Origin: Candidatus Eiseniibacteriota bacterium
Lineage (GTDB): Bacteria; Eisenbacteria; RBG-16-71-46
NCBI GenBank assembly: GCA_025360715.1
Contig: JANYBS010000026.1
Span: forward strand, 1 to 64,000
Direction of reading: 5' to 3'
Length of the DNA stretch: 64,000 nt
Below are positions 1 through 64,000 of this stretch, piece by piece. Position 1 is the stretch's first letter. Each line of letters starts with the position of its first letter. Both the position numbers and the translations under genes were made by a program. The notes below the pieces were generated by a model. It had not been told where the DNA came from. It saw nothing but the letters and a program-made list of their open reading frames with translations, and did not search any database.

Positions 1-1404
1 GGCGTAGACGATCCCGTCGCGCGTCCAGGTGACGTAGGCACTTCCAGGACCTGCGGGAATCATCGACGCATCATCGCGCAGCGCCGTCGTGGTGTTGTCG
101 AGCAGATAGCCCGGCGCCGACCACGAGTTGTCGAAGTCGCCGTGGCCGTTCACGTGCTGCGCCTTGACGGCTCCCTCACCCGTGGCATCGTAGCCATCGG
201 CCGCCACGAATGCGCCGCCCAGGCCATCCGACACGACCGAAGTCGGGATGTACGCAAAAGGCGGAAACATCGCCTTACCGTTCACCGGCCAGCCTGGCGC
301 GATGGTCCCGTTCCCCAGCACATGCTGCGCGTGCACGGTGTTGCCCTGCGGACCATTCGGCGTCCACAAGACGAACGCACCGCCACTCGCATCCGGCGCT
401 ATGGCCGGGTAGTTCTGCTCGCCTGGCCACACACACACCGGAAGCCCAGCCGAAGGCCAGCCCGGTGCCACCTGCCCCGACGCAGTGATATGAGTGAGGT
501 AGATATCGAGTGAAGCGAGGGATTCGGGCCAGTGAGTGGATATCCCAGTTCGGTCGTCGACCCACGTGCAGAAAAAGCCACCAGCTCCATCCGGGGCCAT
601 GCGTACGGCCCCGGCATCCGCCGGAGGCGGCGCAAAAACATATCGACCGCCGCCGAAGCTTGAGTCTACGGTGCCGTCGGGGTTGAAACGAGTGATGAAT
701 GAGTTCATCAACGCGTGATTCTGATTCCGGTTGTACTTCACGATCGGCAGCCAGATGCCGCCATCCGGACAGCGCAGGCCCGGATAGAGTATGAAACCTG
801 AGTCCCTTGCGGCGCTCGGAGGAAATATCACCCGCCCCGAGTCCGGCCTGCCCGGCGTGACGGTCCCATCAACTTCCAAGCTGAGCGCTCGAAGCCCGGT
901 GCCAGAAGCAACCAGATCGGTCTCGGTGGGAATCAGCAGGAGATTCCGGCCCGCGATGAGCGGAAACACTTGAACAGCGTAGTTCTTCGTCGCAGTGATC
1001 TGGAGCCGCGGCCAGCCCGGCATCACCTGTCCATCCGCCGAGTACCTCGCACACCAGTTGCCGACATCGCCTACAAACGCAGTGATCCCGCCGTCCGCAT
1101 TAAGGCACGCGCTGACTACTCGGTTGTCCTCGCCCGAGCCATTGCTGAGCGTCACGCCCTCAAGCGGCCACCCGGTTGCCACCGCGCCTGATGAGTTCAG
1201 TCTCGTCAGGAGCGCCGAAGGAAACCCATCGGCGAAGATGTAAGCGCCTCCACTAGCGTCGCTGATGAGGTGCGGATACTGCGCATAGGTCGTGTACACC
1301 TGCGCACCGTTCAGCGCCCACTGCGCGAGCGCACGCGAGGGCGATATGGTCGCAGCGGTAGCAAGGGCGAATAGAAGACCGAATCGGCGCAGGCGCATAT
1401 CCAT
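1..1404 (-). CDS. Secreted repeat protein, 3' end truncated by the window edge; signal peptide plus recurring '(V/I)xPGWPxxG' repeats
   Basis: Hand translation of the minus strand from ATG at 1404: MDMRLRRFGLLFALATAATISPSRALAQWALNGAQ..., with no stop to the window edge. Repeats include VATGWPLEG, VMPGWPRLQ, VAPGWPSAG, IAPGWPVNG. Absent from the ORF track because its stop lies outside the window. Confidence 0.8.
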   Translation of the reverse strand, partial: MDMRLRRFGLLFALATAATISPSRALAQWALNGAQVYTTYAQYPHLISDASGGAYIFADGFPSALLTRLNSSGAVATGWPLEGVTLSNGSGEDNRVVSACLNADGGITAFVGDVGNWCARYSADGQVMPGWPRLQITATKNYAVQVFPLIAGRNLLLIPTETDLVASGTGLRALSLEVDGTVTPGRPDSGRVIFPPSAARDSGFILYPGLRCPDGGIWLPIVKYNRNQNHALMNSFITRFNPDGTVDSSFGGGRYVFAPPPADAGAVRMAPDGAGGFFCTWVDDRTGISTHWPESLASLDIYLTHITASGQVAPGWPSAGLPVCVWPGEQNYPAIAPDASGGAFVLWTPNGPQGNTVHAQHVLGNGTIAPGWPVNGKAMFPPFAYIPTSVVSDGLGGAFVAADGYDATGEGAVKAQHVNGHGDFDNSWSAPGYLLDNTTTALRDDASMIPAGPGSAYVTWTRDGIVYA

Positions 1405-1586
1405 GCAGTAATAGTAGCTAGCCGCACATCCTGGAGGAAAGCGAGTAATGCTCTGCTGCCCGAGCCGAAGGCCGGCTCATTCGACGAGACTGCCTCGCAT
1501 GCGCGTTGGAAGCCGCCCTTTGGCGGCGGACGAATGATTTCGCCAGGAGCGCACACTATGGCTGTGCTCGCTGGCGGCGGGCTCCC

Positions 1587-3695
1587 CTACCCCGCCAGCG
1601 CCAGTTCCAGCGGTTCGCGGTACTCGCGCAGCAGCGTCTGGCGCAGCGCGGTGTGTTCGGCGCGCATCAGCTGCGGATCCTCCTTGGCCACACCGTGCGC
1701 GGCGGCGCGGGCGGCCATCAGGAGTTCTTCGTCGCGCCAGAGGTCGGCGAGCTTCAGCCTTGGCAGGCCGGCCTGGCGCGTGCCCCACATCTCGCCGGGG
1801 CCGCGCAGTTCCAGATCCGCCTCCGCCAGCTTGAAGCCGTCTTCGGTGGTGGCGATCACGTCAAGGCGCTTGCGGCCGAGCGCGGTGATGCCGGCGCCGC
1901 CGATGAACACGCACACGCTGCGGTGCTCGCCGCGGCCCACTCGGCCACGCAGCTGGTGCAACTGCGTGAGGCCGAATCGCTCGGCGTTCTCGACCACCAT
2001 CAGCGTGGCATTCGGGATGTCGACGCCGACCTCGATCACGGTGGTCGCCACCAGCACGTGGATCTCACGCTTGGTGAACGCGTCCATGACCGCCTGCTTC
2101 TCGTCGCTCTTCATGCGCCCGTGCAGCAGGCCCACCTGGTACGCGCGCAGCAGTGGTTGCGCGCGCAGGCGTTCGAGCTCGCTCTGCGCGGCGCGCAGCT
2201 CCATGCGGCCTTCTTCGATCGCCGGCACGACCACGAACGCCTGACGGCCCGCGGCCAGTTCGCGGCTCATGAACTCGACCACCTGCGGAAACTTCGCCTC
2301 GTCTGTGACTCGCGTGACCATGCGGCCGCGCCCGGCCGGACGCGCGCGGATCATGCTCACGTCGAGGTCGCCGAACCATGCCAACTGCAGTGTGCGCGGA
2401 ATCGGCGTCGCGGTGAGCACCAGCACGTGCGGCAGCACGCCCTTCTTGGCCAGCGTCGCGCGCTGCTTCACGCCGAAGCGGTGCTGCTCGTCGACGATCG
2501 CGAGCGCGAGCTGCGGCATCTGGAGCTTGTCCTCGAGCAGCGCGTGCGTGCCCACCACCAGCAGCGGCTCGCCCGCGAGAAGTCGCGCCTGCAACAGGCG
2601 CCGCGCGGCGGCAGGCGAGGAGCCGGTGATCGACGCCACCTCGATGCCCGCCGGGGTCGCAAAACGCGCGAGCGTCGCGGCATGCTGGCGCGCGAGCACT
2701 TCGGTCGGCGCCATGAACGCGACCTGATGGCCCGTCTCGATCGCGTGCGTCGCCGCGAGCAACGCGACGACGGTCTTGCCGCTGCCCACGTCGCCGATCA
2801 CCAAGCGGTGCATCGGCCGCGGCAGCGACAGATCGCGCGCCACATCCGCCACCGCGGCGTCCTGATCGGCCGTGAGATGGAACGGCAACGTCTCGCGCAC
2901 GCGGGACTCCAGCGCGCCGCTCGCGGCTATGGCGAGCGCGCGGCCTTCCTCGGTGAGCACCCGGCGACGCAGCTCCATGACCATCTGCAGTTGGAACAGC
3001 TCCTCGAACGCCAGGCGCTTGCGCGCCGCGACCCGGGCCGCTTCGTTCTCGGGAAAGTGGATCGCGCGCAGTGCGTCGCCCAGCGCCATCAAGTCATGCG
3101 CCGCCGCGACCTCGGGCGGCACGGTATCGGCCACCTGATCGGCGATCGCCTCCAGCGCATGACGCACCGCGCTGCGCATGCCGCGCGCCGTGACGCCCTT
3201 CGTGAGCCCGTGCACGGGCACGAGGCGCCCCGCGTGCAGGAGCTGCTCGAGGTCGCCTTCGACCACTTCGAACATGGGGTTGAGCATGCGGCGGTCGAGC
3301 GCATCGTACTCGCCACTCACGACCACCTTCGTGCCGGTGCGCAGCGTGCGCGAGAGGAACGACTGGCCGAAGAAGTAACAGCTCAGGATGCCGGTCGCGT
3401 CCTTCACGGTGATGGCGAAGTCGCCGCGGCCGCCGCGCGTGCGTAGCGCCGCCGCCTGCGTGACCTCACCGACAACCGTGAGCAGCCCGCCCGGGTGCAG
3501 GTCCTTGACCGGGACGAAGCGGCTGGCGTCGAGCCATTCGCGCGGGTAGTGGCGGACCAGGTGCTCGAGCGTCATGATGCCCAGGCGCTCGAAGTTCTGC
3601 GCCCGCAGCGGACCCACGCCGGGCAGGAACTGGACGCGGGAGACCGGGTCGAGTATGCGGGGCGCAGGGCGGGACGGGCGAGTCGGCGTGGTCAT
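1587..3695 (-). CDS. recG: ATP-dependent DNA helicase RecG
   Basis: 702 aa; helicase motifs GDVGSGKT, DEQHRFGVKQR, LTATPIPRTL, TTVIEVGVDIPNA, QLRGRVGRG. Confidence 0.96.
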   Translation of the reverse strand: MTTPTRPSRPAPRILDPVSRVQFLPGVGPLRAQNFERLGIMTLEHLVRHYPREWLDASRFVPVKDLHPGGLLTVVGEVTQAAALRTRGGRGDFAITVKDATGILSCYFFGQSFLSRTLRTGTKVVVSGEYDALDRRMLNPMFEVVEGDLEQLLHAGRLVPVHGLTKGVTARGMRSAVRHALEAIADQVADTVPPEVAAAHDLMALGDALRAIHFPENEAARVAARKRLAFEELFQLQMVMELRRRVLTEEGRALAIAASGALESRVRETLPFHLTADQDAAVADVARDLSLPRPMHRLVIGDVGSGKTVVALLAATHAIETGHQVAFMAPTEVLARQHAATLARFATPAGIEVASITGSSPAAARRLLQARLLAGEPLLVVGTHALLEDKLQMPQLALAIVDEQHRFGVKQRATLAKKGVLPHVLVLTATPIPRTLQLAWFGDLDVSMIRARPAGRGRMVTRVTDEAKFPQVVEFMSRELAAGRQAFVVVPAIEEGRMELRAAQSELERLRAQPLLRAYQVGLLHGRMKSDEKQAVMDAFTKREIHVLVATTVIEVGVDIPNATLMVVENAERFGLTQLHQLRGRVGRGEHRSVCVFIGGAGITALGRKRLDVIATTEDGFKLAEADLELRGPGEMWGTRQAGLPRLKLADLWRDEELLMAARAAAHGVAKEDPQLMRAEHTALRQTLLREYREPLELALAG

Positions 3696-3762
3696 GGCGC
3701 TGCCAGCCTACAACATCGCTCGGGAGCCCAGCACGGGCGCCCCAAGGGCCTCGACGGCCGCC

Positions 3763-3791
3763 TTGCGCGCGGCCCCGGGCGCTGGTAGTGT
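3763..3791 (+). promoter_or_regulatory. Candidate sigma70-type promoter for rpmB
   Basis: TTGCGC - 17 nt - TAGTGT upstream of the only plus-strand gene. Confidence 0.35.
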
Positions 3792-3882
3792 CCCCCGCCT
3801 TGACTTGGTACCTGCGCTCCGAGACGCCAGCCCCGCTGTGCGGGCGGACGCCCCCCGGACTTGATGCTTCAAGGAGAGAATC

Positions 3883-4101
3883 ATGGCGAAGTGCTTCGTG
3901 TGCGGCAAGCTGCGCATGGCCGGCCAGAACGTGAGCCACGCGAACAACGTGACCAAGCGCGTTTTCAACCCGAACCTGCAGAACGTGCGCGCCCTCGTCG
4001 ATGGCCGCGCGAAGCAGGTGATGGTCTGCACGCGTTGCATCCGTGGCGGCAAGATCACCAAGGCCGTGCGTGGCCGTAAGCCGCACGTCCCCACGCTCTA
4101 G
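3883..4101 (+). CDS. rpmB: 50S ribosomal protein L28
   Basis: 72 aa [33 protein letters not shown]...; CxxC...CxxC zinc-type L28; SD AAGGAGAG upstream. Confidence 0.95.
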
Positions 4102-4124
4102 CGCCCCAGACGCCCGGAACATGA

Positions 4125-4160
4125 AAGCGCCCGGCCCACCTCTTGGTAGGCCGGGCGCTT
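4125..4160. terminator. Bidirectional terminator hairpin between convergent rpmB and the TPR gene
   Basis: Perfect 12-bp inverted repeat aagcgcccggcc / ggccgggcgctt with a 12-nt loop. Confidence 0.7.
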
Positions 4161-4188
4161 CAGTTGCGCCAACGGGGCCCGCGCTCGC

Positions 4189-5844
4189 CTAGAGCTCGCG
4201 CGAAGTCGTGAGCAGCTCGCGCCACGCCAACTGCTGGCGCGGGAGCGCATCGAGCGGGTCCAGCTCCAACGCATGCGCGAACTCGCCGTCGGCCTCGGTG
4301 CCGCGGCCCAGCTTGAGCAGCGCCCAGCCCAGGTCCGCGCGCGCGGCGCCGAACACCGGATTGATCGCCAGCGCCTGGCGTAGCGGCGCTTCGGCGCCCA
4401 CCGCGTCCCCGAGCATGAGACGCGTGCGGCCCAGCAGGGCGTGCGCATCGGCCCAATTCGGCCGCAGCCGCACCAGTTCGAGCAAGGCGGCTTCGGCGGC
4501 TTCGGCGCGGTTCATCTCGAGCAACAGGCTGGCGCGCTCCAGGGCGGCGGCCGCGTACGCCGGCTGCAGTTCGAGCGCCTTGCGATAAGCGCCCTCGGCT
4601 TCTTCCAGGCGGCCCTGCGCCCGGCGGACACGGCCCAGCAGCACGTGCAGGTCCGGGTAACCCGGCTGCACCGCCAGCGCCTTGAGCAGCACGCCTTCGG
4701 CGCCCTCCAGGTCGCCGGCCTCGCTGAGCAACTGCGCGTCGAGCACGGCGGTGCTGGGCACCTCGCGATCGCGCGAGAGCCCGCGGCGCACCGCGCGCAG
4801 GGCATCGTCGTAGCGTCCCACGGCGTGGTAGACGAGCCCGAGCAGGCGCTGCGCGCGCGCGAACTGGCGGTTGAGTTCGACCGCCTTCTCGAGCGGCGCC
4901 ACAGCGCCGGGCAGGTCGCCCGAGCGAAAGCGCGCCAAGCCCAGCCAGAAGTGCAGGTCGGGATATTGCGGATGAGCCTCGAGCGCCGCTTCCACGTGCG
5001 CGCAAGCCGCTGCCGCAGAGCCGCGCTCGAGTTCGGCGCGCGCAGCCAGCAGGCGCGCTTCGAGGTAGCGCGGGTTCAGCTCGAGCGCCACCTTCAGATG
5101 CGCGATCGCTTCATCGACCCGCCGGCCCTCGAGCAGCAGCCCGGCCAGGCGCGCGCGGAGATCGGCGTAGCTCGGCTTGTCGACCACGGCGCGCGTGAGT
5201 TCGGCGATCGCGGCATCGAGGTCGCCTGCCTGCTGGTGCGCCAGCGCTTGGTCAAGCAGGCGCGAACCGCCGCGCTTCTCGCCGTCCTCGGTGCGCACAC
5301 CCGGCAGGATCCTTCGCCACTGCTCGCCGGTCCAATCGCGCGCGACCTGCGGCGTGACCCAGTCCGGCGCTTCGTAGCCCAACTCCAGCGCCTCGCCCAG
5401 CGCCTGCGCGGAGCGCTCGCGGTCGCCCGCGAGTCCCAAGCACACCGCGAGCAACAGATGGCCTTCGACATAGTGCGGGTGCTCGGCCAGCGCGCGCTCC
5501 AGATCGGCGATGGCCTCCGGCAGACGCCCCGAGCGCTCGTAGATGCGCGCGCGGAAATAGCGCAGGTCCGGAAACGTGGGATTCTCTTCGAGCGCTTTGG
5601 TGAACTCGCCCTCCGCGCGCGCGAAGTCGCCCGCGTGGAAGAACGCCAAGCCGAGATTCGCTCGTGCTTCCGCCGCGTGCACGCGCGCCAAGCAATGGTC
5701 CGGATCGTTGGGATCGTGGACCTCGGCAAGCACGGCCTCGAATGCTTCGGCCGCCCGCGCGAACTCACCGCGATTGAAGTGGAGGATGCCCGCGTTGTAG
5801 TGCCGGGTATGCCCCCACTTCATCAGCGAAGAGAGGAAAGCCAT
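4189..5844 (-). CDS. TPR-repeat protein at the end of the dcw cluster
   Basis: Many TPR-like repeats (e.g. ALEENPTFPDLRYFRARIYERSGRLPEAIADLERAL). Likely start MAFLSSLMKWGH, 4 nt after the ftsZ stop; the ORF track start at 5910 is an upstream in-frame Met inside ftsZ. Confidence 0.85.
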   Translation of the reverse strand: MAFLSSLMKWGHTRHYNAGILHFNRGEFARAAEAFEAVLAEVHDPNDPDHCLARVHAAEARANLGLAFFHAGDFARAEGEFTKALEENPTFPDLRYFRARIYERSGRLPEAIADLERALAEHPHYVEGHLLLAVCLGLAGDRERSAQALGEALELGYEAPDWVTPQVARDWTGEQWRRILPGVRTEDGEKRGGSRLLDQALAHQQAGDLDAAIAELTRAVVDKPSYADLRARLAGLLLEGRRVDEAIAHLKVALELNPRYLEARLLAARAELERGSAAAACAHVEAALEAHPQYPDLHFWLGLARFRSGDLPGAVAPLEKAVELNRQFARAQRLLGLVYHAVGRYDDALRAVRRGLSRDREVPSTAVLDAQLLSEAGDLEGAEGVLLKALAVQPGYPDLHVLLGRVRRAQGRLEEAEGAYRKALELQPAYAAAALERASLLLEMNRAEAAEAALLELVRLRPNWADAHALLGRTRLMLGDAVGAEAPLRQALAINPVFGAARADLGWALLKLGRGTEADGEFAHALELDPLDALPRQQLAWRELLTTSREL

Positions 5845-5848
5845 GACG

Positions 5849-6994
5849 TCAGTCCATCTGCTTGCGCAGGAACGTCGGCACCTCGAGCGAACTGCCGTTC
5901 GAGTCGCCACGGCCCCAATTGGCGCGGGCCTCGCGGCGCTTCCACGCCGGCTCGTCGTAGCTGCTCAGGTCCTCGGTGTTAGCAACCTTGGCGCGGCTGG
6001 GACGTTCGACTGCGCGGATCACCGGCGTGACGTGCCCGAAGCCGGTCGCGACGACCGTGACGATGATCTCGCCATCGAGCGACGGATCGATCACCGCGCC
6101 AAAGATCACATTGGCATCTTCGCCCGCGGCCTCCATGACCACGTTCGACGCTTCGTTCACCTCGTGCAGGGCCAGGTCGCGGCCGCCCGTGATATTGAGC
6201 AGGATGCCTTCGGCGCCGTGGATCGACACATCTTCGAGCAGCGGGCTCGCGATGGCCTTCTGTGCGGCCTCGATCGCGCGGCCCTCACCCGTGGCGCGGC
6301 CCGTGCCCATGAGCGCGTTGCCGCGCACCTGCATGACGCTCTTCACGTCGGCGAAGTCCACATTCACGAGTCCCGCGACGGTGACCAGGTCAGCGATGCC
6401 CTTGGTGGCCTTGAGCAGCACGTCGTCGGCCACGCCGAACGCCTCGGTGACCGGCGTGCCGCGCTCGACCACCGTGAGCAGGCGCTCGTTCGGGATGATC
6501 AGCAGCGTGTCGACCTCGGCGCGCAACTCGGCCAGGCCTTCTTCCGCCTGACGCATGCGGCGGCGGCCTTCGAAGCCGAAGGGCTTCGTGACCACGCCGA
6601 CCGTGAGCGCACCCGCCTGCCGCGCGAGCCGCGCCACGACGGGCGCCGCGCCGGTGCCTGTGCCACCACCCATGCCGGCGGTGATGAAGACCATGTCGGA
6701 ATCATGCAGCGCGTCGGAGAGCGCCTGCTCGTCTTCTTCCGCCGAGCGCCGGCCCTGCGAGGGATCGCCGCCCGAGCCCAGGCCGCGGGTCGTCTGTGCG
6801 CCGATCTGGATTCGCGTGGGCGCCAACGACTGCGAGAGCGCCTGCATGTCGGTGTTCGCGGCGATGAATTCCACACCGCGCAATCCGGCGCCGATCATCC
6901 GGTTGATGGCGTTTCCGCCGGCCCCACCCACACCTACGACCTTGAGCCGAGCGGCCACCGTGCGATCGATATCGAGTTCGAACATATCTGGCAC
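5849..6994 (-). CDS. ftsZ: Cell division protein FtsZ
   Basis: Tubulin signature [22 protein letters not shown]-terminal peptide [10 protein letters not shown]. Confidence 0.97.
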
Positions 6995-7073
6995 CTTTCC
7001 TTGTGCGGGGTTGGGCGGCCATCCTGGCCACCGTCATCCTACATCTGTCGTTCGGGATCCCTGCGTGAGGGGA

Positions 7074-8315
7074 TCAGAACAGATTCGTGAACCAGCCCCG
7101 GATGTCGAAACGGGAACGAGCCTTCGCAGTACTGCTTTCCGACGAGAACATGCCGCTGTGGCCGCCTTCCTGGCGGGCCGCCTGCAGCACGAGACCGACA
7201 CCCGTGGAGAAGCGCGGGTCGGCGACGTTGGCGGAGAGCCCGCCCAGGCCGCGCGGGATCCCCAGGCGCACCGGCATCTCGAATACCTGCTCGGCGAGTT
7301 CCGACACGCCCGGCAGCAGCGAAGTGCCGCCCGTGAGGACGACGCCGCCACCGATGAGCGCGGCGAAATGGTTCTTGCGGACCTCTTTGTTGGCGAGCGC
7401 GAAGATCTCTTCCATGCGCGGCTCGATCATCGACGCCAGCACGTGGCGTGAGATCTCGCGGTCCGCGCGGCCGCCCACGCCCGAGACCGGCAGCATCTCC
7501 TCGGCGGGCACCAGCGACGCGAGCGCGGAACCATGCGCGATCTTGAGGGCTTCGGCCTTATCGATCGGTGTGCGAAGACCGATGGCGATGTCGCTGGTGA
7601 CGTTGGCGCCGCCGAACGGGATGATCGCCGTGTGGCGGATCGAGCCTTCGTGGAACACCGCGACGTCGGTCGTGCCGCCGCCGATGTCGAGAAGCACTAC
7701 GCCCAGGTCGCGCTCGTCGTCATCGAGCACCGCCATCGACGATGCCAGCGGCTCGAGTACGAGATCGTAGACCTTGAGGCCGGAGCGCTGGATCGCGCGG
7801 CAGATGTTCTTGGCGCTCGTGACCGCGCCGGTGATGATATGGACCTCGGCTTCGAGCCGCACGCCGCTCATGCCGATGGGATCCTTGATGCCGTCCTGGT
7901 CGTCGACGATGAACTCCTGCGGGATCACGTGGATGATCTCGCGGTCCATCGGGATCGCGATCGCCTTGGCCGCTTCGACGACGCGCTCCACGTCGGAGGG
8001 CGCGATCTCATTGTCCTTGCGCGAGACGGCGATCACGCCGCGGCTGTTGATGCTGCGGATGTGATCGCCCGCGATGCCGGCGTAGACGCCCTTGACCTCG
8101 ATGCCGGCCATGCGTTCAGCTTCTTCGACCGATCGCGTGATGCTCGCGACCGCCTTGTCGAGGTCCACCACCACGCCGCGGCGAAGGCCATCGCTTGGCG
8201 CGTTCCCGACGCCGACCACGCGCAGTTCTCCCGCGTTGTTCTGGTCCGCGATGATGCAGGAGATCTTGGTTGTGCCGATGTCGAGACCGACGAACGTCCT
8301 TGTCGCCTGGGCCAC
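7074..8315 (-). CDS. ftsA: Cell division protein FtsA
   Basis: GLDIGTTKISCIIAD; LLDIGGGTTDVAVF; IGGGVVLTGGTSLLPG. Confidence 0.96.
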   Translation of the reverse strand: MAQATRTFVGLDIGTTKISCIIADQNNAGELRVVGVGNAPSDGLRRGVVVDLDKAVASITRSVEEAERMAGIEVKGVYAGIAGDHIRSINSRGVIAVSRKDNEIAPSDVERVVEAAKAIAIPMDREIIHVIPQEFIVDDQDGIKDPIGMSGVRLEAEVHIITGAVTSAKNICRAIQRSGLKVYDLVLEPLASSMAVLDDDERDLGVVLLDIGGGTTDVAVFHEGSIRHTAIIPFGGANVTSDIAIGLRTPIDKAEALKIAHGSALASLVPAEEMLPVSGVGGRADREISRHVLASMIEPRMEEIFALANKEVRKNHFAALIGGGVVLTGGTSLLPGVSELAEQVFEMPVRLGIPRGLGGLSANVADPRFSTGVGLVLQAARQEGGHSGMFSSESSTAKARSRFDIRGWFTNLF

Positions 8316-8350
8316 GGGGTTCCCTCCCCTTATGTCGCTCTTGAGTTGTC

Positions 8351-9205
8351 TCAGCTGGGGCTCTGCGGCCCAGCGGCGATGGCCACCGGTGTCGCAGCGC
8401 GCACGATGATCTGTTCCGGGAATCTCACGTCGACCTCTCCGGGCTTCATGCCCTTCTCTGCAAGGTCGGCGAGTGTGGCGCGCAACCCCGTGAGCTGACG
8501 CATGCTCGCGGGGAATGCGGGACCGACCACGACGGTCCCGTTCAAGAGCACGATGCGCGTCCTGCGCGGCTCCGAAACGTCGACCTCCGAGACCTGCCCT
8601 GCCAGACGAAGTGCATTATCACTCAAGACGGCCATCCATGCGAGCCCTCTCTGCACCGGCGCCGTGCGAACCTGGGTCCCTGCCCGGTAGAAGGAGACGT
8701 CGACGCCCGAGAGCATCGGGGCATCGGCCACGCTGCCCGTCTGCAGTGGCGCCAGCAGGACGCCGGCGGAATCCACTTCCCACGTCTCGCCGTGCGATAT
8801 GAGCAACTGCGGGACACGCTCGGTGACGCGGATGCGGATGCCGCGCAGGCTCGACCGACCCACGTCGGCGGTGGCGACGCGCGGGTCGAGCATCACCCGC
8901 TGGCGCACGCGAGAGAGATCGATACCCAGCAGGTCCTGGCCCACGGTCAGCGCGGCGTCCTTGCGGATGCGCTCGGCGTCGAGATAGCGGAAGCCCTCGA
9001 CGCGCACGTCGGTGAGGATCGCGTAGCGCTGACGCAGACTGCGCCACGGTACGAGCGCCATCGCCGCCGCGAACGCCGCCACACCGGCGATCAGCAGCGC
9101 GCGGCGCAGGATGACGGCCGCAAGGCCCGCACCCTCGCCGCCGCGTTCCCCGCGGCGCGCGCCGCGCGGATCGCGCTGCAACGCCCGTCCTTGGTAGTTG
9201 CCCAT
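8351..9205 (-). CDS. ftsQ: Cell division protein FtsQ/DivIB (POTRA domain)
   Basis: Single TM near the N-terminus followed by a POTRA-like segment (ILTDVRVEGFRYLDAERIRKDAAL); lies between murC and ftsA. Confidence 0.85.
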   Translation of the reverse strand: MGNYQGRALQRDPRGARRGERGGEGAGLAAVILRRALLIAGVAAFAAAMALVPWRSLRQRYAILTDVRVEGFRYLDAERIRKDAALTVGQDLLGIDLSRVRQRVMLDPRVATADVGRSSLRGIRIRVTERVPQLLISHGETWEVDSAGVLLAPLQTGSVADAPMLSGVDVSFYRAGTQVRTAPVQRGLAWMAVLSDNALRLAGQVSEVDVSEPRRTRIVLLNGTVVVGPAFPASMRQLTGLRATLADLAEKGMKPGEVDVRFPEQIIVRAATPVAIAAGPQSPS

Positions 9206-9250
9206 ATCGAGCCCTCCTGGCTCATGTGCTGCAGGCCGCGAAGCGTGTCT

Positions 9251-10630
9251 CTAGGCCGTCACCTTCTCGCGCAGCTTCTCGAGTAGCGCGTCACCCATCT
9301 TCCACACGTCACCCGCTCCGAGCGTGATGACGGTATCGCCGGGCTGGACTGCAGCGGCCACTGCTGCGACGGCCTCCGCAGGCGCCGGAGTGTAACTCAC
9401 ATGCCGGCCCCCCTGCGCGGCGGCGGATTCCACGACCGTCGCGCCGGAGATACCCGGCAGCGGCTTCTCGCCCGCCGCGTACACGTCGAGCACCCAGACG
9501 AGGTCGGCGTCGTGGAAGCAGCTCCCGAATTCCTCACGCAGCGCAGCGGTGCGCGAATAGCGGTGCGGCTGGAAGAGCACGAGTACCCGCCCACCCAGCG
9601 TGCGGGCCGCCGCCAGCGTGGCCGCGACCTCGGTCGGATGGTGACCGTAGTCGTCGATCACGCGCACTCCGCCCACCTCGCCGCGGGTCTCGAACCGCCG
9701 CCCGACGCCGCGGAACTCGGCGAGCGCCGCGGCGATGTGTCCGAATCCCACCTCGAGCTCAAGGCCCACCGCGACGGCCGCCAAGGCGTTGAGCACGTTG
9801 TGATGCCCGGGCACACTCAGCTCGATGTCGCCGAGCGTGCGGCCCTGCCAGCTCACCGTGAAACGTGAGCCGTGCGGCGTGAGGGTGATGCCGCTCGCCT
9901 GCACGGCCGCCTCGGGCCGGGTGCCATACAAGGTCGTGCGCTTCGTGACTTGCGACAGGATCCCACGCACATTCGCGTCATCGGCGCAGAGCACACTCAC
10001 GCCGTAGAACGGCACTCGGTTCGCGAAGTAGACGAACGCCTGGCGGATCTCGTCCAGGTCCTTGTAGTGATCCAGGTGCTCGCGGTCGATGTTCGTGATG
10101 ATCGTGACCGCCGGCGCCAATCGCAGGAACGAGCCGTCGCTCTCGTCCGCTTCGGCGACCAGGAAGCGGCCGCGGCCCAACACGGCGTTCGAGCCCACTG
10201 CGCGCAGCCGGCCGCCCACCACGATCGTGGGGTCGAGGCCGCCGCGGCTCAGGACCGAAGCCACCATGGAGGTGGTCGTGGTCTTGCCGTGCGAACCGCC
10301 GATCGCCACGCCGTACTTCATGCGCATGAGCTCGGCGAGCATGTCGGCGCGCGCGATCACCGGGATCCCGGCGGCGCGGGCGGCGACCATCTCGGGGTTC
10401 TCCTGTTGCACCGCGCTCGAATAGACGACGACGTCGGCGCCTTCCACATTCTCGGCGCCGTGGCCGGTGAAGACGCGGCCGCCGGCGTCGAGGATGCGGT
10501 CGGTCACGTCGGACGACTTGAGGTCGCTGCCCGAGACCTCGTAACCCAGGTTCAGGAGCACTTCCGCGATGCCGCTCATGCCGCTGCCGCCGATGCCGAT
10601 CAAGTGGATGCGGTTCGCGCGGCCGTACAT
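9251..10630 (-). CDS. murC: UDP-N-acetylmuramate--L-alanine ligase
   Basis: MYGRANRIHLIGIGGSGMSGIAEVLLNLGYEVSGSD; GSHGKTTTTSMVA; start 1 nt beyond the murG stop. Confidence 0.96.
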   Translation of the reverse strand: MYGRANRIHLIGIGGSGMSGIAEVLLNLGYEVSGSDLKSSDVTDRILDAGGRVFTGHGAENVEGADVVVYSSAVQQENPEMVAARAAGIPVIARADMLAELMRMKYGVAIGGSHGKTTTTSMVASVLSRGGLDPTIVVGGRLRAVGSNAVLGRGRFLVAEADESDGSFLRLAPAVTIITNIDREHLDHYKDLDEIRQAFVYFANRVPFYGVSVLCADDANVRGILSQVTKRTTLYGTRPEAAVQASGITLTPHGSRFTVSWQGRTLGDIELSVPGHHNVLNALAAVAVGLELEVGFGHIAAALAEFRGVGRRFETRGEVGGVRVIDDYGHHPTEVAATLAAARTLGGRVLVLFQPHRYSRTAALREEFGSCFHDADLVWVLDVYAAGEKPLPGISGATVVESAAAQGGRHVSYTPAPAEAVAAVAAAVQPGDTVITLGAGDVWKMGDALLEKLREKVTA

Positions 10631-10631
10631 A

Positions 10632-11771
10632 CTAGAACCCGCCTCCCTGCGCCGACTCCTCGACGGGTGCGGGCGCGCCCTCGACCCAGCGGATGAGCGA
10701 CTTGGCGATACGCATCGCCGCATCCGGGCGCGCGAAGAGCCGCGCGTTCGTCGACAGCTTGGACAACGTGGTGCGGTCCGCCAGCAGGTGCGCGACCTCC
10801 TTGGCCAGGCGCTCGCCGTTCAGGTCGCCGTCCAGGATCATCACCGCCGCGCCGCGATCGGCAAGGCTCATGGCGTTGTCGACCTGATGGTCGCGCGCCG
10901 CGTACGGGTAGGGCACCAGGATCGCCGGCAGTCCGCAGACCGCGATCTCGGCCAGCGTCATGGCGCCGGAGCGGCACACCACCAGGTCGGCGCAGGCGTA
11001 GGCCAGATGCATCTGCTTCACGAACGGCTGCACCGTCGCCGGCAGCTGCTCCTTGGCGACGATGTCGCGCACCCGCTCGTAGTCCTCTTTGCCCGTCTGC
11101 AGGATGACCTGGACTTCGAAGCGGTCCTTCAGGCGCCGCAGGGCATCGATGGCCGCTTCGTTGATCGTCTTGGCGCCCAGGCTGCCGCCGAAGACGAATA
11201 CGACCGGCTTGCCGGGCATGAGCTTGAACTCGCGCAACGCCAAGTCACGGTCGCCCGCAAGGATGTGCGCGCGCACGGGATTGCCCGTGACCTTGAGATG
11301 GTCGCGGCGTGTGAAGTGCGTGCGCGCCTCGAGGAAGCTCAGATGCACCTCGCTGGCGATCCGCGAAAGCAGGCGGTTCGTCAGGCCCGGGTAGCTGTTC
11401 TGCTCCTGCAGCAGCAACGGCCGGCCGAGCAGCCATGCGGCGAACGACACAGGGCCGCTCACATAGCCGCCCGTCCCGAGCACGACCTGCGGGTTCTCGG
11501 TCAGGACGATCAGCAACGCCTGCAGGAAGCCGATCGCGTTGACCACCACCGACTCAGGCCAGCGCCACCATTGACGGCGCGGGAAGCCGCGCGTCATGAG
11601 GAACCGGATGCGGAAGCCCGCTTCGGGGACCGCGGTCGCCTCGAGACCCTGACGTCCGCCGATGAACACCACCTCGCACTTCGGACGCAGGCGCACCAAC
11701 TCCTCTGCGACCGCGATGCCAGGGAACACATGTCCGCCGGTGCCACCACCGGCGATGAGAACCTTCATCAC
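10632..11771 (-). CDS. murG: UDP-N-acetylglucosamine--N-acetylmuramyl-(pentapeptide) pyrophosphoryl-undecaprenol N-acetylglucosamine transferase
   Basis: MKVLIAGGGTGGHVFPGIAVAEEL; VLGTGGYVSGPV; CRSGAMTLAEIAVCGLPAILVPYPYAARDHQ. Confidence 0.96.
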   Translation of the reverse strand: MMKVLIAGGGTGGHVFPGIAVAEELVRLRPKCEVVFIGGRQGLEATAVPEAGFRIRFLMTRGFPRRQWWRWPESVVVNAIGFLQALLIVLTENPQVVLGTGGYVSGPVSFAAWLLGRPLLLQEQNSYPGLTNRLLSRIASEVHLSFLEARTHFTRRDHLKVTGNPVRAHILAGDRDLALREFKLMPGKPVVFVFGGSLGAKTINEAAIDALRRLKDRFEVQVILQTGKEDYERVRDIVAKEQLPATVQPFVKQMHLAYACADLVVCRSGAMTLAEIAVCGLPAILVPYPYAARDHQVDNAMSLADRGAAVMILDGDLNGERLAKEVAHLLADRTTLSKLSTNARLFARPDAAMRIAKSLIRWVEGAPAPVEESAQGGGF

Positions 11772-12904
11772 GCCTCCCGGGACCAGCGCTGGCGCGTGAG
11801 CGCCTCGCTCTGATCATTCATCGCGCTGATCCGGTACAGGATCCCGGCCGCAGCCAGGTTCACGAGCAATGCCGAGCCGCCGTAGGAGACGAACGGCAAC
11901 GGCAGCCCCGTCGTGGGGGCAAGCCCGGTGGCGACAGCCAGATTGGCTGCCGCATAGAGACCGATCTGCACAGTGATGCCTCCCGCCACAAGGGCGGAGA
12001 ATGTCTCGGTGCAGCGCGCTGCGACGCGCATGCCCCGCCACAGGAACAATGCGATCACCACGAGTAGGAACGTCGAGCCGATGAAGCCCAGTTCCTCTGC
12101 GATGATCGAGAAGATGAAATCCGTGTGTGCTTCGGGGAGGAACATGAGCTTCTGCATGCCCCCTCCCAGGCCACGGCCGAGCAGGCCGCCCGAGCCGATC
12201 GCGATCAGCGACTGGTCGAGCTGGTAGCCGTGGCCCCGCGCCTCCAGCGAACCGCTGGTCATGAACGAGGCGAAGGTCTGGACCCGCCGCATCATATACG
12301 GATGCGTCAGGAGTGCCACGAATACCGCCCCGGCGCCCGCCCCGACCGGGGCCAGCAGGTATCGCAGGGGCGAACCGCTCAGGAACAGCACCACGAAGCC
12401 CGTGATCAGCAGGAGCCCGGCCGAACTCAGGTTCGGCTGCAGCAGGATGAGCCCGGCGACCGCGCCGATGAAGGCCAGCGGCGGCAGCAGGCCCTTGACG
12501 AATCCATGTTCTGCGACCGGCCGGCGCTTGAGCCACCAGGCCAGGAACAGCACCGCGGCCAGCCGCGCCAGGTCGGTCGGCTGAAGCGACATGAAGCCCA
12601 CCCGCAGCCAGCGCGTGGCCCCGTTCGACATATGCCCCAGGCCCACGACCAGCACCAGGAGCAGGCAGGCGCCGCCGAGCAGCCACGGCGTCAGGCGCTC
12701 GATGGTCTTGAGCGACACCTTGGTCATGCCGAAGAGCACGGCCATGCCCAGCGCCGTGCGGAAGAGCTGTTGCTTGAGGAAGTAATTCGCATCGCCGTCG
12801 TGCTTCACGAATGCGTAGAACGAACCCGATGAATACACCATCACCAGACCGACCATGGTCAGGATCAGGGTCAGCACGATCAGCAGACGATCGCCTCGGT
12901 TCAC
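11768..12904 (-). CDS. ftsW: Peptidoglycan glycosyltransferase FtsW (SEDS family)
   Basis: SEDS polytopic protein; ...TGLPLPFVSYGGSALLVNLAAAGIL; likely GTG start overlapping the murD stop (GTGA). Confidence 0.93.
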   Translation of the reverse strand: MNRGDRLLIVLTLILTMVGLVMVYSSGSFYAFVKHDGDANYFLKQQLFRTALGMAVLFGMTKVSLKTIERLTPWLLGGACLLLVLVVGLGHMSNGATRWLRVGFMSLQPTDLARLAAVLFLAWWLKRRPVAEHGFVKGLLPPLAFIGAVAGLILLQPNLSSAGLLLITGFVVLFLSGSPLRYLLAPVGAGAGAVFVALLTHPYMMRRVQTFASFMTSGSLEARGHGYQLDQSLIAIGSGGLLGRGLGGGMQKLMFLPEAHTDFIFSIIAEELGFIGSTFLLVVIALFLWRGMRVAARCTETFSALVAGGITVQIGLYAAANLAVATGLAPTTGLPLPFVSYGGSALLVNLAAAGILYRISAMNDQSEALTRQRWSREA

Positions 12905-14331
12905 GCTTCTCCCCCTTGCGTTGCCTGGGTTCCGTGGGTTCCGTGAGTGACAACGGACAGCAGCCGGGCGACTTCTTCCTTGAAGCGGCGCCCGCGGTCC
13001 TCGTAGTCGGTGAACATATCGAAAGATGCGCAGCCGGGCGACAAGAGCACCACGGCTTCCTCGTCGCGGCTGCGGCCCCGCCGCGCCGCCTCGAATGCCG
13101 CGCGCACCGCCTCGGCCAGCGTGGGTGCGCGCACCGCCGGCACATCGCTCCACGCGCGTTGCATCGCATCGGCACCTTCGCCGATCAGCACGAGTTGGCG
13201 CACATGCTGCTGCACGAGTGCGTGCAGCGGCGCGAAATCCTGGCCCTTGTCGCGGCCACCGGCGATGAGCACCACCTTCTGCGGAAAGCTCTTCAGCGCC
13301 ACAGTGAGCGAGTCCGTATTGGTGGCCTTGGAGTCGTTCACGAACCGCACACCCTGCACCTGCCCCGCGCTCTCCAAGCGATGCTCGAGGCCGCCGTAGG
13401 TGCGCAGCACATCGCGCATCGCGGCGATCGGCAGCTCGAGCGGCAGCACGGTGGCGAGCGCCGCGAGCACATTGGACACATTGTGCGCGCCGAGCAGCCG
13501 CAGCTCGTGTCGCGCGAGCAGTCGTTCGCGGCCGCCGCGCCAGGCGAGCATGAGATCCTCGCCGTCGAGAAAGGCACCTTCGTCCACCGCGCGCTCGCGC
13601 GAGAACAGCAGCGGCGTGCCTGCGCCGCTCACGTGCGCCATCACCTCGCGATCATCGGCATTGCGCACGGCCCAATCTTCCGCGCTCTGGCGCGCGAAGA
13701 GTCGCGCCTTGGTGGCGGCATAGGCCGCCACGTCGCCGTGACGGTCGAGGTGGTCGCTCGTGAGGTTGAGCCACGTCGCGACGAACGGCTGCAGGCGGTC
13801 CACGGTCTCGAGCTGGAACGAACTCACCTCGGCGACCAGCAGGCCCGACGCGCTCACGCTCTCGGCGACTTCGCAGATCGGCCGGCCGATGTTGCCGCAC
13901 GCCTCGGCCTCGCGGCCGGCAGCGCGCAGCAGCGCCGCCGTGAGGTCGGTGGTCGTGCTCTTGCCGTTCGTTCCCGTGATGCACACGAGCGGCGCGCTCG
14001 CGGCCAGGAAGCCCAGCTCGAGTTCGCTCAGCACCGGCAGGCCGCGGCGCGCGGCCTCGACCGCCAGCGGATGGGTGATCGCGATACCCGGGCTCCAGAT
14101 CACGAAGTCGCGATCTTCGAGCAACCCCACGTCCTCGCGCCCCCATTCGCACGTCGCGATCGCGGCCAGAGCCCGGGCCGGTTCGCTCAGCGCTTCGGCC
14201 GCGCGCCGGTCACACACGCGCACGTCCAAGCCGTGGCGCGCGAGCAGCCGCGCGGCGGCGATGCCGCTGCGCGCGGCGCCCACGACCAGCGGGCGCTCGC
14301 CCGGAAGCGGATGGCGCGGATCGAAGGTCAC
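12901..14331 (-). CDS. murD: UDP-N-acetylmuramoylalanine--D-glutamate ligase
   Basis: ITGTNGKSTTTDLTAALL; FVNDSKATNTDSLTVALK; IAGGRDKGQDF. Confidence 0.95.
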   Translation of the reverse strand: MTFDPRHPLPGERPLVVGAARSGIAAARLLARHGLDVRVCDRRAAEALSEPARALAAIATCEWGREDVGLLEDRDFVIWSPGIAITHPLAVEAARRGLPVLSELELGFLAASAPLVCITGTNGKSTTTDLTAALLRAAGREAEACGNIGRPICEVAESVSASGLLVAEVSSFQLETVDRLQPFVATWLNLTSDHLDRHGDVAAYAATKARLFARQSAEDWAVRNADDREVMAHVSGAGTPLLFSRERAVDEGAFLDGEDLMLAWRGGRERLLARHELRLLGAHNVSNVLAALATVLPLELPIAAMRDVLRTYGGLEHRLESAGQVQGVRFVNDSKATNTDSLTVALKSFPQKVVLIAGGRDKGQDFAPLHALVQQHVRQLVLIGEGADAMQRAWSDVPAVRAPTLAEAVRAAFEAARRGRSRDEEAVVLLSPGCASFDMFTDYEDRGRRFKEEVARLLSVVTHGTHGTQATQGGEA

Positions 14332-15419
14332 TGGAGCTTGAACGTGGAAAGCGAGAGCAGCGCCAGCAGCGCGCCGGTGATGTAGAAGCGCAGCACGACC
14401 CGCGACTCCGCCCAGCCGAGCAGTTCGAAATGGTGATGCAGCGGTGACATGCGGAACACGCGCTTGCCGGTGAGCTTGAACGAGGCCACCTGGATCATCA
14501 CCGAGAGCGCCTCGGCCACGAACACTCCGCCGATGATGACCAGCCAGAACTCGCGCTTGATGAGCACTGCGACCACACCAAGCGCCCCGCCCAGCGCGAG
14601 CGATCCGGTGTCGCCCATGAACACGTCGGCGGGATGGCAGTTGTACCAGAGGAACCCGAGCGCTGCCCCCAGCACCGCCGCGCAGAACACCGTGAGCTCA
14701 CCGCTGTACACGAGATGGCTGATATTCAGGTACTGGCTGAATTTAAGATGCCCGCTCACGTAACACATGCCGGCGAGCGCCAGCGCCGCGATGGCGACAA
14801 GACCCGATGCCAGACCGTCCAAGCCGTCGGTGAGATTGACGGCGTTCGAAGAACCCGTGATCACCAGGATCACGAACGGCACGAACAGCCAGCCCAGGTC
14901 GAGGAAGCGGAATTTCATGAATGGCACGTGGGTGACCGTGGGCGACAGGCCGTGCTCCGGATGCAAGAGGATCGCGAGCCCCACGACCGCACCGATGAAG
15001 ATCTGACCCGCGAGCTTGTAGCGCCCGAGCAGGCCCTTGGGATGGTTCTTCACCACGCGCAGGTAGTCATCGAGCAGGCCGATGCCGCCGAGCCACACGG
15101 TCGTGAGCAGCGCCAGCCACATCTGCCGCGAGTGGAAGTTCCCCCAAAGCAGGCACGGCACCACGATCGACGTCAGAATCAAGATGCCGCCCATGGTCGG
15201 CGTTCCCGCTTTTCCATAGTGCGTCTGCGGGCCTTCCTTGCGCACCTTCTGGCCCAATTTGACGCTGCGCAACCAGTCGATCATGCGCGGCCCGAAGATC
15301 AGGCTGATGAAGAGCGCGGTCACCGCCGCATATGCCGAACGGAACGTGATGTATCGGAACACGTTCAGGATCGACAGTCCGGGCAGCGTATGAAGTTTGT
15401 AGATCCACTCATAGAACAT
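14328..15419 (-). CDS. mraY: Phospho-N-acetylmuramoyl-pentapeptide-transferase
   Basis: GTPTMGGILIL; NLTDGLDGLASG; FMGDTGSLALGG; HHHFELLGW. Confidence 0.97.
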   Translation of the reverse strand: MFYEWIYKLHTLPGLSILNVFRYITFRSAYAAVTALFISLIFGPRMIDWLRSVKLGQKVRKEGPQTHYGKAGTPTMGGILILTSIVVPCLLWGNFHSRQMWLALLTTVWLGGIGLLDDYLRVVKNHPKGLLGRYKLAGQIFIGAVVGLAILLHPEHGLSPTVTHVPFMKFRFLDLGWLFVPFVILVITGSSNAVNLTDGLDGLASGLVAIAALALAGMCYVSGHLKFSQYLNISHLVYSGELTVFCAAVLGAALGFLWYNCHPADVFMGDTGSLALGGALGVVAVLIKREFWLVIIGGVFVAEALSVMIQVASFKLTGKRVFRMSPLHHHFELLGWAESRVVLRFYITGALLALLSLSTFKLQ

Positions 15420-16829
15420 TCAATTCTCCCGCAGTCCGGCCAGCACGTCTTCGAGTGCCGCACCGCGCGAACCCTTGAGCAGCACCACCGTCCCCGGCAG
15501 AAGCTGGGCATCCAGCTCAGCGGCCAGCGACGGCTTGTCGGCGAAGATGCGCACACTCACGCGGGCAGCACGCGCACCCTCGGCATAATCCTGGGCGTGT
15601 GCGCCGACCGCCCATAGCTCGGCGTCACGCACTTGCGCGCCCGTGTCGCGGTGGAGCTGCGGCGCGGTGGTCCCGAGTTCCAGCATATCCCCGAGAACGG
15701 CGATGCGGCGACTCGCGCCCGGCCAGTGGGCAAGCGTACGCAGGGCGGCCTGCGTGGCGTCGGGATTCGCATTGTAGAAGTCCAGAAGCAGCACAGCGCC
15801 GCGAAGCGTGCGCACTTCCATGCGGCCGGGCAGCGGCCGGTAGGCCCCGAGTGCCGCCGCGACGGCCGAGGGATCCAGACGATAGTGCTTGGCGACCGCG
15901 ATCGCCGCGAGGGCGTTCTGCACCTGGTGCGCGCCCACGAGCTGCAGGTGCACCGGCGGGAAGCCGTCCACATGCAGACGCGAGCCTTGTGGCCCCAGGT
16001 CCTCCACCTGCGTGGGCCGGACCTCCGCGTTCGCGCCCAGACCATACGTGATCACCCGCGCCTTGGCGCCCTTCACCGCCGCGAGCAACCGCGGCGAGTC
16101 CGCACCCACGAACGCCGGCTGTCCGCTCGTGAGCGCATGCACGAGCGATGCCTTCTCGGCCGCGATCGCTTCGAGTGTGCCCAGGCTCTCGAGGTGCGCG
16201 GATCCCGCATTCGTCACGATCACGCCGACAGGCTTGGCGATCTTCGCCAGCGCCGCGATCTCGCCCGCGTTGCTCATGCCCATCTCGACAATGGCCACCT
16301 CATGCTCCGGCCGCAACGCCAGCAACGTCAGGGGCACACCCCAGTGGTTGTTCAGGTTGCCCTGCGTGCGCAGCGTCGGCGCTGCGGTCGCGAACGCCGC
16401 GGCGACCAGTTCCTTCGTGGTCGTCTTGCCCGCGCTGCCGGTGATGCCCAGCAGCAGCCCCGGCCAGAGATCGCGCAGCTTGGTCGCCAGTTGCTGCAAC
16501 GCGGCCGTCACGTCGTTCACGAGCACGAGCGGGCCGAGCTCATGCTGCTCGATCAGCGGATGCACCTCGCGCAAGCACAGAGCGGCGCCGGCGCCGCGCG
16601 CGAAGGCTTCGTCCAGATAGGCGTGGCCATCGACCTGCGAACCGGGCAACGGCACGAACAACATGCCGGGCTCGATCCTGCGCGTGTCGATGCTCGCGCC
16701 GGTGATGCCGCTCCTGAGCAGCGCCTCGCGCGCGCCCGGGTCGACCGGTACCTTGCGCACGACGAGGTCGCCATTCGCCCACTGTGCCAACTGCACCAGG
16801 TTGATGAGCGGATGCTCGAGCAGGCTCAC
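15420..16829 (-). CDS. murF: UDP-N-acetylmuramoyl-tripeptide--D-alanyl-D-alanine ligase
   Basis: GITGSAGKTTTKELVAAAF; NLNNHWGVPLTLL; DFYNANPDATQAAL. Confidence 0.95.
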   Translation of the reverse strand: MSLLEHPLINLVQLAQWANGDLVVRKVPVDPGAREALLRSGITGASIDTRRIEPGMLFVPLPGSQVDGHAYLDEAFARGAGAALCLREVHPLIEQHELGPLVLVNDVTAALQQLATKLRDLWPGLLLGITGSAGKTTTKELVAAAFATAAPTLRTQGNLNNHWGVPLTLLALRPEHEVAIVEMGMSNAGEIAALAKIAKPVGVIVTNAGSAHLESLGTLEAIAAEKASLVHALTSGQPAFVGADSPRLLAAVKGAKARVITYGLGANAEVRPTQVEDLGPQGSRLHVDGFPPVHLQLVGAHQVQNALAAIAVAKHYRLDPSAVAAALGAYRPLPGRMEVRTLRGAVLLLDFYNANPDATQAALRTLAHWPGASRRIAVLGDMLELGTTAPQLHRDTGAQVRDAELWAVGAHAQDYAEGARAARVSVRIFADKPSLAAELDAQLLPGTVVLLKGSRGAALEDVLAGLREN

Positions 16830-18298
16830 GCCACACCTCCCGCGAGCAGTTCGCGCACGACGGCCCGATCGTCGAACGGCAGTACCAGCGCGCCGATCGT
16901 CTGCGTGTCCTCGTGGCCCTTGCCCGCGACCAGCACCACGTCGCCGGCATGCGCAGCCGCGAGCGCCGCGGCGATCGCCTCACGCCGATCGAGGATCACC
17001 GTGAGCGTACCTGCCGGTGCGCCGGCGACGATCTCGTCGGCGATCGCCTGCGGCGCTTCGCTGCGCGGATTGTCGTTCGTGACCCACGCGCGGTCGGCCA
17101 TACGCGCGGCGATGCCGCCCATGAGCGGGCGCTTGCCGCGGTCGCGGTCGCCGCCGCAGCCGAAGACCAGCAGCAGCCGCCCCGGCGCGTGTTCGCGGCA
17201 CGCCGCCAGCGCGCGCTCGAGCGCATCGGGCGTGTGCGCGTAGTCCACGGCCACGGTGAAGCCCGCGGCCCCGTCGATGCGCTCGAGCCGCCCGGGCACG
17301 CCGCTGCAGCTCGCCAGCCCGCGGGCCACCACCTCTGCCGAGATCCCCAGCGCGCGCGCCCCCCCCCAGGCGCCGGCCGCGTTCCACGCGTTGTAGCGCC
17401 CGAGCAACGGCAGCGTGAACGCGTAGGCCTGCCCCGCTTCTTCGAACCGCACCGCCATGCCGCCGGCGACCGGTGCGGCCGCCGCGATGCGCACGTCGCA
17501 GCGCGCGGCCTCGCCAAAGCGCAGCACGCGGCGATGCGCGTGCGAAGCGGCGGCAGCGATCGCATCGGCGGCGGGGTCATCGCCATTCACCACCGCGACG
17601 GCTGGCTTCTCGGTGCCGCCGTTTCGGCCATCGAAGAGCATGGCTTTCGCGTCAAGGTACGCGGCCATGGTGCCGTGATAATCCAAGTGGTCCTGCGTGA
17701 GGTTCGTGAACACGCACGCGTCGCACGCCAGCCCCCAGGTGCGGCGCTGCGCGAGCGCGTGGCTGCTGGCTTCCATGGCCACTGCGGCCACGCCGCGCCC
17801 GCGCATCTCGGCGAGCAGGCTCTGCAACTGCGGCGCCTCGGGCGTGGTGAATGCGCTCGCGCGCGATTCGCCGGCGAGGCGCACTCCCGTCGTGCCGATC
17901 ACCCCGGCCGCGAGGCCAGCCGCGCGGAAGATGCTCTCGAGCAGGTACGTGGTGGTGGTCTTGCCATTGGTGCCGGTCACCGCGACGACCTTGAGCGCGC
18001 GCGAGGGATGGCCGTACAAACGATTGGCGGCCTGCGCGAGCGCCAATCGGGCATCGGCGACCTGCACGTGCGTGGCGCCCTCGACGCGCGCGCCCGGCGC
18101 GGTGACCACGGCCGCGGCGCCGGCGGCGACCGCAGCGGCGGCAAAGCGCGCGCCGTCGGCGTGCACGCCCTGCAGCGCGAAGAACACATCGCCCGCGCCG
18201 GCGCAGCGCGAGTCGAGCGCCAGAGCGCGCACCGGCATTCCCGTCTCCCCGGTGACCACGGCCCCTTCCACCTCCACGAGCAACTCTTGCAGCGTCAC
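16826..18298 (-). CDS. murE: UDP-N-acetylmuramoyl-L-alanyl-D-glutamate--2,6-diaminopimelate ligase (DAP type)
   Basis: TGTNGKTTTTYLLESIF; VDYAHTPDALERAL; DNPRSEAP motif (meso-DAP type); GTG start overlapping the ftsI stop. Confidence 0.95.
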   Translation of the reverse strand: MTLQELLVEVEGAVVTGETGMPVRALALDSRCAGAGDVFFALQGVHADGARFAAAAVAAGAAAVVTAPGARVEGATHVQVADARLALAQAANRLYGHPSRALKVVAVTGTNGKTTTTYLLESIFRAAGLAAGVIGTTGVRLAGESRASAFTTPEAPQLQSLLAEMRGRGVAAVAMEASSHALAQRRTWGLACDACVFTNLTQDHLDYHGTMAAYLDAKAMLFDGRNGGTEKPAVAVVNGDDPAADAIAAAASHAHRRVLRFGEAARCDVRIAAAAPVAGGMAVRFEEAGQAYAFTLPLLGRYNAWNAAGAWGGARALGISAEVVARGLASCSGVPGRLERIDGAAGFTVAVDYAHTPDALERALAACREHAPGRLLLVFGCGGDRDRGKRPLMGGIAARMADRAWVTNDNPRSEAPQAIADEIVAGAPAGTLTVILDRREAIAAALAAAHAGDVVLVAGKGHEDTQTIGALVLPFDDRAVVRELLAGGVA

Positions 18299-20436
18299 GG
18301 CCGGTGCTTCATCGCCGAAGCGGCCGCCGCATCCGTGGACGCATGGGTGCGCGCCGCAGCATCGGGGAGCGCACACCACAGGCGCACGCTGCCGGGAATC
18401 GGCAGCGGCGTCCCGGCAGGCGGCTCCTGATGCACGACGAGGCCCTGCCCCTCGATGCGGGCGGTCACCTGACGAAGTCCGAGCTGCCGCATGGCCTCGC
18501 GCACCGTGAGGCCGGCGAGCGCCGGGAGATGGCGGCCCAGCGAGTCCTGCGGCGGCGAAAGCGATGCAAGGATCGGCGCGCCGCGCTCCAGCGGCTGGCC
18601 CGCGGCCGGCACCTGCGCAAGCACGCGCGGGCCTGAGCCGTCGAAATGGATGTTCAAGCCATACTCGCGCGCGCGACGTTCCGCCTCGACGGGCGGCAGC
18701 AGACGCAGGTCGGGTGCGGTCACGTTCGGCAGCGCCGGCGGCTTCGCCGCGATCACGCCTTGCGTGTGGCCGAGAACACTCTCGCGCTGGCGCAGCAGGT
18801 CGAGCATGACCTCGCGGAACACCGGCGCCGCCACCTGGCCGCCGTAGTACGAACTGCCGCGCGGCTCATCGATCACCACGACGCCGACGATACGCGGGTC
18901 ATCGGCTGGTGCCATCCCGGCGAACGACGCCATGTACATGCCCGTGCCGTAGCCATGCGTGCGCGGATCGTACTTCTGCGCGGTGCCGGTCTTGCCGGCG
19001 ATCCGCAGCGTGCTCAGGCGCGCGGCGGTCGCCGTGCCGCTATCGACGACGGCGCACAGCATGCTGCGCAGTTCGGCGACCGTGGCGTCACTGAATACAC
19101 GGCGCACGGACGACGGCGTGCCGAGCGTGATCCGCTTGCCGTCGGGGCCGCGTTCCTCGCGCACGAGCATCGGCCGCATGAGCACGCCACCGTTCGCGAT
19201 CGCGCCGTACGCGAGCGCGAGCTGCAGCGGCGTCACGGCGACCTCCTGCCCGATCGCGATCGTGGGCGTGGAACGTGGTTGCCACGCCGAGACCGGCCGC
19301 AGATGCCCCGAGGTCTCGCCCGGGAACTCGATGCCCGTCAGGCTGCCGAAGCCCAGCGAAGTGGCATAGCGATAGAGCCGCTCGGCACCCAGGCGGATGC
19401 CGAGCTTGCCGCAGACGATATTGCTCGAGTTCTGGATGGCGCCGAAGAACGTGTAGCCCGGATGCGCATGCGAGTCCTTGATGAAGACGCCCGGAAGCAA
19501 CTCGGCGCGGCCGCTGGCGGCTGCGACGAAGTATTCGTCGGGGCGTGCCAAGCGCTCCTCGAGCGTGGCACCGGCCACGACCACCTTGAATGTGGAGCCC
19601 GGCTCGTACTGGTCGGTGAACGTCCAGTTCTTCGCAAGGCCCGCCGGCAGGTGCGGCACACACGCCGCCGCCAGGATCTCGCCCGTGGCCGGATCCAGGA
19701 ACAGCGCGAAGCCGCGCTTGGCGTGGAGCGAATCGACCGCGCGCGCCAGGTGCTGCTCGGTGATGGCTTGGAGATCCGCATCGAGCGTGAGCGTGAGCGA
19801 GGCGCCATCGCGCGCCGGGCGGCCGTCGGCGCCTGGCAGCGTGAGCAGGCGCGATGCGCCCGCGCGGATCTGCGTGATCCAACCCGAACGGCCGCTCAGC
19901 TCGCTGTCGTACTGGTATTCCAGTCCATCGACGCCCAGGTTGTCGGGGTTCGTGCGCCCCAGGATCTCGGCGGCCGCCTCGTTCAGGCGGTAGTCACGCT
20001 TGGTGTCGTCCTCCACGACAACGCCGCTCAGCTTGAGCGCGCGGATGGCCTCGCCCGTCTCCGGCGGCACCTCGCGCGAGAGGAACGCATAGCCCGTGAT
20101 GCTCTCGAGCTTGCGGCGCAGGACCGCTGGCTTCTCGCCCAGCAGCGGCGCCAGCAGCGTCGCGGCTTCGCTCACGCTCCCCAGCTGCGGGCGGTACACC
20201 GCGACCTCGCAGATCTGCAGGTCGCGCGCGAGCACGACCCCGTTGCGGTCGAGGAGCTCACCGCGGCGCGGCACGAGCTTGTGACGCTGCTGCTGGTTCT
20301 GCGCAGCCCGCTCGGTGAAGTGCTTGTGCAGCGCGATCTGCAGCCACGCCACCCGTACCCACAAGCAAGCCAGTATCAAGAAAAGACCGGCCGCGGCCAC
20401 CAGCACCCGACTCTTGCGCATGTCCCTGTGGGCCAA
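18295..20436 (-). CDS. ftsI: Penicillin-binding protein (FtsI/SpoVD/PBP2x-like) with two C-terminal PASTA domains
   Basis: Transpeptidase motifs STFK, SSN, KTGTAQ; PASTA-like repeats in the last ~130 aa; TTG start at 20436 preceded by GGAGGGAAC is the best-supported start. Confidence 0.92.
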   Translation of the reverse strand: MAHRDMRKSRVLVAAAGLFLILACLWVRVAWLQIALHKHFTERAAQNQQQRHKLVPRRGELLDRNGVVLARDLQICEVAVYRPQLGSVSEAATLLAPLLGEKPAVLRRKLESITGYAFLSREVPPETGEAIRALKLSGVVVEDDTKRDYRLNEAAAEILGRTNPDNLGVDGLEYQYDSELSGRSGWITQIRAGASRLLTLPGADGRPARDGASLTLTLDADLQAITEQHLARAVDSLHAKRGFALFLDPATGEILAAACVPHLPAGLAKNWTFTDQYEPGSTFKVVVAGATLEERLARPDEYFVAAASGRAELLPGVFIKDSHAHPGYTFFGAIQNSSNIVCGKLGIRLGAERLYRYATSLGFGSLTGIEFPGETSGHLRPVSAWQPRSTPTIAIGQEVAVTPLQLALAYGAIANGGVLMRPMLVREERGPDGKRITLGTPSSVRRVFSDATVAELRSMLCAVVDSGTATAARLSTLRIAGKTGTAQKYDPRTHGYGTGMYMASFAGMAPADDPRIVGVVVIDEPRGSSYYGGQVAAPVFREVMLDLLRQRESVLGHTQGVIAAKPPALPNVTAPDLRLLPPVEAERRAREYGLNIHFDGSGPRVLAQVPAAGQPLERGAPILASLSPPQDSLGRHLPALAGLTVREAMRQLGLRQVTARIEGQGLVVHQEPPAGTPLPIPGSVRLWCALPDAAARTHASTDAAAASAMKHRP

Positions 20437-20543
20437 GTTCCCTCCATGGAACGGCGGTTCACGCAAACCGCCGGCCTCACTCGCGCGGTGCGGTGTCGCG
20501 GCCGGTCACTACACTTCCGGACGCCCCCGTTACGACGACCGGA

Positions 20544-20981
20544 TCACTTCACGAGGCGGCCTCGTGCCTGGGCATCGGGCACGAGTGACGCCATTGCTCT
20601 TCCTGCGAAAGCGAACATCCCGCCGGCGGCAACGGCCTCGAGGCGCGAATCCGCGGGCTCTAGATAAGCTTCGGGCAACGACACGATGCGGCCCGGGTCG
20701 CCGGGGCGCAGCCCCAGTTCCGAAGCCACCGGTCCCAGCTGCGAGCGGCTCGTCGACTTGTCGAGCTCCGCGCGCGACCAGCCCAGTGCCGCCTGCGCCT
20801 GATTGCGCGCGCCCGTGGCGTGATAGATCTCGACGGAGAGGCCGGCAACCGTGCTGCTCTGCCAGACCTCCGTGAGGAGCACCGCCACGACGAGCAGGGC
20901 GCCGAGCACCCAGTCGTAGCGGAGACTGCGCGATTCGTGGACGCGCCACGAGGGAACCGATCGACGCCAGCCCTGGGTCAT
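20544..20981 (-). CDS. ftsL: FtsL-like single-TM division protein
   Basis: Position between rsmH and ftsI; one TM (VLGALLVVAVLLTEVW) followed by a short coiled-coil-like segment; ATGA overlap with rsmH. Confidence 0.7.
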   Translation of the reverse strand: MTQGWRRSVPSWRVHESRSLRYDWVLGALLVVAVLLTEVWQSSTVAGLSVEIYHATGARNQAQAALGWSRAELDKSTSRSQLGPVASELGLRPGDPGRIVSLPEAYLEPADSRLEAVAAGGMFAFAGRAMASLVPDAQARGRLVK

Positions 20982-21931
20982 CGTGCCTTCCTCCGGAATG
21001 CCCTGAGACGCGCGCTGCGCGCCCGGGGGTTCGAGTGCTGCTCCTCCGCCGAGGGAACCACCACCTTCTTCGTCAACTCCTGCCACGGCGATACGTCACC
21101 GTCGTCCGTGAGCGCCGGCAAGCGGCGCGAGATCACCGGCGCGCTGCTGCGAAGCGCATGCTTCACCCGCCGGTCCTCACCGCTGTGGTACGCCAGCGTC
21201 ACGACGACGCCGCCGTCCCCCATGACACCGGGCAGCCATTCGAGCGCTCCTTCGATGTCTGCCATCTCATCGTTCACCCAGATACGCAGCGCTTGAAAGA
21301 CCGGCGCCAGCTTCTTCGGGCCTGCCTCACCGAGGACGCGCCCACACACCGCAGCGAGCTGCCGCGTGGTGGCGAGCTGCCCCGTCTGAGCGGCCTCGAC
21401 GATCGCGCGCGCAAGCCGCGCGCTGCCGGCGAGATCGCCATATTCCTTCAGCACGATGGCCAGCTCGGACACATCCGTGTGTGCAAGTCGCTGGATCAGC
21501 GTCTCACCCCGCATGCGGTCCATGCGCAGGTCGAGCGGACCATCCATCATGAAACTCATCCCCCGGGTGGGATCGTCGATCTGCGCCGACGACAACCCGA
21601 AATCGAACAACGCGCCCGTGAAGGGCTCACCCCCAGCCATCAAGGCGTGGGCCGCCGGGATCTCCCGGAACGTCCCGTGCGTGAACATCACGCGCTCACC
21701 GAACCGCGCGAGGCGTTCACGCGCGAAGGCAAGGGATCCCCCATCGCGGTCGGAGCCGAGCAGCCGCGCGCCCGGTTCGGCGAGCAGCACCGCTTCGGCG
21801 TGACCGCCATCCCCGAGCGTGGCGTCCAGGTAGAGCCCCGCGCCCCCGAGCAGGAAACCCATCGTCTCGCGGACGAGCACCGGGTCATGACGCGGTCCCA
21901 AGCCGGGGTCCATCGAAGGTGCGCGGCACAT
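20978..21931 (-). CDS. rsmH: 16S rRNA (cytosine1402-N4)-methyltransferase
   Basis: HDPVLVRETMGFLL; YLDATLGDGGHAEAVL; FDFGLSSAQIDDPTRGMSF; TLAYHSGEDRRVKHAL. Confidence 0.96.
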   Translation of the reverse strand: MCRAPSMDPGLGPRHDPVLVRETMGFLLGGAGLYLDATLGDGGHAEAVLLAEPGARLLGSDRDGGSLAFARERLARFGERVMFTHGTFREIPAAHALMAGGEPFTGALFDFGLSSAQIDDPTRGMSFMMDGPLDLRMDRMRGETLIQRLAHTDVSELAIVLKEYGDLAGSARLARAIVEAAQTGQLATTRQLAAVCGRVLGEAGPKKLAPVFQALRIWVNDEMADIEGALEWLPGVMGDGGVVVTLAYHSGEDRRVKHALRSSAPVISRRLPALTDDGDVSPWQELTKKVVVPSAEEQHSNPRARSARLRAFRRKAR

Positions 21932-22346
21932 TCACGAGCGCCGCTGCGTCGGTGCAGCCGCGCAGATGGGCATCACAGCCCGCCAGGCGGAACAGGTCAC
22001 GCAGGTAATGGCTCAGGCCGCAGAGCAGGTAGGAGCCCGTGCGCGTCTCGAAGCGCGCGAGCGCGTCGACGAGGCGCGGCACCATGCGGTAGTCGATGTG
22101 CCGCAGCTGCGAGCAGTCCACGAGCAGCAGATCGATACCGCGCGAGGCCAGGTCCTCGAGGGCGCGCTCGATGCCGCGCTCCGCCGAGAGGTCCACCCAG
22201 CCACGCAGCGCGATCGTCGCCACGCGCCCGGTCGACTGCTCGTGCAGCTCGATGCGCGCAGCAGCGCCGTGGCGACCGCGAGTGAACTGGAGGTTCACTG
22301 CCATCGAAGGCTGCGAGCTGTGCATGTCCACCGGCGCCACCATCAC
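21885..22346 (-). CDS. STAS-domain protein (anti-sigma-factor-antagonist-like)
   Basis: VATIALRGWVDLSAERGIERALEDLASRGIDLLLVDCSQLRHIDYRMVPRLVDAL matches the STAS fold pattern; overlaps mraZ and rsmH. Confidence 0.75.
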   Translation of the reverse strand: MMVAPVDMHSSQPSMAVNLQFTRGRHGAAARIELHEQSTGRVATIALRGWVDLSAERGIERALEDLASRGIDLLLVDCSQLRHIDYRMVPRLVDALARFETRTGSYLLCGLSHYLRDLFRLAGCDAHLRGCTDAAALVNVPRTFDGPRLGTAS

Positions 22347-22792
22347 ATGTCTCCCAGGACTTCTTCTGCGAGTGCATCGAGTTGATCCTGCACCGGCGCC
22401 ACGACTGCGGCGAAGCGGCTCGGCTCCCAGATCTCGATGCGGCCGACTTGGCCGTGCAGGATGGCATCCTTGCCAAGACCTGCACGGCTCATCAGTGACG
22501 GCGGGATCGAGATGCGTCCCTGCTTATCCACCGTCACCTTGCTTGCGCCCACGAGGAATGCACGTGCGAACTGCCGCTGCTTCTGCGGACCCGTCGACAT
22601 CTTCCGCAGCTTCTCCTCGAGGTGTTTCCAGTCCTCCTCCGCGTACAGCCACAGGCAGCCATCGAGGCCACCCAGGAGAACGAATGTGTTCAGGGGATTC
22701 TTGCGACCAGGCACAGCCCGCATCGACGCCGGGACCACGAGTCGGCCCTTGTCGTCGATCGAGTAGTTCTCAGTGCCGTAGAAGGTCGCCAT
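22343..22792 (-). CDS. mraZ: Transcriptional regulator MraZ
   Basis: ENYSIDDKGRLVVPASMR; VTVDKQGRISIPPSL (two AbrB-like motifs); first gene of the dcw cluster. Confidence 0.95.
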   Translation of the reverse strand: MATFYGTENYSIDDKGRLVVPASMRAVPGRKNPLNTFVLLGGLDGCLWLYAEEDWKHLEEKLRKMSTGPQKQRQFARAFLVGASKVTVDKQGRISIPPSLMSRAGLGKDAILHGQVGRIEIWEPSRFAAVVAPVQDQLDALAEEVLGDM

Positions 22793-22830
22793 CGTGATGC
22801 CTTCGCGTGATCGCCGTGACTACCATCAAC

Positions 22831-22865
22831 ACCCAGGTCTCCCCCTACTTCCCCAAAAATCCCCA
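22831..22865 (-). promoter_or_regulatory. MraZ operator: four TGGGN-type repeats with exact 10-bp period
   Basis: Minus strand TGGGG-ATTTT-TGGGG-AAGTA-GGGGG-AGACC-TGGGT upstream of mraZ. Confidence 0.85.
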
Positions 22866-22874
22866 CCGCGCTGC

Positions 22875-22904
22875 ACAATAGGTTCTGGGCTCGCTGCTTC
22901 GCAA
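22875..22904 (-). promoter_or_regulatory. Candidate dcw promoter
   Basis: TTGCGA - 18 nt - TATTGT just upstream of the MraZ boxes. Confidence 0.5.
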
Positions 22905-22927
22905 GACAAAATCCGCTTGACCTACAG

Positions 22928-22963
22928 AAAAAAATGCGCCCTGCACGCGTGTGCAGGGCGCAT
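22928..22963 (-). terminator. Rho-independent terminator of the glycosyltransferase operon
   Basis: Minus strand TGCGCCCTGCAC-ACGC-GTGCAGGGCGCA followed by T7, 17 nt beyond the stop at 22980. Confidence 0.93.
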
Positions 22964-22979
22964 GAACAGCGGACCTCGG

Positions 22980-24530
22980 TCAGCGTTCGGCGCGCAACGA
23001 GTCGTATGCGGCCCAATCCACGCGGTAGAACGAGTAGACCACGGCGCCGGGCCGGGCGATGCCCAGGTTGGGCACCGAGGCGTGGCCCAGTGGGATCAGC
23101 GCGGCGCCGTAGCGGCTGCGCTCCGAGAGCTCGTAGGGCCGCAGCGCACGATCCACAAGAAAGTCCGGACGTCCCACGGCGACGAAGGAGAAGTTCGCGG
23201 CGATGTCCTCGGGCTGCTCCTTGTGCAGCAGCGGCACCATCTCGGGTGTGACCAAGCCGGCCAGGTCGAGCACCTTGCGCTGGCTGTAGAAGCCCAGCGC
23301 GCCGATGTCCGGCGCCGCGATCGTGACGCCCGGCGCCGTATGACCAGCGAACCACTTACCCCAAGGGATCAGGCTCTGGTCGAGACCCGCAGTGAACGAA
23401 CGCACCTGCGGAATCACCTTGGCGCGATAGACCACGATGTTCTGGAAGAGCGCGAGCGCCGACAGCGCCGCGCCGAGCAACAACGCGCCGCGGCGCGAGG
23501 TCTCGGTCGGCGCCTCACCCACCCACCAGCGCTCGACCGCGCGCCACGAAAGCCACGCGACGATCGGCATGAGCGGCAAGAGGTAGCGCGAGAGCACCGG
23601 CACGCCGCGCATCGTGTACAGCACCGGCACGGACGCGACCCACACCCACGGCAGCAACCGCTGAGCCTGCCAGTGGCGCGGCCACAGGCGCTTGCCGCCA
23701 AAGATCATCGCCGCCACGAGCGCGCCGGCGAGCGCGGCATCGGTGGCGCCGATCACGCCCGCTTGCCTGAGCAGGTTCTCGCGCAGGTACTCGAGCCCAA
23801 GGCCACCCGCGGTCTTCGCCGCCAGCGTGTTCGGCCAGAAGGTGCCGAAGTAGAGCCGCGCGAACAACAGCCAGCCACCATAGATGAGCGTGGGCGGCAG
23901 CGCGCCGGCGATCAGCCGCCGCACGCCGTCGCGCGAGTCCGTGTCGATGACGAGGAACACGCCCCAGAGCACAAGCAGGAACACCGCCTCGGGCCGCGTG
24001 AGTGCCGCGAGCGCCCACAGCGCGCCTGTGCGCACCGGGCGCGAACCCCACTGCTTGCCTTCGGTGAACGCCACGAAGCCGGCCAGAACCAGCGCCACCG
24101 CGAGCGGCGTCTCCATGCCCGAGAGCGACCAGCGGATCATCCACGCGTGACCGGCCCACGTGACCGTGGCGAGCGCGCGCATCTCCGGAGTGCGCAGGTT
24201 GCGGCGCATGAGCTGCAGGAACAGCACCACGGACCACAGCGTCGCGATCAAGCCCAGCATTCGCGCCGTGAAGATGCCGTCGAGTCCCACCGCGATGCCG
24301 TCGGCGATCAGCGCCACCCACAGCGGACTTGTGCTGCCATACACATGCTCGCCCGGATTGAACGCGAAGCCCTGCCCGTGCGCCAGATGCCGCGCATACT
24401 GCAGATGGATGAACGTATCGTCGGTGAGATAGCCACGCACCGGCCACATGAGCAGCAACGCGAGTCCGAGCCCCACCCACAGGCCCAGCTTCTCGATGCG
24501 CGTCATGGGGCCGTTCTCGTTCAGGATCAC
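22980..24530 (-). CDS. Polytopic glycosyltransferase-like membrane protein (mannosyltransferase/ArnT-like)
   Basis: Multiple TM; RGYLTDDTFIHLQYARHLAHGQGFAFNPGEHVYGSTSPLWV; GTG start overlapping the upstream stop. Confidence 0.75.
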   Translation of the reverse strand: MILNENGPMTRIEKLGLWVGLGLALLLMWPVRGYLTDDTFIHLQYARHLAHGQGFAFNPGEHVYGSTSPLWVALIADGIAVGLDGIFTARMLGLIATLWSVVLFLQLMRRNLRTPEMRALATVTWAGHAWMIRWSLSGMETPLAVALVLAGFVAFTEGKQWGSRPVRTGALWALAALTRPEAVFLLVLWGVFLVIDTDSRDGVRRLIAGALPPTLIYGGWLLFARLYFGTFWPNTLAAKTAGGLGLEYLRENLLRQAGVIGATDAALAGALVAAMIFGGKRLWPRHWQAQRLLPWVWVASVPVLYTMRGVPVLSRYLLPLMPIVAWLSWRAVERWWVGEAPTETSRRGALLLGAALSALALFQNIVVYRAKVIPQVRSFTAGLDQSLIPWGKWFAGHTAPGVTIAAPDIGALGFYSQRKVLDLAGLVTPEMVPLLHKEQPEDIAANFSFVAVGRPDFLVDRALRPYELSERSRYGAALIPLGHASVPNLGIARPGAVVYSFYRVDWAAYDSLRAER

Positions 24531-25921
24531 GCAGCGCCTCCGGTCGTGCCGATCAGGCGATCGAGGAGTCCCGCAAGCCGCGCCGCAAGGCGCGGCCGGG
24601 CGTACTCCTCGAGCCATTCGGGACGCGCATCCGGCACGCGCCCGTGTTCTTTCCATGTCGTGTACCGCGTTTCGAGTTCGCGCGCCAGTGCGTCGCGGTC
24701 GCCGGGCGCCAGCACGCAGCCTTTCGCGCGCGTGATCAACCTCGCCACTTCGTCGCTCGCGGGCAGCAGCGCCACCACGGGTCGGCCGCTGTCGAGGTAC
24801 TCGTAGGTCTTGCCCGGCACCATCGCCGCGAAGCCATCGCCGTGCGGCTTCCACAACATGAGCACGTCGGCCGCGCGCTGCAGGGCGCGCGAGTCCGCGT
24901 GGATGCGCGCGCCCAGGAATCGCACGATGCCGGTCAGCCCCAGTGCCTCGGCGCGGTCGGCCAGATCCATGTCGTAGGGCCCCGCCAGGTCCACGCGCAG
25001 CCGGCGTCGCGCCTCGGGCAGTCGCGCGAGCACCTCGTGCACCGCTTCCAGCAGCGTGCCCAGGTCCTCCATGAGCGCGAGCGTGCCGGTGAACACGATG
25101 CGGAATGGCTCGGGCGCTGCGAGTAAGATCCCCGGCGCGGCCGGCACGGGATGGGAAGCCGGCGACGACACCTGCTCCGGCTCGTACCCATTCGGCAGAT
25201 GTTCCGTGCGCCGCACTTTGGCGCCACTCTCGCGGCCCAGCGCATCGAGGTGCGCGCGCGACGCCGTGAGCACCAGGTCGGCGCGCTCCAGCACGCGCTT
25301 CTCCATGGCCGCCTGCCGCGCGCGATGCCACGACGTGGGCGGCGTGCGCCAGTGCAGGCCCACCCATGGGTCACGAAAGTCGGCGATGAATGGCAGGCGC
25401 TCACGGGATTCGTCTGGCAGGTGCACCCGGCCTCCGGCCGTGTGTGCTTCACGGAGAGAATCGGAGCGTTCCAGGGCCTCCAGTGCCGCGAGATGCGCCG
25501 AGTCCGGCGGCGATGTGGAGAGCACCGCGTCGATGTCGCCGCGCGCGATGCGCTCACGCGCCACCTTCGCCGCGCGATTGGACCAGCCCACATACGGATC
25601 GGGCAGCAGCCACCAGTCGGCAAGCGCGCGCAACCCGGCGAACGTGCTGCCGCGGCGCTTCCCTTGCGCTTCCTCGGGACGCACGCGCAGCCACGCGGCG
25701 AGCGGACTCGCGCCGCTCACACGGATCACTTCGGTCCCGGCGGGTACGCGAGCGAGAAGGGACTCGTCGCGCACCCAATAGTCGCGTTCGCCCGCACAGA
25801 TCACGGTGCAATCCCAGCCATGCTCGGGCAGGCGTTGCACGAACGACAACACGCGGTGCACGCCGCCGCCTGCCAATGGCGGGAAGAAATGCGCGAGCAG
25901 CAGCAGGCGGTGGCGCTTCAT
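24527..25921 (-). CDS. Glycosyltransferase, GT4-like
   Basis: LLLAHFFPPLAGGGVHRVLSFVQRLPEHGWDCTVI; ...PFRIVFTGTLALMEDLGTLLEAVHEVL; KTYEYLDSGRPVVAL. Confidence 0.85.
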   Translation of the reverse strand: MKRHRLLLLAHFFPPLAGGGVHRVLSFVQRLPEHGWDCTVICAGERDYWVRDESLLARVPAGTEVIRVSGASPLAAWLRVRPEEAQGKRRGSTFAGLRALADWWLLPDPYVGWSNRAAKVARERIARGDIDAVLSTSPPDSAHLAALEALERSDSLREAHTAGGRVHLPDESRERLPFIADFRDPWVGLHWRTPPTSWHRARQAAMEKRVLERADLVLTASRAHLDALGRESGAKVRRTEHLPNGYEPEQVSSPASHPVPAAPGILLAAPEPFRIVFTGTLALMEDLGTLLEAVHEVLARLPEARRRLRVDLAGPYDMDLADRAEALGLTGIVRFLGARIHADSRALQRAADVLMLWKPHGDGFAAMVPGKTYEYLDSGRPVVALLPASDEVARLITRAKGCVLAPGDRDALARELETRYTTWKEHGRVPDARPEWLEEYARPRLAARLAGLLDRLIGTTGGAA

Positions 25922-26994
25922 GACGGCCGCCCGTGCGTGCTGAGCGGTTGCCCCGCAACCAACTGCTCGAACATCTCCTCGATCTGCCGCATGTTCTGCA
26001 GCCAGTCGCCGCGTGCCGCGATCACTGCGGCATTGTGCGCACGCGCGCGCGCGCGCCACGCATCGCCGTCGAGCGCCGTCTCGAGCGCGCGGCTCAGCGC
26101 TGCGTCATCGCCGACCGGGAAGCAGCGCGCACCCTCGCCGTCTTGCACCCACTCGCGATTGCCTTCGAGGTCGCTCACCACGGGAACCGCGCCCGCCGCC
26201 ATGCTCTCGAGCAGCGAGACCGACGTGGAGTCGCTCTGCGAGGCCGACAGCATGACCTCGGCGCGGCCGAGCCACTGCGCCATCTCTTGCGGCGTAAGCC
26301 GTCCCACGAACCGGTAGCGCCCGGCAGGCAGCAGTCTCGCCGCCAGTGCCTCGTGCTGCGCGCGCAACGAGCCCTCGCCCGCCAGCGCGAGGAACACCTC
26401 GGGCCGCGCGGCCATCACGCGCGCGACGCCGCGCAGGATCACGGGAATGTCGTACACGCTCTCGTGCATGCGCGTGCTCAACAGCAGACCGTGTTCGCGT
26501 GCACCGGGAACGAAGCGGCTGCGATCGACGCCCCAGGGAATCGCGCGCACGACGTCGCGCGGCGCGCCCAGTTCCAGAGCAGCAGCAGCAAGGTTGTCAC
26601 TGTCGGCCAGCACGAGATCGGCGCGTTGCATCACCCACTTCGCGCGGGCGCGCTGGAAGGCGTCACGCTTGCCGGCGATGAGCAAGTCGCTGCCCCATGC
26701 GGTCACGCATAGCGGACGCCGCCCGCAGAGCACTCCCATCACGCCGTAGTTGGGCACGTAGTGGGCATCGATCAACTGCGGACGAAAGTCCGCCAGGGCA
26801 TGCTGCAGCGCGCCGACCGCGAGCGGATAGCGCAGCGCGCCGGGCAGCGGCGCCGCGGGCAGGATGTGCGCATCGAAGCCCGGCGCTGCCGGCTCGAGCG
26901 AGTACACGCGCACGTCGTGACCGCGCTTGCGCAGGTGTTCCACCCAGCGCACGGTGTGGATGACCGCGGCGTTCGAGAGGGTCGCGATCCTCAC
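25918..26994 (-). CDS. Glycosyltransferase, GT4-like
   Basis: MRIATLSNAAVIHTVRWVEHLRKRGHDVRVYS; SLLESMAAGAVPVVSDLEGNREWV. Confidence 0.88.
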   Translation of the reverse strand: MRIATLSNAAVIHTVRWVEHLRKRGHDVRVYSLEPAAPGFDAHILPAAPLPGALRYPLAVGALQHALADFRPQLIDAHYVPNYGVMGVLCGRRPLCVTAWGSDLLIAGKRDAFQRARAKWVMQRADLVLADSDNLAAAALELGAPRDVVRAIPWGVDRSRFVPGAREHGLLLSTRMHESVYDIPVILRGVARVMAARPEVFLALAGEGSLRAQHEALAARLLPAGRYRFVGRLTPQEMAQWLGRAEVMLSASQSDSTSVSLLESMAAGAVPVVSDLEGNREWVQDGEGARCFPVGDDAALSRALETALDGDAWRARARAHNAAVIAARGDWLQNMRQIEEMFEQLVAGQPLSTHGRPS

Positions 26995-28034
26995 GCGCGC
27001 TCGCCTTGCGGGCGGCGCGCGCGCGCATAGCGCTGCAACTTCGCCAGCATCCGCGCATGCGCAGGCGCATAGCGGTCATCGAGCCAGCGCACCGCGAAGC
27101 GTTCGCCGCGCGCGCCGAGCGCATGCTTGAAGGTGGCGACAAGCGACAAGCCGGTGCTCGCGCCCAGGTCCACGCGCATGCGGCCATGTGCCGCCGCCCA
27201 TTCGATGATCTGCCATAGCAGCAGCGTGAACGCCTGCCGGCGGCGGCCATCGGGGTGCGTGCCGCTCCACCACACGAACAGGTCGTGCGGGCCATCGATC
27301 GCGAGCGCCGAGGAGAGCACGCCCTGTGTGTCGCGCAATGTGAAGAGCCGCGCGAGCGGGCCGTCGGGCGCGTCCGCAAGCAGGCGGCGAGAGAGTTCCA
27401 GCGGCAGCGGCCGGTGACCGCCCCACGCGCGGCTCTGCGTCACGTGCAGCGCATACGCGGCCTCGAGCGCGGCAGGTTCCTCGGAAAACGCGAGCCGCTG
27501 CCGCCGCGCATGCGCGAGCGCCTGGCGGTGCTTGCGCTCCATGCGCTTGAGCGCGCCTTCAGGGCCGCCCTGCAGGTCCACCACCGCGGACTCGAACCAG
27601 CGCGACTCACCGGCGATCGCAGCGAGCGCGTCCTCGCTCACGACGGGCCCGCCCGCGCGGTGCAGCGACCACTCGCCGCCGACGATGCCCTCTTGGCGCG
27701 CCAGCGCATCGAAGGCGCGCGCGACGGCCAGATCCACCTCGGCGTGGCGTCCCGGCAGTGCGACCGGCGCCGCGGGCAGCAACATGGGTAGCGCATGCAG
27801 CCAGCGGAATCCCGCGCGCTGCTCGATCACCAATGCGGCGCCGCCGATGGTCCGGCCCTGCTCCTCGACCACCACCACACGGCTCTCGAGCGCCGCGCTC
27901 GCCGAAGTGAACGCCGCCCACACACCGGGGCGGTGCGCTCCGCCCGCAGCGGGATCGGCGGCCAGCAACTCGCCCCAATCCCGTGGTGCGCGCTCGACCA
28001 CGTGCGTGTGGATACCGGGTGCGGCCGGCCTCAT
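26991..28034 (-). CDS. GNAT-superfamily (FemAB/BioF2-like) acyltransferase
   Basis: GALKRMERKHRQALAHARRQRLAF; ALAIDGPHDLFVWWSGTHPDGRRRQAFTLLLWQIIEWAAAHGRMRVDLGAS. Confidence 0.65.
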   Translation of the reverse strand: MRPAAPGIHTHVVERAPRDWGELLAADPAAGGAHRPGVWAAFTSASAALESRVVVVEEQGRTIGGAALVIEQRAGFRWLHALPMLLPAAPVALPGRHAEVDLAVARAFDALARQEGIVGGEWSLHRAGGPVVSEDALAAIAGESRWFESAVVDLQGGPEGALKRMERKHRQALAHARRQRLAFSEEPAALEAAYALHVTQSRAWGGHRPLPLELSRRLLADAPDGPLARLFTLRDTQGVLSSALAIDGPHDLFVWWSGTHPDGRRRQAFTLLLWQIIEWAAAHGRMRVDLGASTGLSLVATFKHALGARGERFAVRWLDDRYAPAHARMLAKLQRYARARRPQGERA

Positions 28035-28104
28035 GATCCGCTTGCTGCGCGCGGGTGGTCCGCCCGCGCCCCGGGCGTGCGAGGCCAGCTCGGAGCGCCC
28101 AAGA

Positions 28105-30378
28105 TCAGTGCAGGACCACGACCCGGGCGGCGCCTTCACGACCGCCGCCGTGCGCGTGAACGAAATAGATGCCCGGGCGGACCCGCTCGCCATTCAAGTC
28201 ATAACCATCCCAGACCACGCGGTCGTTCGCGTCAGCGACAAACCGCCGCAGAACGCGGCCGTTCAGGTCCAGGATCTCCCCTTGGTACGCGGTGGTGTTG
28301 CCCGACAGCCGCAGCTCGAACCCGATGCCGGTCTGCGTGACCGGGTTCGGATAGATCTTGATCCGCAGCGCAGCCGGACGCGGTGCCGGCGGCGGCGTGT
28401 AGTTCGGGTCGTAGCGGTTCATGCCCGCCGCGGTTCCTATCCAGACGACGCCGCTGACGGGATCGACGGAGATCGCGCGCACCTCGTTGTCGGCGAGCGG
28501 CGAGTTGTCCGCCTTGAAGTCCACGAACGGCTTGCCCGGCGAGAACACGCGCACGCCGTCGACCGAGCCGACATAGACGCTGCCGTCGGGCCCCACCGCA
28601 AGTGGATGCACCGCGCCGCGCGGAGCGGGGCCGGCTGCGAGAGGCAGACTCGACTGCACACTGCGCGTGGTGCCGCGCAGGCGCAACAGGCTGCTCGTGG
28701 TGAGCACCCAGATCGAATCGCCGCGCGCCACGATGCCGAAGATGTCGAGATTGCTCGTGGCCTGCACGACCGAGAACATGCCCGCGTGCGCCAAGTGATC
28801 GCCCGTGAGTTGCGCGACCGCGACTCCCGTGCCTGGGAAACCCGCCCACAACGACGCACCCGATGCGCTCACCTGCACGGCGAGCGCGCGCACCTGATTG
28901 TCGGGGATCCCGGAGTTGGTGGTCTTATACGTCTCGATCAGCGCGCCAGCCGTATCGTACACCGCGATGCCCACCGGCGGACGGCCGCCGCGATCGGGCG
29001 TGTCGGCGCCGATGAACACATAGCCGCTGCTGTCGACACAACTCGACCAGCCGAGCGTGTACAGCGAGAGCGTATCGCTGGAGCCCGGAGACACGACCAG
29101 ATGGTCGAAGTGCGGCGGGACCACGGAGTCGTCAAAGCGCTCCACGGCGAAGTCCCAGTTCGTGACCCACTTGCGGCCGCGGCGATCGCGCTGCAGCGCG
29201 AACGCAAAGGAGGAATTGATGAACGTCGTGTCCTGGGAAGCGCCGGCGCTGACAGGCAGCCAGTTGCGCCACTGCGTGCCGTCGAAGCGGCTCACGCCTT
29301 CGCCGAAGGTGCAGACATATACACGCGAGCCATCGGCGAGGATGTTCTGCACGCTGTTGCCTGCCGGCGCCGGCGGAAAGCGCCGGGGCCATGCAGCGGC
29401 GAAATCCTGCTCCCACAGCGCGCCGCCTGCGAAGCCGAACGCGTGATTCGCCGCATCGACCGTGACCTCGGAGCCACCATCGTCGGTCCCGTCGGCGACC
29501 GGCGCGCCGCCGACCTGCGCCCACAGGTTCGTGACCCACTCGAACGTGCCGGAGCTTGAGATCGACAGCATGCGGCCGAAGTCATCGCGCACGCGTTTCG
29601 TGGCGCCGTTACCGGCCGCCAGTCCCCACGTGTGCGCATTGCGGTCCCACCGATAGGTGGCGGCGCCGGCGAGCACGAAGATCTCGCGGCCATCCGTGAC
29701 CATGCCATCGCACTTGTGCGTGAGCAGGCCCGTGTTCACGGTCGACCAGTTCGCCAACTGTTCCGAGATGCGCGCGATCGCAACGCCCCCCTGTGTGGCC
29801 ACGAACAGCGAATCGCCATACACGACGATGCCGGTCACACGATCATCGGCGAACGGCGACAGCGCGCCGGAATCGGGGATGCGGCCCGCGATCTCGCGGC
29901 CGTTCCACAGCGCGATGCCGCGCGGCGTGCCGATCCACATGGTGTCGCCGTCGGCGCGCAGGACCGAGACGGTGTCCGACGGCAGGCCGTCGAACGCGTT
30001 GATGAGGTCCCAGCTCGTACGATCCGCCGACAAACGGCTCAGCCCCAGCCCGGGCGTTCCGCACCACACCCGGCCGGAGCGATCGAAGGCCATCGTCGTG
30101 ATGTGGTTGCTCGCCAGGCCGCCCGGCTCGCGCGTCGAGGACTCGAAGCGGCCTTCCGACCGCAGGTAGCGCACCAGGCCGGCTTCACCCGTGGCGATCC
30201 ACACGGTATCGGCGCCGGCGACGAGGTCGTTGCACGTGTAGGTCTTCAGGAACGTCTGCCACTGCCCTGCCGCCCGCGCGGGCGCCGCGAGAAGCACGAG
30301 CGAGGCGCACATCGGGAGCAGCAGGAGCGAAAGGAGCACGGCGATGCGGCGCAGCATGGCGTACGGCATTCGGTTCAC
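28105..30378 (-). CDS. Secreted beta-propeller (two-component-regulator-propeller-like) protein with FlgD/T9SS-type C-terminal domain
   Basis: Signal peptide; repeated 'VWIGT..G' blades; C-terminus IKIYPNPVTQTGIGFELRLSGNTTAYQGEILDLNGRVLRRF...WDGYDLNGERVRPGIYFVH. Confidence 0.82.
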   Translation of the reverse strand: MNRMPYAMLRRIAVLLSLLLLPMCASLVLLAAPARAAGQWQTFLKTYTCNDLVAGADTVWIATGEAGLVRYLRSEGRFESSTREPGGLASNHITTMAFDRSGRVWCGTPGLGLSRLSADRTSWDLINAFDGLPSDTVSVLRADGDTMWIGTPRGIALWNGREIAGRIPDSGALSPFADDRVTGIVVYGDSLFVATQGGVAIARISEQLANWSTVNTGLLTHKCDGMVTDGREIFVLAGAATYRWDRNAHTWGLAAGNGATKRVRDDFGRMLSISSSGTFEWVTNLWAQVGGAPVADGTDDGGSEVTVDAANHAFGFAGGALWEQDFAAAWPRRFPPAPAGNSVQNILADGSRVYVCTFGEGVSRFDGTQWRNWLPVSAGASQDTTFINSSFAFALQRDRRGRKWVTNWDFAVERFDDSVVPPHFDHLVVSPGSSDTLSLYTLGWSSCVDSSGYVFIGADTPDRGGRPPVGIAVYDTAGALIETYKTTNSGIPDNQVRALAVQVSASGASLWAGFPGTGVAVAQLTGDHLAHAGMFSVVQATSNLDIFGIVARGDSIWVLTTSSLLRLRGTTRSVQSSLPLAAGPAPRGAVHPLAVGPDGSVYVGSVDGVRVFSPGKPFVDFKADNSPLADNEVRAISVDPVSGVVWIGTAAGMNRYDPNYTPPPAPRPAALRIKIYPNPVTQTGIGFELRLSGNTTAYQGEILDLNGRVLRRFVADANDRVVWDGYDLNGERVRPGIYFVHAHGGGREGAARVVVLH

Positions 30379-31091
30379 TCCAGTCGGCCGAGCAGGTCGA
30401 GCAGGCGGAGCTTCCAGACCATCCCGGCGGCTTCCCAGATGATCTTCTTGTTCATCTTGGACGTGCCGAGCTGGCGGTCGACGAAGATGATGGGGATCTC
30501 GACGATACGAAAACCCTTCTTCCAGCAGCGGAACGACATCTCGATCTGGAACGAGTAGCCCTCGGACTGCACCTTGTCGAGGCGGATGCCTTCGAGCGCG
30601 CGGCGGCGGAAGCACTTGTATCCGCCGGTGGCGTCGCGCAGCGGTAGCCCGGTCACGATGCGCGAATACACATTGGCGCTATACGAGAGAATGAGCCGCG
30701 AGAGCGGCCAGTTCATGACCGTGACACCCTTGATGTAGCGCGAACCCAACACGATGTCAGCGTTCTCGGCAGCCTTGAGGAACTCCCCGATCGCGCCCGG
30801 GTCATGCGAGAAGTCCGCATCCATCTCGAAGATGTACTCGGCGCCGTTGTTGAGCGCGTAGCGGAAGCCATCGCGATACGCCGAGCCCAGGCCCATCTTG
30901 CCGGGACGCTTGAGCAGGTGGATGCGCGTCTCGGACTGCATGCGCCGTTCGACGATGGCCGCGGTGCCGTCGGGCGAGTTGTCATCGACGATGAGGATGT
31001 CGAGACCCCACGGCAGCCCCAGGACCTTGTCGAGGATCGCTTCGATGTTCTCGCACTCATTGTAAGTGGGAACGATGACGAGCTTCTCCAT
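30375..31091 (-). CDS. Polyprenol-phosphate mannosyltransferase (Dpm1-like GT2)
   Basis: MEKLVIVPTYNECENIEAILDKVLGLPWGLDILIVDDNSPDGTA; FEMDADFSHDP. Confidence 0.92.
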   Translation of the reverse strand: MEKLVIVPTYNECENIEAILDKVLGLPWGLDILIVDDNSPDGTAAIVERRMQSETRIHLLKRPGKMGLGSAYRDGFRYALNNGAEYIFEMDADFSHDPGAIGEFLKAAENADIVLGSRYIKGVTVMNWPLSRLILSYSANVYSRIVTGLPLRDATGGYKCFRRRALEGIRLDKVQSEGYSFQIEMSFRCWKKGFRIVEIPIIFVDRQLGTSKMNKKIIWEAAGMVWKLRLLDLLGRLE

Positions 31092-33571
31092 CAGAGCACC
31101 CCCGCAGCCGCAGCCGCGATCGCGCCCGCTTCGTCCGGGCCGGCGGCGGGCGGCCGGCGGCGATCGTTGTAGACCCCCGCGAACAGCAACAGCAGAGCGG
31201 CGGCGACGCTCACCAGCGACAGGGTCACACCGGTGCGCATGACGCGCGACGCGAAATGGAAGTTCACCTGATGCTCTCCTGCCGGCACCGCGACCGCGCG
31301 CAACGCATGATCCGCGCGCAGCATCTGGGCCTTCTGGCCGTCGACCGTCACGGTCCAGTCGGGGTAGTACAGATCGGCCAGCCGCAGCAGCCCGGCGCCC
31401 GGCGTCTGAACCTTGATGTCCACATCGTGCAGGCCGTATTTCGTGATCGTCGCGGTGGCGCCAGTCACATTGCCGAGCGTGACGCCCGGTGCCTGTGTGA
31501 GCCAGGTGAAGTTCGCAGGATCATGCACGCCGGCCGTGATCGAATCGATGGCCGCCGTGCCGGTATCGGCCACCACACCGTACGCGCCGACCACCATGGC
31601 GCGCGGCATGGCTGTGAGGTTCTCGTAGACGCTCTGCGAACCTTGGAAAGCCAGCTTGAGGAATGGCGGCGTCTGCTCGGGCGGCAGTGCGCGGCTGAGC
31701 ACGACGTAGCGCACGTTGAGCAATCCCCACCAGCGCGGGGAATTCATCACACCATTGGGCGCCGTGCGGTCGAGGATGTCCTGGAACAACCGCGGCTTCG
31801 CGGCGTGATAGCCGTTGAGGGTGGCCAGGCCGAAACCCGCAAGACGATTGTCGCGCAGGTTCTCGGGCAGGTACGTGCGGAAGCTGCCCCACGGGCCCTG
31901 CTTCTGCAGCCAGTCCACGACGTCGTCGCGGCCCACGTCCAGGCTTGCCGACTGCACCTCGCCGATCACCGGCTGCATGACCGAGGTGCTGATCGGGAAC
32001 AAGTCGAACATGAGCATCACGAGCACACCCAGCGATGCCATGAATGGTGCGAGCTTTCCGCGCACCGTGAACCACGCGAGTGCGATCACCACCAGCCCGG
32101 TCACGCCCACACGCAGCAGGTCGCCCGCGAACATCTGGAACGCGGCCGCCGCGGCATCCGGCGGGAACTGCGCCTTGCTCGCAGTGGCGAGCCCCACGTA
32201 CCAGCTGCGCAGGCCGTCCTGGCCCACGACAGCGGCGAGCAGCATGACGCCAAGTAGCGCGCCCATCACCTGCAGCAGCCGCTCCAGACCGGCGTCGCGT
32301 TGCTTGGGATCGCGGCCTGCTTCGAGGATCGCGCTCCAGCCCCACGCGGCGCCCACGGCGATCGCGAGCTGGAAGAGGATGATGATCATGACCGGGATGC
32401 GGAAGCGGTTGAAGAGCGGCACATGATCGTAGAGGAAGCCGTAGAGCGGGAAATTGTGCCCGAATGACACGAACACCGAGAAGAGCCCCATGACCAGCGC
32501 GAACACACGCGCCGTGCCCTTGGCGCCGTTCGCGCGCGCGAGTGCGACGATCGCGAGCAGTATCGCGACGATGCCTACAAATGCATTGGGGTAATCGGTG
32601 AACGGCATGCCGCCCCAGTAGGTGCCGCCGCCGAAGCCCACCCAGTTAGGCAGGAAGACGGCCGGCCATTCATAGAGCGCCATCGACCACTGCGTCGCGT
32701 AGTCCATGCCCGCGCCGCCGCCACCGCCGCCGCTGCGCACGGAGTACGCGGCGTAATCCTTGAGCGGCAGGTTGTAGAAGCCGGCCACACCGAAAGCCAA
32801 GCCGGCCGCCACAGCGAGTGCGAGTGCGCGCACGACCTTGGCGCCTGCCTGCTTCGGGTCACGCGCGGCCGCGAGCACCTCGACACCGGCGTACAGCCCC
32901 ACCGCCATCCATGTGTAGAAGCAGATCTGCACGTGGCCGCGCAGGAACTGGAATCCGCCCGCGAGACCGAGCCAGCCCAGGTCGCTCAGGCTGCCGCGGC
33001 GCAGCCAGCGCGCCGTGAGCCACACCATGAGCGGCAGGTATGCGGAGTCCACGAGCTGGCTGCCGTGGCCATGCGCGCCGACCGCGACCAGGTTGGGCGC
33101 GAACATGAAGATGACCGCGCCCATGAATGCGCCTTCGGCGCGCGCACCCCACTCGCGCGCGAGCTGGTACGTGAAGAGCGCGCCCAGAAAGTAGTAGAGC
33201 AGCAGCCACGTCATGTCGGGCAGTACGGGCACGGCCTTCTGCAGCAGGCCGAGCGGCCAGTCGGGCGGATAGATGAGCGGGTTGTAGGCGCCGCTGGCGA
33301 AGCTGGGCATGCCCAGGAACACGAACGGGTTCCAGAGCGGGTACACGTGCTCATGCCAGAGCGACTGCTCGCCGATGCGCACGAAGCCCGCAGGGGCGAC
33401 GGCGTCGGGCGAGACGAATGTCTTGCCGCCGAGCGATACCTCGTGGAAGAACAAGATGGTGATCACGGCGAGCGCCAGCGCCACCCATTTCAGGGACAGG
33501 GCGGCGGACGGCGTCAGGCCGCGAGCGGGCTTCGTATCGCGACGGGACTTCGGGAGCTTGGTTTCGGCCAT
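31091..33571 (-). CDS. YfhO-like polytopic membrane protein
   Basis: 826 aa, many TM; PLWNPFVFLGMPSFASGAYNPLIYPPDW; C-terminal luminal-type domain 'YYPDWTVTVDGQKAQMLRADHALRAVAVPAGEHQVNF' typical of YfhO proteins. Confidence 0.85.
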   Translation of the reverse strand: MAETKLPKSRRDTKPARGLTPSAALSLKWVALALAVITILFFHEVSLGGKTFVSPDAVAPAGFVRIGEQSLWHEHVYPLWNPFVFLGMPSFASGAYNPLIYPPDWPLGLLQKAVPVLPDMTWLLLYYFLGALFTYQLAREWGARAEGAFMGAVIFMFAPNLVAVGAHGHGSQLVDSAYLPLMVWLTARWLRRGSLSDLGWLGLAGGFQFLRGHVQICFYTWMAVGLYAGVEVLAAARDPKQAGAKVVRALALAVAAGLAFGVAGFYNLPLKDYAAYSVRSGGGGGGAGMDYATQWSMALYEWPAVFLPNWVGFGGGTYWGGMPFTDYPNAFVGIVAILLAIVALARANGAKGTARVFALVMGLFSVFVSFGHNFPLYGFLYDHVPLFNRFRIPVMIIILFQLAIAVGAAWGWSAILEAGRDPKQRDAGLERLLQVMGALLGVMLLAAVVGQDGLRSWYVGLATASKAQFPPDAAAAAFQMFAGDLLRVGVTGLVVIALAWFTVRGKLAPFMASLGVLVMLMFDLFPISTSVMQPVIGEVQSASLDVGRDDVVDWLQKQGPWGSFRTYLPENLRDNRLAGFGLATLNGYHAAKPRLFQDILDRTAPNGVMNSPRWWGLLNVRYVVLSRALPPEQTPPFLKLAFQGSQSVYENLTAMPRAMVVGAYGVVADTGTAAIDSITAGVHDPANFTWLTQAPGVTLGNVTGATATITKYGLHDVDIKVQTPGAGLLRLADLYYPDWTVTVDGQKAQMLRADHALRAVAVPAGEHQVNFHFASRVMRTGVTLSLVSVAAALLLLFAGVYNDRRRPPAAGPDEAGAIAAAAAGVL

Positions 33572-33596
33572 GGTCTCGCTGAGAAGGTCAGGGTCT

Positions 33597-34760
33597 TCAG
33601 GCGGCCCGCAGGCGGGCTTCGATCTCGTTCACCATCCGTGCTGCCAGCGCATCCCAGTCGTGGGGTGCGGACATCGCGCAGCGCCGGGCGCGGTCCGCAG
33701 GTGCATCGAGCGCGACTGCAAGCGCACGGCTCACTTCATCTGTCGTGGTCGCGAAGAGAAGGTCGGGAGAACGCTCCTGAAGATCGAGGACCGGTGTGGT
33801 GATGACCGGAAGTCCGGCAGCGAGATACTGGTAGACCTTGTTCGGATTGATCCCCTGCACGAAGGGATCCGCGGCCCGGAACGGAATCACGCCCACGTCG
33901 AGTCCCTGCATGTAAGCAGGCACATCGGCATAGGGACGCTGTCCCAGCACCGCCACGCCCTCGCGCCGGCGGAAACCTTCCACCTGCGCGTCGGTCGCGG
34001 CCGTACCCGGTCCAATCAATACCACGGTGCCTCCCCGACGGTTCCGGCGGAGCGCTTCGAGGATCTCGAAATCAAGGAAATGGCTGAGCAGTCCGACATA
34101 GCCGATGAGCGGTCGCGGCAGCGCGGCCAAGTCCTCAGGCAGCGCTCGCGGCTCCATGAACTGCGCCCTCTCGACACCGTTCCCGAGCAGGATCAAGGGT
34201 CGGTCGATCTCCCCGGCGAGCTGACGACGGTAATACTCCGAGACCACGAAGACCGCATCCGCCTGGCCGATGGTGCGATGCCAATACGGGCGCGCCCAAG
34301 GCGGGGTCACCGAGAACTGGAAAGGACTATCGTTGAAGTCATAGAGTACCAGCTTCTTGCGGAGCCGCGAAAGCAGTCCCGGCGCGTAGATGTTGCTGGC
34401 CATGACGATGGGCGATTCCGCCACACGCAGCCGACGCAGCATGTGCCCCAGGTAGAGCTCAGCGCCCAGCTCGATGGCGGTCCGGCCGGCCGCCGTGCCC
34501 GCGAGGGCATTGTAGGCCCCACTCTGGGTGCCGGGCTTGAGGAAGGGCACCGTGAAATAGGTCACCCGTCCCTCGTGCCGCGGCGTCCAGGGGTCGTCCG
34601 CGCCGCCCCCGGGCGGCTGGGCGAAGAACACCCGCCAGTCCTTGGGGAAGCGCGAGAGCAGGAACTGCTTCCGGGTGCGGAAATACCCCCAGCGGACCTC
34701 GGAGAGGACCACGAGGTCGCGGGAGCCATCAGAAGAACGAGGGGTGGGTTCGGTCAGCAT
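33597..34760 (-). CDS. Glycosyltransferase, GT4-like
   Basis: LPRPLIGYVGLLSHFLDFEILEALRRN; GINPNKVYQYLAAGLPVITTPV; likely start MLTEPTPRSS at 34760. Confidence 0.85.
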   Translation of the reverse strand: MLTEPTPRSSDGSRDLVVLSEVRWGYFRTRKQFLLSRFPKDWRVFFAQPPGGGADDPWTPRHEGRVTYFTVPFLKPGTQSGAYNALAGTAAGRTAIELGAELYLGHMLRRLRVAESPIVMASNIYAPGLLSRLRKKLVLYDFNDSPFQFSVTPPWARPYWHRTIGQADAVFVVSEYYRRQLAGEIDRPLILLGNGVERAQFMEPRALPEDLAALPRPLIGYVGLLSHFLDFEILEALRRNRRGGTVVLIGPGTAATDAQVEGFRRREGVAVLGQRPYADVPAYMQGLDVGVIPFRAADPFVQGINPNKVYQYLAAGLPVITTPVLDLQERSPDLLFATTTDEVSRALAVALDAPADRARRCAMSAPHDWDALAARMVNEIEARLRAA

Positions 34761-34825
34761 CCACGGCAAGGTAGCCGCAACCAGCGCGGCATGCCAGAGG
34801 GTGCGGGCCCGGCGCGGCCTTCGAC

Positions 34826-35545
34826 CTAACGGCCTGCGAGCGGGAAGCGGCTCCAAGCCGAGTGCGCGATCGGGTCGCGGCCCGAGAGCGCGACCACCTG
34901 CCACGTGATCATCTCGCCTGTGGGCACACGCTGCGCGAGTGCAGCGAGCGAGTCGGCCTCGATGCTCAGGCGCGTCCCGGCCACGGGGCCGTAGCGCGCG
35001 ACTTCATGCACCTGCGCGTCGAAGACCTGCACATGGTAGAAGCCAGCGCCCGGATAGGCGTCCCAGCTCAGGGTGACGCCGGCGCCAGCATCGATGGCCT
35101 GAGCGCCCTGCACCTGGGCGGTGCCCGCGTCGCCACGGAACTGAGCGGGCGGATCGGTTCGGCGCATGAGCACGAGCGTGGAGACGAGCGCCAGGCACGC
35201 GGCGAGCGCCAGGAAGCCGGGCAGGTTCGAACGCCGCGCGCGTGGCGAGGACATGGGCAGAGGCTTGGGCTTGGGCTGCAGATCGGGCTGCGGCGTGGGA
35301 AGCAGCGTGGGAAGCAGCGTGGGCTTCTCGTGCGCGCCGATGATTCCGGGCACCATCGCCGCGAGACGCGCCTCGGCCTGCGCGAGTTCTGCTGCATCTG
35401 CGACATCGAGCGCCAGGAACTCCTGCATCGCCGTGAGCGTGGCCTGGCAGCGTTCGCAGCCTTCCACGTGCGCGCGCTCGGCGTCGCCTTGCGGCTGCGC
35501 GAGGATGCGCGTGAGCTGTTCGACCGGCGGATGGCTCGCGCTCAT
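34826..35545 (-). CDS. Anti-sigma factor, zf-HC2-like N-terminus, one TM, periplasmic domain
   Basis: AHVEGCERCQATL (HxxxCxxC); TM LPGFLALAACLALVSTLVL; ATGA overlap with the ECF sigma gene. Confidence 0.78.
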   Translation of the reverse strand: MSASHPPVEQLTRILAQPQGDAERAHVEGCERCQATLTAMQEFLALDVADAAELAQAEARLAAMVPGIIGAHEKPTLLPTLLPTPQPDLQPKPKPLPMSSPRARRSNLPGFLALAACLALVSTLVLMRRTDPPAQFRGDAGTAQVQGAQAIDAGAGVTLSWDAYPGAGFYHVQVFDAQVHEVARYGPVAGTRLSIEADSLAALAQRVPTGEMITWQVVALSGRDPIAHSAWSRFPLAGR

Positions 35546-36159
35546 CGCTGCGCGCCCCCGGATGCGTCGCCACCGCGCATGAAGTCGGCGCCGAGTTCCG
35601 CGCGCAGCTTGCGGCGCGCCGACTGCAGCACGCCGCGCGCGCCGCTCGCGCCCTCAAGGCCGAGTAGTCGCGTGATGTCGTCGACTGGCAGCCCTTCCTG
35701 CGCGCGCAGCCAGATCACCTTGCGCTCGAGCGGACCGAGCACCGAGTCGATGGCGCACACGACGCGCTCGGCGCGCTCGCGCTCGAGGCGCGACACTTCC
35801 AAGCCGGGCTGATCATCCATGAGCATCTCCACGTCGGCCTCCTCGTCGCGTGACAGCGGCCGCTTGCGCAGGATCGACAAGCAACGATTGCGCGCGATGG
35901 TGAAGAACCACGCACCGACCGTGCCGCGTGAGTCATACCGGGGCAACGCGAGATACGCGCGAAGCAGGCACTCCTGCGTCAGGTCGAGCGCGCTCTCACG
36001 GTCGCGGACCATCCGGAGACACCAGAGGTAGATCCGGCTCCGCCACCGATCGAGCAGCATCCCGGCTGCGCGACGCCCCTCCTCCCCCTGCGGGTCGGAC
36101 TGGAAGATCGCGATCAGCCGTTCGTCATCCCCGGCATCACCCGGGAGTGCTTCCTTCAC
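35542..36159 (-). CDS. ECF-family RNA polymerase sigma factor
   Basis: ALDLTQECLLRAYLALPRYDSRGTVGAWFFTIARNRCLSILRKR; region 4-like segment AQEGLPVDDITRLLG. Confidence 0.92.
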   Translation of the reverse strand: MKEALPGDAGDDERLIAIFQSDPQGEEGRRAAGMLLDRWRSRIYLWCLRMVRDRESALDLTQECLLRAYLALPRYDSRGTVGAWFFTIARNRCLSILRKRPLSRDEEADVEMLMDDQPGLEVSRLERERAERVVCAIDSVLGPLERKVIWLRAQEGLPVDDITRLLGLEGASGARGVLQSARRKLRAELGADFMRGGDASGGAQR

Positions 36160-36205
36160 TGGGAACCTCAGGATGATCGATCCGGCACAACATTTCTCTC
36201 GGCGC

Positions 36206-38908
36206 TCAGGGAACGATGCCGAAAATGCTGCGCCGGGGCAACTTGGCCGTCACGAGCGGATCGCCCACCAAGGTGAAGCCCGCCCAATGCAAGGGCGCCG
36301 CCGTCGCCGGGTCGCGGCGCAGCGCGAGTTGCGCCTGACGCAACGCCTCACCGGCCGGCAGGCCGCGCTCGAGCGCCGTATAGAAGGCCTGCGTGACGGC
36401 CTTGCCGTCGGCGTCCGGGATCGGCCAGCGTGCGCCAACCACCGCGCGCGCGCCAGCGCGCAGGAAGGCGCCCGCCAGGCCGCGCTCTCCCGGCTGGGCC
36501 TGACGCAGGTCGCTCTGCACGGCGGTGCAGCCGGTGAGTACGGCAAGGCGCGCGCGCAGGCGCACCGGCACGAGGTCGTGCACCCGCAGATAGGCGTCCG
36601 AGCGCGAGGGATCGCCGAGGAGGATGCCGGAGCGCCACGGGTTCTCGGGATCGGTATCGAAGTGCGCACTCACGTGCACGACATCGGCGGTGCCCATGCG
36701 CAGAAGCGCTCGATCGGCGTCGGCGCGCGACCGCGGCGCGCGCAGCGTGACACCGGCGTAGCGTCCCAAGAGCCAGCGCGTCTCATCCGCGACGCCCGCG
36801 AGGCGTTGCCCCTTCGCATCCACGCTGTTCGTGAGCACGAACAGACTCGTTGCCGCGCTGCTTTCGTGCGTGGCTCGCAAGCTCGCGAACAAACAGAGCG
36901 ACGGCAGACTCACGGTCTCGAAGCGGTCGACGAGCGCGCGAGCATCGCCGGGCGCGATCAGCATCGGCCACGGGTACGCCTGCCCCCATGCGCCATCGAC
37001 CACCAGCAGCCGTTTCGCGTGGCGCAGTTCGCCCGCCAGCGGCGCGAGCAGGTCACGGCCGAGCTCCAGCGCAAGCGAGCGCTGCATGGGCGACAGATCG
37101 GCCCCGGCCCTTTGCGCCAATTCGTGCAGCTGTTGCACGCGCGCCAACCCGCGCATGGCGCCAGGCACCGCATAGCTGCGAACACTCGCGCGCGTCAAGG
37201 CGAACACGAACGAGCTGTCCTGGCCCGGGAGGATCTCGAGCAGCACCTCGCCCGGCTGCAGCACCGAACCCTGCAATACCGGGAGCGTGGCAGCTTTCAG
37301 CGGCGTGCCCAGAACCTGCGTGTGCAGAGGCTCGATCTCGTGGTAGCGGTCGAACGCGAGCCGTAAGCGCTCGCCCGCGGACTCGCCGGGCGCAGGAGTC
37401 GCGACGATGCGCACGAGATCGCCCCAGAAGATCGTGCCTCGGTCGAAGCCGCGCGAGTCCCACATGGGATCATCCGATTTGAACCGCCCGCTCGCAGTCT
37501 GTCGAAAGGCCGCAAGCGCTGCCTCGCGCGCGCCCAAGGGGTCGCCCGCTGCCATGCGCGCCAGCGCGAGATCGTTGAGCACCGCGATCGTCCTGCGCTC
37601 GCGCGTCGCGTCGGGCACGTCCCGCAGCAACGCCTCAAGGCGGCGCACGGCGCCGCGGTGATCGCCCGCCGCGCCAAGGACACGCGCCGCCATGACGCGA
37701 ACTTGCAGCAATTCGGAATCCGACGCCGGGCGGAACCGGCTCACATCGGCGACCCAGCCATCGAGCGACTTGACCGCTTCGTCCACACGCCCGGCGCGCC
37801 CCAGCGCGAGCGCGCGTTCGGAGATCAGCGCAGGCTCGGGCCGCAGATGGAAAGAGTCCACGACCGCCCACGCCGAACGCAATTGCTCGAACCCTTCATC
37901 AAAGCGATCGAGCGCGCGCAGGGCCATGCCATAGCGCATGTGGTAGCTCGCGCGGGTGCTCGGCCGCAGCCGCGCCGAGAGCAGGGGTCGCGCCGCCTCG
38001 AGCACCTGCACGGCGCGCGCAGGCTCGTCGAGCCGGAAGTGCGTCACCGCGAGGTTCACGCTCGATTGCAATTGTTCGTCTGCGCGACCGGCGCGGCGCT
38101 GCAATTCGATCGCCTGCTCATACGCGGGCACGGCGTCGGCGGGATCGCCGTGCTCCCATTCGAGCGTCGCCAGATTGTTGAGCGCGGAGGCAAGGTTGTA
38201 CGAATCGTTCTGAGCGCGCGCCTCGCGGATCACATCGGCGTAGACGACGCGCGCCTCATCGAGGCGCCCCTCGTGCACGAGCGCACGGCCCAGTCCCACC
38301 TGCGCCACACGGCGCGACAGGCCGTCCCACTGCGGCGAGAGCAATCGCAGCGCCGCGCGGTAGCCGCGCTCCGCGGCCGCATGGCGCTCCGCGAGCAGGT
38401 CGATGTACGCCAGGTCGAGCCGCGCTTGTCCTTCGTATCGCGGCAGGCGCGCTGCACGTGAAGCAGCAAGCAGCCGCTTCAGCACCGGCGCCGCCTCGCT
38501 CGCCGTGCCCGCGAGCACATCGCCCAACGCGTGCGAGAAGAGCGCTTGGCAGAGCAGCAGCGTGTCGCGCGCCGCGGCGCCGCGCGCGATGCCGGCAGAC
38601 GCGATGCGCTGCGCCGCCTCGCGCTGGCCGCGGAACGCGAGCAGCGTTGCGCGGTGGGCGTCGGCGACGATGCGCAGGTCGGAGTCCGCGACCGCTGCAG
38701 GCGACTGCGCCAGCTCGGTGAGCCAGCGCTCGGACTCGGCGCCGGCATCGCGCGCGCGCAACGAATCGTAGCGCACGAACACGTCGCGATAGCGCTCCGA
38801 GGGACGCGCGCTGGTGCGCGCGGCACGCGCCGGTACGAGCGCGACCAGACATGTCAGCGAGCAGAGGAGCGCAACGATGAGCCGGGCGGGCGGGAGGCGC
38901 GCGTGCAT
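36206..38908 (-). CDS. TPR + CHAT-domain (caspase-like) protein, signal peptide
   Basis: C-terminal CHAT pattern: ADVVHVSAHFDT...SGILLGDPSR...LAVLTGCTAVQSDL...GLAGAFLRAGARAVVGARWPI...GLPAGEALRQAQLAL; TPR-like N-terminal region; likely start MHARLPPARLIVALLCSLTCL. Confidence 0.85.
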   Translation of the reverse strand: MHARLPPARLIVALLCSLTCLVALVPARAARTSARPSERYRDVFVRYDSLRARDAGAESERWLTELAQSPAAVADSDLRIVADAHRATLLAFRGQREAAQRIASAGIARGAAARDTLLLCQALFSHALGDVLAGTASEAAPVLKRLLAASRAARLPRYEGQARLDLAYIDLLAERHAAAERGYRAALRLLSPQWDGLSRRVAQVGLGRALVHEGRLDEARVVYADVIREARAQNDSYNLASALNNLATLEWEHGDPADAVPAYEQAIELQRRAGRADEQLQSSVNLAVTHFRLDEPARAVQVLEAARPLLSARLRPSTRASYHMRYGMALRALDRFDEGFEQLRSAWAVVDSFHLRPEPALISERALALGRAGRVDEAVKSLDGWVADVSRFRPASDSELLQVRVMAARVLGAAGDHRGAVRRLEALLRDVPDATRERRTIAVLNDLALARMAAGDPLGAREAALAAFRQTASGRFKSDDPMWDSRGFDRGTIFWGDLVRIVATPAPGESAGERLRLAFDRYHEIEPLHTQVLGTPLKAATLPVLQGSVLQPGEVLLEILPGQDSSFVFALTRASVRSYAVPGAMRGLARVQQLHELAQRAGADLSPMQRSLALELGRDLLAPLAGELRHAKRLLVVDGAWGQAYPWPMLIAPGDARALVDRFETVSLPSLCLFASLRATHESSAATSLFVLTNSVDAKGQRLAGVADETRWLLGRYAGVTLRAPRSRADADRALLRMGTADVVHVSAHFDTDPENPWRSGILLGDPSRSDAYLRVHDLVPVRLRARLAVLTGCTAVQSDLRQAQPGERGLAGAFLRAGARAVVGARWPIPDADGKAVTQAFYTALERGLPAGEALRQAQLALRRDPATAAPLHWAGFTLVGDPLVTAKLPRRSIFGIVP

Positions 38909-38976
38909 GTGAGCGTCACCCTGCCCCCGCGGTGTGCAGCGGTCAAGCAGGCTTGGCGCTTTGCGGCGAAAGCACC

Positions 38977-39006
38977 GCGGCGCGCATCCCAAGGGACGCG
39001 CGCCGC
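38977..39006. terminator. Strong hairpin after asnB, possible terminator (no clean T-tract)
   Basis: gcggcgcgcatccc-aa-gggacgcgcgccgc: 14-bp stem with a single A-C mismatch, 23 nt beyond the asnB stop. Confidence 0.5.
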
Positions 39007-39029
39007 GAGACTTTGTTCTCTTGCACCGG

Positions 39030-41105
39030 CTACCCGGCGAGGATGCCAGCGGCCGTCTCGTCCTCGAAGCGTTCGGTCGCTTCGACGAATGTGAGATGCC
39101 TGCCCGCGTTCGGGCTGTCATTCGAGCTGCGCTCGGTCAGGCGCGGATCCTTGGCCACGTACTGGTGCGACCAAGACTCCAGGCTCAACCAGCGCCAGAC
39201 CTGAAGCCCGATCTCGCGCCGGCCAGCGAGGTATTCCTCCAACTCCGCCTGCAACACATCGCCGCGCACCCAGTCCTGGAACGGACCCGGCCGGCTCAGG
39301 CGCTTGCGCACCTCGGCGGAGTAGCGGCCGCGCAACCACAGGTCGGTAGGCGTCTCGAAACCCATCTTGTCACGACGGTCCAGGATCGACTTGGGGATCC
39401 GGTCGTGTAGCGCCCGGCGCAGGATCGCTTTCGTGGTGACGCCATCGAGCTTCTGCGTATCGGGCAGTGCGAACGCGAACTCCGCCAGGCGATAGTCCAG
39501 GAACGGCAGGCGCGTCTCGATGCCGAACGCCATCGAGTCGCGATCCTCGTAGCGCAGCAGGCTCGGCAACTGGCGCTGCAACGTGTCGAACTCCAGCTGC
39601 CGCCACAGATACGAACGCGAGCCGTGCGGCATGTGGCCGACGGTGCTGGGAGCATTGGCCAGAAGGCTCGAAAGCACCTTGTCCTTGCCCTGGCCGTAGC
39701 GGCCGCGCAGCGCACCCACGAGCCCTGCAGGCAGCCACGGTTCGAAGGTATGCAGCAGCGTGGTGGCAAAGCCCAAGCGGTCGCTCACCTTGCCCCACAG
39801 CGACTGGAAGCCGGCCCAGTCGCCGGCGGCGACCAGGTCGCGCAGGCGCGCGGGCAGATACCGGAAGTAGCCCGCCAGGATCTCGTCGCCGCCCTGGCCA
39901 TCGAGGAGCACCTTGAGGCCCTTGTCGCGCGCGAGCTGCATGACCTTGTATTGCGAGTACACGCCGGGGCCGGCCGTAGGCTCGTCCTGCGCTCGCGCAA
40001 GCGTGTCGAACACGCTCCAGAAGTCGCCGCCATCGGGCACGATGATGTGGCTCGTGGCGCCGCTGGCCTCGACCGCCGCGCGGATGTAGGGCCGCTCATC
40101 GAACGCGGGGCCCTCGTCGTAGGCGCACGAGAACGCGTGCAGGCCCTTGTTGGCGAGCGTGGAAGCGGTCGTGATCACCGCGCTCGAGTCGAGTCCGCCC
40201 GACAGACAGGAGCCGACCTCGACGTCGGCGCGCAGCCGCAGCTTCACGGAGTCGGTGAACAGCCGCTCGAACTCAGCCTCCAGGGACCTGGCATCGCCCC
40301 CCACGAAGCGACTGGGATCGACGCTCCACCAGCGACGCACGCTCAGACCGTTGTCGCTCATGGTCAGGCAGTGGCCCGCAGGCAGCTGCCAGAGACCTTC
40401 GAAGAACGTCTGCGCCTCGTGATCGACCCAGTCGAGCGCGAGCAGGTCACGGATGGCCGACAGCCGCGGCGTGATGCGGTGCGGCTGCGTGAGCACGAGC
40501 GCCTTGGGCTCGGATGCGAAGGCGAACCGCTGACCATCGAACTGGTAGTAGAACGGCTTCACACCGAAGCGGTCACGCGCGCAGAAAAGCTGCTTCTTGG
40601 CACCGTCCCAGATCGCGAGTGCGAACATGCCATTGAAATGATGCAGGCAGTCCTCGCCCCACTTCTGGTAGGCCGCGAGGATGACTTCGGTGTCGGATGT
40701 GCTCACGAACCGCGCCCCGTCCTTCTCGAGTTCGGCGCGCAGCTCGATGTGGTTGTAGACCTCGCCGTTGAACACGATCCAATCGCGGCCGTCAGCGCCG
40801 CAGAGCGGCTGGTGACCACTGGGCTTGAGGTCGACGATGGAGAGCCGGCGGTGCACCAGGCCGACGCCGTAGTCGGCGGTGCGCTGGTCGCCACGCGCCT
40901 TCGCAGGCGCATAGGGCAGGCCGGACTGGAACACATCGGCAGGCGTATCGGCGCCGCCGTGCGTGAAGGACTGGCCGCCCTTGGCATCGATGAGCACCAT
41001 GCCTTCGTCGTCGGGACCGCGATGGCGGAGCAGTTGCCCCATGCGATGCAGCCGTCCGAGATCGGCGCGTCCTTGTCGATCGTAGAGTCCCGCGATGCCG
41101 CACAT
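39030..41105 (-). CDS. asnB: Glutamine-hydrolysing asparagine synthetase
   Basis: MCGIAGLYDRQG (Cys2 nucleophile); FNGEVYNHIELR; SCLSGGLDSSAV; RYEDRDSMAFGIETRLPFLD; SD AAGGAG upstream. Confidence 0.95.
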   Translation of the reverse strand: MCGIAGLYDRQGRADLGRLHRMGQLLRHRGPDDEGMVLIDAKGGQSFTHGGADTPADVFQSGLPYAPAKARGDQRTADYGVGLVHRRLSIVDLKPSGHQPLCGADGRDWIVFNGEVYNHIELRAELEKDGARFVSTSDTEVILAAYQKWGEDCLHHFNGMFALAIWDGAKKQLFCARDRFGVKPFYYQFDGQRFAFASEPKALVLTQPHRITPRLSAIRDLLALDWVDHEAQTFFEGLWQLPAGHCLTMSDNGLSVRRWWSVDPSRFVGGDARSLEAEFERLFTDSVKLRLRADVEVGSCLSGGLDSSAVITTASTLANKGLHAFSCAYDEGPAFDERPYIRAAVEASGATSHIIVPDGGDFWSVFDTLARAQDEPTAGPGVYSQYKVMQLARDKGLKVLLDGQGGDEILAGYFRYLPARLRDLVAAGDWAGFQSLWGKVSDRLGFATTLLHTFEPWLPAGLVGALRGRYGQGKDKVLSSLLANAPSTVGHMPHGSRSYLWRQLEFDTLQRQLPSLLRYEDRDSMAFGIETRLPFLDYRLAEFAFALPDTQKLDGVTTKAILRRALHDRIPKSILDRRDKMGFETPTDLWLRGRYSAEVRKRLSRPGPFQDWVRGDVLQAELEEYLAGRREIGLQVWRWLSLESWSHQYVAKDPRLTERSSNDSPNAGRHLTFVEATERFEDETAAGILAG

Positions 41106-41170
41106 GGTGTGTCACTCCTTCAAGGCCGTGGCCCCGCTTTGTTCACCGCTTGCGACCGGAGTCGCGGACA

Positions 41171-42619
41171 TTACTGCGCGAACGGACGCGCGCGGTGTTT
41201 CACCGCGCCGCGGTCCGTCCAGACTTCGAGCCGCCATGCCAGCCCTGCAAACAGCGCCAGCGCCGCGACCTTCACCCCTACGCCCCCCACCCCCGGTGGT
41301 GCGAGCCGCACTGCCGCCACCCCCAAGCCCAGAGCGCCCAGGAAGAGCAGCGCAAGACGCGCGCCCCGGTACGGCAAGGGATGCACTCTCTGGGCGACGA
41401 TGTAGGCGAACACGGCAGAAGATGCGTAGCCCATGCACGTGGCCGCAGCAGCGCCTTGCGCGCCGTAACGCGGCGTGAGCACGAGGTTCGCGAGCGTCGC
41501 CACCAGCGCAGCGCCGCCGGCCGTCCACACGATCAACGGCGTGCGAAGCGACAGGTTGATACCCAGAGCGGCCACATAGTAGGCCCCCTGTGCGACCGCC
41601 GCAAAGGCGAGCCAGAGCGCTGGGGCTGCGGCTGCGGCATATGACTTGGTGGCCAGCAGGCCCACGATCGTGGGCGCGAAGAGTCCGCACGCCAGCGCCC
41701 CGAACGACGCCACCGCCACATAGAGCGCGAAGACGCGCGCGAACAGCAAGCCGGAGCCCGGCTGTTTGGCTTGAGCGAAGGCCCAAGGTCCAAAGGCCAA
41801 CTGGAACGCCGAGACCGCCATGGTCACGACCGCGAAGAACTTCATGGCCACTCCGTAGACGGCGACGGTCTCGAGGTTGGAATGCTGCTGCAGCGTATAG
41901 CGGTCGACCGAGCTGATGATGCCGTAAGCGAACGACACCGGCATGAGCGGTGCGCCGTAGCGGAACATCTGGCGCAGTAACGTGCGGCTGAACCGCGGCT
42001 TGAGCGAATGCCGGCAGAACACCAGCCCCACGCACGCCGTGCCTGCATCCCCCAGCAGCTTCCCGTACAGCACACCGGCCACGCCAAGGTGTTTTCCGAT
42101 CACGAAGTAGAGCGTCAGGCCGCCCACGAGCACTGCTTGCGTCACGTTCAAAGCGATGAACTTCCACGGCTGGAAGGTCACGCGCAGCACATCGTTCGAG
42201 AACAGGCAGAACAACGTGAACGGCAGCGTCATCGCGCCGATGCGCAGGTACTTCGCGTAGGCCGCGCCGCCCAGGACGTGACTCGCGAGCCACGGCGCGG
42301 ACAGCGCCAGGATCGCGGCAGCCGAGCCGCCCACGAGCAGGCGGAACACGAACGACGACGACACCATGCGGATGCGCGCTTCCCGGTCCGGCTGTTCGTA
42401 GAAGAATCGCGCGAGCGCACTGTCCATGCCGAATACCAGGACGAGCAGCACACTGGCGGAGTAGCTCAACACCAGGTCCGAGACCCCGAACTGCTGCTGC
42501 AGAAGCGCGCGCACGAGGACCGGCACCAAGAGCAGGTTCACGCCCTTGCCGAGCACCTGCCCCAGCCCATAGATGAGCGAGTCGCCCGACAGGCGCCGCA
42601 GCTGCTCGCGGATGTTCAT
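41171..42619 (-). CDS. Polysaccharide flippase (MATE/Wzx-like oligosaccharide exporter)
   Basis: ~14 TM-like hydrophobic segments; GLGQVLGKGVNLLLVPVLVRALLQQQFGVSDLVLSYSASVLLVLVFGMDSALARFFYE. Confidence 0.88.
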   Translation of the reverse strand: MNIREQLRRLSGDSLIYGLGQVLGKGVNLLLVPVLVRALLQQQFGVSDLVLSYSASVLLVLVFGMDSALARFFYEQPDREARIRMVSSSFVFRLLVGGSAAAILALSAPWLASHVLGGAAYAKYLRIGAMTLPFTLFCLFSNDVLRVTFQPWKFIALNVTQAVLVGGLTLYFVIGKHLGVAGVLYGKLLGDAGTACVGLVFCRHSLKPRFSRTLLRQMFRYGAPLMPVSFAYGIISSVDRYTLQQHSNLETVAVYGVAMKFFAVVTMAVSAFQLAFGPWAFAQAKQPGSGLLFARVFALYVAVASFGALACGLFAPTIVGLLATKSYAAAAAPALWLAFAAVAQGAYYVAALGINLSLRTPLIVWTAGGAALVATLANLVLTPRYGAQGAAAATCMGYASSAVFAYIVAQRVHPLPYRGARLALLFLGALGLGVAAVRLAPPGVGGVGVKVAALALFAGLAWRLEVWTDRGAVKHRARPFAQ

Positions 42620-43626
42620 CGTGCACCGATCGCTTGGTAGATCTCGATGAGCCGCGCTGCCACGACCGGCGCCGCATGCTCGCGCTCTACATAGGCGCGA
42701 CCCTCATCGCCAAGGCGCTCGCGCCGTGGCGTGTCGGTGAGCACGGCCTCGAGATCGGCGGCGATCGTCGCGACGCTCGTGCGCACGATCGGAGCGCCAT
42801 GCATGCGAGGCTCGAAATCCGGGCGGATGTGACACAGCGCCGGCTTGCCCACCGCCATGGCTTCGACACTCACCATGCCATACCAACCCATGAAGACCTG
42901 GTCCACGAACACGTCGCACTCGCGCATCTGCCGTTGCAGCTCGGGCCACGGCACTTTCTCGACGGTGCGGAACTCGATGTTCGGGAACTTCGGACGCAGC
43001 AGATCGAACGCCGCCTCGATGTGGCGCGTGCCCTTGATGAGACGATTCGTCGGGGCGTGGAGCACCAACTTGGGTTGCGCACGCACAGCCTGCTGCGGGT
43101 AGTCCGGCAGCCACACCGCCACGTGCACCTGCTTCGCGCGCGGCGCGGACTCCAGCAGATCAGGCGTGGACACGATCTCGGCATCGGCGAAGCGCGCGGC
43201 CGAGGCGAGGATGCGCTTCTGGCGCGCCGGATGGCAGAACGGGTCGCACTCGGTGCACGTGGAGGCCGAGTGCGTGGCCAGCATGTGCGCGCGGTTGCGG
43301 ATATCGCAGCCGTGATAGTGGAACACCACCTTCTTGCCCAGCGCGTGATAGAGCGGCAGGTCGAAATTATGCGGCGGGATCATGGTGCGGCCGAAATGAA
43401 AATGGAACACGTCCCACTTTCCCAGATGCCGCGCCAGGTTGCCCGCGTAGCCCAGGTAGCGCCGCGGCGGCGACATGGCGTCGTACGGACGCATCTCGTC
43501 GACCGCGTACTGCGCGAAAGTGGGATTGGTCGCCAGCGAGTGCGCCTCGACTCCCAGATCGCGCAACGCCCGCGCGAGGATGCTCGTCTGCCCGGCGATC
43601 TCGGAGGGCGCGTGCAGTACCTTCAT
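42616..43626 (-). CDS. Glycosyltransferase, GT4-like, with embedded Cys-rich segment
   Basis: MKVLHAPSEIAGQTSILARALRDLGVEAHSL; STCTECDPFCHPARQKR; VEAMAVGKPALCHI. Confidence 0.8.
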   Translation of the reverse strand: MKVLHAPSEIAGQTSILARALRDLGVEAHSLATNPTFAQYAVDEMRPYDAMSPPRRYLGYAGNLARHLGKWDVFHFHFGRTMIPPHNFDLPLYHALGKKVVFHYHGCDIRNRAHMLATHSASTCTECDPFCHPARQKRILASAARFADAEIVSTPDLLESAPRAKQVHVAVWLPDYPQQAVRAQPKLVLHAPTNRLIKGTRHIEAAFDLLRPKFPNIEFRTVEKVPWPELQRQMRECDVFVDQVFMGWYGMVSVEAMAVGKPALCHIRPDFEPRMHGAPIVRTSVATIAADLEAVLTDTPRRERLGDEGRAYVEREHAAPVVAARLIEIYQAIGAR

Positions 43627-44471
43627 CGTGGCCTGCCGAAGGGGTTCAGCTTGCCGCACCATGGGCACGACCAGCGCGCCGCGAACGGCGGCGTCGCATC
43701 GACCACGGCGTGTTCGCCGCAGTCGCGGCACACGTGCGTGATGCGCCGCGGGCCCGGCAGCGGCGGCGCCGTCGGCCCGTCGGTGCGGCCCGTCTTGCGG
43801 AAGGTGAGCACGAAGTTGGCATCGCTCGCGAGGTCCACGCCGGTCGCGCGGTGGATGTTAGCGAGCGCATCGGTGAACGCGCCCTGTAGCGGCTTGGTGC
43901 GCGCGTCGTTCATCCACGAGAAGCCCGCCGGCACGAACGCGTGCGCCGTGAGCGACATGCCGCGACTGCGGAAGAGCTCGAGCAAGCCTTGCAAGGCGAA
44001 CCGTTGCTGATGCTCCAGGCGCTTCTTGAACTTCATGAGCGCGTACTTCGCGAAGTAGCCGGCGAAGCGGTACAGGCGATCATCGAACGCCGCCGCGCGC
44101 GGCACCGACAGATAGAGCGTGCCGCCTGGTCTGGTCACGCGCACGAGTTCATCGCAGCACGCGTGCAGCTCGGTCACGTGCTCAAGCACGTAATGGCACA
44201 CGGTGAGGTCAAAGCGCTCCGCGCGCAGCGGCAGGTGCGCGAGATCGCCGCGGAACACGCGCACGAGCGGCGTACGCTGGGGCGGCCCCGGCGGGAACTT
44301 GATGTCAAACCCAGTAATGTCCAGGTCCAGCCGCTCGGAGTAAGGCCACGAACCGGGTCCGCACCCCGCATCGAGCACGCGCGCGCCCCGCGGCTGCGAG
44401 GCGATCACCTCGCGCAGGAACACCGGCGGGTCGCTGGGGCCCATGGCGGGCTTGTGCACCTGCAAGCTCAC
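43623..44471 (-). CDS. SAM-dependent methyltransferase with C-terminal zinc ribbon
   Basis: ARVLDAGCGPGSWPYSE; VCHYVLEHV; RPGGTLYLSVP; C-terminus VCRDCGEHAVVDATPPFAARWSCPWCGKLNPFG; GTG start. Confidence 0.85.
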   Translation of the reverse strand: MSLQVHKPAMGPSDPPVFLREVIASQPRGARVLDAGCGPGSWPYSERLDLDITGFDIKFPPGPPQRTPLVRVFRGDLAHLPLRAERFDLTVCHYVLEHVTELHACCDELVRVTRPGGTLYLSVPRAAAFDDRLYRFAGYFAKYALMKFKKRLEHQQRFALQGLLELFRSRGMSLTAHAFVPAGFSWMNDARTKPLQGAFTDALANIHRATGVDLASDANFVLTFRKTGRTDGPTAPPLPGPRRITHVCRDCGEHAVVDATPPFAARWSCPWCGKLNPFGRPR

Positions 44472-45379
44472 AGCTTCACCTCCGCCGGGTCGCTTCCCCG
44501 CATTGCGTCGCCGAGTGCGCGCGGCACCGCGGCTGCGGCAGCGAACTTGCCACGCGCCACGAGCAGCGTCCAGAGCGCCGCCTGTTGGGCCACGAAGGCC
44601 GGGCCCCACGTGACGCGTGCCACACCGCGCGCGTGGCGCGCCCACATGGCGGCGTTCGCACGCAGGCGCTGGTAGACCTTCCACGCGTTGATCGCGCCGC
44701 CGCTGCTGGCGCTCACCTGATGCCACAGCCGCGCGGTCGGCACGAACAACAGCCGATAGCCGGCCGCGCGCGCGCGCAGCGACCAGTCGGCGTCCTCGGC
44801 GTAGATGAAGTAGCGCTCATCGAGCAAGCCCACCTTTTCCCACGCCTCGCGCGTGGCGAGCAGGCAGCAGCCGGTCAGGTAGCCCGTCGTGGTGATGGCG
44901 CGGTACTGGCCGTGATCGCGCTGGCGGATCCCCACGTGCGCCGCGAACGCCCACATGGGATCGCACACACCGCCCGCGTACCAGATCACGTCGGTGGGCG
45001 CCGCATGATAGATGAGCGGCGCGGCCGCGCCCGCCTGCGGGTCCTCGGCGAGCGCCGCGAGCAGGTGCTCGTAAAGTCCTGGGTCCGCCTGCACGTCGTT
45101 GTTGAGCAGCATCACGGCATCGGCGCCACTCTCGAGCGCGCGCACAAGGCCCACGTTGTTGCCGCCGGCGAAGCGCTTGTTCGTCTCGAGCGCGATGAGT
45201 TCGCACCATGCATATTCGTCGGCTACCACCCGCGGCGAGCCATCGGTACTCGCGTTATCCACGACGATCACGTGCGCGCGCCAGCCTTGAGGCACGCGGC
45301 AGAGCCGCAACGAGTCCAGCGTCTCGCGCGTGAGCTGAGCGCCGTTCCAACTGAGCACGATCACCGCAAGGGTCTTCAC
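44468..45379 (-). CDS. Glycosyltransferase family 2 (rhamnosyltransferase-like)
   Basis: KTLAVIVLSWNGAQLTRETLDSLRLCRVPQGWRAHVIVVDNASTDGSP; LLNNDVQADPGLYEHL; GTG start overlap. Confidence 0.9.
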   Translation of the reverse strand: MKTLAVIVLSWNGAQLTRETLDSLRLCRVPQGWRAHVIVVDNASTDGSPRVVADEYAWCELIALETNKRFAGGNNVGLVRALESGADAVMLLNNDVQADPGLYEHLLAALAEDPQAGAAAPLIYHAAPTDVIWYAGGVCDPMWAFAAHVGIRQRDHGQYRAITTTGYLTGCCLLATREAWEKVGLLDERYFIYAEDADWSLRARAAGYRLLFVPTARLWHQVSASSGGAINAWKVYQRLRANAAMWARHARGVARVTWGPAFVAQQAALWTLLVARGKFAAAAAVPRALGDAMRGSDPAEVKL

Positions 45380-46959
45380 GCGCCGCGCGTCTCGCGTTCC
45401 GCGTTCGCCGCCGCAAAGGCCGCCGCGCCCGCGGCCACCGCCCCGGCCAGCAGCAGCAGCGCCGCGATCATGAGCGGCGCCGCCGGGATGCCGGCGTAGT
45501 GCGCGTACAGCCACCACACGTCGATCGCCTTGAGCATCGCGACCTGGTCCCCGGCCGAGATACCCAATCGCGGATCGGCCGCGCCCGCCTGGCCGAGCGT
45601 GGGCATGTCCCCGCGCAGATGCGCGGCGATGTTGGCCAACAGCATCTTCCCATGCTCGGTGATCGGGCTGAATGCAGGATTGAAATGACTCGCCTCGAGC
45701 GAGTGCGGGTCATCGAGCGCGCGCGTGTAAGGATAATCCCCCACCTCGCGCATCTCGGCGCCGAAGTAGATGCCCACGCCTGCAAGCTGCACGAGCAGCC
45801 CGATCGCCGCCAGCGCCCACGCCGCGCGCTTGAGCGCACGCGATCCGTATTCGAGCGCGAACGCGACACACAGAAACGCCGCCGGCAGCATGGGCACCAG
45901 ATAGCGCGGCCCCCACGAGCCGTCGCCGGCCCAGTGCTGGAAGGTGGCGTATTGGACGAGCCCGATCGCCCACATCGCCGCAGCGCCGATGAACGCGCTG
46001 TCGGCGGCCCAGCCGTGGCGCGGCTCCTCGCCATGCGCGCGGCGGCGGCGCATCTCGCTCGCGCCCCACGGCAGCAGCCAGAGCAGCGGCGCGAACCACA
46101 GCACGCCCTTTCCGCTCGAGAAGATCAGACCGTGCAGGCCTACCATCAAGGGAGTGCTGAACGCCGAGGCGCTCGCCTGTGCGCCGTAGCCGCTCTCGGC
46201 GGCGTTGTGGAAGCGCGCGTAGTTGTAGGCCAGGTGCCCGGCGCTCGCGAGTGCGATGCCGGCGAGCGGCAGCACCAACCGCATCGGCTTGCGCCACGGC
46301 CGCAGGGCCAGCAGCGCCGCGAGCGTGAGCGTGAGCATGCTCGCCTTGGCTGAGACTGCGAGGAAGGTGCCGAGCGCGCACCACAGCAGCCAGCGCCGCG
46401 CACCGGGGCGGTCCACGGCAGCGCCGGCAGCCGCCATCGCCGCACTACCAAGCGTGAGCAGCAACCCGAAAGCCTCGAGTGGTTCGGCCATGAAGCTCTT
46501 CGCGTAGATCCAGACGGGCGTCGTGAATCCCAGTAGCGCCGTGGCGGCGAGCGCTGCGCGGGGCCGCACGCCCAGCAGGCGCGCGAATGCGTAGAAGGCG
46601 GCCAGCATCAGCGCCGTGAGCATGGCGTTGAAGAACGACGCCACGAAGCGCGCCGCGAGCACGGCCTTGCCGCCCGGAAAGTGCCCGACACGGGTGGCCG
46701 TCTCAGCGATGGCCACGAGCGGCAGCGCGAGGATCGCCTGGCCCGCGGTGTTCTTGGAATAGAAGCGCCCATCAGGGCCTTGCAGGGTGGCGCCCTCGGG
46801 CACGTCGATGTGGCCATGCAGCATCGCGCGCGAGAGCTCGAACATGGTCACTTCGTCGCTGCCGGCGATGCGGCCGCCGCCGGTGAGTGCGAAGACGAGG
46901 AAAGCAGCGATGGCGATCAGCCGCGCGGTGGCGCCGATCGACGCGGTGCGGGTGCTCAT
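45376..46959 (-). CDS. Polytopic glycosyltransferase-like membrane protein
   Basis: GSDEVTMFELSRAMLHGHIDVPEGATLQGPDGRFYSKNTAGQAILALPLVAIAE; many TM segments. Confidence 0.75.
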   Translation of the reverse strand: MSTRTASIGATARLIAIAAFLVFALTGGGRIAGSDEVTMFELSRAMLHGHIDVPEGATLQGPDGRFYSKNTAGQAILALPLVAIAETATRVGHFPGGKAVLAARFVASFFNAMLTALMLAAFYAFARLLGVRPRAALAATALLGFTTPVWIYAKSFMAEPLEAFGLLLTLGSAAMAAAGAAVDRPGARRWLLWCALGTFLAVSAKASMLTLTLAALLALRPWRKPMRLVLPLAGIALASAGHLAYNYARFHNAAESGYGAQASASAFSTPLMVGLHGLIFSSGKGVLWFAPLLWLLPWGASEMRRRRAHGEEPRHGWAADSAFIGAAAMWAIGLVQYATFQHWAGDGSWGPRYLVPMLPAAFLCVAFALEYGSRALKRAAWALAAIGLLVQLAGVGIYFGAEMREVGDYPYTRALDDPHSLEASHFNPAFSPITEHGKMLLANIAAHLRGDMPTLGQAGAADPRLGISAGDQVAMLKAIDVWWLYAHYAGIPAAPLMIAALLLLAGAVAAGAAAFAAANAERETRGA

Positions 46960-47747
46960 GCGAGTTCCTCCTTTGCGTCATGCGAGCCGCGGGCATGCCA
47001 CTTCGCCAGGAATGCCTTCTTGTCGCGCTGCAGCCGGTAGACGACATGCAGCAGGTACGCGCTCACCGCGAGCACGCCCACGAGCGCGCTCAGCAGCAAC
47101 GTGAGCCGCAGCGGCCGCGGCCACTCATGCGGGATGTCGATCACGACAAGCAACGCTGCCAAGACGACCCCGAAGACGGCCTGCACGCGGAATGTCCGCA
47201 TCTGCTGCTTCGTGTCGAAGCGTTCAGGTTCATCGAGTTCGAGTACGTCGCGCAGGTCCCACGCGCGGCGGTAGAGACTCCAGAAGAACCCGGTGAGTGC
47301 CGAGAAGCCGCATGAGTAAAGCGCGTAGACGCGCGAGAGATCCTCGTGGTGCATCTCCATGGTGTGCGCGCCCAGCAGCGGGTCGAGATACGAGCCCATC
47401 ATGAACTTGAGCGGATAGGTGAAGACCAGTGCGACGAACAAGATGCCGGCCATGGTCCAATGCGTGCGGATGTCATCCAGGCCGAAGCGGCGGCACCCGC
47501 GGTTCTGTATGCTCCAGATCCAGAACAGGATAATGAACGTGGCGGCGAATGAGAGCATGCCGCGGAACATGTTCAAGAGTTCCGTGGAGTCATGCGGCAC
47601 CTCGAGCGACAGCACACTCAAGGTGATGGCGAATGCGAGCACCGCGTCGCAGAACGCCTCGAGCCGGGTGTGGTGCTCCCCGCGCGCGCGGAACGGCAAT
47701 TCGTTGGCGTTGGTCAAGCCTAAGAGCCGCTCGCGCATCTCGTTCAT
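46956..47747 (-). CDS. TMEM175/DUF1211-like integral membrane protein (possible K+ channel family)
   Basis: RLEAFCDAVLAFAITLSVLSLEVP resembles the TMEM175 FSDxVFAxxxTLL motif; about 6 TM. Confidence 0.6.
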   Translation of the reverse strand: MNEMRERLLGLTNANELPFRARGEHHTRLEAFCDAVLAFAITLSVLSLEVPHDSTELLNMFRGMLSFAATFIILFWIWSIQNRGCRRFGLDDIRTHWTMAGILFVALVFTYPLKFMMGSYLDPLLGAHTMEMHHEDLSRVYALYSCGFSALTGFFWSLYRRAWDLRDVLELDEPERFDTKQQMRTFRVQAVFGVVLAALLVVIDIPHEWPRPLRLTLLLSALVGVLAVSAYLLHVVYRLQRDKKAFLAKWHARGSHDAKEELA

Positions 47748-48910
47748 GCCCAGCCTCTTGCCGGCTTCAACTCATCGATCAGATCGACCGTGGACGCCGC
47801 GAGCGCGTCCCACGAGTGCTCGACCTGCAGCTTGGCGATATGCGGCGCCATGGCGGCGCCCAGCCGCTGCTCGAAATAGCGCTCGATCGTGGCCGCCAGC
47901 GCCACCGGGTCCTCGGGCGGGCAGGTGAGGCCGGTCTCGCCGTCTCGCACGGTCTCGGTGATGCCGCCCACCGTGGTGGCGATCACGGGCGAGCCCAGCG
48001 CGTACGCCACGTGCGTCACGCCGCTCTGCGTGCCGGATCGATACGGCAGCACGGTCACGTCGGCGGCGCGGAAGAGCGCCTCGACCTCGTCGTCACCGAT
48101 GTAGCGCTCCAGCAAGCGCACGGCGCCACCGCCTGCCGCTGCGGCGAGCGCGCGATAGTGTTCCGGCTTCTCGTAGAACTCCCCCGCCACCACGAGCGTG
48201 GCCTGCGGGCGGTGGTTGCGCACGATCGCCCAAGCTTCGAGCAGGGTATCGAGGCCCTTGTAGTGGCGCACGTAGCCGAAGAACAGCGCGACCTCACCGG
48301 CGAGCGCCAAGTGCGCACGCGCGGTTTCGCGCGTGTAGCGGCCGCGGTCGAACTGCGCGTAGAACGGATGCGGCACGCGGCGGCGCGGCGCGCCGGGCTT
48401 GAGCGTGTCGAGGTCGCGTTCGACCGAATCGCTCATCACCAGATAGCCATCCGAGTTGCGCATCATCCACGCCGAGAACGCCGCGTCGTAGAAGCGCGGC
48501 TCGTGCGGGAGGAGGTTGTCGCACACGAGGATCACCTTGGTGCCGCGCTTGCGCAGAGGTCCCACGCTCGAGGCGAACGACGGCGCGAAGAACGGCATCC
48601 ACCATTTCAGGACCACCGCCGCGGGTGCGAACGCTTCCAGATGCGCGGCGGTGCGGCGCCAACTCAGCGGCCCGATCGAATCCAGCAGCGCGCGCGTGGG
48701 AAAGCGCGGTGGCGCCGCGTTGGGATCGAACTGGCTCGTGCCCGGGAACAGGAATTCTGGGTATTGCCGCGTGAACGTGACCGCGCGGATCTCGGCATGA
48801 CCCTCGAGTGCCTCGCCCAGCAGCCCCAGATACTGCGCCAGGCCGCCGCGCCACGGATGCAGCGGGCCCAGCAGGGCGATGCGGCGTGAAGCGCTCGGGG
48901 CCGTGGACAT
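47744..48910 (-). CDS. Glycosyltransferase, GT4-like
   Basis: RIALLGPLHPWRGGLAQYLGLLGEAL; VTLPYRSGTQSGVTHVAYALGSPVIATTVGGITETV. Confidence 0.9.
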   Translation of the reverse strand: MSTAPSASRRIALLGPLHPWRGGLAQYLGLLGEALEGHAEIRAVTFTRQYPEFLFPGTSQFDPNAAPPRFPTRALLDSIGPLSWRRTAAHLEAFAPAAVVLKWWMPFFAPSFASSVGPLRKRGTKVILVCDNLLPHEPRFYDAAFSAWMMRNSDGYLVMSDSVERDLDTLKPGAPRRRVPHPFYAQFDRGRYTRETARAHLALAGEVALFFGYVRHYKGLDTLLEAWAIVRNHRPQATLVVAGEFYEKPEHYRALAAAAGGGAVRLLERYIGDDEVEALFRAADVTVLPYRSGTQSGVTHVAYALGSPVIATTVGGITETVRDGETGLTCPPEDPVALAATIERYFEQRLGAAMAPHIAKLQVEHSWDALAASTVDLIDELKPARGWA

Positions 48911-48918
48911 GCGTGCGC

Positions 48919-49950
48919 TCAGCGCTCGCGCGCGACCGACCAACTGGACATGCCGCGCGACTCGAACTGGAACGGCACGACCTGACCGCCGTGCTTCTCG
49001 AGCGCCGCCGCCACGCGATGACGGCGGTCGAAGCGAGTGAGCAGCAGGAAGTAGCCTCCGCCCCCGGCACCCGGCATCTTGCCGCCGATCGCGCCCTCTT
49101 TGCGGGCGATCTGGTAGAGCTTGTCGACGTGCGTGTTCGAGATGCCGTCATCGAGGCGCTTCTTCTGCTCCCACGCCTCGTGCAGCAGTTCGCCGAAACC
49201 GTCGATGTGTCCAAGCAAAAGCGCGCGCTTCATCTCGTGCGCCTGCACCTTGAGGTGCTCGAGCGCTGCGACGGTCTTCTGGTTGCCTTCCACATACGAG
49301 CGCGTCTGGCGTTCGATGATCTTTGCCGACTGTCGCGTCTGTCCCATGTAGCACAGCAGCAAGCGGTACTCGAGCTCTTCCAGCGTCTGGCGGCGCAAGC
49401 GCAGCGGCGTGACGATTGTGCCCTCGCGCTCGAACTCGATGAAGTTGAAGCCGCCGAACGACGCCGCGTATTGATCTTGCCTCCCGCCCGCAAGCTTGAG
49501 GTCGACGCGCTCGATCTTGAACGCCATCTCGGCGATGTCATAAGGCGACAGGTCCAGCTTGAGCCACTCGCGCAGCACACCGATCAGCGCCACCATCAGC
49601 GTGGACGACGCACCCAGACCCGAGCCGGGAGGCGCGTCGGAGTGCGTCCACAGGTCGGCGCCGCGCTTGACCTTGAGCGCGCGCACCGCGGCCTTGAGCA
49701 GATCGAGCTGCCCGTCGAACTTGAGGCGCTTGGGATGGTCATATTTTGCAATCAGGTCGTAGTCGAGACTCGCCAGCGTGAGCCGCGTGTCACGCCGCGG
49801 GCTGAGCGCCGCGTACGCATGGTGATTGATCGTGGCCGAGAGCACGCAGCCGCCATGCTCTTCCGGATAGGGCGATACGTCGGTGCCGCCGCCGCAGAAC
49901 GAGATACGAAGCGGCGCGCGAGCGCGGTAGTAGCGACGGGTGATGCTCAT
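48919..49950 (-). CDS. GHMP-family sugar kinase (heptose-7-phosphate kinase HddA-like)
   Basis: RAPLRISFCGGGTDVSPYPEEHGGCVLSATINHHAYA; PPGSGLGASSTLMVALI; GKMPGAGGGGYFLLL. Confidence 0.85.
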   Translation of the reverse strand: MSITRRYYRARAPLRISFCGGGTDVSPYPEEHGGCVLSATINHHAYAALSPRRDTRLTLASLDYDLIAKYDHPKRLKFDGQLDLLKAAVRALKVKRGADLWTHSDAPPGSGLGASSTLMVALIGVLREWLKLDLSPYDIAEMAFKIERVDLKLAGGRQDQYAASFGGFNFIEFEREGTIVTPLRLRRQTLEELEYRLLLCYMGQTRQSAKIIERQTRSYVEGNQKTVAALEHLKVQAHEMKRALLLGHIDGFGELLHEAWEQKKRLDDGISNTHVDKLYQIARKEGAIGGKMPGAGGGGYFLLLTRFDRRHRVAAALEKHGGQVVPFQFESRGMSSWSVARER

Positions 49951-49960
49951 GGCTTGATAC

Positions 49961-50650
49961 TCATGCCTTCAGCTCCCGCTGTGCCCGATCGAACTCCTCG
50001 GGCGTGCCGATGTCATAGAAGCGGCCCTCACACGTGTGGCCATGCAGCCGGCCCTCGGCCGCCAGACGCGGCAGCACGTCGCGTTCCAGCGAATGCGCGC
50101 CGGCTGGCAGCTCGCGCCAGAGCTCGGGTGAGAACACGTACTGCCCGCCGTTCACCCACGCCGGGCCCGAGAACTGCTCGTCCTTTTCGATGAAGCGCGC
50201 CACGCGGTCGCCATCGCGCTCGACGCGACCACGGCTGCGCGCGTCTTCCACGCGATAAAGCGCCACCGATCCCAGCGCGCCGCGCTCCCAGCGATCGCGC
50301 TCCATGGTCCACGGATCGGCCTCGCCCAGAGTGTCGCCGTTGACCACCAGCGCCGGGCCGTCGACGAACCGCTTCGCGAGCGCGAGCGCGCCACCGGTGC
50401 CCAACGGCTCGGTCTCGACCGAGTACTCGAGCGCGATGCCCAGCGCCGAGCCATCGCCCAACGAGTCTGCGATCTGTTCCGCGCCGAAACCCGTGAGCAA
50501 CACGGCGCTGCGGATGCCATGGTCGCGCAGCCACTCGAGCTGCCGCGCCAGGAAAGGGCGGCCGCCGAGCGGCGCCAGCGGCTTGGGCAACTCACCGAAG
50601 CGCGGCTTGAGCCGCGTCCCGAGTCCGCCCGCCAGGACGAACGCTTTCAT
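49961..50650 (-). CDS. Sugar-1-phosphate nucleotidyltransferase (HddC/RmlA-like)
   Basis: MKAFVLAGGLGTRLKPRFGELPKPLAPLGGRPFLARQLEWL; VVNGDTLGEADP. Confidence 0.88.
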   Translation of the reverse strand: MKAFVLAGGLGTRLKPRFGELPKPLAPLGGRPFLARQLEWLRDHGIRSAVLLTGFGAEQIADSLGDGSALGIALEYSVETEPLGTGGALALAKRFVDGPALVVNGDTLGEADPWTMERDRWERGALGSVALYRVEDARSRGRVERDGDRVARFIEKDEQFSGPAWVNGGQYVFSPELWRELPAGAHSLERDVLPRLAAEGRLHGHTCEGRFYDIGTPEEFDRAQRELKA

Positions 50651-50652
50651 GC

Positions 50653-51594
50653 TCAGGCGTCCAGGTTGAAGCGGCGGCGCACCGGGTAGTCGGCGCGCGC
50701 CGAAAGATGCGCGATCATCTCGCCGAGCAGGCCCATGAGGATGAATTGGATGCCGAGCAGCACGCACGCCGCGCCGCCCAGCATGAGCGGCCGCACGCGC
50801 AGCGGGTCGCCGTGGATCCACTGCGCCACGAACCACAGCGCCAGGCCGAAGCCCGTGGTGAGAAACAGCAGCCCGATGCGGCCGAAGACGTGCAAGGGCT
50901 TGAGCGCCGAAGTCGAGATGAACGCCGCCGTGAGCAGGTCCAGGAAGCCGTTCACGAACCGCGAAGCGCCGAATTTGGACTTTCCGAAAACACGCGCGCG
51001 GTGATGTACGCCGATCTCGCCCACCCGGAAGCCGCGCCAATGCGCCAGCGCGGGCATGAAGCGGTGCAGCTCGCCGTACAGCTCGATCGAGTCCACGACT
51101 TCGCGGCGGTAGAGCTTGAAGCCGCAGTTGAAGTCATGCAGCCGCACACCGGCGACCATCGACGTGACGGCATTGAACAACTTGCTCGGCAGCGTCTTGG
51201 AGATGGGATCGAGCCGCTTGACCTTCCAGCCCGACACCAGGTCCAGGCCGCCGTCGAGCGCCTCGAACATGCGCGGAAGCTCGGCGGGGTCGTCCTGCAG
51301 ATCGGCGTCCATCGTGCACACGAGCGAGCCGCGCACGGCCTTGAAGCCCGTCGCCAGCGCCGCCGACTTGCCCAGGTTTCGCTGCAGCAGGATGCCGCGC
51401 ACGTTCGGCGCAGAGGCGCACAGCTTCTCGATCACCTTGTCCGTGCCGTCACGCGAGCCGTCGTCCACGTAGAGGATCTCGTACGTCACGCCAAGCGTCT
51501 GCATGGCCGCCAGGACCTCGGCATGCAACTGGGGCAGGCTCTCGGCCTCGTTGAAGGCCGGGATCACCACGCTCAGGCGCGGCGCGTCGGTCAC
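50653..51594 (-). CDS. Glycosyltransferase family 2, two C-terminal TM (undecaprenyl-phosphate sugar transferase/GtrB-like)
   Basis: RLSVVIPAFNEAESLPQLHAEVLAAMQTLGVTYEILYVDDGSRDGT; CTMDADLQDDP; GTG start. Confidence 0.9.
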   Translation of the reverse strand: MTDAPRLSVVIPAFNEAESLPQLHAEVLAAMQTLGVTYEILYVDDGSRDGTDKVIEKLCASAPNVRGILLQRNLGKSAALATGFKAVRGSLVCTMDADLQDDPAELPRMFEALDGGLDLVSGWKVKRLDPISKTLPSKLFNAVTSMVAGVRLHDFNCGFKLYRREVVDSIELYGELHRFMPALAHWRGFRVGEIGVHHRARVFGKSKFGASRFVNGFLDLLTAAFISTSALKPLHVFGRIGLLFLTTGFGLALWFVAQWIHGDPLRVRPLMLGGAACVLLGIQFILMGLLGEMIAHLSARADYPVRRRFNLDA

Positions 51595-52544
51595 GCCTTG
51601 CTCCCGTACAACCCCTGCGCCCAGCTCGCCTCGGCGTGCAGGCCCTCTTCGATGCCGATCTGGGTCGCATAATCCAGGTCCTGCTTGAGGCGCGTCGCAT
51701 CGGCGCGCGTACGCAGCGGATCGCCCGGCGGGCGCGTCTCGAACTTGAGCCGCGCCTTCACGCCCAGCGCCTTCTCGAGGATCGCGATCGTCTCGAGCAC
51801 ATCCACCTGCGAGCCGCCGCCGATGTTGTAGACCGCCTGCGCCGTCGCGCGCTGCCACGCGCGTACGTTCGCCTCGATCGCATCGGCGATGAACGTGAAG
51901 TCACGCGACTGCTTACCATCGCCATAGACCGCGATCTCATCACCTTGGAGTAGCGCTTTGCAGAACTTGTGGAACGCCATGTCGGGACGCTGACGCGGGC
52001 CGTACACGGTGAAGTACCGCAGCCCCGCTACGTTCATGCCGAAGTTGCGGCCGTAGAGCAGCACCAGGTGCTCGGCCGCGAGCTTGGTCACGCCATAGGG
52101 CGAGAACGGCCGCGGCAACAGCATCTCATCGGTGGGGTACTTCTCGGCGTCGCCGTAGACGGATGAAGACGACGCGTACACGAACCGCTCGAGCGGCGTG
52201 TTCTGGTAGCGCTCGAGCAGGCGCTGCGTCGCGAGCACGTTGTGGTGCACGTATGCGGCGAAATCCTTGCCCCACGACGCGCGCACGCCAGCCTGCGCGG
52301 CCTGATGGAACACCACGTCCACCTCGGGCAATGCCGTCAGATCGGCGGCGCCCAGGTCGAGCTCCAGCAACTGGTACTGCGGGTTCTGCAGCGCGCTCTG
52401 GATGTTCGCCCGCTTGAGATTGATGTCGTAGTAGTCCGTGAAGCAGTCGACGCCGGTCACGCGCAGACCATCGGCGAGCAGCCGCTCGCTCAAGGTGGAG
52501 CCGATGAAGCCGGCTGCTCCGGTCACCAGTGCATGCTTGGGCAT
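51591..52544 (-). CDS. NAD-dependent nucleotide-sugar epimerase (UDP-glucose/glucuronate 4-epimerase-like SDR)
   Basis: ALVTGAAGFIGSTLSERLLADGLRVTGVDCFTDYYD; YASSSSVYGDAEKYP; YGVTKLAAEHL. Confidence 0.92.
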   Translation of the reverse strand: MPKHALVTGAAGFIGSTLSERLLADGLRVTGVDCFTDYYDINLKRANIQSALQNPQYQLLELDLGAADLTALPEVDVVFHQAAQAGVRASWGKDFAAYVHHNVLATQRLLERYQNTPLERFVYASSSSVYGDAEKYPTDEMLLPRPFSPYGVTKLAAEHLVLLYGRNFGMNVAGLRYFTVYGPRQRPDMAFHKFCKALLQGDEIAVYGDGKQSRDFTFIADAIEANVRAWQRATAQAVYNIGGGSQVDVLETIAILEKALGVKARLKFETRPPGDPLRTRADATRLKQDLDYATQIGIEEGLHAEASWAQGLYGSKA

Positions 52545-52553
52545 TGAGGGTCC

Positions 52554-55166
52554 TTACGGTACCGGGGTCACCGGCGGCGGCACGATGCTCGGCCGCGACG
52601 GGCTCCGGATACCCAGCGCATTGCGCTCGGAATCGAGCAACTGCTGCGCCTGCGGATCGCCGGGGTGGCCTTCGAGCCAACGCTGCAAGTACTGCAACGC
52701 GCGCTCGCGCTGCCCCGCCTCGCGCAGCGTGCTGTACGCGCCGTAGTACGGCAGGCCGTAGTTGGGATCCATCTGGATCGCCGCGTCGAACTGGCGCACG
52801 GCCTCGTCGAGCTTGCCGCGCAGCGCCATGGACACGCCGTAGTAGTACTTGACCTCGGGATTGTTGGGCGACTTCGTGTTGAGCATCTCGAAGAGCGCCA
52901 TCGCCTTGGCCGTATCGCCCGCGTCCATGTAGAACCCGCCCAGCGGCAGCAGCACCTCGGCGTAGTCCGGGAACATGCGGCCGATGCGTTCCATCTCGGA
53001 GATCGCCTTGGGCAGCTGGCCGTTGCGGCGGTAGTAGTACGCGAGTTGCAAGTGCGCCGCCGCGTAGTTGCGCGAAAGCGTGGACGCGTTGTCGTCCTTG
53101 TAGACCTTGCGGTCCCACGTGCCGTCCTTCTCGAACAACCCGCGGTACATGAACGTCTCGTAGAGCGCCTTGGTCGTGGCCGGCACGTCGAGGCCTGCCT
53201 TGAGGCTGTCGCGCTTGACCTCGTAGACCAAGCCTTGCAGGGCGAAGTACGGGTCGTAGCCGTAGTGCTCGGGCACCGTCACGGCGAAGTACGGTTGGCG
53301 CTTCCACGTGCCATCCGCGTTCTTCGAGTTCTCCATGATGTGGTGAACCATGTACTCGTTGGTGTAGATGATGTGGCCCGTCTCGTCCTGCACGGCGCCG
53401 CCACCGAGCATCTGGACCGTGCGGTCGTCGAGCGTGATCGGCACCTTGGGCGACTCGTCGCGAAGCTGGCGGATGTACCAGTCCGTGTTGAGCAGGCTCA
53501 GGTTCACGATGCGCACGTCCTTGCGGAAGCCCTCGACCTGCTGGATGTACCAGAGCGGGAACGTATCGTTGTCGCCGTTCGTGAACATGTACGAGTTCGG
53601 AGCGAGCGGCGCGAGCATGTTGTAGGCGTAGTCGCGCGCGATGTAGTTGCCGCTGCGATCGTGCGTGAACCACAGCGTCTTCATGAGCAGGAAAGGCTGC
53701 GCGCACAACAGGACCGTGGCCGCCACGGTGGCGTATCGCTGCCCGGCCCCTTCACTGAACGACTCGCGCACCCAACAGATGAGCCACGTACAACCGAGGC
53801 CGATCCACATGGCGTAGGCGTGGTAGCCGCTCTGGAAGAAGTAGTCGCGGTCGCGGACCTCGTGGTCGCTGAAGTTGAGGAACACGATCAGGCCGGCGGT
53901 GTTGAGGCCAAAGAAGACGAAGTTGTAGAAGAAGCCCTTCTTCGGATCGCGCTTGGCCTGCCAGAACGCGCCAGCCAGACCCAGCAGCATCGGAAGAAGC
54001 GACGTAAAGGCGGCTTTACCCGGGAAGAGCGGCCACTGACGGCTGAAGTAGCGCCAGAACTCTTTATTGAGCTGGTTCTCGAGCGAGGAGCGGCGCACGA
54101 ACATGTTCATCTCGCCGTACTGCTTGCGCTCGAGCAGGTCACGCAGCGTGTTCCAGTTGCTGGGATTGCCCTCGTTGATCGCCGGATGCAGGTTGGCGCG
54201 GATCGGCAGGTACAGGTGCGTGGAGTAGCCGACCACCATGAGCAGCAGCGCCAGCAGGATGACGCGCGCTTCCTTGTGCTTGGGCGCCATCATCACGAGC
54301 GGGAAGACGACACCGACCGCCGCCGCGATCGCGCCGACCGCCGTGAAGTCCGCCTTGCCATAGGCGAAATACATGCCGTAGGCGGCCAGCAGTGCGCTGA
54401 TCCCGAACACCCAACCCTGCATCTTGTTCTTGGACAGGAACCAGAAATTGACGATGACCGAGAACAGCAGCACGGCTCCGGCCATCTTCTCGAGGCCCGC
54501 GGGCACGCGCAGGATCGCCAGGAACGGAATGGCGAAGAGCATCGCCACCTTCCAGTCGATGAACGCCACCAGCACGATGAGCGGCGCGCCCATCACACCC
54601 ACGCCCAGGTGCAGACCCACGCTCAGCCACATCACGTAGGTGGCCGCGAGCAGGAAGCCCACATTCGGCTTCTTGTCGTGCGCATCCCACCACTTCAGGC
54701 CCAGCCAGAACACGAGCACCGAGGCCAGGCTCATCATCTGGTAGACCTCGGCCTCGATCGAGTTCTCCCAGAAGTTGTCCGAGAACGCGAGCATGAGCGC
54801 GCCCACGAACGCGCCGGCGATCGCCGCCCACTCCTGCCACGGCTTGCGGTCTTCGCCAAAGGCGCGGCGCGCCATCGACAACGTGCACAGGTACGTGAGC
54901 AGCACCGCGAGCGCGGCCGAGATCGCCGAGACCGCATTGACGCGCTGGGCGATCGTGGCCCAAGGGATGAGCGTGGCCACGCGGCCGAGCAGTACGAAGA
55001 ACGGCGTGCCGGGCGGATGCGGGATGCCCAGGATGTTGGAGACGGCGATGAACTCGCCGGAATCCCAGAACGGCACCGTGGGCGTGAGCGTCCTGAGATA
55101 GACACCCGCTGCGATGAGCAGCGTGAGCAGCGCGACGAAGCGTGACGCGCGCGGGTTGACGTTCAT
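52554..55166 (-). CDS. DUF2723/TMEM260-like membrane protein (putative protein O-mannosyltransferase-type) with C-terminal TPRs
   Basis: GVYLRTLTPTVPFWDSGEFIAVSNILGIPHPPGTPFFVLLGRVATLIP; TPR-like repeats at the C-terminus. Confidence 0.88.
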   Translation of the reverse strand: MNVNPRASRFVALLTLLIAAGVYLRTLTPTVPFWDSGEFIAVSNILGIPHPPGTPFFVLLGRVATLIPWATIAQRVNAVSAISAALAVLLTYLCTLSMARRAFGEDRKPWQEWAAIAGAFVGALMLAFSDNFWENSIEAEVYQMMSLASVLVFWLGLKWWDAHDKKPNVGFLLAATYVMWLSVGLHLGVGVMGAPLIVLVAFIDWKVAMLFAIPFLAILRVPAGLEKMAGAVLLFSVIVNFWFLSKNKMQGWVFGISALLAAYGMYFAYGKADFTAVGAIAAAVGVVFPLVMMAPKHKEARVILLALLLMVVGYSTHLYLPIRANLHPAINEGNPSNWNTLRDLLERKQYGEMNMFVRRSSLENQLNKEFWRYFSRQWPLFPGKAAFTSLLPMLLGLAGAFWQAKRDPKKGFFYNFVFFGLNTAGLIVFLNFSDHEVRDRDYFFQSGYHAYAMWIGLGCTWLICWVRESFSEGAGQRYATVAATVLLCAQPFLLMKTLWFTHDRSGNYIARDYAYNMLAPLAPNSYMFTNGDNDTFPLWYIQQVEGFRKDVRIVNLSLLNTDWYIRQLRDESPKVPITLDDRTVQMLGGGAVQDETGHIIYTNEYMVHHIMENSKNADGTWKRQPYFAVTVPEHYGYDPYFALQGLVYEVKRDSLKAGLDVPATTKALYETFMYRGLFEKDGTWDRKVYKDDNASTLSRNYAAAHLQLAYYYRRNGQLPKAISEMERIGRMFPDYAEVLLPLGGFYMDAGDTAKAMALFEMLNTKSPNNPEVKYYYGVSMALRGKLDEAVRQFDAAIQMDPNYGLPYYGAYSTLREAGQRERALQYLQRWLEGHPGDPQAQQLLDSERNALGIRSPSRPSIVPPPVTPVP

Positions 55167-56203
55167 CCGTTCGGCCTCCGTGGATTCCGTGCTGCTCTGC
55201 GGCGGTGGGGGATTCGCACTGCGAAGAGGATGCCGCCGATGAGACTGACGGCGAAAGCCACCACGAAAGTGGTGATCTGCATCGAGAAAGCGCTTCCCTT
55301 GTCGAGCCCGACGAGCCCGAAGAGAACCATACCAGCGCCTTCTCGTACACCCATGCCGCTCAAGGAGATGGGCAATGACACTATCACCGCGAGAAGCGGC
55401 ACGAAAAGGAAGAAGTAGGCCAAAGCCACATGCAAGCCGAGCGCCCGCGCCACCAGGACGTGCACGAATATGCGCATCACCTGCGTGACGGTGGCGACTG
55501 TGAACAATTCCATGAACATCCGCGGCTGGCCGCGGAAGCCCGCCAGGCTCTCGGAGAGTTCATCCAGCGCGGGCTTGAGGCGCCCCAGGCCGACTTTGGA
55601 CAGCAGCCGCTCGATGGTCGCCAGGAGCACCGGATGGAACACCGCCCACAGCATGGTCACCGAGATCGTGAAGAAGATCAGGATGCCGCTGTAAGCCGCC
55701 GCAAGATGGAAGTGGTCGATCGCCGGCAGCGTCGAAACCACAGCCAGGGCGCCCATCGCGACGGTGCCGATCATGCGGTCCAACAAGACCGTCGAGAACG
55801 CCGTGGCGCGCGAGGCACCCGCGCGCGAGGCGTCCATGACGCGCGAGAAGTCGCCGCCCAGGTTCGCGGGCACGAAGTTGTTGAAGAACAGCCCCACATG
55901 GAAGTACGCGCACACCTTCCAGAACGGCAGCACGATGCCGACCTTGCGCAGCAGCTTGCTCCACTGATATGCGCCCAGAAGGTTGCTGCCCGCCATCATG
56001 GCGAATGCGCCCAGCAGCCAGCGGCGGTCGGCGTGCTCGAGATCGGAACTCACCTTGGACCACGGCACCAGGTGGAAGAGCCACGCGATCATCGCGCCGC
56101 TGATCGCCAGCTGCAGCACCAGCAGCAGCGCAGTGCGCGCGCTCGGCGCGCTGGGGCCGCCTGCTCCCCCCGTCGCGCTCGGCGCGTTCGAGGCTTCGCT
56201 CAC
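55163..56203 (-). CDS. Lysylphosphatidylglycerol-synthase-TM/UPF0104-family membrane protein
   Basis: WSKLLRKVGIVLPFWKVCAYFHVGLFFNNFVPANLGGDFSRVMDA; SLPISLSGMGVREGAGMVLFGLVGL. Confidence 0.9.
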   Translation of the reverse strand: MSEASNAPSATGGAGGPSAPSARTALLLVLQLAISGAMIAWLFHLVPWSKVSSDLEHADRRWLLGAFAMMAGSNLLGAYQWSKLLRKVGIVLPFWKVCAYFHVGLFFNNFVPANLGGDFSRVMDASRAGASRATAFSTVLLDRMIGTVAMGALAVVSTLPAIDHFHLAAAYSGILIFFTISVTMLWAVFHPVLLATIERLLSKVGLGRLKPALDELSESLAGFRGQPRMFMELFTVATVTQVMRIFVHVLVARALGLHVALAYFFLFVPLLAVIVSLPISLSGMGVREGAGMVLFGLVGLDKGSAFSMQITTFVVAFAVSLIGGILFAVRIPHRRRAARNPRRPNG

Positions 56204-57318
56204 GCGCCCTCCCCTGCCAGCACGTCGAGCGACCGGCGCGCGCAATCGTCCCACTGGAAGCGTGACGCCCACTGCACGCCCGCGTCCGCCAGGCGCTCGC
56301 GCAGCGGCGCATCGGTGAGCACGCGCGTGAGCGACGACGCCAGTGCCGCATCGTCATCGTAGGGCACCAGCAGGCCCGTCTCGTCGCGGCGCACCGAATC
56401 GCGCAGGCCCGGGCTGTCGGCGGCGACCACGGCGGTGCCGCACGCGCCGGCTTCCACCACCGTGAGCCCCCAGCCTTCCTTGGGACTCGGCTGCACGACC
56501 GCCCACGCCGCCTGCATGCGCTTCACCTTCTCGGCAAAGGGCAGGAAGCCATGGAAGTCCACGGCGTGCGAGACGCCATGCTTGATTGCCTGCCTCGTGA
56601 GCGCGTCCTGCCACGGCCCGTCGCCGATGATGCCCATGCGCAGGTCGGGGACCTTGTCGAGCACCGCCGACAGCGAACGCAGCACCCAGTCCAGGCCCTT
56701 GTAGCGGCGCAGGCGGCCGACGAACACGAGCGTCGGCGCGACGCTCTTGGGCACCGCGGGATCGAGCTTGTAGCGCGTGTGGTCGAGCCCGCAGTGCACC
56801 ACCTGGATGCGACCCCGCGGCACTCCGCGCCCCACCAGGTCATCGCGCGTGCTCTCCGAGATCGCCAGGAATCGCGAGAGCGCGTACGCGCGCGGGATCA
56901 TCCACTCGAGCGCCACGACGTAACTGGCGATCGCCGGGTGCGCCTCGCGGAACGCCGTGGTGCCGAAGAGATGCGGCACAATCACGGCGACGGGCGCCTT
57001 GCTGAATTGCGCGCAGAAGCACGGGACCTTGTTGATGTCTTCGACGATCAGATCGGGCGTGTTCGCGCCGGAGAACTCGCGGCGCAGCACCCCGGGCACG
57101 GCGATGTTGAAGTCGTACCAGTCGCCACGCCGCACGATGCGCATGCCGCGATGCTCGCCCTCGGACGGCGCGCCGCGAAAGCCGCTCGCCAGCCAAGTGA
57201 CCTTCCAGCCGCGCCGTACGGCCTCGAGCAGGATCTCTTCCAGATGCAACTCGGCGCCGCCGGCTTCGGGATGCGCCGGGTCGCGGAAGTTGACGGCCAG
57301 CAGGTGCCTTGCGCTCAT
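56200..57318 (-). CDS. Glycosyltransferase, GT4-like
   Basis: LLAVNFRDPAHPEAGGAELHLEEILLEAVRRGWKVTWLA; PSPKEGWGLTVVEAGACGTAVVAADSPGLRDSV. Confidence 0.92.
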   Translation of the reverse strand: MSARHLLAVNFRDPAHPEAGGAELHLEEILLEAVRRGWKVTWLASGFRGAPSEGEHRGMRIVRRGDWYDFNIAVPGVLRREFSGANTPDLIVEDINKVPCFCAQFSKAPVAVIVPHLFGTTAFREAHPAIASYVVALEWMIPRAYALSRFLAISESTRDDLVGRGVPRGRIQVVHCGLDHTRYKLDPAVPKSVAPTLVFVGRLRRYKGLDWVLRSLSAVLDKVPDLRMGIIGDGPWQDALTRQAIKHGVSHAVDFHGFLPFAEKVKRMQAAWAVVQPSPKEGWGLTVVEAGACGTAVVAADSPGLRDSVRRDETGLLVPYDDDAALASSLTRVLTDAPLRERLADAGVQWASRFQWDDCARRSLDVLAGEGA

Positions 57319-58091
57319 CGCTTGCGAGCGACCGTGCCGATGACGTGCGAGGTGTAGAGCGTCCAGCGCTGGCCGCGCAGCGACGCGCGCAGGCCATCCC
57401 AGCCGTTCGACCAGAACGCCGGGCCCTTGGGATGCAGCGGCAGCTTCACGCCCACCCCGCGTTTGAGCACCTCGCGCGTGACGCGGTACCACAGGCCGGG
57501 CACCATCCAGTCGCCATAGGTGCGCACGACCTGCATGCCAGTGGCGGCGCACAGACGCTCGAGCTGGTCGGGCGTGAACTGCGTCTCCCACCCCGCGAAC
57601 CACTTGCCCAGCAGGATGAGCGTGTTCTTCATCACCGTGTAGAGGTGAAAGCTCTGCGGCACGTCGACGAGCATTCGGCCGCCCTTGGCGGTCACGCGCG
57701 CGTTCTCGTTCAGCAGCGGCATCGGGTCGCGAAAGTGCTCGAGCAGTCCCTGATGGAACGACACGTCGATCGCGCCGTCGCGGAACGGCATGCGCGTCGC
57801 GTCGGCCTGCACGAACATCACGTCGATGCCCTGCGCTTTCGCCTGCGCCTTGACCAGCGCGAGCGAGGCCGGCGAGTAGTCGAGCACGATGCCCTTGGCG
57901 CCTTGGCGAGCCAGGTCGAGCAGGTCGCGGCCGGAGCCGGCGCCGATCTCCATCACGTACTTGGCACTCACGGGGCCGTCCGCGAGCACCTCGCGCACGA
58001 GCCGCCCGCCGGTCGAGTACGTGTCATCGATGTCGGCCGAGTGGCCCTTCCAGTACGACTCCCAGTGTTCGAGCGTAGAGACGCGCGCCAC
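57315..58091 (-). CDS. SAM-dependent methyltransferase
   Basis: YVMEIGAGSGRDLLDLARQGAKGIVLDYSPASLAL; DVSFHQGLLEHFRDP; GTG start with SD GGAGG. Confidence 0.88.
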   Translation of the reverse strand: MARVSTLEHWESYWKGHSADIDDTYSTGGRLVREVLADGPVSAKYVMEIGAGSGRDLLDLARQGAKGIVLDYSPASLALVKAQAKAQGIDVMFVQADATRMPFRDGAIDVSFHQGLLEHFRDPMPLLNENARVTAKGGRMLVDVPQSFHLYTVMKNTLILLGKWFAGWETQFTPDQLERLCAATGMQVVRTYGDWMVPGLWYRVTREVLKRGVGVKLPLHPKGPAFWSNGWDGLRASLRGQRWTLYTSHVIGTVARKR

Positions 58092-58104
58092 GGTTCCTCC
58101 GGTC

Positions 58105-58830
58105 TTACTCGCCCCATTGCAGACGGTCGGCAAGGTACGGCGGCAAGCCGGCCTCACGGACCCGCTGCATGGCGGCGGGAATGTCATAGGTCACGCGCCG
58201 GTGTTCGAACGCGAACCGGGAATCGTCGACGAGCAGCCACGCCGCGCGCGGATCCCCATCGCGCGGCTGGCCCACACTACCCACGTTGATCAGGTAGCGG
58301 CTGCTCTTATCGCCGCGCACGAGTTCCTGGCGCGTGTACTGCACCGTGGTGCCGGCCAGCTCGAACGTGCCCGGATAGTGCGAATGGCCGATGACGCACA
58401 CCTGCTCGGTGCAGCCCGTCATCTCGTACGCGGCATCGGCCGGCGAGAAGACGTAGTGCCACTCCTCGGGCTCGAACGGTGTCGCGTGCACGAGATAGAT
58501 GCCGTGCCACGACGCCGACATGGGCAGCTCGCGCAGGTACGTGAGGTGCTCTTCGGTCAAGTGAGCAGTCGTCCAGCGCGCGGCGGCGGCCGCATCGGGA
58601 TTGAAATAGCCGAGCTTGATGCGGCCGCACGCGGCCCAGTCGTGATTGCCCGCGACGGCGTGCTCGATGAGCGGGCGCAGGCGCGCGATGCACTCGTTGG
58701 GCGCGGCGCCATAGCCAACAAAGTCGCCCAGACAGACCATGCCATCGACGCCCACCGACTCGATGTCGGCGAGGACCGCTTCGAGAGCGTCGATGTTGCC
58801 GTGGATATCCGACACGATGGCGAGGCGCAT
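58105..58830 (-). CDS. Metallophosphoesterase (MJ0936/YfcE-like phosphodiesterase)
   Basis: MRLAIVSDIHGNIDALEAVLADIESVGVDGMVCLGDFVGYGAAPNECI; AVAGNHDWA; VIGHSHYPGTF. Confidence 0.93.
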   Translation of the reverse strand: MRLAIVSDIHGNIDALEAVLADIESVGVDGMVCLGDFVGYGAAPNECIARLRPLIEHAVAGNHDWAACGRIKLGYFNPDAAAAARWTTAHLTEEHLTYLRELPMSASWHGIYLVHATPFEPEEWHYVFSPADAAYEMTGCTEQVCVIGHSHYPGTFELAGTTVQYTRQELVRGDKSSRYLINVGSVGQPRDGDPRAAWLLVDDSRFAFEHRRVTYDIPAAMQRVREAGLPPYLADRLQWGE

Positions 58831-59267
58831 CAGAACTCCGCAGCGCGCAGCGAGCGCGCAGCCTTGTCGAGCACACCATTCACGAAGCGCCCCGATTCCT
58901 CGCTGCCGTAGCGGCGCGCGATCTCGATGGCTTCGTCGATCACGACGCGCGCTGGCGAACCCGGGCGCGAAAGCAGCTCGGCCACGGCCACGCGCAACGT
59001 CGCGCGGTCGGTCGCCGCCAAGCGGTTGAGCGGCCAGTGCTCGGCCGACGCGCGCAGCAGCGTGTCGATCTCGGCGCCGCGCGTTTCGAGCGCGCGCACG
59101 AGGTCGCTCACGAGCTCACGCTGGTCGTCGGTCAGGTCCTCTTCGGGTGCGCGCAGGTCCCACGCGAACGCGTAACTGTCGCCGGCCACGTCGGCCTGGT
59201 ACGCGACGCGGAAGGCGACCTCGCGCGCGCGGCGGCGCTGGCCCGTGACGGGGGTGGACTCGGTCAT
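58830..59267 (-). CDS. nusB: Transcription antitermination factor NusB
   Basis: RRRAREVAFRVAYQAD; ATDRATLRVAVAELLSRPGSPARVVIDEAIEIARRYGSEESGRFVNGVLDKAAR. Confidence 0.95.
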   Translation of the reverse strand: MTESTPVTGQRRRAREVAFRVAYQADVAGDSYAFAWDLRAPEEDLTDDQRELVSDLVRALETRGAEIDTLLRASAEHWPLNRLAATDRATLRVAVAELLSRPGSPARVVIDEAIEIARRYGSEESGRFVNGVLDKAARSLRAAEF

Positions 59268-59740
59268 GTGCTCCTCACGGCGCGGCGGTGCCGCGCCATC
59301 GCGATGCCGGCAAGCGCAACCTGCGCGCCGGTGTTGCCCATCTCGCCGCCGCTACGGGCGGCGGCCTGTTCGGCGTCGTATGCCGCCAGCACGCCGTTGA
59401 GCACGGGCACGCCGGTATCAAGCGCGACGCGCATCAGGCCTTGCGAGGCCGCTTCGGCGACGAGGCGGAAATGTTCCGTTTCGCCCTTGATCACGCAGCC
59501 ATAAGCCAACACGGCGTCGAAGCGCCCGGACTCGGCCGCCCACTTGGCTGCGACCGGCAGCTCGTAGCTGCCCGGCACCCAGCGCACTTCCACATCGGCG
59601 TCCGCCGCGCCGCGATGGCGCAACACGTCAAGCGCCGCGTCCACCAGCCGCTCGACGATGTGCTCGTTCCACGTGGCCGCGAGCACGGCGAAGCGCAGCC
59701 CCGTGGCGTCGGATTCCGGCTTGAGGACTTGCACGCTCAC
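59264..59740 (-). CDS. ribH: 6,7-dimethyl-8-ribityllumazine synthase
   Basis: [64 protein letters not shown]. Confidence 0.96.
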
Positions 59741-61014
59741 TCGCCCCCCAGCGCCAGATCGAGCAGATGGCCCAGCTTGTCTCGCTTGGTCGACAGGTAG
59801 CGCTTGTTGTGGCGGTTGGGTGCGATCTGCAGGCCGACGCGTTTTTCTATTTGTAGACCGTACGCTTCGAGGCCCACGATCTTGCGCGGGTTGTTCGTGA
59901 GCAGCTCGATCTTCTGCAAGCCCAGATCCGCCAGGATCTGCGCGCCGATGCCGTAATCACGCAGGTCGGCCGGGAAGCCCAACTTGAGGTTCGCGGTCAC
60001 GGTGTCGTAGCCCTTGTCCTGCAGCTGGTACGCGCGCAGCTTGTTGGCCAGGCCGATGCCGCGGCCTTCCTGGCGCAGGTAGAGCAGCACGCCGTTGCCG
60101 CGTTTCTGGATCGCCCGCATGGCCGCGTGCAGCTGCGGCCCGCAGTCGCAGCGCTGCGAGCCGAACACGTCGCCGGTCAGGCATTGCGAGTGCACGCGCA
60201 CGAGCGCGGCCTGCTTGCGGCTGAGCTTGCCCTTCACGAGCGCCACGTGATGGTCGCCTTCGAGCACGCTCTGGTACAAGTGCAGCTGGAACTCGCCCTC
60301 AGCGGTCGGCAGCGGCACGGTGAGCACGTGGCGCACGAGCTTCTCGCGATGGCGGCGGTACTCGATGAGGTCGCGAATGGTGAGAATGCCCAGGCCATGC
60401 CGCGCCGCGAACTTTTGCAGCTCGGGCAGGCGCATCATGTGGCCGTCTTCGGTGAGCACTTCGCACACGGCGGCGACCGGATGCAGTCCGCCCAGCGTGC
60501 ACAGGTCCGGCGCGGCCTCGGAGTGTCCCGCGCGGCGCAGCACGCCGCCCGGCATGGCCTTGAGCGGGAAGATGTGCCCGGGGCGCACGAAGTCGGTCGC
60601 CTTGGCGCGCGGCTTGGCGAGATCGCGCAGCGTCTTCGCGCGATCGAACGCCGAGGTGCCCGTGGTGGTGCCGGCGCGCGAATCCACCGATTCGGTGAAC
60701 GGCGTACCGAACTTGGACGTGTTGTTGGAGACCAGCAGCTTCAGGTCGAGCCGCTCGGCGACATCGGGCGCCATGGCGGCGCACAGAATGCCGCGGCCGT
60801 GCTTGACCGCGAAGTTGACCATGGCGGGCGTCGCCTTCTGGGCGGCGAAGACCAGGTCGCCTTCGTTCTCGCGGTCCGCGTCGTCGACCACGATGATCAT
60901 CTTGCCCGCGGCGATACGCCGCACGGCCTCTTCAACGTCCAGGAACACGCCCGGGGCGGAGCCGTTGCGGCTCACACCCTTTGCGCGGGGTTTCTTGAGA
61001 GTGGCGGTGCTCAC
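59737..61014 (-). CDS. ribBA: Bifunctional 3,4-dihydroxy-2-butanone-4-phosphate synthase / GTP cyclohydrolase II
   Basis: [60 protein letters not shown]. Confidence 0.96.
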
Positions 61015-61622
61015 GACTGCCTCCCGGCCATGCCGGAATCCTCGAGCAGGCGCGCGAGGTAGCGCGCCAGGAGGTCGACTTCGAGATTCACCCGCCGCCC
61101 GGCCTTGTGATCCTGAGCCGTGGTGACCGCGAGTGTGTGGGGAATGTAAGCGATTTCGCAGCCATCCGGCGTGAGTGCGGCCACCGTGAGGCTGATGCCG
61201 TCTATGGCAAGAGACCCCTTCTCGGGGATGAAGCGGCGCAGTTCCGTGGGCACGCGGATCGTGATGCGAGTGCCATCGCCCTCTTTCGCGTCGACGATCA
61301 CCTCGCCCACGCCGTCAACGTGGCCCTGCACCATGTGGCCGCCCAGGCGCTGCTCCAACCTGAGCGCGCGTTCCAGGTTCACGCGCTCGCCCACCGCCCA
61401 CGCGCCGAGCGTGGTGCGCGCGAGCGTCTCGGGGATCGCTTCGACCGCGAAGCGGCCCGGCTCGAGCGCGACGACCGTGAGGCACACGCCGCTGCACGCG
61501 ATGCTGTCGCCCACGTGCGCGTCTTCCATCACGAGCTCGGCGGCGAGCCAGAAGCGCCGGCCGGCAGAGCGCTCTTCGAGCTGCGCGACATGGCCGACTT
61601 CCTCGATGAGTCCGGTGAACAT
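61011..61622 (-). CDS. ribE: Riboflavin synthase alpha subunit
   Basis: [44 protein letters not shown]. Confidence 0.95.
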
Positions 61623-61623
61623 G

Positions 61624-62736
61624 TCAGCGCCCTCCTTTGAATGCCACCCACGTGAGCGTGTCGGCGCCCACGCGCGCAACGCTCTGCACGCGGCCTGCGG
61701 GTGCGCTCGTGAGCGTGGCGCCGAAGGGCGCACACCAGCTGAGCCCCGCGCCGAGCACGCGCGGCGCGGTGAAGAGCGCCAGGCGCTGCACGAGTCCCAC
61801 GCGCAGCCAAGCGCCGCCCAGCAGCGCGCCGCCCTCGATCAGCACCTCGTGATGGCCCTCGCGCGCCAGGCGCTTGGCCAGCGCGAGCGCCGAGACGCGG
61901 CCTTGCACGAGCGGCAGCTTCCAAACGCGCACGCCGCGCGCTTCGAGCGCAGCCACGCGAGCGGCCGGAGCGTTCGCGCCGCATGCGACCACGGTGCCGC
62001 GCGCAAGCGTTCGCGAGAACAGCTTGAGCGTGAGCGGCAGCTTCAGCGCCGTGTCGCAGACCACGCGCAGCGGCTGCGTCGCATTCTTGATGCCGCGCGC
62101 GGTGAGCCGCGGATCGTCGGCGCGCGCGGTGCCGGCGCCGATCACGACGCAATCGCTCGTCGCGCGCAGCACGTGGCCCACGCGCCGCGCCTCGGGCCCG
62201 GTGATCCAGCGCGAGTGACCCTTGGCGTCGGCGATGCGGCCGTCGAGCGTGGCCGCCACCTTCCACGTGACGCGCGGCAGGCCGTGCTCGTGAACGCGCA
62301 GGTAGCTCGCGAGCGTCTCGCGCGCTTCATCGGCGCACAGACCCACTTCCACGCGGACGCCCGCGGCGCGCAGCTTGCGCAAGCCCCGGCCGTTCACGAT
62401 CGCGTGCGGGTCGCGCACCGCGACGACGCAGCGCCGGATGCCGGCGGCGATGATGGCATCGGTGCACGGCGGCGTGCGGCCCACGTGCGCGCAGGGCTCC
62501 AGCGTCACATACAGCGTGGCGCCGCGCGCGGCGGCTCCAGCCTTGGAGAGCGCCATGGCCTCGGCGTGCGGCGCGCCCAGCTGCGCATGCCAGCCCTCGG
62601 CGATCACGCGGCCGGCCTTGACCAGCACGGCTCCCACCACCGGATTGGGCGCGGTGCGCCCGCGGCCACGCTCCGCCAAGCGCAAGGCGCGCAGCATGAA
62701 CGCGCGGTCGGCGGCGGCAGAGGAGGCAGTGGGCAT
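61624..62736 (-). CDS. ribD: Bifunctional diaminohydroxyphosphoribosylaminopyrimidine deaminase / 5-amino-6-(5-phosphoribosylamino)uracil reductase
   Basis: NPVVGAVLVKAGRVIAEGWHAQLGAPHAEAMAL; VTLEPCAHVGRTPPCTDAII; KVAATLDGRIADAKGHSRWITG; SD AAAGG before ATG at 62736. Confidence 0.96.
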   Translation of the reverse strand: MPTASSAAADRAFMLRALRLAERGRGRTAPNPVVGAVLVKAGRVIAEGWHAQLGAPHAEAMALSKAGAAARGATLYVTLEPCAHVGRTPPCTDAIIAAGIRRCVVAVRDPHAIVNGRGLRKLRAAGVRVEVGLCADEARETLASYLRVHEHGLPRVTWKVAATLDGRIADAKGHSRWITGPEARRVGHVLRATSDCVVIGAGTARADDPRLTARGIKNATQPLRVVCDTALKLPLTLKLFSRTLARGTVVACGANAPAARVAALEARGVRVWKLPLVQGRVSALALAKRLAREGHHEVLIEGGALLGGAWLRVGLVQRLALFTAPRVLGAGLSWCAPFGATLTSAPAGRVQSVARVGADTLTWVAFKGGR

Positions 62737-62861
62737 GGGAACCTTTCGCGGAGAATAGACAAGCCCCGAGGGGACTCCCACGGGGCCGCGAAGGACAACG
62801 CCATGCGAGGACCGGGCCCGGGGTGCTTGCCGGACTGCGGCCTGTCAGATGCGCCGACCCT

Positions 62862-62992
62862 CCCCTTCTTTCATCCCGACTTTAACGGTCGGCCCCGGAA
62901 TCACACCGGGTCTGCCATCAGCCGCGCCATGGGGGCGCAAAGCTGGGGCTCGCGGGCTGTACCGCCGGTGGGGACTTGCGCCCCGCCCCGAA
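62862..62992 (-). ncRNA. FMN riboswitch (RFN element) controlling ribD
   Basis: Minus strand GGGGCGGGGCGCAAGTCCCCACCGGCGGTACAGCCCGCGAGCC...GGCTGATGGCAGACCCGGTGTGATTCCGGGGCCGACCGTTAAAGTCGGGATGAAAGAAGG matches the RFN consensus. Confidence 0.97.
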
Positions 62993-63009
62993 GGAGAAAA
63001 GCGGGGCGG

Positions 63010-63038
63010 AGCATACGGCGCGAGCGCTGGGGCGTCAA
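63010..63038 (-). promoter_or_regulatory. Sigma70-type promoter P2 for the FMN riboswitch/rib operon
   Basis: Minus strand TTGACG (63038-63033) - 17 nt - TATGCT (63015-63010). Confidence 0.8.
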
Positions 63039-63076
63039 AAATGACGCGGCGAGGGGCCCGGTGGCCCCCCGCCGCT
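63033..63076 (-). terminator. Intrinsic terminator of the mini-gene upstream of the riboswitch
   Basis: Minus strand GCGGCGGGGGGCC-ACCG-GGCCCCTCGCCGC followed by GTCATTTTTGAC. Confidence 0.8.
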
Positions 63077-63195
63077 TTCGGTGCGCTGCTGGGATTCGCG
63101 AGGCGACCCAGCGGTGCTGGTCCGCCTAGCGGACAGCCACCTCCGCGATCCTCATCATGATGGTACTAGACAATGGACCACCTCCTTTCTTGCGT
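63036..63195 (-). ncRNA. Putative ~160-nt discrete transcript carrying a 15-aa ORF and competing hairpins
   Basis: Bounded by promoter P1 and the terminator; contains an extended SD, a micro-ORF and three competing hairpins; no ORF of 60 aa or more on this strand explains it. Confidence 0.55.
63126..63173 (-). CDS. Micro-ORF, 15 aa, MSSTIMMRIAEVAVR (TTG start)
   Basis: TTG TCT AGT ACC ATC ATG ATG AGG ATC GCG GAG GTG GCT GTC CGC TAG; SD AGAAAGGAGGTGGTCCA directly upstream with 7-nt spacing from GGAGG. Confidence 0.6.
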   Translation of the reverse strand: MSSTIMMRIAEVAVR

Positions 63196-63201
63196 TCGAT
63201 C

Positions 63202-63231
63202 AGCATAGGAGTGGCCAGAAAGACGAGTCAA
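63202..63231 (-). promoter_or_regulatory. Sigma70-type promoter P1 with upstream A-tract
   Basis: Minus strand AAAAAACCCCG-TTGACT (63231-63226) - 18 nt - TATGCT (63207-63202). Confidence 0.8.
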
Positions 63232-63281
63232 CGGGGTTTTTTGGCGCCGCTCGGGCCGCGGGCCCCCAGCGTACGGAACGC

Positions 63282-63878
63282 TCAATAGTGGATCGCGAAG
63301 CGCGCCGTCCAGACCGACCAGGTGCCCTGCGTGACCGGCACGATGCGGGTGCCCAGTTCGATGCCGACGCCCACCACGCTGTTGATCCGCGGCCCCAGCG
63401 TGAGGTCGGCCGCGAACTCCGGCTTGGCCTCGCTCACGGTGAGGTCGCCAAACGCCGCGCCGCCGCCGGCCACGCTGAGGTCCGCATGCGGCAGAGCCAG
63501 GCCGGGGCCGAAGGCAAGGTGCGTGAACGGGCCCTTCTTCGGCTGGTAGCTGGCCATGAGCGCCACGTCGAACATGGCGTAGTCGAGCCCGGCGTTCACG
63601 CTGCCGCGCCTGGTCTGGCTCGAGCCGAGCAGGTTGAACGCGATCGTGGGGCCCAGGCGCCACTGGGCATTGAGCGGATAGTCGATGCCCGCGGCCACGG
63701 AGATCGAGCCCGCGGGTGCGAGCGAGTCCGATACCAGTTTCGCATAGCCGAACGCCACGTGGCCGTGCCACGCGTCGAGCTTCATGTAGGCATCCGCCGG
63801 CCGCGCCATGCCGAGGACGGCGAGTGTCGCGAGCAGCACGGCGAGCAAGGCGGCCGGGGCGGAACGGACTCGGATCAT
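63282..63878 (-). CDS. Outer-membrane beta-barrel-like protein, signal peptide
   Basis: MIRVRSAPAALLAVLLATLAVLGMARPADAY; alternating hydrophobic strands ending in an aromatic residue (...TARFAIHY); SD GGAG upstream. Confidence 0.7.
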   Translation of the reverse strand: MIRVRSAPAALLAVLLATLAVLGMARPADAYMKLDAWHGHVAFGYAKLVSDSLAPAGSISVAAGIDYPLNAQWRLGPTIAFNLLGSSQTRRGSVNAGLDYAMFDVALMASYQPKKGPFTHLAFGPGLALPHADLSVAGGGAAFGDLTVSEAKPEFAADLTLGPRINSVVGVGIELGTRIVPVTQGTWSVWTARFAIHY

Positions 63879-64000
63879 GCGGTTCTCCGGATGGGCGGGG
63901 CTGCGGACGCTTACGTGGCGGGGAATCGCCGCCTCGCAGGGCCATACACCGTGCGAGGCCCCGCAGTGCCGCCATAACAGCGCCGGCGGCGGATACGAGA

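Follow-up and report, generated by a model that had tools for sequence, protein, structure and literature searches.

What occupies the seemingly empty gap between a predicted gene (63878-63282) and the FMN riboswitch and ribD operon in the window, by which we mean the whole 64-kb stretch of DNA that was analysed? A sequence-only reading had proposed a complete, unannotated transcription unit, comprising an A-tract, TTGACT-18-TATGCT, a very strong Shine-Dalgarno sequence (SD), a TTG-initiated ORF of 15 codons, hairpins, and a T5 terminator, and offered three options for its role: a regulatory leader, a micropeptide gene, or a ribosome-interacting small RNA. All of these parts are present on the minus strand, in a single-copy gene of ~160 nt, together with an additional element that the earlier list did not contain, a second SD (SD2) within the ORF.

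A mini-gene with two ribosome-binding sites

The features of the window copy are as follows.

63202-63241, minus strand: promoter, with an A-tract (UP-like; 63241-63236) 5′ of the -35 hexamer TTGACT (63231-63226), an 18-nt spacer, and the -10 hexamer TATGCT (63207-63202)
63174-63190, minus strand: SD1, AGAAAGGAGGUGGUCCA, complementary with one G.U to the 16S 3′ tail UGGAUCACCUCCUUUCU
63126-63173, minus strand: mini-ORF with TTG start, 15 codons and TAG stop; peptide MSSTIMMRIAEVAVR*, identical to that of the sequence-only reading
63138-63143, minus strand: SD2, GAGGUG (GAGGTG in DNA), within the ORF, the stop codon 9 nt further on
63145-63181, minus strand: helix H1, in which 63181-63175 pairs with 63151-63145, covering the 3′ half of SD1 and leaving the start codon in the loop
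63080-63141, minus strand: helix H2, in which 63141-63133 (SD2) pairs with 63089-63080 (the AGCAGCGCACC region), enclosing the stop codon and hairpin H3
63037-63075, minus strand: intrinsic terminator, a 13-pair stem (63075-63046) followed by T5 (63041-63037)

A promoter scan returned two sites in 700 bp versus 0.0 expected, the second being the promoter-like site of the rib operon. The mini-gene promoter is strong-looking, and its A/T tract, -35 and -10 hexamers have the same placement in the Eisenbacteria, G276-type and actinobacterial homologues described below; the RNA 5′ end is predicted near 63195 from the distance to the -10 hexamer and a conserved ACRC. The SD sequence AGAAAGGAGGTGGTCCA is matched at 63190-63174 with 0 mismatches, and this is the sole match in the 64-kb window, the scope of the SD length comparison, when up to 3 mismatches are allowed (0.04 expected). 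The RNA folds with a z-score of -4.1, and none of 200 shuffles folded equally well.

At the gathering threshold, Rfam reports only the FMN aptamer in the window, an ordinary RF00050 match (113 bits; 62859-62999, minus strand) located 5′ of ribD. A promoter-like site specific to the rib operon lies at 63038-63010, before the riboswitch; its -35 hexamer (TTGACG) and the T-run of the mini-gene terminator overlap (63041-63033).

Homologues are found in several phyla

A search of 60 relatives identified homologues in several genera of the window's family and in more distant families. The closest of these align as ACGCGGAAAGGAGGTGRTCCATTG, a variable segment, GGATCGCGGAGGTGGCTGTCCGCTAG, a variable hairpin, GAATCCCAACAGCCCACCGG and a terminator, with a promoter-like site 5′ of each. 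We extended the set using three successive covariance models (R1, R2 and R3), with which the element was found in 27 genomes from the phylum of the window, Candidatus Eisenbacteria, and in another 27 outside it (sample of 392). Of the latter, we doubt a few with the lowest scores, and the matches in G320 (32 bits) and G325 (27 bits) are tentative. The phylum of G133, which we take to be Methylomirabilota, has matches in 83 of 96 genomes, and in 51 of the 54 that are of high quality. In the phylum of G296, presumably Actinomycetota since the Rfam family RF02471 was described there, the RF02471 model finds 60 of 299 genomes, 26 of them above its cutoff. There is one match per genome, and a lone second match (L120, in G088) looks false; the model matches L118, L120, L121, L133 and L017:1477-1595 were set aside as probably false. 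One Eisenbacteria-type element, L022 (JACQPZ010000212.1), comes from a record named Candidatus Latescibacterota. The record is equivalent to G042, which is grouped with the window's own class, so that name and grouping disagree.

Neither an absence of homologues nor independent drift of the parts, two of the grounds on which the sequence-only reading was to be abandoned, was found in these sequences; every part is kept in the homologues, and a complete transcription unit is supported. A blastn search with the window element gave no match in phages or plasmids, and because the SD1-SD2 pattern is absent from viral contigs, there is no sign that the element is phage-borne.

The genomic context bears on whether the unit is a leader or attenuator of the riboflavin operon, as the term regulatory leader could be taken to mean. 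The element does adjoin rib genes in the window and in three other loci (L003, L006 and L008), but riboflavin genes are nearby in some Eisenbacteria only. However, most homologues have other neighbours and the linkage is not conserved; moreover, the mini-gene's own terminator lies between it and the operon, which has its separate promoter-like site, and we regard a rib leader as barely credible. ORF translations around the homologues, judged by eye, revealed no conserved neighbour gene.

The window copy joins the RF02471 family

The sequence-only reading could assign the unit to no named family, and this needs revision. RF02471 (Ms_IGR-5) scores the window copy at 34.9 bits (E=2e-6), below its gathering cutoff of 45 bits, and the host lies outside Actinomycetota, but intermediates connect the two. 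Locus L041 scores 81.2 bits with R2 and 61.4 bits with RF02471, and the RF02471 cutoff is also exceeded by L040, L047, L050, L066 and L073, all outside its described phylum; R3 in turn matches 30 of the 30 actinobacterial loci that were fetched. Some intermediates are contained in R2 and R3, although R1, built without L040-L050, found these too. The order of elements is common to both: ACAC-SD1, GAGGUG...UAG, a variable hairpin, CAG..CACC, and a terminator. Because intermediates exceed the cutoff and R3 matches the actinobacterial loci, we consider the window RNA and RF02471 to be one family, wider than described, to which the window copy, judged by these scores, belongs. In Rfam, RF02471 is a non-coding 'Actinobacteria sRNA' whose model has no partner for the 3′ strand of H2; its actinobacterial members share the SD1 and GAGGUG...UAG blocks and also have an in-frame mini-ORF, as in Nocardia farcinica (L095; 142.7 bits), where it reads MDSSRTREVAVR*.

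For actinobacterial members only, transcripts of Ms_IGR-5-type RNA are reported in Streptomyces (PMC8079986, PMC8780764), as are ribosome-protected reads from the M. abscessus and M. smegmatis homologues (PMC4974804). We found no literature on the function of RF02471 RNA, and nothing relevant on anti-anti-SD sRNAs or on the peptide motifs.

A second Rfam family, the alphaproteobacterial sRNA CC2171 (RF01867), scores 28.0 bits in the window, below its gathering cutoff of 75. It shares the 5′ block GAAAGGAGGUGAUCCAGUGUCU, but the window sequence breaks most helices of its model, the consensus shown has no evident SD2 block, and the relation is unproven. CC2171 starts with the same SD1-GUG block and may be another anti-16S mini-mRNA.

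The mini-ORF ends at a fixed distance from SD2

In 113 of 118 homologues, the ORF read from the first ATG, GTG or TTG at 3-12 nt past SD1 reaches its end 8-12 nt beyond SD2; when the SD1-SD2 segment is shuffled, a mean of 11.3 and a maximum of 21 of the 118 have such an ORF, a difference that is not a probability because related sequences are not independent. Four of the five exceptions (L174, L176, L177 and L179) lack such a codon, and by eye have an in-frame CTG, ATC or ACG instead. The ORFs are 11-17 codons long and always in frame. SD2 lies 9 nt before the stop in 101 of the 113 ORFs, 8 nt in eight, 10 nt in two and 12 nt in two, and it is GAGGUG in all 118 homologues except for a single AAGGUG; the two 12-nt spacings and the AAGGUG are exceptions to the pattern. 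It is very likely indeed that the RNA is real, conserved and translated.

The frame in which SD2 is read is not constant. It is frame 0 in most clades and +1 in Eisenbacteria family f5, where compensating indels shift the frame over the same nucleotides (..ISGGGCS*) and the stop remains in frame. Tentatively, the Planctomycetota loci L017 and L023 would read SD2 in the third frame (..RRWLSA*); both have weak model scores (29-30 bits) and were missed by R1 in their genomes. Since the frames over SD2 differ between clades, it is the position at which the ribosome starts and stops relative to SD2 that is conserved, and not the peptide. A micropeptide gene, whose product would be the peptide (…EVxxR), could draw on the conservation of the ORF and on the EV that lies close to the C-terminus in most clades; however, every frame-0 member encodes this EV as GAG GTG and no synonymous variant was seen, the nucleotides concerned give GGGCS or RRWLSA in other clades, and the N-terminal half is unconserved. 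This option of the earlier reading is thus disfavoured, and we consider it very improbable.

SD2 is paired in a covarying helix

H2, with GGUGNNNG on the SD2 side and a partner strand that precedes the terminator, has 96.4% of cells paired across 60 distinct sequences, with compensatory changes, and 96.7% in the actinobacterial set alone (30 sequences); for these and the other pairing figures given here, alignments from covariance models lean to the model structure. The covariation score of the whole structure is 0.356 versus 0.156 in shuffles (60 sequences). A test that does not use alignment columns gave a mean of 7.74 H2 pairs versus 6.35 after swapping 3′ strands between types, with all 200 swaps falling below the observed value (maximum 6.67). 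Examples of covarying pairs are GGUGGCUG/CAGCCCACC, GGUGCCUG/CAGGACACC, GGUGACCAU/AUGGUCACC and GGUGGCUAC/GUAGCCACC. H2 by itself could account for part of the conservation of SD2. The opposite half of the helix covaries around a nearly invariant GGUG half, and GAGGUG retains its GA although these two nucleotides are unpaired, which argues for a constraint on SD2 beyond pairing.

H1 pairs the 3′ half of SD1 with GGAC or GGAU ahead of SD2, leaving AGAAAGGAG exposed; its core is near-universal, unlike its outer pairs (68% of cells). Hairpin H3 is variable and shows covariation. A helix formed by GGAUCGCGGA and UCCGCGAAUCC, crossing H2, is possible in close relatives, did not generalise by eye, and was dropped. 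In a low-GC member (L151:3994-4106, minus strand), the 3′ part GCTCACCTCCTTTCTTTG resembles the 16S tail and might take SD1 as its partner in place of SD2.

Another explanation is a trans-acting sRNA whose seed, either the 3′ strand of H2 (CAACAGCCCACCGG) or the loop of H3, would pair with mRNAs, translation serving only to stabilise the RNA or to expose the seed. A stand-alone unit with its own terminator and no conserved neighbour fits this explanation, and the strand would be single-stranded once a ribosome covers SD2. Seeds are usually fixed, whereas this strand covaries with SD2, and we think such an sRNA unlikely.

Two types differ in their 5′ region

The window copy is of type I, in which the predicted 5′ end of the RNA lies about 8 nt from AAAGGAGG, on its 5′ side, and the A/T-tract promoter recurs across phyla. 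All four other genomes in the window's genus, and several in its family, have type II instead. Type II relatives (L098-L104, L108, L110, L111, L115, L116, L052 and L043; L051, L085-L093 and L122-L134 are similar) have an additional 5′ domain of ~90 nt that ends at SD1 and contains two covarying hairpins (90.8% of cells paired). A loop may pair with nucleotides just 5′ of SD1 to form a pseudoknot, which is consistent among members and hardly varies. The domain is aptamer-like in appearance; the loci scanned gave no Rfam match to it, and relatives of G133 have a similar-looking one. The two types were seen together in no genome.

A putative ribosome-parking switch

In six genomes (L056, L057, L059, L061, L063 and L064), the 16S 3′ end is TGGATCACCTCCTTTCTA, and the complementarity between SD1 and this tail extends over about 16-17 nt, with one or two G.U pairs; the 16S end was not found in the window's own genome, and the match for its host is therefore taken from these relatives. 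SD1 lies 5-10 nt from the start codon, most often 5 nt. SD2 is mostly 8-10 nt before the stop. A ribosome with the stop in its A site would thus have SD2 at 5-7 nt upstream of its P-site codon, and because this distance resembles that from SD1 to the start, SD2 may be able to re-pair with the anti-SD.

As read from its sequence, the element is a strongly promoted, conserved small RNA with a translated mini-ORF, a mini-mRNA, and a ribosome-interacting small RNA is the best of the three options offered earlier. We propose that a 30S subunit would land on the exposed AGAAAGGAG, upon which H1 would open and the ORF be translated; renewed pairing of SD2 with the anti-SD would then keep the terminating ribosome at the stop codon. 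The parked ribosome would keep H2 open and free its 3′ strand (CAGxxCACC), and the RNA would thereby report or buffer ribosome availability or termination, with the freed strand, ribosome titration, or altered stability of the RNA itself as candidate outputs. This reading is suggested by the symmetry of the SD1 and SD2 spacings and by the finding that GAGGUG, its unpaired GA included, is invariant while the rest of H2 is free to covary, and we put the probability of such a ribosome-parking switch at roughly 0.5. The general idea that an SD-like sequence can hold a ribosome at a stop codon is itself debated.

Alternatively, the long SD1 might titrate 30S subunits or ribosomes as a sponge that binds the 16S tail, the ORF being a by-product or a release route. 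In favour are a strong-looking promoter and an SD1 that far exceeds ordinary SDs in length and spans the 16S tail, but a sponge leaves the fixed stop-SD2 distance and the covariation of H2 unexplained, and a single gene copy would need to reach near-ribosomal abundance; we find it quite unlikely. A fuller form of the parking switch, which we advance only tentatively, is a single-copy RNA of several phyla whose full-length anti-16S site would capture one ribosome, held at the stop by SD2 after an unimportant peptide, with occupancy switching the fold and the aptamer-like 5′ domain of type II gating SD1.

Leader peptides and attenuators of the erm and trp type likewise use a short ORF whose translation alters RNA folding, but here no downstream gene lies in the same unit, no conserved one was seen beyond it, the peptide is unconserved, and the frame differs between clades. 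In prfB, an internal SD about 3 nt from the shift codon drives a +1 shift at a frameshift stop. The mini-ORF resembles it in having an SD-like element within coding sequence that would act on a ribosome at a stop codon; unlike prfB, the spacing of SD2 is initiation-like and the ORF simply ends. What appears to be new is the combination of a mini-ORF ending at an invariant SD2, the frame differences, the complementarity of SD1 to 16S, and the covarying H2.

The mini-gene escapes ORF callers, and at Rfam's own cutoff the window copy goes undetected. Although filed as actinobacterial and non-coding, this sRNA family reaches several phyla and has a translated-looking mini-ORF between two ribosome-binding sites. 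Because one copy is retained over such distances, a basic role tied to the ribosome is suggested, which may be, for example, the sensing of translation capacity, termination or ribosome supply.
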